From Rhododendron vialii (lineage: Eukaryota > Streptophyta > Magnoliopsida > Ericales > Ericaceae), in the NCBI RefSeq assembly GCF_030253575.1, contig NC_080559.1, forward strand, positions 30,840,501-30,904,500: 64,000 nucleotides of DNA. The letters are read 5' to 3'. Of this stretch, positions 1 through 64,000 are shown piece after piece; position 1 is the first letter of the stretch; each line of letters starts with the position of its first letter. A model generated the notes under the pieces. The model made no database searches, was not told where the DNA came from, and saw only the letters and a program-made list of their open reading frames with translations. A program made the translations under genes and the position numbers.

Positions 1-115
1 TCTCTCATAGATTCTCTTATAGAATGCAAAAAGTGGGAATAAATAACAAAATTTCCCTCCAATATGTTACATTCATTCTTCATTTTAGAGTTTTAGAAAT
101 AGGTTGGAGATGCTC
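1..115. mobile_element. Right end of a PIF/Harbinger-type MITE cut by the window edge
   Basis: The segment ends in GGTTGGAGATGCTC followed by TTA at 116-118. That terminus is the reverse complement of the GAGCATCTCCAA terminus of the element at 31973-32161, which also has TTA target duplications. The left end lies outside the window, so the family call rests on one terminus only. Confidence 0.4.
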
Positions 116-398
116 TTACTGTGCACAATTGCAATGCAGGGTTTCTTGTGTCCCAATCAAATAAGGGGAAAAAAGAATTCTGCAAAAAAAAGAAAAGAAA
201 AAGGCCGGGCTTATTTTAGCCATCCGAATGTAGCCCAAATACATAGGGAGAGCGGACAGGAAAAGGATGTTAGTGGGCCGGGGGCCCAGTATCAGAACCC
301 AGCTTTGAGACGCACTCTCAGAGTGCCAGTTTGAACCGGGCCTTTAGCAGAGTTGTGGTTTTGTGCTGCTATTGTTACTCTAATTAGCAGGTTGGTTA

Positions 399-1175
399 AT
401 GGATTGGGTTATTGGCCTCACAGCTTCCCCCAACGACAAGGACCGTTTAGTCACCTTCATTTGTCCTCTCTGGGCTATTTGGAAAACCCGAAATGCGAAG
501 GTCTTTTCCGACATTCCTTTCCTTTTCCTCTACTGGTCTTGCACTAGCAGCCAACCATGCTCTCTGGTTCAAAAGGGCATCTATTTGGAATGACCGGGCA
601 TCTGTTTGGAATGACCGGGCATCAACCTCGCCTAGCCCACCAACATCTCTCTTGCCTTCGATAACTTCCGCAACAACCTCGTTCGTGGTTAAACCCCACC
701 CTTCGTTTATTCTCTGGGACCAACGGGTTGCGCACATCCTCGTGGATGGGGCTTGGAAAAAAGGGGCAAAGCGAAGTGGTCTTGGTTTCTGTGCTTCCCG
801 GCCGGATGGAACTCATATCTACCAATGCTCTATCTCATGTTGTAGTACGACTCCCCTTCAAACAGAACTCTTAGGCTATTCTTATTAGTTGTTACATGGG
901 CTCTACAGTTTAATTTCAATCTTGCTTTCATCTATTCTGATTGTTTAAATGCTATTATGCAATTGGCAGATGGGTCTGATTCACACTATGCGGATAAAAA
1001 TGCAGATGGGTCTGATTCACACTATGCGGATAAATTTTTGTTGCATAACCTTGGTCGTGAACTCTCCAAATTAGATTGTTGCAGGTTATCCAAGGTTGAT
1101 CGCAAGGACACACACCCGGCCCACTATCTAGCAAAGCGGGGTTTGCTGTCTCCTCCCACGTCACCAAATGCAAGG
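399..1175 (+). pseudogene. LINE-derived reverse transcriptase tail and RNase H domain, decayed
   Basis: Around 450-510 the sequence encodes a WAIWKTRN motif, typical of the linker before RNase H in plant L1-type LINEs. From about 731 it encodes VDGAWKKGAKRSGLGF, the first RNase H strand with its catalytic Asp, then PLQTELL with the catalytic Glu by 870. A +1 frame change near 875 leads into a second frame with FIYSDCLN (next Asp, about 927-950) and THPAHYLAK (about 1110-1137). No finger-palm domain is present in the window. Two small in-frame tandem duplications lie inside: 21 bp at about 572-614 and 36 bp at 967-1038. A domesticated RNase H-like host gene is possible but the frame change argues for a dead LINE copy. 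Confidence 0.7.
967..1038 (+). repeat. 36-bp tandem duplication inside the RNase H remnant
   Basis: Two adjacent copies of a 36-bp unit starting GCAGATGGGTCTGATTC, almost identical, add twelve codons (ADGSDSHYADK repeated) without changing the frame. The insertion falls between the catalytic strand and the helix that follows it. Confidence 0.85.
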
Positions 1176-1249
1176 GGGATTCCGTTTTGGACCGGAACTA
1201 CTGCTGATAGCCATCTTTTGTTCATGTAGCTTCCTTTTTGTTGAATCAG

Positions 1250-1403
1250 AAATGCTAGGGACAAAGAAAATTTACCCCGAAACTATCCCGAAAAAATCAA
1301 CTAGTGGTTGAGATTCACTTTGATGTGTGTGACACAATTATCAACCATTGATTGCTGTTTTCGGGGTACTTTCGGGGTAAATTTTTTTTGTACCTATCAT
1401 TTC
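1250..1403. mobile_element. Short hairpin MITE, about 155 bp
   Basis: The left arm AAATGCTAGGGACAAAG...ATTTACCCCGAAA pairs with the right arm TTTCGGGGTAAATTT...GTACCTATCATTT. Arms are about 45 bp with several mismatches. No clear target duplication was found, so the superfamily is open. Confidence 0.6.
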
Positions 1404-4310
1404 CCCTAACATTTTCCAAAAAAAAAAAAAAGCAGGTTGGTAGGAATTAGCTAGGAGTTATAACCACACGAGTCCAGGATCTATGCCCATAGGATTGGCT
1501 CCGATTAATTTGGCTACTGACTAGTTCAGTCCATTTGGCTTATCCGGACCGTCCAAAAGTATTTTCGACAGCCCAGATTTAAAGAGGGTATTTTTGATTT
1601 TTTTTTTCCTATAAAACAACCCTTTAAATATGGGCCCGGATGCATCAAATGGACCGGACTAGCCGATAGAAAACTAGAAATGAGCTAGGAGTAACTGACC
1701 GATGATGTGTATTAATTGGTATGCTCTATCGATATGTGCTGCTATTGTTACTTTAATTAGCAAGTTGGTAGGAAACTAGGAATGAGCTAGCTGGGAGTAA
1801 CCACACGAGTCCAGGATCTGTTCCCACACACCGTAAAAGTGCTTGAAACCAAGGAGTTTGGGTGCTAGTACTGTTGTTCTTAGAGGTTCTCCAACTCGTG
1901 CCAGTAGTGTTAACTGTGTTATAGGAGTATTAATCAATAGGTATACTTAGTAGTGTTTTTTTTTTTTTGGTAGTACATAGTTATAAGTTGGTTTGCTAAG
2001 TTTTGATTATGAGCTTGATTTTCATATTCCTACTCATATGTTATCGGTACATTGCTTGGCGTCTGAGCTATATAGATTTATACTATTTCGGTTACGGCTA
2101 AATTACAATTCGCTAGATCGTTTCAGCTCATAGTACCCTTTTTTTTAATCCAACGTCGAAAGAATTCACCGGAATATTAGCATCAATCTGCGACAATCTC
2201 CGAATTTTAGCATCAATCCACGGGCCAATTCGGTGGGTAATTCGCTTTGTGCATTCCAATGGGGCCAAAAGATCCAGTTAGGAAATTGCTGTTGAATTTC
2301 AGTTGCTTTAGAGTTGGTTTGTGAGGCCTAGGCCGTAATAATACCCACTATGAAAAGTAGGCCTACACTGAATTGATTCATCAATCGTAGGCCGACATAC
2401 AATCAAGGCTTAAGGAATAGATGCGATGCAGTATCTTTTGTGTAACTGTGCTTAGTTTTCCGGCCATCGAATTTAAAATCTGAAAAAGATATCATACAAT
2501 TCAACGGCCGAAAAATCTCTTGACACAGAAGCATAAGCGTTTTCGGGACGGAAGAGATCGGACGACAGTAAAGCTTGCATACGAAATGGTAAATAAGCAA
2601 TGGAAGTCCAAAGGTACGGTGGCGCGTTAGACACGTCTCCAACATGAAGATAAGATTGGAGATTTCCGGTGTCTATATCTTAGCAAACTTTATGTGGAAA
2701 AAAAACAAGTGTCGTAGATTTCTGTTGGACAATGTCTCTCCTATCTCCATATTACGTGGGCCTATTATAATCGCAAAGGAAAATCCAAATTATGTCCTGA
2801 TTCAGATAATCTTGACTCAAGTCTCTCTCTTTCGGGGTGCTCTCTCTAAAAATCTCCCAATCCTAGCTACCGACAATTCTTTCCCTCCTTCCCCACCCCC
2901 CTTCTCAGGCGGCAGGAGGGAAGGAGAGGGATCCTTCCCCTCCGATCTTTCTTCCTCTGTTTTCTTCCCCCACCATCGAACCATTTTCTCTCTCGATCCT
3001 GCGATTGAAATTCGGGCGTCCACTAGGAATCGTTTTCAGGCGACATTCCGGGACTTCGGTCTCAGTGGTTGCTGGTAAAATGTTGTCCACCACCATTTTC
3101 AGCCTCCATCTTCTTAGATCTGTTATCTGACGCCGTCTACTGCGTCTGTTGGGCAACCACCTCCCAACAATGTGATCCTATTTTGTGAAGCAGATGTGGT
3201 GGTTACGAGTTTATCAAGGTGGTTGAGAAAGAGTGGCGATGGATGTCTCGGTGGTGCTTCTTTTATTTTGTTCCTCATTCCGTAGGGCGGCGCATCTATA
3301 CGCTTATACGCTCTTTCTATTGGCGAGTCCGATCTATGGACTCCCAACCTTGCCCCCTTAAGATTTTTTAATGAATATTACCTTTCAACTTTTGGAAAAA
3401 AAAAGAAGCTGACCTAGACAAGAGAAAATTTTATTTTCTTGTGAAAATTGTCACCACTTACCATTATGCCTATGATTTTTTTACTTTCTAGGGGATCCGT
3501 ATCGAATATTAAGAGTAATTTAGTAACTATAATAAGTATTTTCTTATAAGATTCTTACAAAAACTTTTCACTTTTTCTTTTTCTTAAACTTTCTTTCATT
3601 TTCATTTTCTAACATAAAGCTCTTTTTAATCAAACGGATCCTAAAGGGAATCAAAACAACCCACCTCTGCGGGATTTGTTTGAAATAAATTCAAGCAAGC
3701 CCACAAGTTTTGTGAAACCATGTCGGCTTTAGTGTTAAAAATGTGGAAATGGTGGAGAAAACAGGGACCAAGTAAACATTGAGCACCTCAGCACCTAGGA
3801 ATACAATCCAACCCAATTCACAACGTGTCATCCTTTTGTAAGTATTTCCTCCGTCCCATTAAGTTGACTAGCAAATGCTCGTGCCTGAAAACACGTCTCG
3901 AATAATCAGCACACGAAAACAAATACTGAATTCGCGTGTAATATACGGCTCAAGCAATCACAACACGCGAATTAATACTGAATTTGTGTGCAATATACCA
4001 ACCCGTGTCCAACAAATTCAACTATGTTCTAAACAATAACGCAACATATCCATTGATAAACAACATAATCTTAATGAAAAGGAAATGGGTAGCAAATATA
4101 CAAAAAATAATGGAAGAACTCACCTCGGTGGTTTCGGTTAAGTAGATTTTGGTGGTATTGAACTTTCCAAGAGGGAGAGAAGAGGGGACAGGTAGAGAAA
4201 GTAAAGAAGAATAATGTGAAAATCATATGAACGATATATAGAAAATTCTATTTTCGGTGATTTCCATGATCTACGTTTGATATCCTAGAAATAGGGAAGG
4301 ATAATGCTGC
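1404..4310. other. Gene-poor stretch
   Basis: No gene could be supported. There are A and T homopolymers, a pyrimidine-rich patch at about 2817-3010 that resembles a 5' leader, and a lone Stowaway-like end (CTCCGTCCCATTAAGTTGAC) near 3849. The open frame at 2644-3078 has no recognisable domain and is low-complexity in its second half. Confidence 0.5.
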
Positions 4311-4686
4311 AGATACTGACCCAAGCACACAAATCGTATGTATCGACCATTTGCAGGGCCCACTCCGGACCCGCATGGATGATCCGAGCCGTTGAATAAT
4401 TTTAAAATAAAAGCCAAGTGAGTTTGAAAAAAAATCAACTCTACCCAATATGTATAAGTGCTCGATCCAATCTTTTCATTTTTCATCCAATCTTTACATT
4501 TTTTTATGAATTTTCAAAAATGGAAAGATTTGATCAATCACTTACACATATCGGATGGAGCTGATTTTTCACTGGCTCACTTGTTATTTTTTTAAATTAT
4601 TGAATGCGTCAAATCATTCGTGCGGGGTCCGGAGTGGGCCCCGTGTACCGTCAGTGGCCATGGTCGGTGTGCTCGGGTCGATATCC
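4311..4686. mobile_element. Inverted-repeat MITE, about 375 bp
   Basis: The left arm from AGATACTGACCCAAGCACAC through GGGCCCACTCCGGACCCG reappears inverted at the right (CGGGGTCCGGAGTGGGCCCC through GTGTGCTCGGGTCGATATCC). Arms are roughly 100-150 bp with mismatches. The GATCCGAGCCGTT-like inner motif is shared with the elements at 13.6, 15.2 and 21.9 kb. Confidence 0.7.
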
Positions 4687-5222
4687 ATAGAGTTTTCGAA
4701 TAGGAAAAGGAATGTTGGCTTTGATTTAGGTGATCTCGGTGGCTTTGATTTCGATTTTGTACAAAGGTTATATACGATTTTGATTTGATCTAACGGCTAG
4801 AGAGGGAGCTTCATTCCTTTGATCTAACGACTATAACCTTATCACTAAGTACAACGAACGGCTGTAGATGCATCTATGTTTTTATACCTAGACATTTTTA
4901 AAGAAAATCGCTCTGTTTTATAATATAGATTTCCTTCAAAATTACGTACAATTTTTAAGTTTAAAGTTAATGTACTCACTACTTCTTCTTCTTTTTTGTG
5001 CAATATAGATCTTTTGAGTGGTTCTAAAATAGAACGAAAAATTGTTTTAGTAAATAAATTATTTAAATTTTGAAATTATACATAATTTAGTAGGAGACCA
5101 ACTTTGTAAGACGAAGGGAGAAGCAGTCAATAGAAAAATATTAGGTTCGATAGTGGCCCTTTTCAACGGTGATGGTTTTTACTCTACACAAAAATTTGGA
5201 ATACCTAACATTAGTCTTCTAA

Positions 5223-5847
5223 GAGCATGTACACCAGCTTAGGTATACCTGCACTTTTACCAACTTTGGCTAGGAAAAGCACAAAAGTGGGCTTGCACTA
5301 GCCTAGTTAAATACCCATGTATTTTACATTTGTGGAGAAACCTCTCCAAATTTACCGAGGTACTGTTCATCGGTACCCAATTTTTTTTATTCCTCCTCCT
5401 CCTCTCTCTCTCTCTCTCCAACGAAGAACGCCTCTAGCAAGAATGATCTTGACGGTGAAGAATCTGGCTGAAGCTCGGCGGAGGTCTACAACGAAGGTCT
5501 GCAACGGAGGTCTTCAACGAAGAAAGACAAGGGTCCGGCGATGATGGCGACTTGATCTTGACAGCGATCTCAACCTCACCGGGTGACATCGATCTTGACG
5601 GCAACCTCGATCTCACCCGGGGACCACGGAGGTGTGCAATATACATGCTATATACGGTATATATGAACGTATTTATATACACACACATATGTAAATATAT
5701 ACTACAATTTTATATTTTTCTATAATTTAATTGATAGAGAGAAAATTATGAAGAGGCTATTGTGGTGTGGAAGAAAAAATGGCTAGGTAAAGTAGAAGAT
5801 TGTACCTTTTTTAGTAGGTATTTTACCTGTGCTTGGTGTACATGCTC
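5223..5847. mobile_element. PIF/Harbinger-type (Tourist) MITE, 625 bp, TAA target duplication
   Basis: Termini GAGCATGTACACCA and TGGTGTACATGCTC are perfect inverted copies, flanked by TAA at 5220-5222 and 5848-5850. A three-base TWA duplication is the signature of PIF/Harbinger. The interior has a CT-rich patch (about 5393-5418) and short open frames that look accidental. Confidence 0.8.
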
Positions 5848-6104
5848 TAAGTACAAAAAGAGTTTGTTTAGTTGAAAGGCGGCCCAAATTAGAGTTTAAC
5901 TTTCACAACAAGTAAATCATGTTTTTTCAATGAGAAATGATTTTGGCACTCAATTTTTTGAAAAATGCACTTCAAAATTTATCTTCTAATGTCTTACGAA
6001 GCACAAAAGAAAACAACTTTTGAAGTGCAATTATCAAAAAGTGAAATGCCAAAATCATTTCTATTTTTCAAATTCCCAATATGTTAATCCTCTTTGGTTT
6101 CGAG

Positions 6105-6440
6105 TAGGTCTATCAATCGATCGGATCCGATCCGAAAAATCCGATCCGAATCCGATAACGTCGATCCGATAATCCGAATCGGATCGGATTCAGATTAGAT
6201 TAAACCCGTTATCAATCCGAATCCGAACTTTATTTTTAAATTTCTTTTAAAAAAAGTAAATTTTTTATTTTGAATTTTTTTTAAGAAATATTATTTTTAT
6301 TTTTAATTTTATTTGCAAAATATATTTTTTTTGAAAAAAAATTGTATTTTTTTGATAAATTTTTTTTTTTTTTTGCTAAAATTTTTTAAGTACAAAAGTT
6401 TTCGGATCGGATTTTCAAATCCGGCCCATTAACAGATTTA
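6105..6440. mobile_element. hAT-like MITE with repeated GGATCCGA motifs
   Basis: The left end TAGGTCTATCAATCGATCGG resembles the inverted right end (CTAAATCTGTTAATGGGCCGG). Termini of the TAGG(T/G)CTGTCAAT type are common on plant hAT-derived elements. The interior is A/T homopolymer-rich. No target duplication could be confirmed. Confidence 0.5.
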
Positions 6441-7023
6441 GTTTTGGGCAAAAGATGTCAGGAAAAATTGCCACTCATGACGGACGGTGTATATATATAT
6501 ATAAATAAAGATCATCGTATAGATTAATTTGGTTGTTGTTGGACAACTTTCATCACAATGTTGTTTATTCTACTATTGATTTTGTTGTGAACGGTGGGTC
6601 TCTTGACAAAGAGTGTAGAACATGGTTTTTATCAATGAGGCCTATAACCATTTAAATTTTCATCAGTATTTGAAGGTGCCGTGCCAACCAACGCAACTTC
6701 TTTTGACCCCGTTCGCTTAAGAGTTTTTATATTTTGGATTTCAATTATTATCGTATTTTTCTTTAATCATTATTTTTATTTTTCTCTTTATCTCCATTCA
6801 ATTATTAGTCCTATTTTTAATCATTACTCTATTTCCTTCTACGCTCATTACCAACAAATTAAAATTCAAAATCCTAAAACGAACCGAATTGTGTTTTTCA
6901 AAAAAAAAAAAATACTCCTGTATTCTCCGACGGCAAGTGAGACAGATACTCCTACCCACAGGTGCCGTCACTGGCATGACGTGCGATCCCGGGCGCAAGC
7001 AACGCGAGAGTACATGACTGAAC

Positions 7024-7028
7024 CATCG

Positions 7029-7058
<30 letters not shown>
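7024..7058 (+). repeat. (TC)n microsatellite
   Basis: A run of about 17 CT units. A second run of similar kind lies at about 7353-7372. Both give rise to spurious low-complexity open frames. Confidence 0.9.
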
Positions 7059-7062
<4 letters not shown>

Positions 7063-7426
7063 TCAAGCAATTTGATTGGAATTGGCTCACAGCTGTATGT
7101 ACCTGTAATTGGCAATCAGTGCTGTTCTGTCCTGAAGAAGTACATTAATTTAATTTACACCACTTGCGACTAGTAGACTGTTGACTTGGAGAATTTTTTG
7201 GTTGGAATAGGGTACCACGCTGTCCTGCATACGTGGTAGCCAGCACCCAGTAGCCAATCAGCTTGTGCCAGCAATATGAAATGGCAGACTGCGTCGGTAA
7301 CATTGTACACTCAATTCACGGGCTTCGATAAAACACAGGGAGTAACGAGCGCGCTCTCTCTCTCTCTCTCTCCTTTGCACATTCTTCTCTCTTACCCAAC
7401 GACCCCAACAGGCAACAACTTTACGA

Positions 7427-7713
7427 GGTGTTTTCGGTAATGAAAAATTTATAGATTTTTATTTATGATGGAAAAATTGTTAAGTGCTTTCGATAGTGAA
7501 TAAGTTTTTGAGAAATGTCAAATTGTTTCCGATTATGAATAAGTTGATGATGGGTTTATGAGTAGAGTTACGGCATCAAAAAGAGTTTTTGTTGACAACA
7601 TTTTTGTTAGTGGAAACGTGATAGTAAAATCCTGAAACTTTTTTTGTTAATGAAAACGATATGATAAAATACGTTACTTTTTTTAGAGTTTTTTTTTTGT
7701 TAGTGGAAACACC
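7427..7713. mobile_element. MITE with GGTGTTTTC / GGAAACACC ends
   Basis: The left end GGTGTTTTCGGTAATGA and the right end TTGTTAGTGGAAACACC form imperfect terminal inverted repeats about 17 bp long. The interior repeats short GTTAGTGGAAAC-like units. No target duplication was confirmed. Confidence 0.5.
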
Positions 7714-7720
7714 CCATAAG

Positions 7721-8106
7721 ATTGCATTCCTTTTAACCAATAAGTCTGAAACTTATTTTAATATTTTTTATTTTTCGTAACTTTTCGTTAAGTTTTTTAT
7801 CGTAATTTTAAGATTAATCGTTTGTCTCGTCAAGATGAATCGAAAAAGTATAAAAATATGGACCAATATTGAAAAGATTCAGATAAGACGATATTTTAGA
7901 CAAATAAAGTAGTTATTTGATACTTTTTCCGTTTATAATGAACTTTTTTTTGCTTTCGGTATTGATTTTGTATTTTTTTAGACTCCTTTCGTGGAGACAA
8001 ATGATTAATCCGAAAAATATCACGCAAATCCAATAAAAATTTAGGGAAAAAAACGACCAAAACACGTAAAACAAAGAAAAAAAGTGAAGTTAAAAAGAAT
8101 GCAGCC
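7721..8106. mobile_element. Inverted-repeat MITE, about 385 bp
   Basis: ATTGCATTCCTTTTAACC at the left matches the inverted right end AGTTAAAAAGAATGCAGCCT. Long imperfect arms run inward, including a shared ACTTTTTCCG / GAAAAAGTAT pairing. Ends of the GGCTGCATTC type suggest hAT, but no 8-bp duplication was found. Confidence 0.55.
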
Positions 8107-8224
8107 TAACTTTGAGATCTCTCTTCTCTTTCGTTTCCCAACCGAAACCACAAATTAAAAAGTTGTAGTCATCCATAATGTTCTTTTATGAATTACGAAA
8201 ATAAATGTTGAGAAAATATTAATG

Positions 8225-8625
8225 TTCTTGTATGAAATAATATAAATAGTTACAATTAAAGATAAGAAGAAAATCTGAATGAGTGGTTATAATTGAAGAT
8301 AAAAATAAAATCTAAATGAGTAGTTATAATTGAAGATAAGAAGGTACGAAGAAAATCTGAATGAGTGATTATATAAGAAGAAAATAAATTACATAAAGAA
8401 TATTAAATAAATAAGATAAACGAATTAAGAAATTAAATAAAAAAGAATTTTAGTTAAATAAATAATATTAATTAAATAAAAGAGAAAAAATATATAAAAA
8501 ATATTAAATAAAGAAAAAGAGATAATTAAAAGAGGAAAAAGAAATAAAGAAAAAGAGATAAAAAAAATAATTAAATAAATAAGGTAAAAAAATTAAGAAA
8601 TTAAATAAAAATGGGATGTAGTTAA
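8225..8625 (+). repeat. Tandem 40-bp repeat followed by A-rich simple sequence
   Basis: Three degenerate copies of a unit containing GAAAATCTGAATGAGTGGTT lie at about 8230-8370. They pass into TAAATAAA/GAAATTAAAT simple sequence up to about 8625. No coding potential is evident. Confidence 0.7.
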
Positions 8626-8631
8626 AAGGGT

Positions 8632-9042
8632 GGGACTTGGGGGGAAGGGACGGCAACGTGCTGTCCCGGTCGAGGGGGCCCCATTTGGCCTCGCTCCGAC
8701 GATCGGAAACGTTCACTTCGTAGAGCTTGTCGAGTTGAACAAGTATGCAAAAAATCAGTTTGATCGGATATCTTTAAGTGCCTGATTAGAACACATATAA
8801 CTTGCCAATAATGGGTTCAAGTAGATTTGATCCAGTGTTTCGGACCCATTCTTTTCAAGACAAAAAGGTTTTGATTAGACACTTAATGATATCAGATTGA
8901 ACTGATTTTTTTTCCACATATTTGTTCAACTCGACGAGCTCTACGAAGTGAACGTTTCCGATCGTCGAAGCGAGACAGGAGCGGGGCCCCCTCGGCCGGG
9001 ACAACACGTTGCTGTCCCTTGACAGCAGCCCCCTCAAGTCCA
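8632..9042. mobile_element. GC-ended inverted-repeat MITE, about 410 bp
   Basis: Left arm GGGACTTGGGGGGAAGGGAC through CGTTCACTTCGTAGAGCTTG is mirrored at the right (AGCTCTACGAAGTGAACG through GGGACAGC). Arms exceed 130 bp and are GC-rich against an AT-rich setting. Confidence 0.75.
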
Positions 9043-9113
9043 AAATGGTGGGGGTTATTTCGGAAATCTCATCTTCCATCTTTTTATGTGGAATTTTCTT
9101 GATTGATTTGGTA

Positions 9114-9353
9114 CACCTCCGTTCCACAATGACAGTCTTACTTTCTCTCTCTTACCTATCTTCAAATAAAAAATTAACTACTTCTGTGTATAAATTTTTA
9201 AATTTTTTTGCACCGTATTAAAGATCTCAATTAGTACTTTAATTTGGTGCGAAAAAATTCAAAAAATTATACACGAAAAGAGTTGATTTTTTTTATTTAA
9301 AAAATGACATTACTTTTCATGGTGAACTCTCAACGTGGAAACAGAGGAGGGAG
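9114..9353. mobile_element. Stowaway-type (Tc1/mariner) MITE, 240 bp
   Basis: The element begins CACCTCCGTTCCAC and ends GTGGAAACAGAGGAGGGAG, flanked by TA on both sides (9112-9113 and 9354-9355). The CTCC(G/C)T termini and TA duplication are the Stowaway signature. Confidence 0.75.
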
Positions 9354-9892
9354 TATAAACAATCAATAGTGCGAGTCAGGTTCTTCATGGTTGATTTGGT
9401 TATCAACAAAGGTGGAAATTAAATTTGGTGAATCCTCATATTCCCCACTGGAATTTTTACCAATCTTAATCCGAAATTGAGATTCTCCTCAAAAGAATCA
9501 AGAAGTATATTTATTTATTGCTAAAAATTGAAATTATCCAGAAATCACCCAAACCCGCTCTTATTGAGCAGCAAATTACCCAGGACTTGAATGAAAGAAA
9601 GGAGAAAAATGGAAGCCAAAGGCCAGACCCAAAAAAGTTCTGGACAATAAATACACCAAAAAAACATTAGTTCCAATTTCTAATGTGCTTCATCAATCTT
9701 CACTTAAGCTCCACATCTTCGCAGTATTTTGGGTTTCAATGGGTGATTGTTTTTTTGATGATGAAAGATGAAATTTACAATTCAACAAAAAAATGACGAT
9801 GAGATACTGGGAAGAAAAGAGGAAAATGTACGAACAGATCGTATAAAATATTATAACTGGGATTCTTTTATTATTGGAAAAATAGATTGTAA

Positions 9893-10250
9893 GAGCATGT
9901 TTACCGGCTTAGCTATACATGCTTTTGAAGCTATTTTAGCTATGCAAAATAAGAAAAACAGCCCTGCTCCAGGTTCTGTAAATCCATAGGTATTATTGCT
10001 CGTTAGGTATTTCTAGAGAAAAACTATTCACAAGCAATAGAGTTCTTTATTATTTTTTTTGTCAGGTCTCTTCCTTCTCTCTTTTTGCTCCAATTTAAAA
10101 ATAGGGTTAAGAAATAAAAATAATGATATTTTAATAGAGGATAGGTTAAATAGATAGTATTGCTGTAGCGTTAAAAGAAATGTGAGTAGGTAAAATAAAA
10201 AATGTACACTGTTTACAATTTTTTTTACCTAATTATTGATAAACTTGCTC
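9893..10250. mobile_element. PIF/Harbinger-type MITE, 358 bp, TAA target duplication
   Basis: The left terminus GAGCATGTTTACCGG and the right terminus TGATAAACTTGCTC are imperfect inverted copies, flanked by TAA (9890-9892, 10251-10253). It is a relative of the element at 5223-5847. Confidence 0.7.
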
Positions 10251-10253
10251 TAA

Positions 10254-11617
10254 CAGACCAAAAGTAATCAAGATCAGAAAATTACTAGGCTGATTTCAGA
10301 CGTTCGAAAATTGACAATCAAAGCTAGTATTAGATATCCTTTAAGCAAATTCGCCTCCCGGTACTCACAGGTCACTTAAACGATAGCATCCCATAATTAC
10401 CCAAACGTAGGGGTTATGGGAGAGTTAGACTTAGCCTTGTTCGCTTGGGGGACTCAAAACATCCTGAGCACGGTCTTTAATAAAAAAAAAAATTATCTAT
10501 CTTTTTCTTCACTCATTATTTTCAAAAATCTCCCTCAAAATCCAAAACTAACAAGGTCAATTTTCCCACTTTCTTACAGAATTTCAGTTGTCATTTCTGT
10601 TTGGGGAATTTCTGGGTCGGTCCTACTTGGATTGACTTGTTTCCACAAGGTTCTTGCTCGCACATGCGCATAATTACTTCTCCCAGCCAGTACTGTGCCA
10701 CGACGCCTAGACTTGTTCCCACAAGATTCTTGCGCGCACATGCGCACAAGCCCTATGCCACGACGCCTACTTTTTCCCTTTCTCCTGCATGGTTTCTTTC
10801 ACTCCTCTCTCTCTCTTCTCATTTTAAATCTTAAAATAATTATAACTCTTGTGGCACATATATATATTTTTAAATTTAGATATTTGAAATCTATCAAATA
10901 ACTTAAATATTGAATATGAAATTATGTGTAAAAATAAAATAATTTTTTTTGGTATAGACTTCTCTTTTTATTTTAAATTCTAATCAACAATTAAAAATTA
11001 TAATTAACAGTTAAAACATTGCTAATTAATAGTTAAAATTGAAATTTAGGATTAAAATTTGGGGATTGAAAAGAATGCTAATTAAAAATTAATATTTCTA
11101 CTAATTAACCGTCAAATTTAGGATTTATAGTTTTGGGATTAAAATATACTATTAATTAACAATTAAAAATTAATATTACTGCTAATTAACAGTTAAAATT
11201 GGAATAGGAGTAAATTTCATTCGATAGATCTGTATGAGTAAATTTTGAATATACAAAAAATAATAATGCAGAATAAAAATTATAAAGATTCAAAGATTTA
11301 TTAAAAATAAAAGAAAGAGAGAGAGGACAGAAGAGAGAGGAGAGAGTGTGTGTAGAGAGAGAAGAGAGAAGAGAGAAAGCGAGTGTGTCAGGAGAGACAG
11401 AGCGCGCTTTGTGTGTGACTCTGTGTGGCTTATTTTTATGTCTGACCATTTTTTTTTGCAGTGTTGCATGTACGGTGTTCCTCTTCTCCCCATTGAACCG
11501 CAAGTCTAGACGCCTGGGGGAGAGAAGAGAGAGAGAGACGGTGCACATGGGGAGGCAATGAGACAGGCGCGTGGGATTTTTGAATAAGAGACCTATTGAG
11601 CATATGGACTTTTTTTG
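10254..11617. other. AT-rich spacer with GA/CT microsatellite
   Basis: No gene is supported. A motif near GCTAATTAACAGTTAAAATT recurs at about 10980-11205. A (GA)n-rich tract at about 11308-11400 and 11521-11540 produces low-complexity open frames. Two near copies of a sequence with GTTCCCACAAGATTCTTGC and CACATGCGCA lie at about 10640-10765. Confidence 0.5.
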
Positions 11618-11744
11618 GGGAAAATAGTAGCCCATGTTTTGATAATTAATACCCGTCAAGGACAAGTTAAGAACATTTGTTAATTTTGAAAATGTTCTTG
11701 GTAGGTATTAATTATCAAACACGCCATTGGCCGTTATTTTTCCC
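11618..11744. mobile_element. 127-bp hairpin element, family copy 1
   Basis: GGGGAAAATAGTAGCC at the left pairs with GGCCGTTATTTTTCCC at the right. The inner arms are GTTTTGATAATTAATACC and GGTATTAATTATCAAAC. A close copy lies at 48074-48205, upstream of the NAC alpha gene. Confidence 0.75.
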
Positions 11745-12547
11745 TTTTTTGAGGAGGATCTTCCCAGCCATGAAACTAAAAAGTTAGGAACGGTCAGGAA
11801 TTAGGCCCCGTTCCACAAATAGAAGTCCGACACAATAGTAAGGAGGTGTTTGGACAAAAAATCCCCATGGCTTATTGATTTTCCCGGCAAAAATAAGCCT
11901 CCTGATGCACTGTGGCTTTTTTAGCTCATTTTTTCCGGGAAAGACGGCTCATTTTTATTCCCGAACAGCCCCTAAATAATTGAACTACCAAAAGACGAAT
12001 TCAACTCAAACGAAGTTCACTAAACTGTATTTACCAAAAACAAGTCTAAGAAACTAAAAAAAGTGAACAATTTGATTTTGCCTTAGGACTAGAAGACAAA
12101 AAATTATTGCAGCCACCGATTAAAAAATCGAGAGAACAAACTGATTAACAAAACCAAAGTTTAACAATTCTAGGTACTGATTACTCGTTGCACGTTAACT
12201 TACTGTAATTATCACAAGGCTGCTGATTTTGCCACTCATTTTTTTGTTATAAAAATACACTTGCAGGAGAGTGGCGTTAACAAAAAAGGGAATGACAAAA
12301 TCATTTCCCTTATCACAAACAGTTGGTGTACAAATTGATTTTTGCCTTTAGACCAAAACCCAGACAAACAATTCAGTAAACCAATGATAAACACCTATTA
12401 GGAACTAGTAATCTATAAACAGAGATTAGCAAAACCAGCTGATGTGGACAAATGGTCTAGGCCGAACCAACACCTCACTTTCATTTTTCAAGGTACGCTC
12501 GGCCCGGTTCTATTCGGCAGCAAACCAAACAATTCCAACTACTCTAA

Positions 12548-12907
12548 GGGGCCGTTCAGCTAAATAAGTCAAGTGGTTTATTTTTTTGTCCTTATTTAAA
12601 AAAAATTCGCATTTGTTAGTTTTTCGTCAATTTTTTGGGGATTATTGCTTCATCATGACGAAAGGAATCTAAAAGTAGAAAATTACGATCGAAACCTAAT
12701 TTTTTTGAATAAAGACAAAAATAATCCAATAAGCCAATGTTTTCATCTTTATTCAAAAAAAATTGGATTTCGATCATAATTTTTTATTTTTTAGATTCAT
12801 CTTGTCATGAAGAAGCAATAATCTCCAAAAAAAACTAACAAATGCGGAAAAAAAATTGAATAAGAACAAAAAAATAAGCCAAGTGGCTTATTTAGCCCAA
12901 CGGCCCC
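12548..12907. mobile_element. PIF/Harbinger-type MITE, 360 bp, TAA target duplication
   Basis: Termini GGGGCCGTT and AACGGCCCC are perfect inverted copies, with flanking TAA at 12545-12547 and 12908-12910. Subterminal AAATAAG(C/T)CAAGTGG and CCAAGTGGCTTATTT also pair. Almost the whole element folds on itself. Confidence 0.85.
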
Positions 12908-13632
12908 TAAATATATTTATTTATCCAACGTAGGACAAATAAGTTACAACTAATTCTAATGGTCCTTACCCCAAATTTTTTTTTTTAATTCAAATGGTTT
13001 ATTTTGGAGACAATTTCCAATTCACTTTTTTTTTCCAACATAAAATTAGACTATTCTTGTGATTTAGTAGGCCATTTAATACGATTTGTTCATACACCTA
13101 CCGATATTTGATCAAATCGACTTTTTTCCGCCTTTAATTCTCTGCAAGGTATATAACATAAACGGCTCAGATGTATCCAATTGCCGAATAGTGTCAGAGG
13201 ATTCACAAAAAAAAAATCCTCAAACAATAATATCCAATTGCACTGTGAGAGGATGGAATAAAAAATCCCAAGACAAGAATATCTATTGCACTGGCCGGTT
13301 CTTTACTGCCGTTTTGGAATTTTGGACTTGAGATTTTCTTTCTGTGCATGATTTTCAATAAATTTTCTTTCAATTATTAATCTCATTTCTCTCTCTCTCT
13401 CTATCTCTCTTTACTCGTTACCCAAAATCCAAATCCTAAAACAATCATGACCGATATCTTGTCTTGACTAGTAAGTATATGCCCCAAATTGAACGTTTGG
13501 AAAGGGTCGTTTTGGGTCTTCCCTTGAAATGCAAAAGGTCTTGCCGTGGTATCTAAGCTGCGGTATTCATTCCCCCTTTCACTTTTCTTTTCGGTGGGCT
13601 TCACAAAGGGCCTCCGTAAAGGTATAGGGACC

Positions 13633-13840
13633 GACCGGTCTCCTACCAAAATCATACCGACGGTCGCGCCGGGCCATCTCTGGCCACCGGACGGCTGATC
13701 CGAGCTGTTTAAAAATTCTAAAGAAAAAAATGAGGGAGCCTATGTGGGAATCAACGACATCTGATGTGTGTAGAGTGTTTGATCCAGACATCATATTTTT
13801 CGTGTTTATATGTATATGCGATTTCGGTAGGTGACCGATC
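13633..13840. mobile_element. Relative of the 415-bp palindromic MITE
   Basis: Ends of the CCGGTCTCCTACCAAAATC and GATTTCGGTAGGTGACCGAT type are inverted copies. The interior (GACGGTCGCGCCGGGCC, ATCCGAGCTGTTTAAAAATT, GTGTAGAGTGTTTGATCC) matches one arm of the element at 21922-22336. The copy is more diverged and not palindromic overall. Confidence 0.65.
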
Positions 13841-14170
13841 GATCTCTATAATAGAACTCCAAAAGGCCTTTTGTCACTTCACACTACTGACAAAACACTA
13901 AGGATGGGACTGGCTAGAGTGTAAAGTGGGGTGGTCGACACCAGGCTCTGCCCATGTAGACCTTGACGCGTAGAAAAAACTTGTAAGAAATTAAATCGAT
14001 CGAATATCGAAAGAGAAGTGAATGAATCACAATTCTTTGGTACAGTTTACAAATGTCGGGAAAATTATGAATGGATCACATTTTTGTAGGCACAGCCATT
14101 GCCTTAGGCATATCAGGCCCTTCATTCCGGTCGACACCCCTTCAGAAACATAATTCTGTTTACTCTCTAA

Positions 14171-14543
14171 AGTCCCGTTTGATAACAGTGATAGATAAAT
14201 GTAATTCGTAAGGAGATGAGATTAGGATTGTGATTGGTAATGAGAATGAATTATTAATGAGAAATGATTGATGATGAGTATGTTTGTTTGAGATTAGATT
14301 AGATGATGAGATTGAATTGATAGAAGGAATTGGTAATTAGAAGGGATTAGTAATGAGAAGAAATTGAGATTGGACTATTAATACCATCTCCCCCGGGGTA
14401 TTAGCAATACTCCCAAATTGGGGTCTTAGCAGTCCGACCGGATTGATAGTCCGGACCAATTTTGGGAAAACAAACAAAGTATTGATAATACCTTCACTCT
14501 ACTAATCCAATCCCAACCCCTTGGAGGGTTATTAAACGGGGCC
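14171..14543. mobile_element. PIF/Harbinger-type MITE, 373 bp, TAA target duplication
   Basis: AGTCCCGTTTGATAAC at the left and GTTATTAAACGGGGCC at the right are 16-bp inverted ends with three mismatches, flanked by TAA (14168-14170 and 14544-14546). A second copy in inverse orientation lies at about 36999-37711. Confidence 0.75.
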
Positions 14544-15150
14544 TAAGGAGTGATTATTCACTGCTCCTAAAACACCACGTATGACCGCGGGATTTTTTCT
14601 AGCACGCATGGTTTGGAGGTCAAAAATTCGGTGGTGAGCATGTGGTACTGGTACTGGAAAAGGAGCAACACGTGGTAAGTGGTGGAGCCAGATTTTTAAA
14701 TCGGAAGTGACACTTGAAATCTTAATATACAAAATACGTACACGTATTCTAAGTGGATTGTCAATAATGCCATAAAAATCTACATTAATCATTCATCAAA
14801 CAATTTACTATCCCACAAAATACACGTGTTCCATGTTAAAGTACTCATAATACTAAAAAGATACACATTCTATCACATTAGGGCTTAGTTTTTCAAAAGT
14901 GTTAAAATGAATCATCAAGTACGGTAAAGCATCTACTTAAAAGTTAGTATCAAAAACTATACTTTGCTATCACCTTTCAAAATTTGAAGGATGCGTTGTT
15001 GTCGTGTACTCATCCTTCGAAAACTATTGGATCATGAGCGGGAGGTTAATTTTAGAGACCCAAAGCTGACGCTTGACGCACTTCGAAAGGCTGAAATTTT
15101 AGAGAATTCAATAGCAATCATGCAATTCTACGATAATTGAAGTAGAAATG

Positions 15151-15532
15151 CTAACCACACAGAGATTATGTGCACAGATCGTGCACATACGGCTCGGTGG
15201 GGCCTACTACCGGATCCCCACAAATGATCCAAGCCGTCCATTATTTTTAAAATAATTTTCTCAGTCATTTCATGAAAAATCAGCTCAATCGAATATCTCT
15301 AAATACTTAATCTAATCTTTCAAATTTTCGCTTAGACTTTAGGATTTTGAAATCTGAATAAACATTTAGGCAATTGGATCAAATACTTGTAGGTATCCGA
15401 TTGAGTTGATTTTTAGCGTGATGTTTTATAAAATCATTTTAAAGCTAATGGACGGCTTGGATTTTTTGTAGGGACCCTAACATGGACCCCACCGAGCCCA
15501 CGGTCTGTGCACATACAATCTGTGTGGTTAAC
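15151..15532. mobile_element. Inverted-repeat MITE, about 380 bp
   Basis: CTAACCACACAGA...GTGCACAGATCGTG at the left mirrors CGGTCTGTGCACATAC...TCTGTGTGGTTA at the right. The next inner blocks (GGCTCGGTGGGGCC / GGACCCCACCGAGCC) also pair. A clear target duplication was not found. Confidence 0.75.
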
Positions 15533-16144
15533 CTTTGGACTCCTCTGTGCATAAATTCCACAAGTGCACTCTCTCTTTTACAGTGGACTCCATCATCACC
15601 CTCTCTCTTTCTCTGCCACTCTACCTCTACCTGGGTTTGGAATCTAGTGTGGAAAAGAGCCATTCTTCGGAGAATACCGTGTTTATGTCAATTGGCAACT
15701 TCCTAAAAAAAACCATTCAGATTATGTTATTGATTAGGTCTCGGTGGGAACATAAAGATTAAAGATAAAAGAGTTAACGGCGTATCAAATCAACCAAATT
15801 CCGGGGAAACGGTGGAATTTTGCCAGTGGTATGGAAAGTCCTTCAAGTAATAAGATAAGAAAAGACTAGTGATCATCAGAGTCTACGTATTATGGCATTG
15901 TTAAAAAGCAAATCACTGTGCTTATTTTCAACTCGCTAAGCACTACGTCGCTTACTACGTCCTTTCAGATTTTCTTTTAAATCGCTATACACGCAATTAC
16001 TGAGAGGCATATAGAGGCCAGGAGCAGGAGGTCCTACTGAAAGATTTTGCGACTAAGATCATGTTTACGACGTTAGAGTTTGGAAATTTTAAATTTCATG
16101 AAACCCATGTTTTTTGAAAAAGAGTTTTATCGTTGATATAATAT

Positions 16145-16275
16145 ATAAGAAAACTGATTTTCGCGCTCCATTTGTTATTGATGGCGCTACATTTTTAACG
16201 TGAAGTTATTAGTAACTTCATAAACAAAGTGCAGCATTTTCAATAGAAAAATGGAGCGCAAAAATCAAAATCGTA
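16145..16275. mobile_element. Short hairpin, about 130 bp
   Basis: AACTGATTTTCGCGCTCCATTT pairs imperfectly with AAATGGAGCGCAAAAATCAA. The loop contains a second pairing around GAAGTTATTAGTAACTTC. This could be a tiny MITE or a deletion product of one. Confidence 0.5.
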
Positions 16276-17143
16276 TATATAAATGTTTGAGTATACTTTC
16301 TCCATCTGCCTCACTCTCATAACGGGCCCAAGGATAAGCTCACATGTCCACGCGCTTGGACAACCCCACGGGGGTAACCCAAAAAAGAATTTGTAAACCC
16401 AACAAAAAAAGAATTTTATGAATCTCCCCCAACCAAAAAAAAGGTTTTCGGATTAAATGAAGTTTTTTAGAATACAATCAACTGGTGATATTTACGGGGA
16501 TTAGTTATTCCAATAACTTATAGATATTTGAAAATAATATTACTGACTATCAAGAGTCTTTTGACATCCTTGATTTTATAAAGTCTTGTTGGGGAGATGG
16601 TGGTTTTCAAATGGTACGGATTTGCTTATCAAATCTTGTTAAGTATACCGGTTACAGTTGTTTTGACAGAAAAGAGTTTTTCTAAGTTAAAGTTGATAAA
16701 AACTTAGTTTCGGACTCCATGCCACAAGAGAGATGAAATGGGTTTGATATGATGTCAATTGAAAATTAATACTTAGATAAGTTAATAGTATAACGACTCT
16801 TAAATGAATATTTACTTTTAAAATATGCAAGAAGAAGTTGTTTTCATTGAATCAAATCATGCTAATTAATCATAAAACATTGTAATCAGGATCACATTTG
16901 GATTTTAATTTTTTGCTGTAGTTCAAGCTAAATGCAGAATGAAAGTAGAAAATTAGTACTTAGATGGTGTTGAATCAATGGAGCCACATGTGACAATGGT
17001 ACATTATCCTTGCGTAGCCTTTTCATCAATGTAGCCACAAAAAATGTGTGAAATGGAACTGCTCAACGTGCATGGCCTCCCTCCACAGAGGAGCGGAGGT
17101 TCGAGCCCCATGGGAGGCAAATTTGGGATTCAGGACTATGGAC
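16276..17143. other. Spacer without recognised features
   Basis: AT-rich unique-looking sequence. I see no gene, no inverted-repeat element and no simple repeat of note. Confidence 0.4.
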
Positions 17144-17698
17144 CAAAGTTGTCAATTCCATACCGGTCAGCGTACCGTTTTTACTACTGAAATGGTACGT
17201 ACCAGTACCGGACTGTATCTCGGTACCGTTTCGGATTTACCGCTATTAATATTTTATATATATTTAATATATATCTACCAAGTTGCAAAACCATTTCCGT
17301 GAAATAAATGACAACAAAAAATTATCCAAAGAGACTCAAAACAAAGTTATGAAAATAGATCAGGATTTCATCTGTGATTTTAATCGAAGAAAATCATATA
17401 TAAGCCCATAAGTTTCTTTTAATTAGTTTAGAGCCTACAACTTATGTCATAAAAAATAAAAAAGAAAGAGAGAAGGTAATTTTGTACCGTTCGGAACACC
17501 GAAACAGACCGGTATCGTCCGGTACATCCGGTATTGGCCGGAACAGGCCGGTATTTCAACCGAAATGGATCTTGAGTCTTTGTGTTCTGTTTAAGCACCG
17601 GTATTGTCACTGCCGGCTCTGAGCTAAGCCGAGCAAGGCGGCGGCCTTAAGCCCCCGAAATTTGGTGAAAAATTGGGGCCCCTATACCTAGGTGCGTA

Positions 17699-17736
<38 letters not shown>

Positions 17737-18000
17737 TTAATGAGTGGCTTCCAGATACCAAAGGAGATAGCCAGCCAAGTGGTAAGTTTAAGTCTTGATA
17801 TCCAACAGATTCAAGGTTCAATTCTCAGCCCAAGCAACTATCAGCCTTTTTTTTCCTTCTTTTGTTTTCCTTGAGATTTTTTTTTTTTTTAAAGAAAAAT
17901 AGGCCCCTGTTTTACAAGTTCGACTTATGCCCCAAGAATCTCAGGGCCGGCCCTGGGTATTGTACGTACCGGCAAGTATGGAACGGATTTCAAAACTTTG
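17144..18000. mobile_element. hAT-type non-autonomous element, 8-bp target duplication, host of a nested element
   Basis: Left terminus CAAAGTTGTCAATTCCATAC and right terminus (inverted: CAAAGTTTTGAAATCC) are flanked by the same 8 bases, CTATGGAC, at 17136-17143 and 18001-18008. Internal GGTACCGG-type motifs recur on both arms. An 8-bp duplication is the hAT signature. The element is interrupted at 17608-17955 by another hAT element. Confidence 0.8.
17608..17955. mobile_element. Nested hAT-type MITE, 348 bp, 8-bp target duplication
   Basis: The ends CACTGCCGGCTCTGAG and CTCAGGGCCGGCCCTG are inverted copies with few mismatches. The flanks carry the same 8 bases, GGTATTGT, at 17600-17607 and 17956-17963. 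It contains a (CA)n tract at about 17702-17732 and T-runs. Confidence 0.85.
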
Positions 18001-18008
18001 CTATGGAC

Positions 18009-19815
18009 AACATCTAGACCTCTTGTTGACTAACGTACTAATACTCTGCTAATCCCCATTGATATATACAACATTGGCAGAAAAAAAAAAACGTGGCCTT
18101 CAAGTATTGGTCGATTCATTAATTGGTCCTGTATTGAGGTGGCTGTAGAGAATAATTATTCCTTGCCCCGGCGGCCGGCGCATTGTAGGTAAATGCCCAA
18201 AACTCTCAAAATCGTCCCAAATTTGTGTAGATTGAGTCCAAACAAATGTGTAGTGATGAGAGAATTGAGACACCCACCTACCATGGATCGGGGGCACCGA
18301 TTAGTCACTTGACTGCAGAGATGAAAACTTTTCTTTCTTTCTTTGGTATAAAAGAGCATAGCTATTTTAATCCATTCGTTATCTTCTTGCAATTGTAAAG
18401 TAATTACAACCGGAGGAATCCACAGCCGCTTTTGATAGCATACACCCACAACGGTTACAGCTTCCCTGAATCCATGGCTAAGCGACGCCGATCGAGTTGA
18501 ACCGCTCCAAGAGATACCTGCAACCAGAGATAAGAGTGCACAGAGGATGTCGATCAGATCGTAAGTTACCGTCAAAGGGTAAGATTTGTAACCATGACTG
18601 CATCCGCTTCCACCTCAATGCTAGCAAGATTAAAGTTCTGTCCCTTCTTCTTCTTGTTGTCTAATCCGTTCCCTTAGTTGCCCGTAATTCCGCCGCAAGT
18701 GGAGAGCATGGAAACACAAGACCTAGATCTATGACGGTTCCTTCGATGGGCGATAGCTACCTAACATTAACTTCTTCTCCTCGATTGTGTAACGGGGTAC
18801 TAAAGATGACGACTTCACATCTCTGTGCACGATAGCAACGTTACCAAGCTCTTTTCCGGTTTACCCAATGTCAAGCTCTTTGGTCTAGGTGCCTTCTCCA
18901 CGGTCTGTTGTTAGACCGTCAAAAAGTGTTTTTAACAGCTCAGATTTGAAAATCTGGACCATTGAATGGAAAGATGAATAATTACGATAAAATGATAGAG
19001 TCTTAATCCAAGATGTGCATTTTGTAGAGTTCGTCGGGTTGTATAGACACACAACAAATTAACCCTATCAAATATCAACTAATATTTGAATATAAGTGAC
19101 TTGTGCGAGAAAAAATAGATGCACAATATATTATTTGGATCAAAGAGGGGCCCAAAATAATCCACATTGAACCGAACCGGACTGGACAGGACAGTGGGTA
19201 AACTAGATGGAAGCTTGGTCCGACAGGAGCCGAGCACCCATTCCACGAGTCTGGTTAATTAGAGTTGCACTTCCTTGTTTTATTCATGCTTGAGTCTATT
19301 GTATTACAGTGAGCGTAGGTTCTTTTTACTATTTGCCCTTTAACTTTTAAGGTAATCAAATACGAAAAGTTTTGTGAGCATTAAAAAGCAGCAGTAATTC
19401 ATCAGTTTACCTAAGGGCCTGTTTGGTAAGGGTATTAAAATGTTGGGCGGGGGGGATGAATATTTTGGGGGACTGGTGGAATTACAATTAATCCCTGATT
19501 TGGTTGATTTTGAGACCTCAGACTTTAGTACAGCTGCAAGGGGACTGGTTAAGAATAGAGTGGAGGGTGTCACTAAATAACAACTTCTCGATTACCCATT
19601 GGATTGGGAGATGCTGTCAGGCCGAACACCTCCGTTTGGCGGCATCTCCGAACCGTTACTTATTATCCTTCCCACCCACGGTCAAATGATAGTTTCTTAT
19701 TTTTGGCCTGTGTCGGCATCCATGGTGATATTTTTTTGAGATTTAAAAATGAATGAGTTTTCGTAAGTGACATTTTTAATATGTAGTCCAAAATTTATAA
19801 TGAAAACGCCCCCTA
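18009..19815. other. Spacer upstream of the DMR6-like gene
   Basis: No gene is supported. An open frame of 139 codons on the - strand (18156-18575) has no domain I recognise. Sequence at 18590-18905 has coding-like composition but is broken in all frames, so it may be a gene relic. A GGGCCTGTTTGGTA-type MITE end lies near 19415 without a found partner. Confidence 0.4.
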
Positions 19816-19822
19816 ATTTTGC

Positions 19823-19839
19823 TTGACTTCACAAGTCAA
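19823..19839. promoter_or_regulatory. Palindromic pair of W-boxes
   Basis: TTGACTTCACAAGTCAA is a perfect inverted repeat with 7-bp arms and a 3-bp spacer. Each arm contains TTGACT, matching the W-box consensus TTGAC(C/T) bound by WRKY factors. It lies 13 bp before the TATA-like motif and about 145 bp before the ATG of the DMR6-like gene. Binding is inferred, not shown. Confidence 0.6.
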
Positions 19840-19851
19840 CCGCCTCACCGC

Positions 19852-19859
19852 TATTTATA
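19852..19859 (+). promoter_or_regulatory. TATA-like element of the DMR6-like gene
   Basis: TATTTATA lies 126 bp before the start codon, leaving room for a 5' leader of about 95-100 bp that is pyrimidine-rich (19918-19965). No transcript start is known from sequence. Confidence 0.5.
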
Positions 19860-19984
19860 TGCTCACGTTGAGCGTATGATTCCTCACCTTCCGGGAAATT
19901 TCTTGAAGAGGTTTCTATTTATTCCAATTTCCCCCCCTTCTTTCTCTTTTTTCCTTTCCCCCTGTTTTTGGTTCACCGGAATCC

Positions 19985-20614
19985 ATGGATACTAAGGTAA
20001 TCTCCACTGGAGTCCGTTACACCCGTCTCCCGGATAGCTACGTCCGGCCAGAGTCCGACAGACCAAAACTGTCCGAGGTAAAGGATTGTGACGACGTTCC
20101 CATAATTGATCTAGGCTCTGAAGATAGAACCTCAATTGTCCAGCAAATAGGCAACGCTTGTCTACTGTACGGCTTTTTCCAGGTACTTATTCAACACAAG
20201 TAATATTTTTCTCTCATTTTTTTTTTTTATTATCGGCGAAAATCAGTATGGTCAGGATCCGTATTTTAGTTTATTTATTAATCGACTCTTGACTTTATTG
20301 GGTTTTGATCGATGTTCCAATTTGTGAAAACTTCCAGGTGATAAATCACGGGGTGTCGATGGAAGCGGCGGAGAGAATGCAAGAAGTGGCGCACGAGTTT
20401 TTCCTGTTACCGGTGGAGGAGAAAATGAAGCTGTACTCCGACGACCCAGCAAAGACCATGAGGCTGTCAACCAGTTTCAATGTGAAAAAGGAAACGGTAC
20501 ATAATTGGAGGGACTATCTAAGGCTTCACTGCTATCCTCTGGATCAGTATGTGCCCGAGTGGCCTTCCAATCCCTCTTCCTTCAAGTAAGATCCCCCCCC
20601 CCACCCCCCCCCCC

Positions 20615-20655
<41 letters not shown>

Positions 20656-22524
20656 TGCCGCCCACTTATGTTGAAAATTGACACTACAATGTGGTGGTGG
20701 TAATCTAGTGAATGAGATTAGGTCAAAGTCTCTCCACCCATTTTATTCCATTCAAGTTATTTTTAAAAAAAGGTGGTATGATGTGCGCAACAGTACGTAC
20801 CTCGTATGACAACTAGGATCAAATCCTTGCATTATCTTTATCACATCCTCGGGTTTCGTGACGTAATTGGTTATTACACCAGGTGATATTGCATCTCTTT
20901 CATACTCAATTTGTCAACTTTACGTCACTGTCATGCGACTTAAGTTATTTTATTGACAACCAATAGTTTTCTATTGGTTTTCCATTTGGCGCGTGATAAG
21001 AAAAAAGAGGTGGTTTTTTTACCCCTTCTTATAGCTATGTATTTTCCTTAATTGATAGAGTAGAAATGAGTAGTATTTACAACTACTCATAAAGTCCCTT
21101 CATTTTCCTTATTAAGAGATAAAGAATTGTCTAGGACCACAAGAGTAATGACTCATCTTTCGTTTCTAGGGAGGAGGAGATTAAGGTACTCTTCCACGTG
21201 GTAAAGGTCGCGATTATTTGATTCCTAATTATGGGGAAATCGTACACTTTTTCAAGTATAAAGTCGATACTATACAAGGTTTAAAAAACTGATTCTTTAC
21301 ACGTCGTGCCATAAAAAGCATAGCGTTTTATATGCTGTTATAACTAGATTTGAAATAGGCACAAATTATGCTTTGATTCTTTTATGGCACGTTTGGATAG
21401 AGAATTTATTTTGGGTAGATTTGTAATGAGGGGAGATTTGAAGGTAGATATGTAATGAGGGGTGATATGTTAAGAAGGTGGCCCCACCTTTTAAGAAGGG
21501 TAGATTTATAATGAGGTGTTTGGATGATTTTTTGAGAAGAGGGATTTGGAAGGTGGATACGATGGTATAAGATGTGAAATGACTTTATTACCCCCATATT
21601 TTCAATTTAATGGACAAATTAGATTAATTTCACTATAATTAGAATAAATACATATTTATCATTAATTGTGGAATAAAATAAATTCATTAAGTCTTTAAAA
21701 TGTTTAAACCTTATATGTTTTAAAAAAAAATTGGAGTTATTTTTTCGTATGGCTCTCATTTCTTACCATTAACCATTATTTTTTTAATTTGTGAGAAGAT
21801 TCTAGAATACTGTAAAAAAAGTTCAATTTTAATTGAGAGAAAAAAAGATTAAAAAAGAGAAAGAAAAAAAAGAAAACTACTCCTCCGTATCAAAGGGGTG
21901 GCATCCCACCCATTAGATCAAGAGTAGTGCTACAGGTACCGACGGGGTCGGTACCGAAATCGTAGGGACGGCCGCGCCGGGTCGTCTCCGGCCACCGGAA
22001 GGCCGATCCGAGCCGTCCAAAAATTCTAAAAAAAAAAAACGAGGGGGCCCGCGCAAGAATCAAAGGCATCCGATGTGTGTAAGGTGCTTGATCCGAACAC
22101 CCTTTTTCGTGTATATATGTATATTCCGCGGAATATACATATATACACGAAAAAAAGGTGCTCGGATCAAGCACCTTACACACCTCGGATGCCGTTGATT
22201 CTCGCAAAGGTCCCCTCGTTTTTTTTTTTTAGAATTTTTGGACGGCTCGGATCGGCCGTCCGGTGGCCGGAGACGGCCCGGCGCGGCCGTCCCTACGATT
22301 TCGGTACCGACCCCGTCGGTACCAATATCATTTCTGTTAGATCAAAACCCTCTCTAATCAGAAAAAGAAGAGAATTGTATGGGATTAAAACCCAATATGC
22401 ATTCAGAAGAGAATGTATGGGATTAAAATTTCATATCTAAAACCCACCGCGACAACCCACAGATTTCTCTCTCTCTCTCTCTCCCCACATCAAGCATCCA
22501 AACTAGAAAACGAGCAGCTAGTCA

Positions 22525-22561
<37 letters not shown>

Positions 22562-23832
22562 TTTCTGTCTTGTTTTTTCTGTCTTCGTCTTTTCTCTCTC
22601 CGTTGGTGATGGAAGATAAAAGGGGAGGGCAAGACAGTCAAATAGGAACCCGGATATAGCAACGACAGGGGTAACCCAGTTCTTAGCAAATCCACCTTCC
22701 CCCTGATTTGTAATCCCAACAGTAACAAATCCCCCTTTTAAATCAGGCATCCCTTTTCTCTTCCAAACATCGATATGGCGAGGAGGAGGATTGGCAATCA
22801 GGGGGCCTCACAAATCCGAGAGCTTCTCCCCCATCCAAACAGGCTGTTAAGGCGGTGGCATCTCCATCAGCCCTAGTACTCCTCAGTTTCGGAGGTTTTG
22901 TCGAGCTGCGGGGCTGGAAACGGGAACCAACAGCCTCGTCAGAAAACCTCGTCACTCCTTTATGGCCACAGTGACTTGTCACACCCAACTCGTCAATGTG
23001 GCACTCGATGCTTCCTTCTCTCTCTTTCTCTTTCTCTCTCTCTCAGCCTTCAAAGCCACCAGATCTTTGCCCGCGAGCTATTGTGTCATTGTTGTCACTG
23101 TCGCTAGTGTTGGCTACGGTAAAGAGTTTGGTGTTCTTTTACACCAAACTCTTTAATTTAGAGTACAAAGAAGAACAAAAAAACTCTCCGTCGGTGCTAT
23201 TGTCGAAATCGTAATCAGATATGTAATTTGTTTCTTACTTCTGCGGGTTTAGGATGGAGGCGATGAAAGATTTTAAGGGAGTGGCTTTTTGTGAAAGATA
23301 ACGATCCATGCCAGCTGACCTACTAACTCTTAACCTAACCACGTTGCTCAAAAGGTTAACCTCAACTTGTATAATAACTGATCGGAATTAATCACTTATA
23401 TTTCATAGTCAATTTCATTACATAGCCGATGTGGGACTTCACGTGAAATTTATTTGAAAGATAAGTTGTAATTCAAATTGTCATTTTTGTTAGGTTGTTG
23501 GGGTGTTAGGCTTCATTTCGCTAACAAAAATAAGTACTTTTTTAAATTAAAAGGTGATGTATTGTGAGAGAATGACTTATTTCGTAAATCACAAAATAAA
23601 TACTTAAAATTAAGAATTTTAGCAGAACGGGAACTTAATGTGTTTATAGGTATCTAAAATAGAATTTGATGTTTCATGTAGGCAAAATAACTAAAAACTT
23701 TTCAAGATTCTCCGGTAAGAATAATGCTAATGACAACCCATTGAGTTCTCAATAAGACATAAAGAGGACCAAAAAAATAAAGTTTTCTATGTGTTAAAAG
23801 TGGTTTGAAAAGTGTAAATAGCGAATCGAAAA

Positions 23833-23870
<38 letters not shown>

Positions 23871-24102
23871 GACGGTTCCGGAGACACCTAAAAGAACACT
23901 TAAAAAAACACCTCATAGTTTTCGATCAAATTTTGATGATTCGAACCGCTCAATGTGATCAAAACGTGATTTTTGTTAATGTCTCGCGGGCACCCTTAAA
24001 ATCACATTCTGCACACATTGAACGGTTCGGATCATAAAAACTTGATCGGGAACTATGAGTTTGAAATTTTGGGTGTTTTTTTGGGTGTCGTTTGAACCGT
24101 CC

Positions 24103-24142
<40 letters not shown>

Positions 24143-27100
24143 CTTGTTTAACGAACCATCCAATGATCACCAAACTTATGAAATTATCTCACGTACTAAG
24201 AAATTGGGTAGGGACCAATTAAAAATTAATTCAATCACGACTTCAAAGCCACCATCCAAGTTTCATATTAAGTAATTCAAATCAACAATCAAAGTAAATT
24301 GCAATAAAATTAAACAACAATGACACGAGATATGCGTGGAAACTATTTATGGTTAACACATTCTAAGTATAAAATAAGAACTGTGCTACTGGTATAGACA
24401 AAAAAATTGTACCAATGGGTACAAACCCCTTTTTTGTCCCATTTTTGGTCTCAAAAAAATGATCGGAGTCGCTCATATTGTTTAAAATACTTTACTTATG
24501 GTCACTACAAAAAGTAAGCTTAATCCGGTATCGGTAAGAATATTTACGAAACATCTAAACTTTAATCTATTTCGTAAATATTCTTAATAATACCGGATTA
24601 ATCTTATATTTTTTTGTAGAGACCGTAAGCAAAGTATTTTAAACAAAATGAGCGACTCCGATCATTTTTTTGAAACCAAAAAGGGATTTCTACCCATTGG
24701 TACAAATTTTTTGTCTATACCAGTAGACTTTTTGATAAAATAATGGCCTAATCTATTAAGTTTTTTATAAATCAAAATGTTTAACAAGAAGACTAATAGT
24801 TAGGAATTGCCAACTTTTACATGAAATCACATCTAACTCCTCTTCTTGATTAGTCCCTCGTGCCCCTTATTGACTCCCAGGACTCATCGAGGCAAAACCA
24901 CCTCGACTTCCGCTCTAGAATGGCTCCGTTATCATCTGCCCATGGAGATTCATAGGCATGAATGAAATGGGAAGATTGGATGTAAAATAGAAAAATTGAA
25001 TCGAACACATACCGGATTGAGTTGATTTTCTGCGCCATCCACTCAATTTTTTGTTTTAAAATTATTAAACGACTCGAATTTTATTTGTCTACCGATTTTC
25101 GGTACCCTCAGTATGGGCACTGTCGGCACCTATAACAGTAGTCCTTAAATTAATGCGTCATAAAGTCTTGAAAATCCCGGGATTCTCTATAAGTGCGGAT
25201 CTCGTGCACAGTCAGGCCGGGTACAAAAATCAAGTTGAGAAAACAATTAAAAAATGTATCACATGGCTTGCGTCAACGCGGCATCGTCATCTGGTGGCAG
25301 ATATGACCGTTAAAACCGAGTAAAGTGTCGTAAGCGATGACGGTATTTGCAAGTGACATCCCTGACATCATCAATCGACACTGGTGATGCTAACAATGTC
25401 GTCATAGCGTGGAGTACAACTTCACCACTTGATACTGGAGTAGTACAAGGGATAACGTCGACTCTTCGTGACGTGGTGTACAACTTGTCCGGTGGATCCT
25501 TTACCAAGTACTCCTGCGTGGTCCCCGCACCCCGTGTGGGATAGGCTAAAATGGAAAAAATCCAACAAAATTTTTTTTTTTTGAGACATATGTCGTTCTT
25601 ATCGCATGCATCAGTTTCAAGTTCATTTAGCGAAAGTAACTTCTAGACAAACTTTTTAAGAAAATTCCTTCTTAAGTAGGGATGACAATTCACCCCGAGC
25701 CAGCCCCTGCCCGATCCCGAACGGGGCGGGGCGGGTTTTCATCAAATTTTCTGGTACTAGGACGGATTCAGGGGAAAATATTAAAATATCCGATCAGGAC
25801 GGGGTGGGTTTGGGTTGATGTTATACTGCCCTAAAATATTTTTCCATACAAAATTATATTTTTAATCTAATTCTTTATCATTAAACTTCAAAATATATAT
25901 TTATACCCCACTATTTTTCTCATTATTCTAAAAAACCTATTTTTTTCGTTATATTTCATCATTATAATAAGAGATAACACCTTATATATATAACAATTTT
26001 TTTCTTTTTTCCTTTAGTTTTGATTTTTTTTTTCTTATTTTTCACGGGACAGGTAAATCCAATCCCTAAACGGGACGGGAATGGGGACACCCACGAATAA
26101 CCCAAGCGGGATTGGGGTATTCCAAAACTCGCCCCGCCCCGTTGCCATTCCTATCCCAATCCCTAAGCCACCTTTGGCAAAAATTTTGGCTGTTTTTCCT
26201 TGATTGTTACAATCGGATCAAAATTTTCACATCCTATCATCTTTCTAGATCGAAATAATAAAAAAAAGTATATATTGTATTATTGTTGTTATGGAAAAGG
26301 GTAACAATTTACGGAATTGAAAACGAACATTACACGTTATCACTCTTTTCCTGAAAGTCTTGGTACATGCGGTGACCGTCCTGCATGCCTATTGCGGCCC
26401 CACAAAAATACCTAAATTATTTATACCTTTTAAAATAATATTTTATGGAGCCTGTAAAAAATTAATAATATTTTATGAGATCCTGTAAAAAATTAGTTCT
26501 AACAAATATCAGTAGATATGTTTTTTGAATTCGTATGGTCTAAACTACAAAATACGAATTAAAAAAATATACTTACCAATATCCGTTGTAATTGATTTTT
26601 TACAGGATTTCATAAATATTATTTTAAAATTTATGGTTATATTTTGGTATTTTTGTATGGCCCGAAGGCCCTCACTACACGTGCGGTGGTTATAATGCTT
26701 CTGCTTTTTTTTATTTTATATATTTTAGAATGCATCCAGTACACTTTTTACTTTAGTCAGCTGTCATTCCGCCAATGGACTTATAATTCAGTGACACTTA
26801 TTTTTTTTTTTAAATAGAAGGTGATGGTTCAATTCTCGCCAGGAGTGCGAGTACTTGGGGTGATAATTGATGTCCTTTGGAATTACTCCACCTGCTTGCC
26901 TCTTGATGGTTCCCCTTTAGAGGTAGATTAAACATCTATTGAGTGAGGAAATAAAAAATAAAAGCAAACTTTCGTTGTACTACATTTTGGGTAGTACACA
27001 CTTGTTGTCTCTTCATAATTTAATTGAGTGCCGTGCCAACACACACTCACACATTTTTTTTTATTGAAAAAAAGTAGTAGTACTCCTTTTCCGCCGCAAA

Positions 27101-27594
27101 ATATTTCTTAAAGCAACTTTCAAGCCAAACACCAAGACAGACAAATTTTGCCGCTAAAAATATAGTAACCACTCCTTTTTGTATCTAAATCTCACCCACG
27201 ATCTAACCTATGACGTTGACGTGGCGGGTGGATCTCACGTCACGTCAGCAATAATTCAAAATTTAAATAAAAAAAAATGTGGAAATCTTTTTTCCTCAAG
27301 TCTGGTTCTTTTACAGAGAGAGAGGGGGGAAGGAGGTCGACCAATCCCAACTCCGGCAACCAACCTTCGCCCATCAGGCCATCACCCTTACATCCACAAC
27401 ATCGCCGCCGCCCGTCACCACTACCACATCCACCGTCGGTCCACCCACCTCCTCGATATCCTTCAACCTCTGTTGCTGCCTCCACCAAAACCCTAACGAC
27501 CCCCACACAACCCCCACACCTCCTCAATCAAGAAACCCTCCCTCTGCTGCCGTCGTCGGCCTCAACCGCCACCGTCAACTCTTACCTAACAACA

Positions 27595-27625
<31 letters not shown>

Positions 27626-30600
27626 ACTTGGAGGTGGATTGTCGTCAGTTGTGATGTGTCGATTTTGCCAAAGGGTTGGTTGCCGGAGGAGAATCCGGTG
27701 GTGGTGTGAGTTGCCGGTGGTGGTGAGTGTAAAAGTTCTCTGGGTAATGAGAACTTCAGCTTTGTTTTTTAGTATTTCTTTCTGTTTTCGGCTGTTGTTG
27801 ACGAGATATGGAACCTACCTAGCACGTTAGCGTCATGGGTTTGGTCGTTGGTGGGATTCGTGATCCCTAGATTTATTGCTTTCCGAAATGTTGATTGAGA
27901 GAGAGAGAGATAAGTGGCCGGTGCCATGAGTGGAGTGGAGTATTTTATTTTGATTTGGTTTTGAAAGTGTTTGCTTCGCTGGTCTTAAATGTCGGCAGAA
28001 TAAAGGGCCACCGAAGCAAAGGATTAGTGAATCGTGACGTGACGTCTGTGTTCTTTTTTTCGAGAGAAGTCATTCAAATCAAAGATTTTCATTTTCATCA
28101 ACATCGATTGGATGACGTGGGTGGCGACGTCCGTTTCTTGATTCTTCTAATTTTCGTTGGAAATCTACATGGAAAAAATGTGATAAAAAATTAGTATTCA
28201 ACTAATATAACTTGGATATGAATTTGGCTTCCATAAACAATTACGCATTAAAATTTCATTTCGTTAAGATTTTTATTTATTTTTTATTTTACGAGATAAA
28301 GTCATTTTCTTACAGTATCACCTTTAATTGAATCTACATAGGGTAATTTTTTTTATTCTAAATGTTGTTTATAGAGAATTCAATTTGAATCTACATGGGG
28401 CAATTATCATGTTTCTATTTGTATAAAACATAAAAATTTGATAGAGACCTGCACTGCTCCGAATAGAACGACAATAAGGTGGGAGAATGATCTATATTGA
28501 TAACTATATAGCGGAACAGAGCCTTAATATACTAGTAGTATTCAACTTGTGGGGTGGTGGTTTTTTGAAGTAGCTTGATGGATAGATCCAATCGATCGTA
28601 ATCCTCTCCTAAGTTGACCTACAAACGGAAAAATCATTAGGCTCAGTTTGGATGACTGGAATCTTTAGTAAAAATAGGAATGTGATTACTAATAATCAAT
28701 TTTCTAGGAATTGTATTCAGTAGGAATAAGAATATGATTACTAGGAGGCTTAGTTTTTTTTTTTTTTCACGGACTAGAAGGCTCTGTTTGGATGACCAAA
28801 ATCTTTAGTAAGAACAGAAATGTGATTACTAGGAATCAAATTCTTAAGAATTTTATTAAGTGGGAATAGGAATATGATTACAAGAAATGAAATTCCTAAG
28901 AATACAATACCTGAAGTAATTTCATTCCAGTATTTGGATTAATTCAATAATCTTATGCATGTATAAATTATTTTGGAAATTTATCAAAGTCAATATCTCT
29001 TTTTTTTTTAATTGATTGGGCAAGAAATCTAAGATTCGTATGAGGTAAGGGAGAGATTAGATTCCTACTCAATCTGGTAATGTGATTCCTGGTCGGATGT
29101 GTCGTCAGGAATCACAATTCTATTCCTGTCTCTCCCAAACAAGGAAATCCTGGGAGTGTAGCATCACATTCCCATTATTGTTCCTTCAAAACGTCGAAAT
29201 CATGAAAGTATGATGTCACATTTCCATTCCTTCTCAAAATTCTTATCATCCCAACTGAGCCTTAGTTCTACACTTCTACTTGGCTTCAGTTAGCCGGACG
29301 GACAACTGCTTCGATTCGCGACGATGCTTGGCAGACGCGTGGTCGGACCCGGGTGTTAAGAGCGTGACACCATAACATGCGTACCATCAACTGACTTATT
29401 GGCCCAATCTCGGTGCACATGCCAATCCGGGTCCGACCCACCCCACAACTATTGTTGAAAAACAAAAATAGGAGTACCATTGAGTATTGACTTTATAAAC
29501 TTCCAACTGGGGACCGGTCTGGTCGGATCTCCCTAGGGAACATCGATTGTATTACTCCCCGTACCAGCTAAAGACCGGTCTAGTTGATATCCCTCGGGAC
29601 CATCAAATTTTGCTGAACGCATTCTTTTGTAGCAAAGAGTCTCCATCGGTGATGTATTTCTTGTGAATCCTCTCCGGTCCAAATTTTAGATGGGAGCCGG
29701 CTGTCGTCGAAATTTTGACCGTTTAATGCTGCAATTAATAGTTTGGATCTGCTTAGAAACTTTCCGCACGAAGAATTGAATTCTTCTCGCGAGGAGTTTT
29801 GCGAGAAAATCTGAACCATTAATTTTTCCGACGTGCGACCCAGATTAGGACTGTTTCTTCCGGTTCAAATATTTAATCAGTTGAGTATGAGAAACGAACT
29901 AATGCTAATCCAAACCTCTTTCTTTATTCGTCCGGGAGTGACGTACCTAAGAGGATAATAAATTAATAATCCCACACCAAGTGTACTACCCACGGCCACT
30001 TGGCCACGATAATAACATAATGTTTACTATAAGAATTTTCTTTTGGTACTTCAGAATATTCTTTTTTTATTTTATTTTATTTTAGGAGAAGCAAGAAATA
30101 CTTCAGAATATTCTGTTTATAAATTTATTGAGTGAGTCTACAAACCATGAAATCAGGATCCAATCCATGACCACTAACGTGGCGGGATGGACCCACATCA
30201 ACAGCTGAAAAAAAAAAAACAAAAAAACCAAAAAACCAAATTTGGTTCTCTCTCCTCCCTCTTCACCTACTCCCATGGACGCTCCCCACCTTCCCTCAGA
30301 CCCCCTCCACTCGCCCACCCATAACCCACTGGTCTCACTCCCACCCGCCCCCGCCGCTGCCGGCGATTCCACCCAAACGATCTCCTGCAAAAGAAAAATA
30401 AATTTCATAAAAGTTGCAAAAAATTTGAGTTTGGAACACCCACCAAACAATTTCAGAAATATAAATTACATGATCTATGGAGGGGACTGGAATTGGAAGG
30501 CAGGAATTTGAGTTTGGGTGGAATCGGTGGCGGCGACGGCTGGTGGGAGTGGAGGCGTGGCGGCAGCAGTAGAGGTAGGAGGAGAGGATGGGGTGGACCG

Positions 30601-33600
30601 ACACAGGTGATGGGCGGAGGGCCGGAGGGTTGGTCGCCGGAGGTGAATCCAGTGGTGGTGGTGGGAGTTGCCTGTGGCGATGGGTGTTGATTTCTCTTCC
30701 TCCCTCCCTCCCTCCCTCCATGAACCAGAGATGGGGTTGGGAGAAATTGATTTTTCATTTTTTTTTTTAATTTTGGATTTTCAGTGGTAGACGTTGGTAG
30801 TAGTGGGAGTCGCCGGTGGTGGTGGCCCTGGTGGGTCGACCTTCTTCTATCTCTGGTGCCAGGGAAGTCTCTCTGCAAAACAGAACCAGATCAGGGAAAG
30901 AAAAAAATTCAATTTTTTTCTTTATAAGTTTGGGCTGTTGCTGACGTAGCATGGGACCCACCCACCACGTCAGCATCATGGATTGGGTCGTGGGTGGGAT
31001 TCATGATCTCTAGACTTTTCGAAATCTATTATCGTAACCCTGTGAAATATATTTAAAAAATTGAGCCGAAAGATCCATTAATTGAGTACAGCCATTGAAA
31101 TGATATCATGTCGGACCACCTAGCGTAAACGTACACACAAGCGGTTCTTTTAGACCGGTCCCGCATTAGAAGATTTATTTTGTGCCGTATGTGAAATGTT
31201 ACTTTCCCGTCCCAATTTAATTATTCTTTTTAGAGTTCGTCTCACTTTTCAATTAATTGTATCGTGTAACTTATAATATTTTATATGATTTCAAAAATAT
31301 TGTATTATAAAATTAATCGAGATCTATTAAACAAAATTCATATTCAATATGAAATTCTTTGCGGATTTAAAGATCGGTCTTGCTATTGTCAGCCCACTGG
31401 GCTGACGATAAGTATACTAAAAGACAAGGAAAACACGTATTTTTGTGTACTTTTTATACCTTTAATACACATTCACACACTCGCTATTGTCAGCACATTG
31501 GGCTGATTTTAAAATTTTCCTTTGAAGATATAACTACTTTTTTAACTGGTTAAAATAAAACAAGAAACAATTAAATTGGGATGGAAGAAGTAATTTTTTG
31601 GAACCGACAACTGGTCACTGTCTAGTTTGGATTTTTGTGGGCCAGAGAAACAATGATCGAAACCATTCATGTTATAGAGCTCATTAAGAACTTCAACCTC
31701 ATCATAAATCATATTTATCGGATATTGTTTGATACTCGGTCATATATTATCGGATACTGTATGATACCCTTTAAGTAATAACTTTACATGTTGGAATTTC
31801 TAATACGAAACTAAATACTCCCTCCGTTCCCATTTTTTTGGTCCCTCATTCTATCCGGATAGAAAATTGATTATAATTTTAGATTGGTAATACTGTTTAT
31901 ATGCAATACGGATCTTGTTTGTTTAACATCAGTAATTCAACTCTTGAAGGCCTCACACTTAGATTTGTCTTAGAGCATCTCCAATTTAATACTCTATTTT
32001 ATTTATAAAGCGATTTTAGAGGAGATCCTCCATATTTTCTCCCATCCTCTAAATATGGAGGATCAAAATTCCATCCTCTCAAATAGAGGAGGCTTGAAAG
32101 GATGGATTGAAGGAGTTTAATACTCTCAAATGGAGAAATAGAACATGAGTTGGAGATGTTCTTAGGCCTCAAAAGAGGTTGGGCCGCGCCTGGCAATTGA
32201 AAGGGAAAATGGTATCTGTACACCACCTAGCGTACACGTAAAGAGCCTAGGCCCAGTTTTTGGGCTGTCCATGTTGGTTTTTCATAGTGCTGTGCAACTA
32301 GGCCCAGTTCTTTCTGCCGACCAGCCTGCTCACGACTAATCAAATTGTATGTAAAACAAACCACAGTTCTAGATCTCCACTTGTGTTTGACTCGCTAAGA
32401 ATTCTTTTGACACTCACTCGTTAAATGACATCACAACACGCTCGCCAAAGACTGCATCGAGATCGAGGAATATACAACGGAGCGTTTCTGCTAAGCTAAA
32501 AGTTATGAACTACTCCTTGTAATACTACTTTGTAGTTAAAATGAGAAGGACGAGATGAAAAAAGTTTGAAGAATGGATGTGGAAATAAATTTTAGTGCAG
32601 GAGAAACAACCTTACTTTTGATAATATATTATAGACGAGAAAGATAGCGGAAATGGGACTAGACACGAAGTGGGTACAAACACGAAGTAGGTTAGGATCA
32701 AAGAGAGAGAGAAAGAATACAAGGGAAGATATTATAAAACACATGGATACTTGTATTAACTGACTTGCCCCTTTACAACAGGGAAGGGACCTCCTTTTAG
32801 AGGCATCAAAGGGTCCCTTGCTTACATCATAGAACAGTATGTACGTACAACCATAATTAGTTTACATTATTACAAGTTACTATTACTAGTCCACATACGT
32901 AGACTTTTTCTACCTATTATCTGCAACACTTAATACTCCTGACAAACTACTTTTACATTTATGGACAATTCAATTGTATACCCCAATTATTCACCTTCTC
33001 TGGAAAAGAGGATAACACTTCCATACGTTATATTATACCACACAAAAGAGACAGTTGGTATAAGCACGTGATTGTCACTGTGGATCATCTGAGCTACTTT
33101 CTTCATCTCTGTCAGTCAAGTGATACTGGGTCAAAAGATAGCGAATATTTTGGCGTCATTATTCCGGATAAGTATCATTGAATTTCCAGTTTGCAGTTTC
33201 ATAATGGAGGAGAGATGAGGGAACTTCTGCAGGTGTCAATCCATTGAGTGAACACAGTGTTTGAGTCATAAGTGATGTAGGAATTGGTTTTGCCGAAATA
33301 GCATGATGAAAATAGAATGATTTTGGTACAGTAGCAAGCCTGCCTACAAATGATTTTAGCAAATGATGTTTTGACCTCAACAATTGGAGTTCCTCTATCC
33401 CTATTCTAATGCTATTTTCTATCATGATGTTTTAACAGGGACACTGTGAGTGATTATTGCAAGCAAGTTAGGGAACTTGGGTTCAGATTGCAGGAGCTCA
33501 TAGCAGAGAGCTTAGGCCTGGAGAAAGACCACATCAAAGATGTGTTGGGTGAGCAAGGACAACATATGGCCGTCAACTACTACCCACCGTGCCCGCAACC

Positions 33601-34181
33601 GGAGCTGACCTACGGGCTGCCAGGCCACACCGACCCGAATGCCCTCACCATTCTCCTGCAGGACCTTCAAGTCTCAGGCCTTCAAGTCCTCAGGGATGGG
33701 ATGTGGATGGCTGTCAAACCCCACCCGAAAGCGTTTGTCGTTAACATCGGCGATCAATTACAGGTGACCTCTTCTTTAAAACCTTCCTGCACATAATACA
33801 GTTAAACAATGGAAAAGGAATTTGTAGAGTCCATTCCTGTGTTTTTTGAAAAACAGATTATACTCTTCCTCCTCTTTTTTTTTTTTTTTGGTTTTTTCAC
33901 CTTCAAAAAAGGGTTTATATAGAAGTGAGTGATTGTAGGCTCTGAGTAACGGAAGATACAAAAGTGTGTGGCACAGAGCCATTGTCAACGCCGATAAACC
34001 GAGGATGTCCATTGCCTCTTTCCTTTGTCCCTCCAACGAAGCCTTGATAAGCCCTCCGGCGAAGCTCACAGAGGATGGAACTGGAGCCGTTTACAAGAGC
34101 TTCACCTATGCGGAGTATTACAAGAAGTTTTGGAGTAGGAATCTGGATCAAGAACATTGTTTGGAACTTTTCAAGAATTAA
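19985..34181 (+). CDS. DMR6-like (DLO): DMR6-like 2-oxoglutarate/Fe(II)-dependent oxygenase, 4 exons, 337 aa
   Basis: Exons: 19985-20182, 20338-20585, 33439-33763, 33939-34181; all introns are GT..AG and phases join cleanly. The product has an N-terminal DIOX_N region (residues about 37-147, with VPIIDLG and FFQVINHG) and a C-terminal Fe(II)/2OG domain (about 185-300). Visible are NYYPPCP, the metal ligands in HTDPNALT (His, Asp) and VWHRAIV (second His), and PRMSIASF, the RxS that binds 2-oxoglutarate. The ending FTYAEYYKKFWSRNLDQEHC is characteristic of DMR6 and its DLO paralogues. Known family members hydroxylate salicylic acid (S5H/S3H type) and act as negative regulators of immunity, cytosolic or nuclear. 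Length fits the family (about 337-349 aa). The gene looks intact; intron 2 is extremely long. A flavone synthase I-type activity is an alternative within this clade. Confidence 0.93.
20592..20652 (+). repeat. Poly(C) tract running into (CT)n, beside a splice donor
   Basis: Only about six bases after the intron 2 donor there is a C-run of about 30 bases broken by one A, then about 14 CT units. The complementary strand is a long G-run. Such tracts are polymorphic and error-prone in assemblies. Confidence 0.9.
21922..22336. mobile_element. Near-perfect palindromic MITE, 415 bp, Mutator-like 9-bp target duplication
   Basis: The two arms, 21922-22128 and 22129-22336, are almost exact inverted copies meeting at TATTCCGCGGAATA with no loop. 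The flanks carry TTAGATCAA at 21913-21921 and 22337-22345, a 9-bp duplication as expected for Mutator-like insertions. Arms include GGTACCGACGGGGTCGGTACC and GGACGGCTCGGATCGGCC. Any transcript through it would fold into a hairpin of about 200 bp. The superfamily call depends on the duplication length alone. Confidence 0.85.
22527..22558 (+). repeat. (TC)n microsatellite
   Basis: About 15 CT units. Related CT-rich runs are at 22467-22484 and 23016-23044. Open frames here are products of the repeat. Confidence 0.9.
23834..24140. mobile_element. 235-bp MITE embedded in a (TA)n microsatellite
   Basis: The element proper (23869-24103) has inverted ends GGGACGGTTC and GAACCGTCCC and imperfect internal pairing (AACGGTTCGGATCA with its mirror). 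It is bordered on the left by a TA-run of about 34 bases and on the right by one of similar size. This is the arrangement described for rice Micron-type elements, which insert into (TA)n; that family link is inference. Confidence 0.7.
24387..24725. mobile_element. Inverted-repeat MITE, about 340 bp
   Basis: TACTGGTATAGACAAAAAA at the left mirrors TTTTTTGTCTATACCAGTA at the right, with long imperfect arms that also include ATGATCGGAGTCGCTCAT. The centre repeats GAATATTTACGAAA as a mirror. No target duplication was recognised. Confidence 0.8.
25677..26153. mobile_element. hAT-like MITE with GC-rich ends, about 480 bp
   Basis: The left end TAGGGATGACAA and inverted right end TAGGAATGGCAA, each followed by GGGGCGGGGCGGG-like sequence, fit a widespread class of plant hAT-derived elements. 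The interior is AT-rich. The expected 8-bp duplication is not visible. Confidence 0.6.
26390..26670. mobile_element. Inverted-repeat MITE, about 280 bp
   Basis: GCGGCCCCACAAAAATACC at the left pairs with GGTATTTTTGTATGGCCC at the right. Internal ATCCTGTAAAAAATTA and TTTTTTACAGGATTTCA also mirror each other. Exact ends are uncertain. Confidence 0.6.
27181..27876. mobile_element. Non-autonomous element with GC-rich core, copy 1
   Basis: The ends are imperfect inverted copies: a left arm with ATCTCACCCACGATCTAACC then GACGTTGACGTGGCGGGTGG, and a right arm with TTGGTCGTTGGTGGGATTCG. A second copy lies at 30134-31016. The core (about 27300-27720) is a C-rich, Pro/Ser/Thr-coding-like segment with GAGA tracts. 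Its 183-codon open frame (27279-27830) has no recognisable domain. It could be a captured 5' gene end. Confidence 0.55.
28640..29261. mobile_element. PIF/Harbinger-type MITE, 622 bp, TTA target duplication
   Basis: GGCTCAGTTTGGATGA at the left and TCATCCCAACTGAGCC at the right are inverted copies, flanked by TTA (28637-28639, 29262-29264). The first about 120 bp are partly repeated in direct orientation from about 28780 (GGCTCTGTTTGGATGACC), indicating an internal duplication of the 5' end. Confidence 0.8.
30134..31016. mobile_element. Non-autonomous element with GC-rich core, copy 2
   Basis: The right arm (CACGTCAGCATCATGGATTG then GTGGGTGGGATTCATGATCT) mirrors the left arm (GGATCCAATCCATGACC, AACGTGGCGGGATGG). 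The core contains GGAGGTGAATCCAGTGGTGG, close to a core segment of copy 1 at about 27687. Open frames on both strands are long but low-complexity and are not called as genes. Confidence 0.55.
31202..31590. mobile_element. Stowaway-type MITE, about 390 bp, TA target duplication
   Basis: CTTTCCCGTCCCAATTTAATT at the left pairs with AATTAAATTGGGATGG at the right, flanked by TA on both sides. The interior has two direct copies of GCTATTGTCAGC(C/A)CA(C/T)TGGGCTGA at about 31382 and 31482, suggesting a second small insertion. Confidence 0.65.
31973..32161. mobile_element. PIF/Harbinger-type MITE, 189 bp, TTA target duplication
   Basis: GAGCATCTCCAATTTAATAC at the left mirrors GAGTTGGAGATGTTC at the right, with TTA at 31970-31972 and 32162-32164. 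It is a compact member of the family also cut by the left window edge. Confidence 0.75.
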
Positions 34182-34184
34182 TAA

Positions 34185-34401
34185 GAGAATAAATTCTTTA
34201 CACTACCGTTGTAAACATTTGTTTTCTCCAAATCAATTATATTGCGCCACGTCGCCATGTTTTCTTGATTGGGACGCCACTGTTTTGTATTGCAACTGCA
34301 AAACAGTGGCGTCCCAATCAATAAAACATGGCGACGTAGTGCAATATAATTGATTTGGAAGAAACAATTTTTTACAACGGCGGTGTAAAGAATTTATTCT
34401 C
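34185..34401. mobile_element. 217-bp hairpin MITE abutting the DMR6-like stop codon
   Basis: Inverted ends GAGAATAAATTCTTTACAC and GTGTAAAGAATTTATTCTC are perfect. The centre pairs as TGGGACGCCACTGTTTTG with its mirror around a short loop, so the whole element folds on itself. The flanks carry AATTAATAA at 34176-34184 and 34402-34410, a 9-bp duplication (Mutator-like). The left copy contains the last Asn codon and the TAA stop of the DMR6-like gene. If the gene's polyadenylation site lies beyond it, the hairpin is part of the 3' untranslated region. Confidence 0.88.
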
Positions 34402-34449
34402 AATTAATAAAGGTGTTGTAGCTGTCCGATTCATGAAACCGCCCTCATG

Positions 34450-34684
34450 CTCCCTCTGTTCTATATTGTCGGCCTACTGCGGAAAGACATGCAATTTTCG
34501 GTTAAAAAAATAAAGAATTTCCGTGCATAATTTTAAAGTTTTTCGATACCAAATTAAAGAAACTAATTGAGTATTTAATTTGATGTCGAGAAATTTATAA
34601 TATTATGTGCGGAAGTAGCACGTTTTTTTACCCTTAAATTGCACGTTTTTTTAGTGGTAGACCGACAATATGGACCGGAGGGAG
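34450..34684. mobile_element. Stowaway-like MITE, about 235 bp
   Basis: CTCCCTCTGTTCTATATTGTC at the left mirrors GACAATATGGACCGGAGGGAG at the right. The right flank is TA, the left is TG, so the target duplication is imperfect or the left border is off by a base or two. Confidence 0.65.
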
Positions 34685-34842
34685 TAGTGAACATGAAGCG
34701 TATTAGTCTCATGTTCGGATCCAGGGGTGCTGTAGTGCACCCACGTGTAGTGCATGTGTAGGACAGCACATAACCGTCGATCTCATCAATCAACGGTTCA
34801 GATCAAAAATCAATCAACGGTTCTCATCCAAACTCATGCTGG

Positions 34843-34959
34843 ATGGGATTTGCTTTTGTTTTCTTTGTGTTGGGTTGATCTTTTTTGTTCCCCAACTTTT
34901 TTTCTCGATGTACCCTTTCGAGCTCTAATAAAATTTCCTTTGCCGAGCAAAAAAAAAAA
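34843..34959 (+). mobile_element. 5'-truncated LINE tail inside an older inverted-repeat element
   Basis: The stretch ends TAATAAAATTTCCTTTGCCG plus AGC and a run of A, the usual 3' end of plant L1-type LINEs. It sits within a larger inverted-repeat element whose arms (AACCGTCGATCTC near 34772 and GATCGACGGCTC near 35016) pair. A short direct repeat TCAATCAACGGTTC precedes it. Only about 115 bp of LINE remain. Confidence 0.5.
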
Positions 34960-35466
34960 TTATAACCGGTAAACAAGTCATAATTAAAAATTATATCTCA
35001 TCTATTCATTGTCAAGATCGACGGCTCATGTGCGCCCTCCAGGACCATGTACTATAGAATTTCCCAATCCCTCGTGTGTCTTGTCTATGTTTTACATGCG
35101 GTGGATTGAAAGTTGATTCAAAATAATGTAATAAATATGATGTAAAGAAACTATACATTCCATTGTTGTAATTTATGGCTTGATCATGCATGTATCATGT
35201 ATTGGTTGTAATTTATGGCTTGATATATGATTAAATCGGTTGATGATTGAAATGACTTTTGCTTTGGTTGTTCACATATGAATTAAAAACTTTTGGCCAG
35301 TACGTAACTGGACTTTTTTGAGAGGAATTTGAAAAGCTGAAGAGGATGATATATTTTCGAAGAGACGGGCTTGGAAGTTGGAAGACCTGGTTCATCGAAT
35401 TCAGAGAGCACAACTTTCTGGGTTTCTGACTGCAAATCTAATTGATTTCATAAATCCAATCGACCC

Positions 35467-35470
<4 letters not shown>

Positions 35471-35499
<29 letters not shown>
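35471..35499 (+). repeat. (GA)n tract in the 5' leader of the first RIN13-like gene
   Basis: About 14 GA units end seven bases before the ATG. The second paralogue has the same arrangement at 44705-44743. GA tracts in 5' leaders are targets of plant BPC/GAGA-binding proteins; that role here is inference. Confidence 0.85.
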
Positions 35500-35505
35500 C
35501 ATCGT

Positions 35506-38158
35506 ATGGATAAGGGAGAGAAGGCGGGGAAGATGGCGATCAAATCATCATGGGGTGCGAGAAAAGTACTGCGTGTGAAAGAGGAGGTGGAGGTAAACAT
35601 GAGAGAGAATGGAGAGAGAGAAGAAGACTGCTACATCCTTGATTCCGACCCAAATGACTCCCTAATAATTGACCTCTCCAAGCTCTCCATATCCAGTGAT
35701 CTTGATGCCACAGACATTTCTGTCCTCGCTGAAAAAGGCCAGGTAAAATGCATATGAATAATTGAATGGGAGTACCGCATACTCCATATGAAATGTGTAC
35801 TCATTTATGCTTCAACGGACAGACTTAGGCCCGTCCGCTAAGGTTTTTATTTTCTAAGTATTTACTTTCCGCTTTACGAAACAGATCATTCTCTCACAAT
35901 ATATAAGTACTTATTTTTCTTATCGGAACATGGCCTTAGGCCATCCACAGTGGTATAATCAAAAAAGGATAACCAAAAGTTGACACATCAGCTTTTGATT
36001 ATTCACTCAAGAGGTTGCTAAGCTTAACAATGTTAAGCTTCACTACGGTCACTTCTAGTCCATAATCAAAATATGGGGTCCACTACAATTTCATTCTCTC
36101 TCCCCCCTGTTTCTCGTCATTCACTTCCCTCAATTTACGTTTTTTATGAGTTAAAATATATCGATTCCCTTTCTTAATTTTGAAAAAAAAATCGATGACT
36201 TCCTTGCCTCCTATTATGATTTTTTCGTTTTTCTTTTTTTCCGGGAGTGGGTAGTAGAAACAGGAAAGAAGAGTGAAACACCTTAATCCGGCGACGATGG
36301 ATTGAATTGTAGATGATCGAGAAATATGAGTTTCACTTTTGGAGGAAAAGAAAGAGAAATAGTGTGTTGGCGAAGTGAAAAAGATATAGAGTAGCGAAAA
36401 AGCTTGGCTACATAAAAATTTTATTCTTCAATTTTATTTTTTTAACCAAAAAAAAAAAGAGTGGGCGAAGAAGGGAAGAAGAAAATACTAGTTGAAACAC
36501 ATGTGTATACAAATTTTGGAACTAGTTAACTTATGTGGTGTAGGATCCACAAATTTTGATTATTGAAAAAGGTTGTTAGTTTTGATTATCCAAAGCTCAA
36601 AATTTGATTATTTCTAAGGATTCTGTTAAGTTTGATTATACCATTGTGAGTAATTTTTTGCACCAATATTGTTAACTTTAAAAACAATTGGCGTTTGATT
36701 ATACTACTGCGGATGGCCTTAGATGCCCAATTCAGTTCAAAGCTCTTGGGAATGGATTTCTATTCAAGTACCAATACTACAAATACTACATTAGTACAAT
36801 TGAGATTACGGTTAGCGATATTGTGAGTTCAACGCTAGCCGTTTCGATTTTGAGACTTTTTTTTTTTTTTTTGTCAAAATCATAACAATCTAGTATTTTT
36901 TACTATGAAAAAGTTATATTGAGATTTGATGCCCCATTTGAAAGTTACTAAGATTGTTATGATTTTGGAGTTCAACTAAAAAAACCTCAAGAAACTAAGG
37001 CTCCGTTTGATAATCGGCTCCCGCCATAGGATTGGACTATTAATGGGATTGGTTGCTAATTCTTTGTTTGCCTTCACTCTCAATGGCCGGACTAACTTAC
37101 CCATGGGACTGTGAGTCATGGGATTAAGGTGGATTACTAATACCTCCTGGGACATGGTATTATCAATCCAGTCCGGAGTCCCTCCAATACAATGACGAAA
37201 ATACCCATGACTTTCTTAACTAATTATTCTTTGTTTGGTTCTATGACTATCTTAGGGCTCATGTACGAGAATTCTAGAGTTAAAATTTAATTATGACCCT
37301 TTTAGAATAAAATGATCAAAAAAATAAAATCTTCGCACCGGTTCAAAGAAATTAAAAATTGGAACACTTAATTTTTTTAGACTGTTTATATATTTAAAAA
37401 ATATTGTTAAAAAATTAAGTGCTTCAATTTTTAATCCGTTTGAACTGGTGCGAAGATTTTATTTTTTTTATCATTTTATCCTAAAGAGTCATAATTAATT
37501 TTTTTAATCATATGTTATCCTCTAGTTTTGCATAAGGGTAAAAATAGAAATGTTTACTATCAATCCAATCCTATCTCATGTGAAACAAACATAATATTGA
37601 TCTAATCTCATCCCAAACAAACATATTCATTATCAATCCCTTCTCATTACCAATCCCAATCATAATCCCATCTCCTTACGAATCTCACCCCTCTAATACT
37701 TTTATCAAACGATAATGAATGTATGTGATGATGATGTATAGGTGGCATGTAGAGATTATCCACATTCAAGGCATCTCTGCTTTATTAATCCCTTTGAGAA
37801 GACGCCTCATGAAAGCTACTGTGAACTGGTAAAATCTCAAATCAAGCCCATATATTAGAGGCTTTTTTTTTAATCCCTTTTCGACTAGGAGTATTTCTTT
37901 TGAAATCTTACGAATTGTTTCAAAAAGTTTGTACGCCAAAGTGTGTTCTTTAACGGTGTAGAATTTGGCCAAAGTGTGTTCTTTAACGGTGTAGAATTTG
38001 GTGAATTGCAGTGCTACTGTTTCGTTTGTGACAGGGTTGCCCCATGCAAAAAATGGTATGGAGTTACAGGGCATTGCCATGCGATTGACAACTTTTACTG
38101 GACCTGTCGGAGGAGAGACAAAAGAGAGAATAAAAAACTGAACCGACGAACACCTTAA
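35506..38158 (+). CDS. RPM1-interacting protein 13-like protein, copy A, 3 exons, 156 aa
   Basis: Exons 35506-35742, 37742-37828 and 38012-38158, all in phase 0 with GT..AG introns. Exon 1 encodes a charged N-terminus and the acidic stretch EEDCYILDSDPNDS, then DLSKLSISSD. Exons 2-3 encode the conserved Cys/His core: VACRDYPHSRHLC, TPHESYC, CYCFVCDRVAPC and GHCHAID. The tail is basic. This pattern matches plant proteins annotated as RPM1-interacting protein 13 (RIN13), named for binding the RPM1 immune receptor; the Cys/His set suggests metal binding but that is inference. Exon 1 also contains a second in-frame ATG (MAIKSS). A paralogue lies 9 kb downstream on the same strand. Intron 1 carries two MITEs. 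Name is from memory of the family; the structure is well supported by the paralogue. Confidence 0.8.
35939..36718. mobile_element. PIF/Harbinger-type MITE, 780 bp, in intron 1 of RIN13-like A
   Basis: GGCCATCCACAGTGGTATAA at the left and the inverted right end (GGCCATCCGCAGTAGTATAA) share about 25 bp with few mismatches, flanked by TTA at 35936-35938 and 36719-36721. The interior has no transposase-like frame. Confidence 0.85.
36999..37711. mobile_element. Second copy of the 14.2-kb PIF family, with a nested hairpin
   Basis: The left end GGCTCCGTTTGATAATC follows TAA. The right part, CCATCTCCTTACGAATCTC then TTTATCAAACG, is the inverse of the left part of the element at 14171-14543, so the copies are in opposite orientation. 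A separate near-palindrome at about 37286-37497 (ATTATGACCCTTTTAGAATA and its mirror) is inserted within. The right terminus is degraded. Confidence 0.6.
37935..38000 (+). repeat. 33-bp tandem duplication just before the exon 3 acceptor of RIN13-like A
   Basis: Two identical or nearly identical 33-bp units starting GCCAAAGTGTGTTCTTTAAC lie back to back and end 11 bases before the acceptor AG. They duplicate the branch-point and pyrimidine region. Paralogue B lacks it. Confidence 0.85.
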
Positions 38159-38810
38159 TTCGATTCAACCAATAAGAAGGAGGGTGAATAAAACTCAACT
38201 CGTTTTCTGATGGTGTTGGAACTTTTGGTTGTCATCCTTGCAATTTTGTCTTTGGGGTAGTTACAGTTGCAGGAATATTCATAGGAAACTTCTTGTAGTT
38301 TGAAATCCCCAGGTACTTGGGGTTGCATTACTCTTTTGAAAGTGGCTATGGGCATCTTTAATTATCTCGTTTACTCTTTTGAAAGTGGTTATGTTAGAAT
38401 ATAGTAATCATATAATATCATAATCATGTGCTGATATGATTAAGATATTATATGATTGCCTTGATTTTATTTTGATTGTAATTGATTACGATTTTATTAG
38501 TATGATTTGGATGATTCCCATCTATAATTTCGCTCCCTCTCTTTGTATAAATAGAGGCCTTATTATATAGTTTTATCATCGAATGCAACAAAATATTTCT
38601 TTCTCTCCTATTTAACAAGTTATTATACAGCTGTTGGGTTTTCGATTCAACACTTCGGGTGTATATTAATTTGCAAGTCTTTTGAATGCTTTTGAGCGAT
38701 AGAAGTACAAGCACATAATGATTGACGAAGACGAGGAGTGAATCTTGAGTCTTGGCTATACATAGATGCTGTTAGAGTAAAATTGTGCTCTTTAAGTTAA
38801 ACCAGCGTGC

Positions 38811-38879
38811 AAGCTTCCGTAGTCTACGGGGCACAAGTTTGTGAGACAGTTTATTGTGCCCCGTAGACTACGGAAGCTT
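38811..38879. repeat. Perfect 26-bp inverted repeat with 17-base loop
   Basis: AAGCTTCCGTAGTCTACGGG continuing GCACAA (38811-38836) is exactly mirrored at 38854-38879. Each arm also contains the small palindrome CCGTAGTCTACGG. No target duplication or larger element was recognised around it, and it lies 650 bp after the RIN13-like A stop codon. Confidence 0.85.
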
Positions 38880-39299
38880 CACTTGATTTTGAAGCTTTTA
38901 GAAGATAGCATGCGAGCAAATGATGAAGACACTAGACAGTAAGGTTGGTCTACAAACGAGCCGAGCTGAGTCTAGGTTCAACGTGTTTAGGGTCGACTTG
39001 CCAAAAATGTTATCAAATCGAGATTCGAGCTGCTTGCGAACGGCTCGGTTTGGTTGTAGCCCTACTATATATTACTAACTTATGCATTGTCAAGTATTTG
39101 GCTTCAGTAATGTGCCACAACTTTCCAAAACTGTAAAAAGCAGTAGGCCAAGTTCAGGCAACTCAAAACTTTTAAAGTTATGGTAACAAGTTCATCGTAT
39201 TTCATTTTCTCTTTGTGGAGAAAGTGAAGAACAATGTTACATTGAGGAAAAGCTGTTACAAGTTAAAACCTATCATGGGCATACAATTACAACTATGCA

Positions 39300-39560
39300 A
39301 GAGCAAAATCACAAGCCACCAGGCTCCATACTTTTAGAAATGTATCAGAATCATCATCAGGATGTGTAGGGCCGTAGGGGTATCCCATCAAGATTTTGGA
39401 CCTCGGTTTTCCTTTTTCTCTTCATTAAAGAAGAGGATTTTCCATCCATGGTTTTTACTATGTTAATTTTTGCATCAAACAAGTCAACTAATGGGTCATC
39501 ATCGAGTAGTTAATCAAGTGGTATTGGGGCACTGCCACAAGGTGTCCAACAGCTTTATCC
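39300..39560 (-). other. Exon-like unidentified segment
   Basis: Read on the - strand from about 39508 to 39372, a frame encodes LDDDPLVDLFDAKINIVKT, then SSSLMKRKRKTE and ends in a stop. The acidic-then-basic pattern resembles the C-terminal end of a nuclear protein. It may be the last part of the same fragment as 40245-40724. I cannot name the source gene. Confidence 0.3.
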
Positions 39561-40244
39561 ATTACACATTTCCGTGAAATTAATACTGTGTGGTGGATAA
39601 AAGTGTTGGAATGCCACCTGATGGTGGCCAAGACTACCAATGATCTTTCGTCATCATCATTTGATTGAAATGACGTTTCTTCTTATTCAGAACTGTCTTA
39701 TCTAATGTGAGAAAAGTCCGTCTCGGACCAAATGTAATGATCAGATTTGTTCACTTTTCCAAACTCTTTGAAATTATCGATTGCGTTCCAAGATTATGTT
39801 TATCGAATATCAATTGATATGTTTTATGCCAGATTTATGCTGTAAAAAAAAAAAAACTGCCTCTTGGGGCTTTTTAACATGAGAACTCGGTCATTTTTTT
39901 CAACTAGATGCTCCTTCGTGCACAACACGAATGCATGCCCGTTGAAGGGAACAAATTTTTATATAGGCTAGATATGTTCTATTTGTAATTTCAAAGCTGG
40001 AAGCAATAGAAGAGCATGAAGAGCTGCAGAGTTGAAGAGCATGTACATAATCTGTACTTTATCCATAGATGGTGAAGGAGCATAAGAGTTGTAGAGTTCG
40101 TAGTGGCGATAGATAGCAAAAGTACTTAGGAAAAGTACGGAGTGCGCAACCTATTTACTGATGATACTTTGCATATGGAGTACATAGTTTGCTGGATTCA
40201 AAAGTACTTGGAAAGGAAACTTTTCATAGCAAAATATTGTTGCA

Positions 40245-40724
40245 TCAGTTCAACTTGGGTTTTTTGCAAACATTTGGTTTTCTTGGATGATCAGATGGTG
40301 ATGGAGTGGTGTTTTTTTCTTTCTTGTTCGGTGTTGCAGGAGGGAGAGCAAGTGGTTGGTGCAAACTAACACAAACATCTGTAACTCGCGACTGATTTGC
40401 TGGCTTTGGAGTGCCAACTTCAAGAATGGCAGATAGCACATCTGTGAAATGAATGAGTAATGTTTTAGCAGCAATTAAGGTAGTGTAAGTCACGCAAGGA
40501 GTGAAGTTATACTTAATAGATCTTTGTGTCAAGCCATCGACTTTAATTCCTTCAACTGGTGTACGACCACTGATAGTGAGCTGACATTTTTGTTCTAGAA
40601 AGCAGAATTGTTTTGGTGTCGTGGTGACAGCAGCGTTGCTTATCAGAAAAACAGGTGGGGCCTTAACAGCATCAGCCCCTCTTTCCATACACGCCAAAAT
40701 AGAAAATAATCTAGCCCACGACAC
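40245..40724 (-). pseudogene. Unidentified gene fragment, 159-codon open segment
   Basis: The frame is non-repetitive and codon-like: it contains QFCFLEQKCQLTISGRTPVE, DGLTQRSIKYNFTPC and LIHFTDVLSAILEVG, and ends in a basic tail (KKPKLN). I do not recognise the family. It lies directly downstream, on the same strand, of the S6 fragment and the beta-galactosidase exons, so it may be a third captured piece. It could also be the 3' coding part of a small local gene. The nominal start Met may lie in intron. Confidence 0.35.
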
Positions 40725-40897
40725 ATGTTAATCCCTCTGGTCTAAAACCCCAGTAAAGGTCCATTTGCAAAATATAGGTAAAAACAACAAAACATCACAA
40801 CACCACAATTTCGTCCTTGAAAATACAAAAAAAACGAACTCTATTGCCAACTGAATCACTTTGAACTTCTAACATTATAAAAAACATTAAAACCTAC

Positions 40898-41408
40898 CAG
40901 CTTTGTTTGTGAACGTCCAGCGGTACATGTTCACGTACTTTCGAACATCGTCTTCCTTGGAGAGGTTGAAGAGTTACAGATTTTTGATGTCCTGTTAGGA
41001 CCCCTCAACCTTGGTTTGTTAGTGTCAGTCGGGCTGAGAAGTTTGCTCTCACCTTTCTTCACAATAACCAAGTTGAGAACAGAAAGGTCTGGGCTCACAA
41101 TGCACCCACGAACAGACTTCCTCCACCTCTCTCCGGTGCGCCTTCCATGTCCATGAAAGCATGGAGCCCCTATCCAATTAAAATTAAGATGTTCCAGATC
41201 AGCATCCTGTAGCAAATGCAAAATATCCTTCGAAAAAGATCACAGTGCACCAAAACAACTGTGATGAGCTTGAAGATTCACCCAAGAGAATATTAATCCC
41301 ACCTCTTTGGAGCAAGAGATGGGGCCGACCTGTTAACACTCCCTGTTTCATGGGGAATCCTTGCTTGTCACATCCTCCCATAATCTTGAAAACATAGCCC
41401 CTAAACTC
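40898..41408 (-). pseudogene. RPS6 (pseudogene): Ribosomal protein S6 (eS6) gene fragment, two exons, frameshifted
   Basis: Exon 41408-41303 encodes [20 protein letters not shown] and then [15 protein letters not shown], matching the N-terminal half of eS6. Exon 41169-40898 encodes [40 protein letters not shown] and, after a 1-bp loss near 40990, [15 protein letters not shown] and TFTNKAG. The 133-bp intron between them keeps GT..AG, so this is a genomic copy and not a processed retrocopy. One codon is missing after GVLT. The N-terminal exons and the basic C-terminal helix are absent. It cannot make a working 40S protein. Confidence 0.85.
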
Positions 41409-42210
41409 CTACTAAACCAAAGAAAAGGCCTTGAGGTAATTATTAAAACTCAGAGTAGAATTCACAGACAGATGTAGGAGTGCAAGTGCATAACTCTCCA
41501 AGAGCATCTCTGCTAACCTCTTGTGAGAGCCTCTTGTCATAAAAAGCTCGGCTATGCATTTAAAAGAAAAGAGAAAATAAAAGGCCAATCACTTTTGCAT
41601 TCTTACAAGGAAAGAACATTTATTAAACTCATAAACTCCAGTACCATACAGGAATATTAACTGTTCAACTTTTTGTACTCCAAAAGGAAGGTTATACGCT
41701 CATATTCCATAAATAAGGAAATGTTTACAAAAAAACTAAAAAGTATGTCAAGCAATTAGCGGTTGTTTCATTTCTTCTAGCTCACATTTTCTTGATTGAA
41801 AATTTAATATAAACCCATGAAAACCTAAAAACATCAATTGGGTTGGGGAATGCTCAGATTCTATGAGTGTATAGAAAAGTCTTCCATTTCATTATCTTAT
41901 TCTCCTTTTCTTTTCTTCCATAGAATCCGTCACAAATTAATGATCCACACACAAGCGTTACTCAAAAGCACTAAATTCCCATTGCAACTATGGCACATAA
42001 TGATTAATCGAGATAAAATGCCAATACATTAGTATCTTTTGCAGGTAGTGAATTGCATTTGATGTGATATGTATCCATGACTAACAGATTAGAAGGAAGA
42101 AAGAGCGCATCGACCTCCAAAAGAGGTACGAACAACAAATAAACAAACATATGAAGAAAAAATCACTTCCCAAGAAATACATGTACTTGCAATCTTTTAG
42201 TTCACATCAC

Positions 42211-43017
42211 CTGCAAGTTTCCCATTAATATAAGCATGAAGGGCAAGGCCAAGAGATTCCACATGAAGAACAGTTTGAGATCCATCTTTAAGAAAAGGCT
42301 CATCAACTTGAACGTTAGTGCTGCAAAAGTATCCAAGAAGCATTATTGAAAAAGCAAACATACCACAGCCAAACCTTCAGATCACAACTAAGATCGTACT
42401 GTTACCTTAACAAATACCATAGATAGTCACTTTTGTCAGCTGTAATGTTTATTTGCTCTAATAACCTTGGTTTCATGACTGCATTGCTACTTAAGACACC
42501 AATTGGTTCGTTAAACCAACTCCAGCCAGATATAAATCCTCCTGAAGCATCAACTGCATTGCTCGAAGATTGACGCACAAATTTTGGAATTGTAGTTAGA
42601 GAATTAATCTGTCATGGAAAAATATCAAAAGTGGCTTGCATTGATATTGGAAAAAAGAGTTCTTCATATTTTGGGGCCCCACCTTCATGAGACACAATAA
42701 CATCCAAATTGAGGTGATCTCAGATGAAATCGAGAAAAAATACTTAATTGACTGCTTCAGAAGGTATGAAGGAGCCCCACTCGCAAAATGTAATTGTAAC
42801 AGAGTTCTTGTGCGGTAAGTATAAGCCCTAAATCAAAGAAGACAAGGCTAACCTTTGCGGTGTTAAGCACTACATTTTTGCAGTCAGGTAAGATGGTCAC
42901 AAACCATGGGGGTAACTGATAAGAATTGTCATTGAAATTCATAGTTGCATCTGATTGGGTACCAATATTGGCCAGAAAAGCAGCACACAATCCCGAGCCA
43001 GTTTTATATACACTTGC
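42211..43017 (-). pseudogene. Beta-galactosidase (GH35, BGAL) fragment, three clean internal exons
   Basis: Exons 43017-42853, 42608-42406 and 42320-42211 join in phase with GT..AG introns and contain no stop. They encode ASVYKTGSGLCAAFLANIGT, WFVTILPDCKNVVLNTAKV, GWSWFNEPIGVLSSNAVMKP, LLEQINITADKSDYLWY and LHVESLGLALHAYINGKLAG. These match the region after the catalytic barrel of plant BGAL proteins (cell-wall galactan turnover). The catalytic N-terminal half and the rest of the C-terminus are absent: the flanking sequence holds nothing from this family. The fragment therefore is not a working gene, yet it has decayed very little, implying a recent arrival. Confidence 0.88.
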
Positions 43018-43523
43018 CTGAAATAGGACACATATGTTTTAAGACAAGCAATACTCCACCATAATTCATAAGCTATAAAGCAGGAATTGAAAAAAGAACA
43101 TTTGGTGACAAAACACGGACATGTTGCGGTAAGTGAAGAAATAAATAGTCTAACTAATCTTAGAGAAGCTGAGCAATGTATGAAAACAGTGCATTTAAGG
43201 TAAAAAATTTCATGTACTCCTAAAGTCACTCTCAAAGAATTTTTTCACTTTTTCTCATAGCAAAAATTAGAAAAAGTAGGTAGAGATTTAGGCTAAACTG
43301 TTTGTGTTGCGGGCGCAAGTCGAATTTTGACTAAATCTGTAAAAATTTGATCACATAATATGTGGGTAGAATTTGGCAAATTCTGTCCAAAAAAAAAAGA
43401 AAGTACACACGCATCGCAAGTCCAGCCACACTGACGTAACCAATAAAAGGAAGCTAGCACACCGTAACTTTCCTCAAACACAAAAACAACCACCCAAAAA
43501 GATATGCTCATGACTCAAATAAT

Positions 43524-43990
43524 TAACCCATAACCACCGAAACCTTTGATTGTTCACCAATAAATCGGAGGAAACACCATTTGGTAAGTGCAATGGTGAA
43601 ACGAAAAAACCCTCGAATCACAATGAAGAAAATAAATTGAAAAAATCACAAAAATCAAGCCAAACCTTAGAAGAACATGCAGGAGCCGTCGATCTAAGCA
43701 AAGAACAACGCAACGAAACGAAGCAAACCGAAACGCACTACACGTCCATAAATCGACACAGAAAAGAGAAATGCAAGAAACAAGAACCGTACCAGACAGA
43801 ACGACCAACAACCGCTAATTTCACCACCGAAACCTTTGATTGTTCACCAATAAACCGCAAGAAACACCATTTGGCAACTGCAATGGTGAAACGAAAAAAC
43901 CCCCAAATCACAGTGAAAAAAATAAATTGAAAAAATCACAAAAATCAAGCCAAACCTTAGAAGCACATGCAGGAGCCGTCGATCTAAGCA
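43524..43990 (-). repeat. 165-bp duplicated block, spacing about 300 bp
   Basis: ACCACCGAAACCTTTGATTG through GGAGCCGTCGATCTAAGCA occurs at about 43532-43700 and again at about 43826-43990 with about ten differences. On the - strand each block ends with an exon-like start followed by GTTTGG, so the pair could be alternative leader exons of a transcript running towards the BGAL fragment. That is inference. Confidence 0.75.
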
Positions 43991-44042
43991 CTGTCTCCTC
44001 ACCGTCCGTCGCCTAGGCTTCTCCTTCTTCCGTCCAACACTG

Positions 44043-44047
<5 letters not shown>

Positions 44048-44080
<33 letters not shown>
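44048..44080 (+). repeat. (CT)n microsatellite
   Basis: About 16 CT units. Together with the (TG)n tract at 44260-44274 it forms the low-complexity border between the - strand gene fragments and RIN13-like B. Confidence 0.9.
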
Positions 44081-44083
<3 letters not shown>

Positions 44084-44701
44084 CTGCTCCAAACCAGACG
44101 AAGGAAAGATAAAGGCAAAAGCGGAAATACGTAAAATATTTCAGGAATTACACCGTGAATAGCACTCACCGTGAATCGCAGTAGCAGGAAATTACGGAGG
44201 AGGCGAGAGAAATCATGGAGGAGGTGGGAGAGCGAGATCTCTCTCTCTCAGTCTCTCTATGTGTGTGTGTGCGCGTGTATATGTGTTTTCCTCGAATCAG
44301 CTGAAGAGAAGCAAGGGGGGAGAGCGAGACGTGGCGTGATGTAGTTCATGCTTTCCAGATGGGCTGAAAAGACCGAATTACCCAGATGGCTAAGTCTGCA
44401 CTGTTTACAATTGAGGGGTACAATTAGAAAAATCAAGCCAAAATTGGCATCCCCAATCCGGTTCTTATTATTTAGGAGGATGGAAAAGACGGCAGGCCAG
44501 GATGTTTTGCTCTGGCACCACGTCAGCGGGCACCCCAAAATTTCTCCTGATTACTAGAACTCGTATAAAGCACAATTTTTTTCATGGGTTACTTGAGTCT
44601 GGACTTTTGACCGTGTCCGCTCCACTTCCACGTACAATTGGAAACTCTGGCGCTCCTTTCTCTAGGTTCCGAAAATCGAATCGATTTCCTCTATTTACAC
44701 T

Positions 44702-44704
<3 letters not shown>

Positions 44705-44743
<39 letters not shown>
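44705..44743 (+). repeat. (GA)n tract in the 5' leader of RIN13-like B
   Basis: About 19 GA units end a few bases before the ATG at 44750, matching the arrangement in copy A although the rest of the leaders are not alike. Confidence 0.9.
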
Positions 44744-44744
<1 letters not shown>

Positions 44745-44749
44745 ATGAC

Positions 44750-46702
44750 ATGGGAATGGGGAAGAATGAGGCGAAAGGGGAGATACTGATCGAGGTACCG
44801 GGGTCGCCGGATAACCAGGGGTCCCCAGTGAGAGCCGTACTGTGTCTGAAAGATAAGGTAAACATGAGAGAGATTGAAGAGAGAGAAGACTGCTTCCTCC
44901 TTGATTTCGACCCCGACGACTCCGCTGTTGACCTCTCCAAGCTTTACCACCAGTCTGATAAATCTGATGCCCATGACGTCTCTGTCGTCGCTGTAGTCGG
45001 CCACGTATATCTTATCCCCCATTCTCCCGCATTAACTTGTTCGGTTACTAGGTAGTTGGTTTGTCGATAACCTAATTGAAGCGTGCAGTTTTTCCATTTG
45101 CGAGGCGCTCACGCTGGGTCTGGAGAATTCAGTTCCAAATGATTCGTAATGGGTCAACATTAGTGACGATGATCTTCGTCACTGAGTTATTAGTTTAAGC
45201 AAATCCAGACACCAAGAGTCATTGAAATTTGTGCCTAATAGGGAGTATAATAATAATACACGCATAAAATGCAGAATTTAGTTCGAAAAGATTCGTAATG
45301 GGTCGACATTAGTGACGATTATCTTTGTCCCAAATTTCTGCTATATTACTACGACTTTGTGCTTCACCGCTTCAATGCCTTCGCATAACAGGAAGTACAC
45401 TCAAAATGGCACATGCTTGTCAACAGGTACGACAAGCCACACTACATAAGCTCGAAAAAGGAAAATAGGCATGTCGCGACTTTTGCTAAAGCCAAGACCC
45501 AACATGGAAAAACATAGCTTTTTGACGGGTAGCATGGCAAAGCCATGGCTATGTACACCTGGCTAGGCAAGCCAAGGCACAACATGTGCTCATCACCGGC
45601 CTAGGCCATGACACAAGGAACATACTAAGCCAACTTGGGCATGCCAAGACTGGCTAGGCAAGGCACGACAAGACGTGTGCTTGTCACCAGGCAAAGCAAG
45701 GCATGGCACGGCACGACTCTATCGAGCAAAAACTAGATTTCCTTGGCCGTTTGCTTTCAATTGTTCGTGCTTTCACGTCTGTGGGTAATGCTCGAAAAAA
45801 AGACCTAAAATGGCATGGCAAGCGGATTGCTCGTCACTGGGTTAGGCAAAGCATGGCACAACTCTATTGAGCAAAAGCTAGATTTCCTCGACTGTTTGCC
45901 TTCAATTGCTCTTGCTTTCACGTCCAATGCTCGAAAAAAAGACCGAAAACGGCATGCTATTTTAACCGGTATTCCCTTGGCTCGCTTTGAATCTTGGTTC
46001 GCCGCCTTGTACCTTCTCTAAATGGATGCTTCTTACTGGCACAAGCACTCATCTAAGGCAATATTTGTAATTCTTAATATTTTTGGGTTTTGTGTAACTA
46101 AATGGATGTACATGGCTTTGATGGTATAGGTGGCATGCAGAGATTATCCACATTCAAGACATCTCTGCTTGAAGTACCCCTTTGGGAAGACGCCTCACGA
46201 AACCCACTGTGAACTGGTAATTTTAGTACAGAAGATTTCTGTCTCAATAGCAACACTACCAAGCCTTTCAAAACTAGTGCAATAATCTTTCCAAAATGAA
46301 GCTTGCTCTTTTTACTCACTTCTGTTTGCTCTGTACAGGGAACTCAATTTTTTTTAAGACGACAAGCAATTAATGTATACCTGCGAAAAAATTTGACTAG
46401 ATTTGCAACATCATCCCTCTTTCTCTACTTTTAAAACTGTTTTTGGTTATTTATGAGTGTTAGTTTATGAAAATCTGCATGTTTTTTCTTAGAATTTTCT
46501 AAAAAAGCAAACATTTTGATTTTGTGGGTGTAAATTGCAGTGCTACTGCTTTGTTTGTGATACTGCTGCGCCTTGCGATCAATGGTCAACAGGAGTTCAT
46601 AATGGGCATTGCCATGCCATTGACGATAGGGACTGGAAGTATATGAGGCGGCTGATGAGAAACAAAAATGCTACTTACACCTCCTCTTCTTCTTCAGAAT
46701 AA
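44750..46702 (+). CDS. RPM1-interacting protein 13-like protein, copy B, 3 exons, 167 aa
   Basis: Exons 44750-45004, 46130-46216 and 46541-46702; introns are phase 0 as in copy A and exon 2 is the same size (87 bp). The protein has the acidic EEREDCFLLDFDPDDS motif and DLSKLYHQSDKSDAHDVS in exon 1, then VACRDYPHSRHLC, TPHETHC, CYCFVCDTAAPC and NGHCHAIDD, and a Ser-rich tail. The motif spacing is the one seen in copy A and in plant RIN13-type proteins. An upstream out-of-frame ATG at 44745 overlaps the leader and could dampen translation. Intron 1 contains two sets of degenerate direct repeats. The pair is a tandem duplication now separated by the - strand gene fragments. Confidence 0.82.
45120..45960 (+). 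repeat. Direct repeats in intron 1 of RIN13-like B
   Basis: A block with GATTCGTAATGGGTC(A/G)ACATTAG occurs at about 45125-45180 and 45280-45335. A larger block with GGCATGGCA and CTCTAT(C/T)GAGCAAAA(A/G)CTAG occurs at about 45690-45822 and 45846-45960. Between them is a run of short GGCAAGGCA / GGCATGGCA-type units (45400-45720). Confidence 0.7.
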
Positions 46703-48073
46703 ATTACGGCATGGCAATGTTGCTTGACCCCTTTGAAAAATAGAGCCTATACTACTACGTTGAGAATGAGAGGCCTCGCCTGACGCAGGAAAAGAAAAAC
46801 CGAAGTGCCAAGGTAACTAACAGAAGAACACTTAAATCTACCATTAAACACCTGGTAATGCCGAGCCTCACTTCACAAAACGTGTGCCAACGAAACTCAC
46901 AAATCCTCTCCACCATGGCTGAAATTGACGAAGGCCTGACTGACATCAGGGCTGGTTACTGCCTTTAACTTCAATTCAATGGGGATATTCAATTTCGGGC
47001 ACTGGTTTACCAACGAAAACAATCGGTTTGTATGTAAATGGAATCCTGTCTTCTACGTAAGTATCTCCTTTGCTCTTTGGGTTTCTATTGGGAGAGAGTA
47101 CTCATTTCCCTTCATTCTTCACTTTTTATTTTCCTGCCTCACGTGTGGCCTCTCATTATCAAGTGGTGGGCTCAATTTTTCAATGGTGTCATGCCACATA
47201 GGCTATTGGTAATTTATGTGGTAAGAAAAGAGGGGTCAGCATTGACTATTTGATGTACAACTCGGGTCTCATTTCAATGCTGCCATACTGGTGGTATTAC
47301 TACATTTTGTTTTGCCGGGTTTAGTAGTACAGCTTGTGAGCTTTCCCATTGGACGACACTTAAATTTCGGTTTTACTACATTTTGAAGTTTTAGAAAGAT
47401 AGCATAAGATCAAATAATGAAACGTGTGAAACTGTTTCTTATCTCTTGGAGGATAGCTTGTCATTAATTGGAAGATTTACTTATATATTGTAATGTGTAT
47501 TTGGCTTCTCTAATATGGCTTAGACACAGAACTTTCAAAAGTATAAAAACATGTTGGCTAAGTTTAGGCAACTGACGCAACACAAAACTTGTTTTGTTTT
47601 CCTTCCCTTATTTTCGGCGTGTTCATTAAGTGAAGAAATTTTTTTACCCTAGTAGAAATATGGAGTAGCATCACAACCATGACGCGAACACTTTGGTCTT
47701 GACGGCGAAAAGTTAAAACCACTGCTTATGGTTTTTTGTTTGTTTGTTGTTGTGTGTCGAACCAGCTCCTCTCCGGTCCCAAAAGGGAATTAGACCACAC
47801 TGTCACAGTCTTTTATGATTTCTTTTTAGGCTCACTCTGATGATCCGAATCGTTCATAGTTAGAACTCGTCGAGAACAAAAAAATCCAAGTAGCAAACCT
47901 AATGACAATATATTGATAATTACATGATAATGTATTCATATTGAAAAAACAAGTTTTGATCCAGTGTGCGCATTTATTTATTTCAAGATAAATAATTTTC
48001 AAAATTACATCCACGATATTCCATCAACGTATCTTTGGGTTACCAATATTCTAGACGAACTCTAAAGAGAAAA
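46703..48073. other. Spacer between RIN13-like B and the NAC alpha gene
   Basis: No gene or clear element was recognised. There is one MITE-like half-motif near 47840 (GATCCGAATCGTTCATAGTT) of the kind seen inside the element at 51573. Confidence 0.4.
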
Positions 48074-48205
48074 GGGAAAATAATGGCCAGTGACGTGTTT
48101 TGATAATTAATACCCGTCAAGGACATTTTCAGCATTAACAATTGTTCTTAGCATGTCCTTGGTGGATATTAATTATCAAAACACGTCCTGGGCCTTCATT
48201 TTCCC
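48074..48205. mobile_element. 132-bp hairpin element, family copy 2
   Basis: GGGAAAATAATGGCC at the left pairs with GGGCCTTCATTTTCCC at the right; inner arms ACGTGTTTTGATAATTAATA and TATTAATTATCAAAACACGT are perfect mirrors. Flanks carry GAGAAAA at 48067-48073 and 48206-48212. The duplication length of 7 fits neither hAT nor Mutator exactly. It ends about 145 bp before the NAC alpha promoter motifs. Confidence 0.8.
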
Positions 48206-48349
48206 GAGAAAATGGTAACGTCCGCCCAAGGCCCCAAGTGACCACAAGAAAGGCCACAATTGTAGGATTATGGAGACTGGAGAGGATCCATGCATAGGAG
48301 GAGCCCAAAAACGAGCGGGGGCCGGGCCGCACAAAGTGAAGTTTAATTC

Positions 48350-48372
48350 GGCCCATGATAACTGAAACCCTA
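48350..48372 (+). promoter_or_regulatory. Site II and telo-box motifs upstream of the NAC alpha gene
   Basis: GGCCCAT (reverse complement ATGGGCC, site II) at 48350-48356 is followed by AAACCCTA (telo-box) at 48365-48372. A second site II-like AGCCCA is at 48302-48307. This combination is known from promoters of ribosomal protein and other translation-related genes, bound by TCP and telo-box factors. Here it fits the downstream gene's role. Confidence 0.65.
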
Positions 48373-48479
48373 GCCCTACCACAAAAAACCCTCTCTGTGC
48401 AACGCAATCCTTCCGCTAAAAACTTTATCCACTGCGCACCGCGACACTCAACACAAACGTAGTAACAGAGACAAGGACC

Positions 48480-48507
<28 letters not shown>
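48480..48507 (+). repeat. (CT)n tract in the NAC alpha 5' leader
   Basis: About 13 CT units lie 29 bp before the start codon. Pyrimidine tracts in this position are common in leaders of translation-machinery genes. Confidence 0.85.
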
Positions 48508-48510
<3 letters not shown>

Positions 48511-48535
48511 GATCTTTAGATACCTTCTATCAGCG

Positions 48536-50891
<2,356 letters not shown>

Positions 50892-51572
50892 GTCGGCAGG
50901 CAATATGGTTGGTGCTCTATGAAGATGGTTTCCTGAATTGGTGATGACTGTTGAGTGGAAATGTTTTTAGGAAAATTTGATGGTGTCATTTTCGTAGAAT
51001 TTTATATTGTTGCACCGGCTACTAGCAAGGTACATTTTTCTTTTTTACTTTGTTGGGCTTTGAACCGTGGTGGCAAAGAATGCGTTATTTTAAGATGTCA
51101 TACCAAATAGTTGTTGCCTGTTTGAACTCTTTTGTGGGAATTGCCATGCTTTATCATTCAATTTTCTCCATTTGTGTTAGTTGTATGTATGAAGGAGTTT
51201 CTTGCTCTTAGGATTTGGGTTTGGTCCTCCCTTGCAAAAAATGTATCATGAATATGGTGAAGGCTATAGGGTTGGCCAGACCATTTCATCTTTCAATCCC
51301 GATGATTATAAGAATTCTACTAATTTGACAGTTATAATGTGATGCCATGTGTCGTAAGCCATATTACTTATGTGTTGGTTGCTGTTGGAAACAAACTTCC
51401 ATCAAAGATAGGCGTGATTCTGGCCAAACAGTATGTTTGTGTTTCAAATATAAGCTGCCTGTCTAGGTTTGTAATTCGATGGAGATTGATGTCTATTTTG
51501 TGCCTCTTTCTAGTTTCTACTCTTCGGGGGTGTTGAGATAAGGAGGCAGTTGGGCAGCCTGCAGTCATGCCA
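50892..51572 (+). other. 3' flank of the NAC alpha gene
   Basis: Probable 3' untranslated region in the first 150-300 bases, then spacer. No clear polyadenylation consensus stands out and no further gene is supported. Confidence 0.4.
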
Positions 51573-51849
51573 TTTTCGGGCTTGTGCTGGGTTCATTTTG
51601 ATGATCTAAACCAATCACTTTGTAGAGCTCATTGCTAACTTCAATCTTGTTCATTGAATATTGATTGATACCTTTTCGGAACACATTTTCCTTTAGAAAA
51701 ATGGACTCGGACACTAGATCAAATGTTTTCCGTAATGTTATTGATCAATATCCAATGAACGAAAATTTCTTCATGACTTGAAGTTTACAATTAGCTGTGC
51801 AAAGTGATCGGTTTAGATTATTATAACAGACCTGGCACAAGTCCGAAAA
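51573..51849. mobile_element. Inverted-repeat MITE, about 277 bp
   Basis: TTTTCGGGCTTGTGCTGGGT at the left mirrors ACCTGGCACAAGTCCGAAAA at the right. Subterminal GATCTAAACCAATCACTTTG and CAAAGTGATCGGTTTAGATT also pair. Exact borders and target duplication are uncertain. Confidence 0.75.
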
Positions 51850-52591
51850 CGGGGCAACTTACAAGCAGCCTCATTGAGATAGTGTTATGGCGGTGGGAAA
51901 TTCCTTCCTAATTAGGGTGTTTGTTCGATTGTGATTGAATCAATCTTGTGTAGGGTCTGGTGTCGGTAAGACAATATCCCGATAATACAGCTGATTATGC
52001 GGCCGTCATTTTCCTTAATTACGTAATTTATTGTTGTATAGGTAACTGATCTGATTTTATAATCCGAGTTGATAATGATTGAAACGCTCTTACTTGTTCC
52101 ATTGACATTGTGGAGGGAGTCCAGCTCCCAATCCTGTAAATGGATTGGAGAGTACAATTTCATGCCGAAAAAAGTTTTTTTCTTAGCCAACTTCAATAAT
52201 CAATGAGCGGGGTCGTTTTATTTTTCTGAACTCATCGGGAGCATCTACTATGTCAAAAATGAAGTTGATCACCTATCGTTTAATATGACGTCGGAACATA
52301 ATTATATTGCTAAAAATGGTTGAAATGGATTTTTATATTTTTTCGTGGGTAAAGAAATTGGTTCTCTGATATCTCCAGGTAAGAAGTGTTGCAATCTTTT
52401 TTTTTTTTTTTTGCAAGAGTTCCAAAATCATACCAATTGATCGGGTGGAGGCATCTAATTTGTTGTTGTGTCCATATTATATGGTAATAATTTCATACCG
52501 AATGACAAAAAAAAAACAGGTGCTAAACATAGCCAGGATTAACACACGATGGATGAACAGTTTAGAATTTGATAAACCTTCCTCCGTCTCT

Positions 52592-54194
52592 TTAGTTGAT
52601 CTTCCTGCAATCCGTTCGGATCTCTCCATCATCACCTGTTAAAACGTCGGTGTTACCCATCTTCACCATTGCATCCGCGAATTTGCTTTGCCAGAGGAAT
52701 GTATTCATGGCGTATTGACTAACTTGGTTCACGGTTGCTGCATCTGTCAGGAGGGCCTGGTCCGAAGTGAACAAGCCTTGGTTAGCCTGAACGTCCATGT
52801 AGTAGCCGGTGTCCATGAGGGTTGGGCTGGAAGGGTCAATCGGAACCACCAAGTTAGGGTTGGTGTTGCCCTGAGGGCACTGCTGCCTCAGCCGGGCTGC
52901 ATAAGAAGCATCCAGAGTTGGATCCTGTTCCATTGTTGTGTTGAAACCAAATAGTCTGGCGCTGAAGGAAGTGCAGTGAGACCGGCCGATGGTGTGCGCT
53001 CCTGTCAATGGAAGATAACCAGTTTAGAAAGGCGCTCCTTGCTCATAAGAATGTGGGATCATCTCCTCCCAATCCTTTATTCTAAGACAAGACGATATCG
53101 ATTAGTATCTACGGTTGAATTTCTTTAAATGAGGAGCGAAATCCAACTATACATACAAAATAACGTCGTTTTGTAGATCTAACTCCGATTTCAAGTTTCT
53201 TACCAGAGAGTGTAACCATTTCCTCTTGTGTAAGTCCCTTGCCTGCAAATGATTGGGTGAGTTGGTTTAGGTTAAACGAAGGAGCAGCAAGATTGGCTGA
53301 CGCCTCAGAAGCAAGCGAAACTCTGCCGTCTCTTCTTCCGGCAGGGACATCCCAACCTAGTCCTCTTGTCTGCAAAGCAAATAGCCAGTGCTATATATCA
53401 AAGGAAAATTTTCCTGGACAGGTGCAAGAGGATAATGAAAATATGTAGTTTTTTTTTTTACCATCACAGTACTGTCCCTTGCTGCAAAAGCTATGATATC
53501 TGCACAAGAGACTATTCCTTGGCAGACAGATTCCAGTCTAGCCTTTGCGTTATCGATGATTTCAAATCCTCGGAGGCTAGGGTTGTTGGGAGGAGCATCT
53601 TTCTCTGCCGTGTTTGAAGGTGTTGAGTCGATGAGAACGGATCCATCACAACCCTACAATCACCCAAATCGACACAGTTAATACTTCCACTTAAATGACA
53701 AAATACTCATTTTCAAATCAAAGCTCGATACAGTCTAGAAAATATTGTTTCTGAAGGCCAGAGATCCTCTATCAAAGAAGGAACTTTCCCGTCTTCCACT
53801 GTACTCCGAACAAGCCAATTGTCCCGCCGGGAGTACATTACCACACGAGGAGAAGAGAATCCCATTTCATTCGAAAGCTGAAACTTAATCAATGGACAAA
53901 GTAGGAGTACTCATTTTGATCTAAAACGGCCAAGAAAAAGCTAGCTTTTCTAGCCAACCCAAACACAGCCTTACTTACCCTAACAAAACAGTCATGAAAG
54001 TGCATTCTAACGAGGCCAGCAGCTAATCCACTATCCCTCATGAACCCTTTTCTAACCTCATCCCTTACAATAATCTCAGCTATGCTACATGAAGCGGAAT
54101 AATAACCAACTTCGAGCTGAGCTTCTAACTGAGTAAATTGACATGACACCAAAAAGAAAGCTAAACAGACACAAGTAAGCTTCTTTGGGCTCAT
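52592..54194 (-). CDS. Class III peroxidase, copy 1, 4 exons, 327 aa
   Basis: Exons (transcript order) 54194-53979, 53653-53462, 53369-53204, 53001-52592, the classic four-exon plant peroxidase layout with GT..AG introns. A signal peptide (about residues 1-25) ends near LEAQ and the mature protein starts QLEVGYY. The distal heme side shows [20 protein letters not shown] with the catalytic Arg and His; the proximal side shows [14 protein letters not shown] with the heme-ligand His. All eight structural cysteines can be placed. Secreted peroxidases use H2O2 to oxidise phenolics in lignin, suberin and defence reactions; the substrate cannot be told from sequence. The N-terminus is close to peroxidase 5-like proteins. 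The gene appears intact. Confidence 0.95.
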
Positions 54195-54252
54195 TGCTCT
54201 TTCTTACAAGTTTTCTTATGACTTGAAGGTTTATCACACATTACTATATAGC

Positions 54253-54264
54253 TATATATATATA
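54253..54264 (-). promoter_or_regulatory. TATA box of peroxidase copy 1
   Basis: TATATATATATA lies 59-70 bp upstream of the ATG at 54194. The same position in copy 2 holds a shorter TATA run. Farther up, copy 1 has CATGTG (54332-54337) where copy 2 has a G-box. Confidence 0.6.
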
Positions 54265-54269
54265 GGCAT

Positions 54270-55692
54270 TATTTCGCTTGTTTAACGGATCAATCATCCC
54301 GCCCTATTCGAGTATTATAATCGTCGAGTGCCATGTGGGAAGGCAACAAGCTGGAATATTGTCGTTTTTTCATAGTCATTGAGAAAGAAAGATCACAGTG
54401 TTCTTTCCCTGTGTAAAAGCAGAAGAAAGGGCAATTGGGTTGGACATGTTTGACTACGTTTACGTGCATATAGTTATTGTATTATCGGATACGCATAAAA
54501 CAGAGGATTTAACTAGGAATTGGTATTAGAAAGTTGGGTTCAGAATCGAATTGTGTTGACTTGAGTGCATGAGAATACAAGGGTAGTGGTTAGAGATGAA
54601 TAGATGATGTATTGTAAAGCATATATTTGCTTTTTTGGCATGATGAGTAGTGTGTGTGATTTAGTCTGAATTTGTGATTTCTGGGCAGGAGTTGGGGGAG
54701 GCATTTTGCTCTGCTTTCAGGGTCTCTGTTTAAGATGAGTATCTTTGACTATCAGAGGGAACACTTCTACTAATGAAATATTTAATTAAACCACTCACGG
54801 CGCAGTGGCAATTAGCTGACAATCAATTAATAGCCTTGAAAAGCATTTGGTCTGAGATTCGTCTCTCACCCTCGTGCTAGTTTGCTACTAATTCCTATAT
54901 TGGATAAGTTCATGGGCTTCTTTACTAGTATTTGAGGGGTTCAAGCCGAATACGTAACCAAAGGTTGGCTACCAGAGGCCACGGCCACCCCCAATTTGAC
55001 AAATCCTACAAGTACGTAAGATTTTTTTACATACAAGACTTGACATGTTGGCTCATAATATGTCATATATACAAAAGAATTTAGATAGGAGTTACAAACT
55101 TGAACCATTTTTTCACACGTTTTTTTCTCCTTTGGGGTAACAGGCCAACCACTCATCTCTCTTAGGAACACGAAAAGAAAAACTCACCAATAACCTCAAT
55201 TTTTCTCTTTACGGGGTATTAATTTAACACTAAACTTTTTTTTTTATACTCCTTAACCTTAAATTTTTTAGATTTTTGTTATCACATTATAGCCCTTGCG
55301 TATATGAACTCTTAGTTCCGTATATGAAATCTTAGAGCGAATACTGGTGCTTATCTAACAATCAGGGGTATCAAAAAGTCTTTGGTTTGAGATTCAACTT
55401 CCTCCCACATGCTATTAGTTCTGGCGTTGGAAAACATACACACTTTCAACACTAAAAAATAAAAAATGGAGTGTGAATATCAATTCTCATATTTGAGGTT
55501 CTCGTTTTGCTGACCGAACCGGATAAGCATTTTGAGACGGAGCTGGTGGATTTTTGGTAGTGCTTGGAGGTTGATCAATCCAATTGCATGCCATTTATAT
55601 ATACAGACGGGGCATATTATACTGATATAATCAGATAACCAACTTGATTAAAAAAACTTATCAAACCCTAATCTTTAACAACTCGATCCTAA
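54270..55692. other. Peroxidase upstream region and spacer, block 1
   Basis: The first about 350 bp align with the upstream region of copy 2. Farther on there is spacer with no recognised gene; open frames here are short and unsupported. Confidence 0.45.
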
Positions 55693-55705
55693 TTTTATTA
55701 ATGTT

Positions 55706-56389
55706 TTTTTTGTTTTGGCAAATGTGAGAAGTTGTATTCAACTATGAGGCGAAAGGTTACACATTAGAGAGGAACCCCATGGGGGCAAATGAGCGTCTAC
55801 AAATCGGATAAACCATTAGAGAGGACAATCAGAGCACAGTATATACAACCCTATTTCAAACTCGCCTAGTGCCCTGTGGGCGTTTTGGTTTATCAAAAAA
55901 AAAAAAAAAACTCGCCTAGCGAGATCAAGTTCACAGAAAATAAAACTAATACCAAGCACATGACCAACAAACCACCGGACAAAATCCAGACATAAACTTG
56001 ACTAAAATTCGGACAGAAACCGGACTAAATCCGGACAAAAAACAAAATAAAGCAAAAAAAAATACTCTCCCCTCCGTCATTGAGCAGCCCTTCTCTTGCC
56101 TAGCCCCCTACCGATCAAGCTTCTAAGTCGGCGACCCATGAAGTCATCGGCGACCACGCAACTGCAAACTCAGAAGCAGAGCAGCGGCGAACGACAAGCG
56201 GTTTTGGTGGAGAAGGGAAACCAAATCTGAAGACATGGATTGATCCCTTCCTTCTCACCGCCCATATTTGGGTATAAACCCAAGGGGGAAGGAGGGGAAG
56301 GAGAAGAGGAAGCGTGACGACTGTTTTAGTGTTAGAGAGAGGTGCTCCTGTTTTTTAGAGAGAGAATTGTTATGTGTATGTATGTTTTT
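55706..56389 (-). mobile_element. Internally reduced non-LTR retroelement insertion, 684 bp, 13-bp target duplication
   Basis: On the - strand the element ends GTTGAATACAACTTCTCAC then a T-rich/A-tail boundary at 55706-55712 (T-run on the + strand), as plant L1-type LINE 3' ends do. TTTTATTAATGTT occurs on both sides (55693-55705 and 56390-56402). The 5' part is GC-rich like a LINE leader, and an A/T-rich junction near 55895-55908 suggests a deleted middle. No open reading frame for transposition proteins remains. The matching place in block 2 (about 62735-62765) has no insertion. A SINE-like element is an alternative. Confidence 0.65.
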
Positions 56390-57613
56390 TTTTATTAATG
56401 TTGAAACTTCAAAATGTCAACAAAGTTGAATGTAATTTTTTAATTGATAGTTAACTTTAAAAAGATACCACCTTTCAGAAAGATCAAGACCAATGTTAGA
56501 ATAATTTTCTGGAGTAACAAATTAAGTAGGATTATTTGGACGGAAACGGTTTTCCTTTCCGTAAAAGTGGCAATCGTTTTCTGAACAAAATGAGGAATAC
56601 TCGTCTTACTTGTGCTGCTTTGCTCACCGATTACTAGATATAGATATAGAGTAGTGTAAGTTCTTCCGATATTTGAAAAAAAAAAGAAAAGAAAGAAAAA
56701 CGACAACATCGCACTTCCCCCCCTCCGCCGCAGTGCCTCCCCTCTGCCGCCTCCACTAGGTCCACTACGAACCACTATCACTTCTGTGGCATCGGCCATT
56801 CACAGGATTGCAACCCAAACACGAGTAAATGGTTTTTCTCCGGGGCCAATTTATATGGACCGGCTCTGACTTTAGATGAGGTGCCTGTTAGAAATTGAAC
56901 TCCTCGTTCAACACAATGCCCTATGGATCTTGGAAACTAGGTCACAGGAATCGCAAGCAAATAGAAATAGTGCGTAACGAACAAAAAAAAAACGAACACA
57001 AGATATACATGGAAAATCTCAACGCGAGGAAAAATCATGGGAGCCAATGAAATCGAATCAAGAGAACAAGTTTTCTCGCAATCTCTCAGAGACCTGCGTT
57101 TTCTCGCCTCTTGCTGTTTTTCTCTAAAAACACTTTAACCTAATTACATACAAACTGCAGTGTAAAATAGTTTGGGTCTGATGTGGAAATTACACCCCAA
57201 GTCCTTGAAATATCATTTTCGCTGTAGTTCGGGGTGCGACACTGCCGGATTAAACCACTGCTGAAGGTTGTCTGCACCCGTAAGCTGAACCAGACATTTG
57301 AAAGTATCTTCTGCTAGAACAAATGAAGCCCTCAAAATGAGGAGAAGTATTACTAATCCGCAACCATTTGAACTACTAACATTCAACATGATTTCCCTCA
57401 TACACCATCTTATTGTAATCCAGAAACTGACTTTTGTTAGAACAAAAATGTACAACAATTGAAGCCCTCAAAAGCCTGGCAGTAGCCAAAACTGTAAGCA
57501 GTAAAATTTATTGAGTTTATATAATTTTCTTAATTTTTTTTTTTTTTGGTATTTGCTTGGCTTCGAGCAAAATCTTATTATGAGTAGCACATGAAAGTAA
57601 CAACATCTAGGCC

Positions 57614-57720
57614 TCACGGGTTGATCCTCTTACAGTTGGATCGGATCTCGCCTGCAGTCCCTATGAGCACCTGAATCTCACTCATCTTGATTATAGCCAG
57701 TACAAAAATTACGAAATACA
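57614..57720 (-). pseudogene. Orphan 3' end of a class III peroxidase gene
   Basis: Read on the - strand, codons give FVLAIIKMSEIQVLIGTAGE then IRSNCKRINP and a stop at 57616-57614. This is the last 30 or so residues of a peroxidase, including the final conserved cysteine. The rest of the gene is missing: upstream sequence belongs to block 2. It is closer to the peroxidase entering at 63945 (GTAGEIRSNCRRINP) than to copies 1 and 2 (GEIR(T/R)(D/N)CRKIN). It marks the junction of the tandem duplication. Confidence 0.85.
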
Positions 57721-58435
57721 CCAAAATATTATGAAGTGGCACAATATGAACCATACAATAGATGCATATAGTATACACTTTTAAATGGCGTGTATTGTAG
57801 ACTTTTCCTTCATAATTCGGTATGATTATGATTGAAACTCTCTTGCTTGTTTCAATGATAACATCATGGAGGGAGCCCAGCTCCTCTCTAATCCTTCAGT
57901 TGGATTGGAGATTACAATTTCATCCCCAAAAAGGTTTTTTCCTGGCCCTCTTCAATGATCAGGTATCGTTCATTTTTCATCAAGTGATATATATTGCTAA
58001 AAATGGTTGAAATGTGGTTTAATCTTGTGTTGCAATCTTATTTATTTGCAAGATAAATATGGTCCAAAATCATATCAAGTGATATCCAATGAACCTGATT
58101 TTTGATATGCTTGATGTTTCAACAAGCTAAACAAAAGAAAGATCTCAATCATTGAGTTGAGCCCAGAAAAACTCATTTTTTTGGGGGCTAAAATTGTACT
58201 CTCCAATCCATTTGAAGGATTGGAAAAGAGATGGGTTTGTGGAGGCAACTAATTTGTTGTGTCCATATTATTTGGTAATAATTCAATACCGAATTACAAA
58301 TAACGGGTGCTACACTTTTACACTTGGTAGCACAATACAACAACAACAACAACAACAAATTTAAAAGCAAACATAGCCAGGATTAACACAAGATGGATGA
58401 ACAGTTAAGACTTTGATAATCCTTCATCTGTCTCT

Positions 58436-60052
58436 TTAGTTGATCTTCCTGCAATTCCTTCGGATCTCTCCAGCACTGCCTGTTAAAACACTGGTTTTAC
58501 CCATCTTCACCATTGCATTCGCAAATTTGCTTTGCCAGAGGTATACATTCATGGCGTTTTGATTAACTAGGTTCGTGGTTGCTGCATTTGTCAGGAGGGT
58601 CTGGTCCGAAGTGAATAAACCTCGGTTGGCCTGAACATCCCTGTAGTAGCCGGTGTCCATGAGGGTTGGGCTGGAAGGGTCCATTGGAACCACCAAGTTG
58701 GGGTTTGTGTTGCCCTGAGGGCACTGCTGCCTCAGCTGGGCTGCATAAGAAGCATCCAGAGTTGGATCCTGTCCCAGTGTTGTGTTGAAACCAAATAGTC
58801 TGGAGCTGAAGGAAGTGCAGTGAGACCGGCCGATGGTGTGCGCTCCTGTCAATGGAAGATGACCAGTTTATAAGGGTGCTCCTTGCTTATAAGTCGGTCC
58901 TCCAGCTTCTCTCATGTAGATGATTTGAATTGACCATTTTTAGTAGTTACTTTATGAAAATTTTGAATTATGTTGATCAAAACAATGTCGTTTAGTAACT
59001 ACTGTTAAATAAATAGTGAAATCCACCTATACGTATGAAATAACGCCATCTAGAGTTGGAGGAAATTTGGAGGAGAGGACCTTACTCCGATTTCAAGTTT
59101 CTTACCAGAGAGTATGACCATTTCTTCTTGTGTAAGTCCCTTTCTTGCAAAGGATTGTGTGAGTTGGTTTAGGTTAAACGTAGGAGTGGGGAGATTAGCC
59201 GGAATGTCAGAAGCAAGCGAAACTCTGCCATCTTTTCTTCCGGCAGGGACATCCCAGCCAAGTCCTCTTGTCTACAAAGAAAATAGCCAGTTCTATGTAT
59301 CAAGGCTATTTTGCCCGGACAAAGTGCAAGTGTTCAAAGAAGAAAATGTATTTTTTGTTTTTACCATCTCAGTACTATCCCTTGCTGCAAAAGCTATGAT
59401 ATCTGCACAAGAGACTATTCCTGAGCAGACAGATTCCAGTCTGGCCTTTGCATTATCGATGATTTCAAACCCTCGGAGGCTAGGGTTGTTGGCTGCAGCA
59501 TCTTTCTCTGCCTTGTTTGAAGGTGTTGAGTCGATGAGAACCGATCCATCGCAACCCTGCAATCATCAAAATCGATGCAGTTAATACTTCCTCCTAAATG
59601 ACTAAAAATACTCATTTCCAAATTAGAGCTCGATAGCTAGAGTCCAGAAAATATTGTGTTTGGGACAGAGAATTCCGTGTCATTCGAAAGCTTTTTAAAG
59701 TCAATCAATGAACAAAGCACACATTGGTTTGTTGTTCAAGACCAAGAGAAAAAAATATGAAGTGATATTATGGTACTAAAACAGCCAAGAAAAAGCTAGC
59801 TTTTCCAGCCAACCCAATCAAAGCCTTACTTACCCTAACAAAGCAATCATGAAAGTGCATTCTAACAAGGCCAGCAGCCAATCCACTATCCCTCATGAAC
59901 CCTTTTCTAACCTCATCCTTCACAATACTCTCAGCCATGCTACATGAAGTGTCATAATAACCCACTTGAAGCTGAGCTTCTAACTGAATAAATTGACATG
60001 ACACCAAAAAGAAAGCTAAACAGACACAAGAAGTAAGCTTCTTTGAACTCAT
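58436..60052 (-). CDS. Class III peroxidase, copy 2, 4 exons, 328 aa
   Basis: Exons (transcript order) 60052-59834, 59556-59365, 59271-59106, 58845-58436. Exon sizes equal those of copy 1 except one extra codon in the signal peptide (LTSCVC). Motifs: [20 protein letters not shown] (distal), [14 protein letters not shown] (proximal His), and [17 protein letters not shown] at the end; the eight cysteines are present. Differences from copy 1 cluster in exons 3 and 4 (for example [12 protein letters not shown] against [12 protein letters not shown]). It is secreted by prediction and probably has overlapping function. Upstream it keeps a G-box that copy 1 lacks. Confidence 0.95.
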
Positions 60053-60107
60053 TGCTCTTTCTCACAAGTTTCCTTATGACTTGAAGGTTTATCGCATTAC
60101 TATACGG

Positions 60108-60117
60108 CTATATATAG
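60108..60117 (-). promoter_or_regulatory. TATA box of peroxidase copy 2
   Basis: CTATATATAG lies 56-65 bp upstream of the ATG at 60052. Confidence 0.6.
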
Positions 60118-60182
60118 CGTTTTTTCGCTCGATGAACGGATCAACCGTCCTGCCCTGTTCGGGTATTATAATCGTCGAGTGC

Positions 60183-60188
60183 CACGTG
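60183..60188. promoter_or_regulatory. G-box upstream of peroxidase copy 2
   Basis: CACGTG in the context GCCACGTGGGAAGGC, 131 bp before the ATG. The aligned site in copy 1 reads GCCATGTGGGAAGGC, which breaks the core. G-boxes bind bHLH and bZIP factors in ABA, light and jasmonate responses. Confidence 0.55.
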
Positions 60189-60932
60189 GGAAGGCCATAA
60201 GCTGGACCATTGTCGGTTTTTAGATAGTCATTAAAGAAAGATAACAGTGTAAAAGATAATTGGGCTGGACGTGTCTGACTAATTACATGCATATGGTTAT
60301 TGTATTATCCGGTAGGCGAATAAGGGAGGATTTAATTAGCAATTTTGTATTGGAAAGTTGGAATTCAGAATCGAATCGTGTTGACTTGAGTGCATGAGAA
60401 TACAAGGGTAGTGGTTAGAGATGATATGTATTATTGTAAAGCATAGATATATGTATTTGCTTTTTTGGCATGATGAGTGAGTGATTTTTCTGAATGTTGG
60501 AGTAGGTTTGTCTATCTGCCTTTTGCTTTTAGGGTCTTAATCATCCCAGTGCTCTGTTTAAGATGAGATCAATCTTTTACCATTAGAGGGAATGATGCTG
60601 CCGTGATTTTAAATCACGGTGTCGGTCCGTGTCGACCGATGCTCAAGTAAATAATGACATCGGAAGACCAAAATCCCATGACGTAATGACCGATACGATT
60701 TGTAACGGTTTTTATTTAGTCATGACTGCTGCTAATCAAATATTTAAGTAAACCACCCACGGCATCGTGGTGGTTATCTGACGATCAGTGGTATCAAGAA
60801 GCCTTTGGTTTGAGATTCAACTCTCCCCCGCATGCTATCAATTTCTACATGTGTTGGATGAGTTTATACGGGAATCATCTAGGCTTCCATTAAGCCCTCC
60901 TCTAGAAATGATGAAATTGATCCTTTGAATTC

Positions 60933-61329
60933 GGTGTTCACGCTAATGAATAACTTATGCACCATAATTTTTTGATTTTGTTCTTATTCAATTTTTTTTT
61001 GCATTTGATTGTTTTACGCCACTCTTGTATGTGATTTTGATTCCTTTCGACGAGAAGAATCAGAAAAATAAAAAATTATGACAATTACACAAATATTTTG
61101 GAAAATATCCAAGAAAAAGTCAAAAAACGGACTTTTGAGCTTTTCTTTGAATATTTCTCAAAATACTTGTGTAAAAGTCATAGTAATTTTTTTCTTTCCC
61201 GATTTTTCTTGTCGAGACTAACCAATATCATATAAAAGTTTGGCGCAAAACTAAAAAACGCAAAAAAATTTGAATAAAAACAAAACCAAAAAAATTGTGC
61301 TGCATAAGTTATTCATTAACATGAACACC
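60933..61329. mobile_element. Inverted-repeat MITE, about 397 bp, only in block 2
   Basis: GGTGTTCACGCTAATGAATA at the left mirrors TATTCATTAACATGAACACC... at the right (GTTATTCATTAACATGAACA), with long imperfect arms of over 150 bp. No target duplication was confirmed. Block 1 shows no equivalent, so insertion after duplication is likely. Confidence 0.75.
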
Positions 61330-63944
61330 CTCGTTGATACATTGGACCTGATACCGTTTTGTCAAATATAAAGTTGGATTATTTAACTTGCTAGCTAGTG
61401 TAGATAAGAATCGTTGGATTATTTAACTTGCTAGTTTGAATAATCTAGATCGCATAGCTTTAAAGATGCCAGAGGGAATCAATAGATCAGTTTCTGAGAA
61501 ATTTCAGCAAGTTGCTTTTCCCTCAAGCAAATAATAGTGCACTCTCGGTTGGAAAAATGGTAGATTTGTTCGAATATTTTGGTGAGCCTAAATATGAACA
61601 AAATTTATTTTAAGAATTTTCTCATTATGGGAATTGAAAAAGCTAAGAGACGCGCGCACCGTCACCGAACACCTAAATTAGACCGGGGACCAGGACCCAG
61701 GATTCATGGACCCACGACCTATGATTCGAGGTATGTGGTTTAGTCTAGGTTGGTTGGGATTGATTGTGCTTTATTGGATTTGAACCATTCCCGTTTGGAT
61801 GGTCTAGTTATAGAATCAGTTATGCATGACTGATTAATGCTGGGTTGAATATCCAGAATAAAACCCCAATTTGATTATCGAATCAATTGCTGAATTATTA
61901 GTTGTAGTAGATTTTTTTCAGAAATTGAATTCCTCGTATTCAATACCCCATATTGATTTGGCCCCTATTGATCGCATAGGCTCTCCCTATTGAATTCCGT
62001 AATGAATTCGAAAGCTCCTCCTTCACCTGTATAAAGGGAGCCTTTCTACCTGGTGTTTTGACACACCGAAAATCAAAGCTTCTTCTTCTACCATACTTCT
62101 TCCTTTCTAGAGAGAGTACAAACACAAGTTCGTTCGACAGACAGTCAAAGACGGTGGTGCTAGCTCTTGGGGCTGAGTGAGACTGAGTCAACCCTTAAGG
62201 GCACCGTGTAAAACACGGGCCTCGGTTTGCTTCTCAGTTCTTCTAAAGTTTATGTTTTTTAGTTCATATTGTGTAATTTTTGTTCTAGTTGTAAATTCCA
62301 GATACTAGTGAAATTGTTTATTATTTTTTCCACACTGTTTATGCAAGGTGTCTCGGGTGATCAACTAGCACACACCTCGAATAAAATCCTTACAGTCTTT
62401 TCCACAGTCCTTTTCACTCTTACACTTGAAGCGAGGCGATCCCAATAGTTACTAGCAAGGAAAATCGAACCTTAGACCTCCGTATCATGTACATTGCGTG
62501 TGATGGTATTTGGCATAACGAAAAAAATTAAGTCAATAGAAAATGCATGTTGTCCTTACCAATGGAAATATGATAGTAGTAGATTCTTGGTAGTGCTTGG
62601 AGGTTGATCAACCGGCCAATTGCATGCCATTTATGCATAGATATATGGGGCATATTACAGATAAAACAAGATAACCAACTTGATTAAATTTAAAGACATT
62701 TTGACTTGTCAAATTAATCCTAATCTTAACGACTCCTAAATTTATTTAGTCCAATCTTCAAGAATTTCAACAGAGTTGCATGTGATTTTTTCGTTGACTA
62801 GTTAGAAAAAGATACTCCACATATATACAACCTTGCAGAAAGATGAAGACCGATGTTGATTGAATAATTTTCTAAACAAGTAGTAGGATGGATTATTATG
62901 GAATTGCCGTTAAATTAAATGAGGAAGACGCGTCTTACTAGTGCAAAAACAACTACCGCCGCCACAGGAACATCCCCCACCTCCGCCACGGCGCCACCCC
63001 TCCTCCACCGCCGCCAGGTCCACTACCACGAACCGCTACCACTTCTGGCATCGGTCATTTTCAGGATATTGCAACCCAAACAGAGCAAAGAATTTTTCTT
63101 TGGGGAGCTTTACTCTGGTTTTAATTGGGCTTGCCGCAAGTAAATGGCGGGATTAGTCGAGGTGCGCATAATTAAGTTAACCTGAAGACCTGAGTTTTTA
63201 AAAAAAAGCCATGGTAAAGAATTTTCACGAAAAAAAAGACAAAAAAAATTCCGCAAGAAAAGTATCTTTTGCTAGAACAAGTGAAGCCTCAAAACGAGGA
63301 GAAAGGTTACTAATCCGCAACTATTTGAACCAACTAATAACATCTATTTATTTATCTATATTATAAAAATACCTAGGCATAAAAACGACACCAACCTCCA
63401 CAACCATTAGATCATTTCTTATTAATTTTGTAGATATCGAATCATTTCTTTTTTAATAGAAAAGATACTCTTTTACCCTCATTTTTTAAGCAATGTATCT
63501 CTATGTAAATATTGTCTTTTATGATCAAATAGGGAAACATATATATCAAAATGGTATCTCTTTCCAAGGCTATCTCCTTGGTCTTTTGGTGTTGGTCCCT
63601 TTATAAAATCGCCTTTTTTTTCCAAAAAAAGAAAAGAAAAGGTAACTGATACTTTGTGGTGATTACAACTATCGCGCACGTACAATAATTGGGTAGAACG
63701 AACAATTTATTTAAGATGAGACTATGTTACATTCCAACGTGCCTTTAGACACGGACATCCACTAGTTCAACATAATTTCCCTCATGGACCATCTTATTGT
63801 AATACAGAAACCGACTAAAATACAACAATTGAAACCCTCAAAAGCCTGGCAGTAGCCATGATTTTCTTATTTTGTTTTGGTCTTTGCTAAGCTTCAAGCA
63901 AAACCTTATTATGAGTAGCACATGAAAGTAACAACATCTAGGCC
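61330..63944. other. Spacer of duplication block 2
   Basis: 61330-62560 has no counterpart I could find in block 1 and no recognisable gene. From about 62580 the sequence aligns in patches with block 1 (55.55-57.6 kb), including a GC-rich patch at 62950-63060 whose open frames are low-complexity. Confidence 0.5.
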
Positions 63945-64000
63945 TCACGGGTTGATCCTCCTACAGTTGGACCGGATCTCGCCCGCAGTCCCCGTGAGCA
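63945..64000 (-). CDS. 3' end of a third class III peroxidase, cut by the window edge
   Basis: Codons from 63998 down to 63945 give LTGTAGEIRSNCRRINP and a stop, the conserved C-terminus of class III peroxidases with its last cysteine. The rest lies beyond 64,000. It is the block 2 counterpart of the orphan end at 57614-57720. Whether the gene is whole cannot be judged here. Confidence 0.8.
   Translation of the reverse strand, partial: LTGTAGEIRSNCRRINP

Follow-up and report, generated by a model that had tools for sequence, protein, structure and literature searches.

An Inverted-Repeat Element Lies Three Bases past the Stop of an Intact Gene of the DMR6 Type

The window (the whole 64,000-nucleotide stretch of Rhododendron vialii DNA analyzed here) contains a gene for a DMR6-type 2-oxoglutarate/Fe(II) oxygenase, with four exons over 14.2 kb, GT/AG introns, and an open frame of 337 amino acids (Table 1). 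The first exons were located with paralogs from contig C7; because exons 1 and 2 were found 12.9 kb upstream of exon 3, a truncated pseudogene is rejected. The protein has both domains of the enzyme family, DIOX_N and 2OG-FeII_Oxy in Pfam, and carries WRDYLRL, NYYPPCP, and HTD...H (motifs at residues 123, 195, 212, and 268). In a grapevine paper, WRDY/FLRL, NYYPPCP, and HDH mark the DMR6-DLO clade, with WRDY/FLRL being clade-specific (PMC8961545); the host protein has the same motifs and the same two Pfam domains as these oxygenases. After the window gene itself, exon 3 is matched best in the assembly, among the best 150 of 157 candidates, by a five-copy DMR6/DLO-like cluster (G000:C7:8984275-9090945; 63 to 64% identity). 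One cluster member, L010, reads WRDFLRL against WRDYLRL in the window gene, which is only a hint of the DMR6 rather than the DLO branch; we infer that the window gene may be the DMR6-type copy and the cluster DLO-like. No MITE within a DMR6 gene was found among the literature titles listed.

Table 1. Window coordinates of the gene, the element, and candidate poly(A) motifs
Feature	Position	Strand	Basis
Exon 1, DMR6-type 2-oxoglutarate/Fe(II) oxygenase gene, 66 codons	19985-20182	+	tblastn with contig-C7 paralogs; splice sites, frame
Exon 2, with WRDYLRL motif	20338-20585	+	tblastn with contig-C7 paralogs; splice sites, frame
Intron 2, 12,853 bp, with several other inverted repeats	20586-33438	+	
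Exon 3, NYYPPCP and HTD motifs, 2OG-FeII_Oxy	33439-33763	+	splice sites, frame, motifs
Exon 4, stop TAA 34179-34181	33939-34181	+	splice sites, frame
Left target-site duplication AATTAATAA (holds the final Asn codon, the stop TAA and an in-frame TAA after it)	34176-34184		direct reading
Hairpin 5′ arm, TIR GAGAATAAATTCTTTACAC at outer end	34185-34287		repeat search
AATAAA from the element's TIR, begins 7 nt downstream of the stop; candidate poly(A) signal	34188-34193	+	motif only
Hairpin loop, 11 nt	34288-34298		repeat search
Hairpin 3′ arm	34299-34401		repeat search
AATAAA within the 3′ arm; possible poly(A) signal	34320-34325	+	motif only
Right target-site duplication AATTAATAA	34402-34410		direct reading
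AATAAA across the end of the right target-site duplication; overlaps the stop codon in the empty site	34406-34411	+	motif only

Direct reading of the gene's end gives AAG AAT TAA TAA, with the last AAT at 34176-34178, the stop TAA at 34179-34181, and a second in-frame TAA at 34182-34184. A 217-bp inverted-repeat element (34185-34401) begins 3 nt past the stop and is flanked by identical 9-bp copies of AATTAATAA. Its arms are 103 nt each and 91% complementary, with 11 nt between them; 94 of 103 positions pair, leaving nine mismatches and the loop. With the same 11-nt gap, the best pairing at any center in three mononucleotide shuffles of the window was 47 to 50 of 103. The predicted RNA fold of 34170-34415 has an energy of −153.3 kcal/mol (z = −25.4), and 0 of 200 shuffles was equally good. 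The earlier note had described a hairpin MITE three bases after the TAA of a DMR6-like gene with coding untouched, and a 9-bp target duplication holding the last Asn codon, the stop, and a second in-frame TAA. Direct reading, the arms, and the shuffles confirm the place and kind of the element; the duplication is present twice and identical, the coding sequence is intact with its stop retained, and the three protein motifs and both Pfam domains bear out the gene type. Its "fully self-complementary" stands as a near-perfect hairpin, but "fully" is slightly overstated: the nine arm mismatches rule out full self-complementarity.

Other repeats and open reading frames lie nearby. A second inverted-repeat element (34450-34684), 39 bp past the right target-site duplication, ends in CTCCCTC...GAGGGAG and is presumably Stowaway-like by these ends, with TA after its right end and TG before its left; two MITE-like elements are stacked behind the same DMR6-type gene. 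Hairpin-forming inverted repeats also occur in the 12.85-kb intron 2, at 21920-22338 (188-nt arms, 91% complementary), 24386-24726, and 26423-26634. Downstream, the plus-strand open reading frames (ORFs) 35506-35757 and 44750-45055 share a similar acidic stretch (EREEDCYILDSDPNDS and EEREDCFLLDFDPDDS) and resemble the first exons of two related genes; neither has a Pfam match above the cut-off of E 0.1.

The Element Is Probably One of Hundreds of Mutator-Type MITEs

Target-site duplications (TSDs) separate the main MITE classes: 9 to 11 bp in the Mutator type, 8 bp in hAT, 3 bp in Tourist (PIF/Harbinger), and a TA target duplication in Stowaway (Tc1/mariner). The 9-bp duplication of the window element is within the Mutator-type range, and copies of its family, the window copy included, match at 8 or more of 9 TSD positions in 30 of 39 cases (at all nine in 23 of 39). 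When TSD lengths of 7 to 11 were compared at 39 places, 9 bp fitted most and 8 bp did not, which rejects a hAT MITE; the 9-bp AATTAATAA likewise rejects both Stowaway and Tourist. The family has the other marks of Mutator-type MITEs, being short and multicopy with terminal inverted repeats (TIRs), mostly 168 to 172 bp long with the window copy at 217. A known microRNA precursor is rejected by Rfam, where the best match scored 67.8 bits and the gathering score is 110; every match listed for the element fell below the gathering score of its family, and another hairpin of the window (21900-22360), used as a control, scored similarly below threshold. That the window element is a MITE is thus close to certain, and its features point to a nonautonomous element of the Mutator type.

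Genome searches covered an assembly of 532.6 Mb in 13 contigs. A search with the element returned 759 first-look candidates, the best 40 of which were scored, and 39 places other than the window copy were fetched. One of them, L033 (G000:C10:36186600-36187684), spans 444 bp between its outer TIRs with a perfect 9-bp TSD; it is read as two copies of the MITE, compounded or nested, and was left out of the family set, so that 38 other copies remain. Thirty-four of these are 170 to 172 bp long (the remaining four are 161, 162, 162, and 187 bp), and their median identity to their consensus is 93.6%. Since the first 39 copies had been picked by similarity to the window copy, 12 more were drawn from the TIR pattern list. 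These were hand-picked from the first TIR places (C1-C5) of 725, a 215-bp copy on purpose, so no frequency is taken from them; both ends are present in 11, nine are 168 to 172 bp long, one is 151 bp, and one is 215 bp. At one mismatch or fewer, the TIR motif has 353 + 372 matches in the assembly against 0 + 0 for the reversed-pattern control, and the family therefore has hundreds of copies. In the consensus fold, an ordinary copy of ∼171 bp has arms of ∼68 nt and one asymmetric loop of ∼35 nt.

MULE transposase domains are abundant in the assembly (best 150 of 1102 candidates scored). At 10 of the 150 scored MULE loci, examined with short flanks of 1.5 kb on either side, the TIR was absent at up to four mismatches, and no element with family TIRs plus a transposase was found among them. 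For part of the TIR text, no transposon title appeared among the literature matches listed. Mutator elements make up 41.5% of plant MITEs in a survey (PMC12550479); the window element shares with them a nonautonomous character (as judged from its features), short length, TIRs, many copies, and a 9-bp TSD, but it is a completed palindrome and matched no named family. Mutator/Foldback elements such as Tm1 of root-knot nematodes also have long self-complementary termini, 9-bp TSDs, and MITE-like members. The Tm1 termini are largely variable tandem repeats and no target preference was reported for them (PMC3169594), whereas the arms of the window family are simple and 68 nt long, and its targets are AT-rich.

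This preference is seen in the 30 copies with at least 8 of 9 TSD positions matching, where A+T is 86.1% in the TSDs vs. 61.6% in the 100-bp flanks. The TAATAA stop region may simply have been a good target for such a family; because the family targets AT-rich sites, the landing on a stop codon is explained without function. A transposase, presumably supplied in trans, would have inserted the MITE into the AT-rich 9-bp target AAT-TAA-TAA at the end of the gene. The insertion was tolerable because the duplicated target retains the stop codon; the protein would have stayed unchanged, and the duplication and the frame are both read directly at the locus.

Two Copies May Have Become Full Palindromes from Opposite Arms

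In the window copy the loop sequence is present twice, in opposite directions. Half-by-half alignment scoring against 41 family copies gave its two halves 164 and 163 against "loop + 3′ arm" and 117 and 107 against "5′ arm + loop". A second full palindrome, L080 (215 bp; G000:C2:20462548-20462762), has a perfect 9-bp TSD, TTCTGCAAA, and two mismatches over the outer 102 arm positions. Its halves score the other way around (192 and 192 against "5′ arm + loop"; 126 and 126 against "loop + 3′ arm"), which suggests that the arm used for its completion was not the one used in the window copy. Two features of the window copy occur in both its arms and in 0 of the 38 other copies, namely a T at arm position 25 and GTGGCGTCCC, a string carrying two additional bases; arm position 5 does not tell which arm was the donor. 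In the window copy all 23 pairs nearest the loop are perfect, as could follow from recent copying or constraint; 0 mismatches in 23 at ∼10% divergence is not very improbable.

The alignment scores thus favor a history in which an inverted copy of one half of the element (loop + 3′ arm) replaced the other half, which would yield the 217-bp near-perfect hairpin. Inverted-repeat template switching is the most likely route for such copying, and we consider it the probable, if far from assured, origin of the palindrome. For the two palindromes together, the simplest reading would be two independent events, each copying one arm plus the loop inverted over the other arm. Template switching between inverted-repeat arms, with arm homogenization, is described in yeast (PMC8604942), and template switching in TIR transposons of animals is a compatible background (PMC8277862). 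Palindrome completion in MITEs was not found among the literature titles listed.

The opposite order of events would make the full palindrome ancestral, the 171-bp members having arisen by internal deletion of one of its two loop copies. MITE families often contain deletion derivatives; however, only two full palindromes were seen, the window copy and L080, with opposite donor arms, and each was the sole full match in the search with its own center (all four candidates scored for the window copy; best 40 of 100 for L080). Searching for the L080 type by exact pattern also gave L080 alone, the reversed control of this pattern giving 70 + 70 matches to another repeat and being uninformative on chance. 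We therefore consider an ancestral palindrome improbable and retain completion from one arm as the preferred origin.

The Stem Has Decayed as Is Usual in the Family

Over its outer 68-nt arms, the window copy pairs at 60 of 68 positions (88.2%), the family median being 89.7% (39 copies); 12 of the 38 others are lower. Arm decay is therefore ordinary for the family and gives no sign of selection preserving the hairpin; with a stem no better kept here than elsewhere, selection on the hairpin is rejected as an argument for function. Six of the nine arm differences in the window copy are transitions, and among the 29 copies whose length is exactly 171 bp, 173 of 299 changes are C>T/G>A. Such an excess fits what ordinary decay of methylated cytosines would produce. 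After completion of the palindrome, decay would have continued at the family's usual pace.

The 103-nt arms have diverged by 0.093 substitutions per site (Jukes-Cantor). Plant substitution rates are a few per billion years, and by rough inference the arms were last alike several million years ago, a date for the arm copying and not strictly for the insertion. At this age the element may well have been inserted long ago and be fixed in the species, and presence or absence of the element might not vary among accessions.

The same transition excess, being consistent with methylated cytosines, could also be read as a mark of an element that acts mainly on the next downstream gene, by small-RNA-directed methylation of its upstream region. 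The ORF that starts at 35506 is suitably placed, on the same strand and 1.3 kb past the stop. The excess is family-wide, however, and not specific to the window copy, and Pfam gives no match for the ORF at E 0.1, so the gene itself is unproven; we regard an effect of this kind as very unlikely.

Consequences for the Transcript and for the Gene Are Probably Small

Whether the hairpin matters to the DMR6-type gene depends on where its transcript ends. The 105 nt joined across the empty site contain a single AATAAA, which overlaps the stop codon; the occupied site has the three motifs in Table 1 and a further one at 34509. The TIR motif could end the transcript ahead of the hairpin and keep most of it out of the mRNA; if polyadenylation uses this signal, the hairpin would never be completed. 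The element might then be chiefly a terminator that gives an unusually short 3′ untranslated region (UTR), with the hairpin outside the mature mRNA: insertion kept an AATAAA close to the stop (34188-34193) and moved the old downstream sequence 226 bp away. This is a motif occurrence only, though; AATAAA is frequent in AT-rich DNA, recurs at 34320, 34406, and 34509, and at 34188 sits within a stem. We hold a terminator role to be a minority possibility and put the presence of at least part of the hairpin in the mRNA at slightly better than even. Among the literature titles listed, nothing relevant was found on MITEs in connection with poly(A) signals or stop codons, or on Rhododendron MITEs.

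The closest precedent for an effect on the gene is rice Ghd2 (PMC5338036). Its 3′ UTR contains the stowaway-like MITE OsT38, an inverted region of 217 nt that represses translation; OsDCL3a is needed for the repression, and precise excision of the MITE leads to more protein with mRNA unchanged. Three other MITE-bearing 3′ UTRs in the same study also repress a reporter. The two cases share an inverted-repeat MITE, of 217 nt by coincidence, at the 3′ end of an intact gene with coding unchanged. OsT38 is stowaway-like, whereas the window element has 9-bp Mutator-type duplications; moreover, transcription through the element, 24-nt small interfering RNAs (siRNAs), and translational repression are documented for Ghd2, and at the window gene they would be predictions. 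Overexpressing the two MITE-derived siRNAs left Ghd2 mRNA and protein both unchanged in that study, and small RNAs alone would therefore not prove repression.

By analogy, Ghd2-type translational repression is possible at the window gene. If transcripts cross the element, a 103-bp stem right after the stop might be a Dicer substrate or hold translation down, as in Ghd2. In its full form, the hairpin would lie in the DMR6-type mRNA and be bound or cut by a Dicer-like enzyme, with less protein at the same mRNA level and a plant somewhat less susceptible. Beyond the Ghd2 precedent and the three other repressing 3′ UTRs, this reading draws on the long stem (−153 kcal/mol for 34170-34415) that begins 3 nt past the stop. 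It is set against ordinary arm decay, the AATAAA at 34188, which may shorten the transcript, and the Ghd2 transcript end, which lies 340 nt beyond the MITE (PMC5338036). We judge a functional repressor rather unlikely.

The earlier note had also stated that such hairpins are known elsewhere in plants to feed small RNAs or repress translation, and had offered dampening of this gene as its own conjecture. Translational repression has its precedent in Ghd2, whereas small-RNA feeding is not by itself the route there, given the siRNA overexpression without effect (PMC5338036). Dampening by the window copy is not supported by its ordinary arm decay (12 of 38 lower), its subthreshold Rfam scores, or its own AATAAA at 34188. 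Measurable dampening thus appears unlikely, and the net effect on the gene is most likely small or none.

Implications

The window element is a well-formed and probably old copy of a Mutator-type MITE, inserted where the coding sequence of an intact DMR6-type gene ends. We have good confidence in the overall explanation that such a MITE landed there, was completed to a palindrome, and has little effect. An insertion of this kind is ordinary for plants; the completion of the palindrome in two copies from opposite arms is the more interesting by-product.

If the hairpin is in the mRNA, the locus would offer a natural test of a 3′-UTR MITE tuning a susceptibility-type gene with the protein untouched. 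It is conceivable, if hardly probable, that the family repeatedly makes long hairpins by copying either arm and that the window copy is a Dicer-dependent brake on salicylic-acid breakdown; were this true, palindrome completion would be a route from harmless MITEs to strong double-stranded-RNA triggers. The two full palindromes, with their opposite donor arms, suggest a way for near-perfect hairpins to arise in an otherwise loop-bearing MITE family, and their origin bears on how MITEs enter small-RNA pathways.
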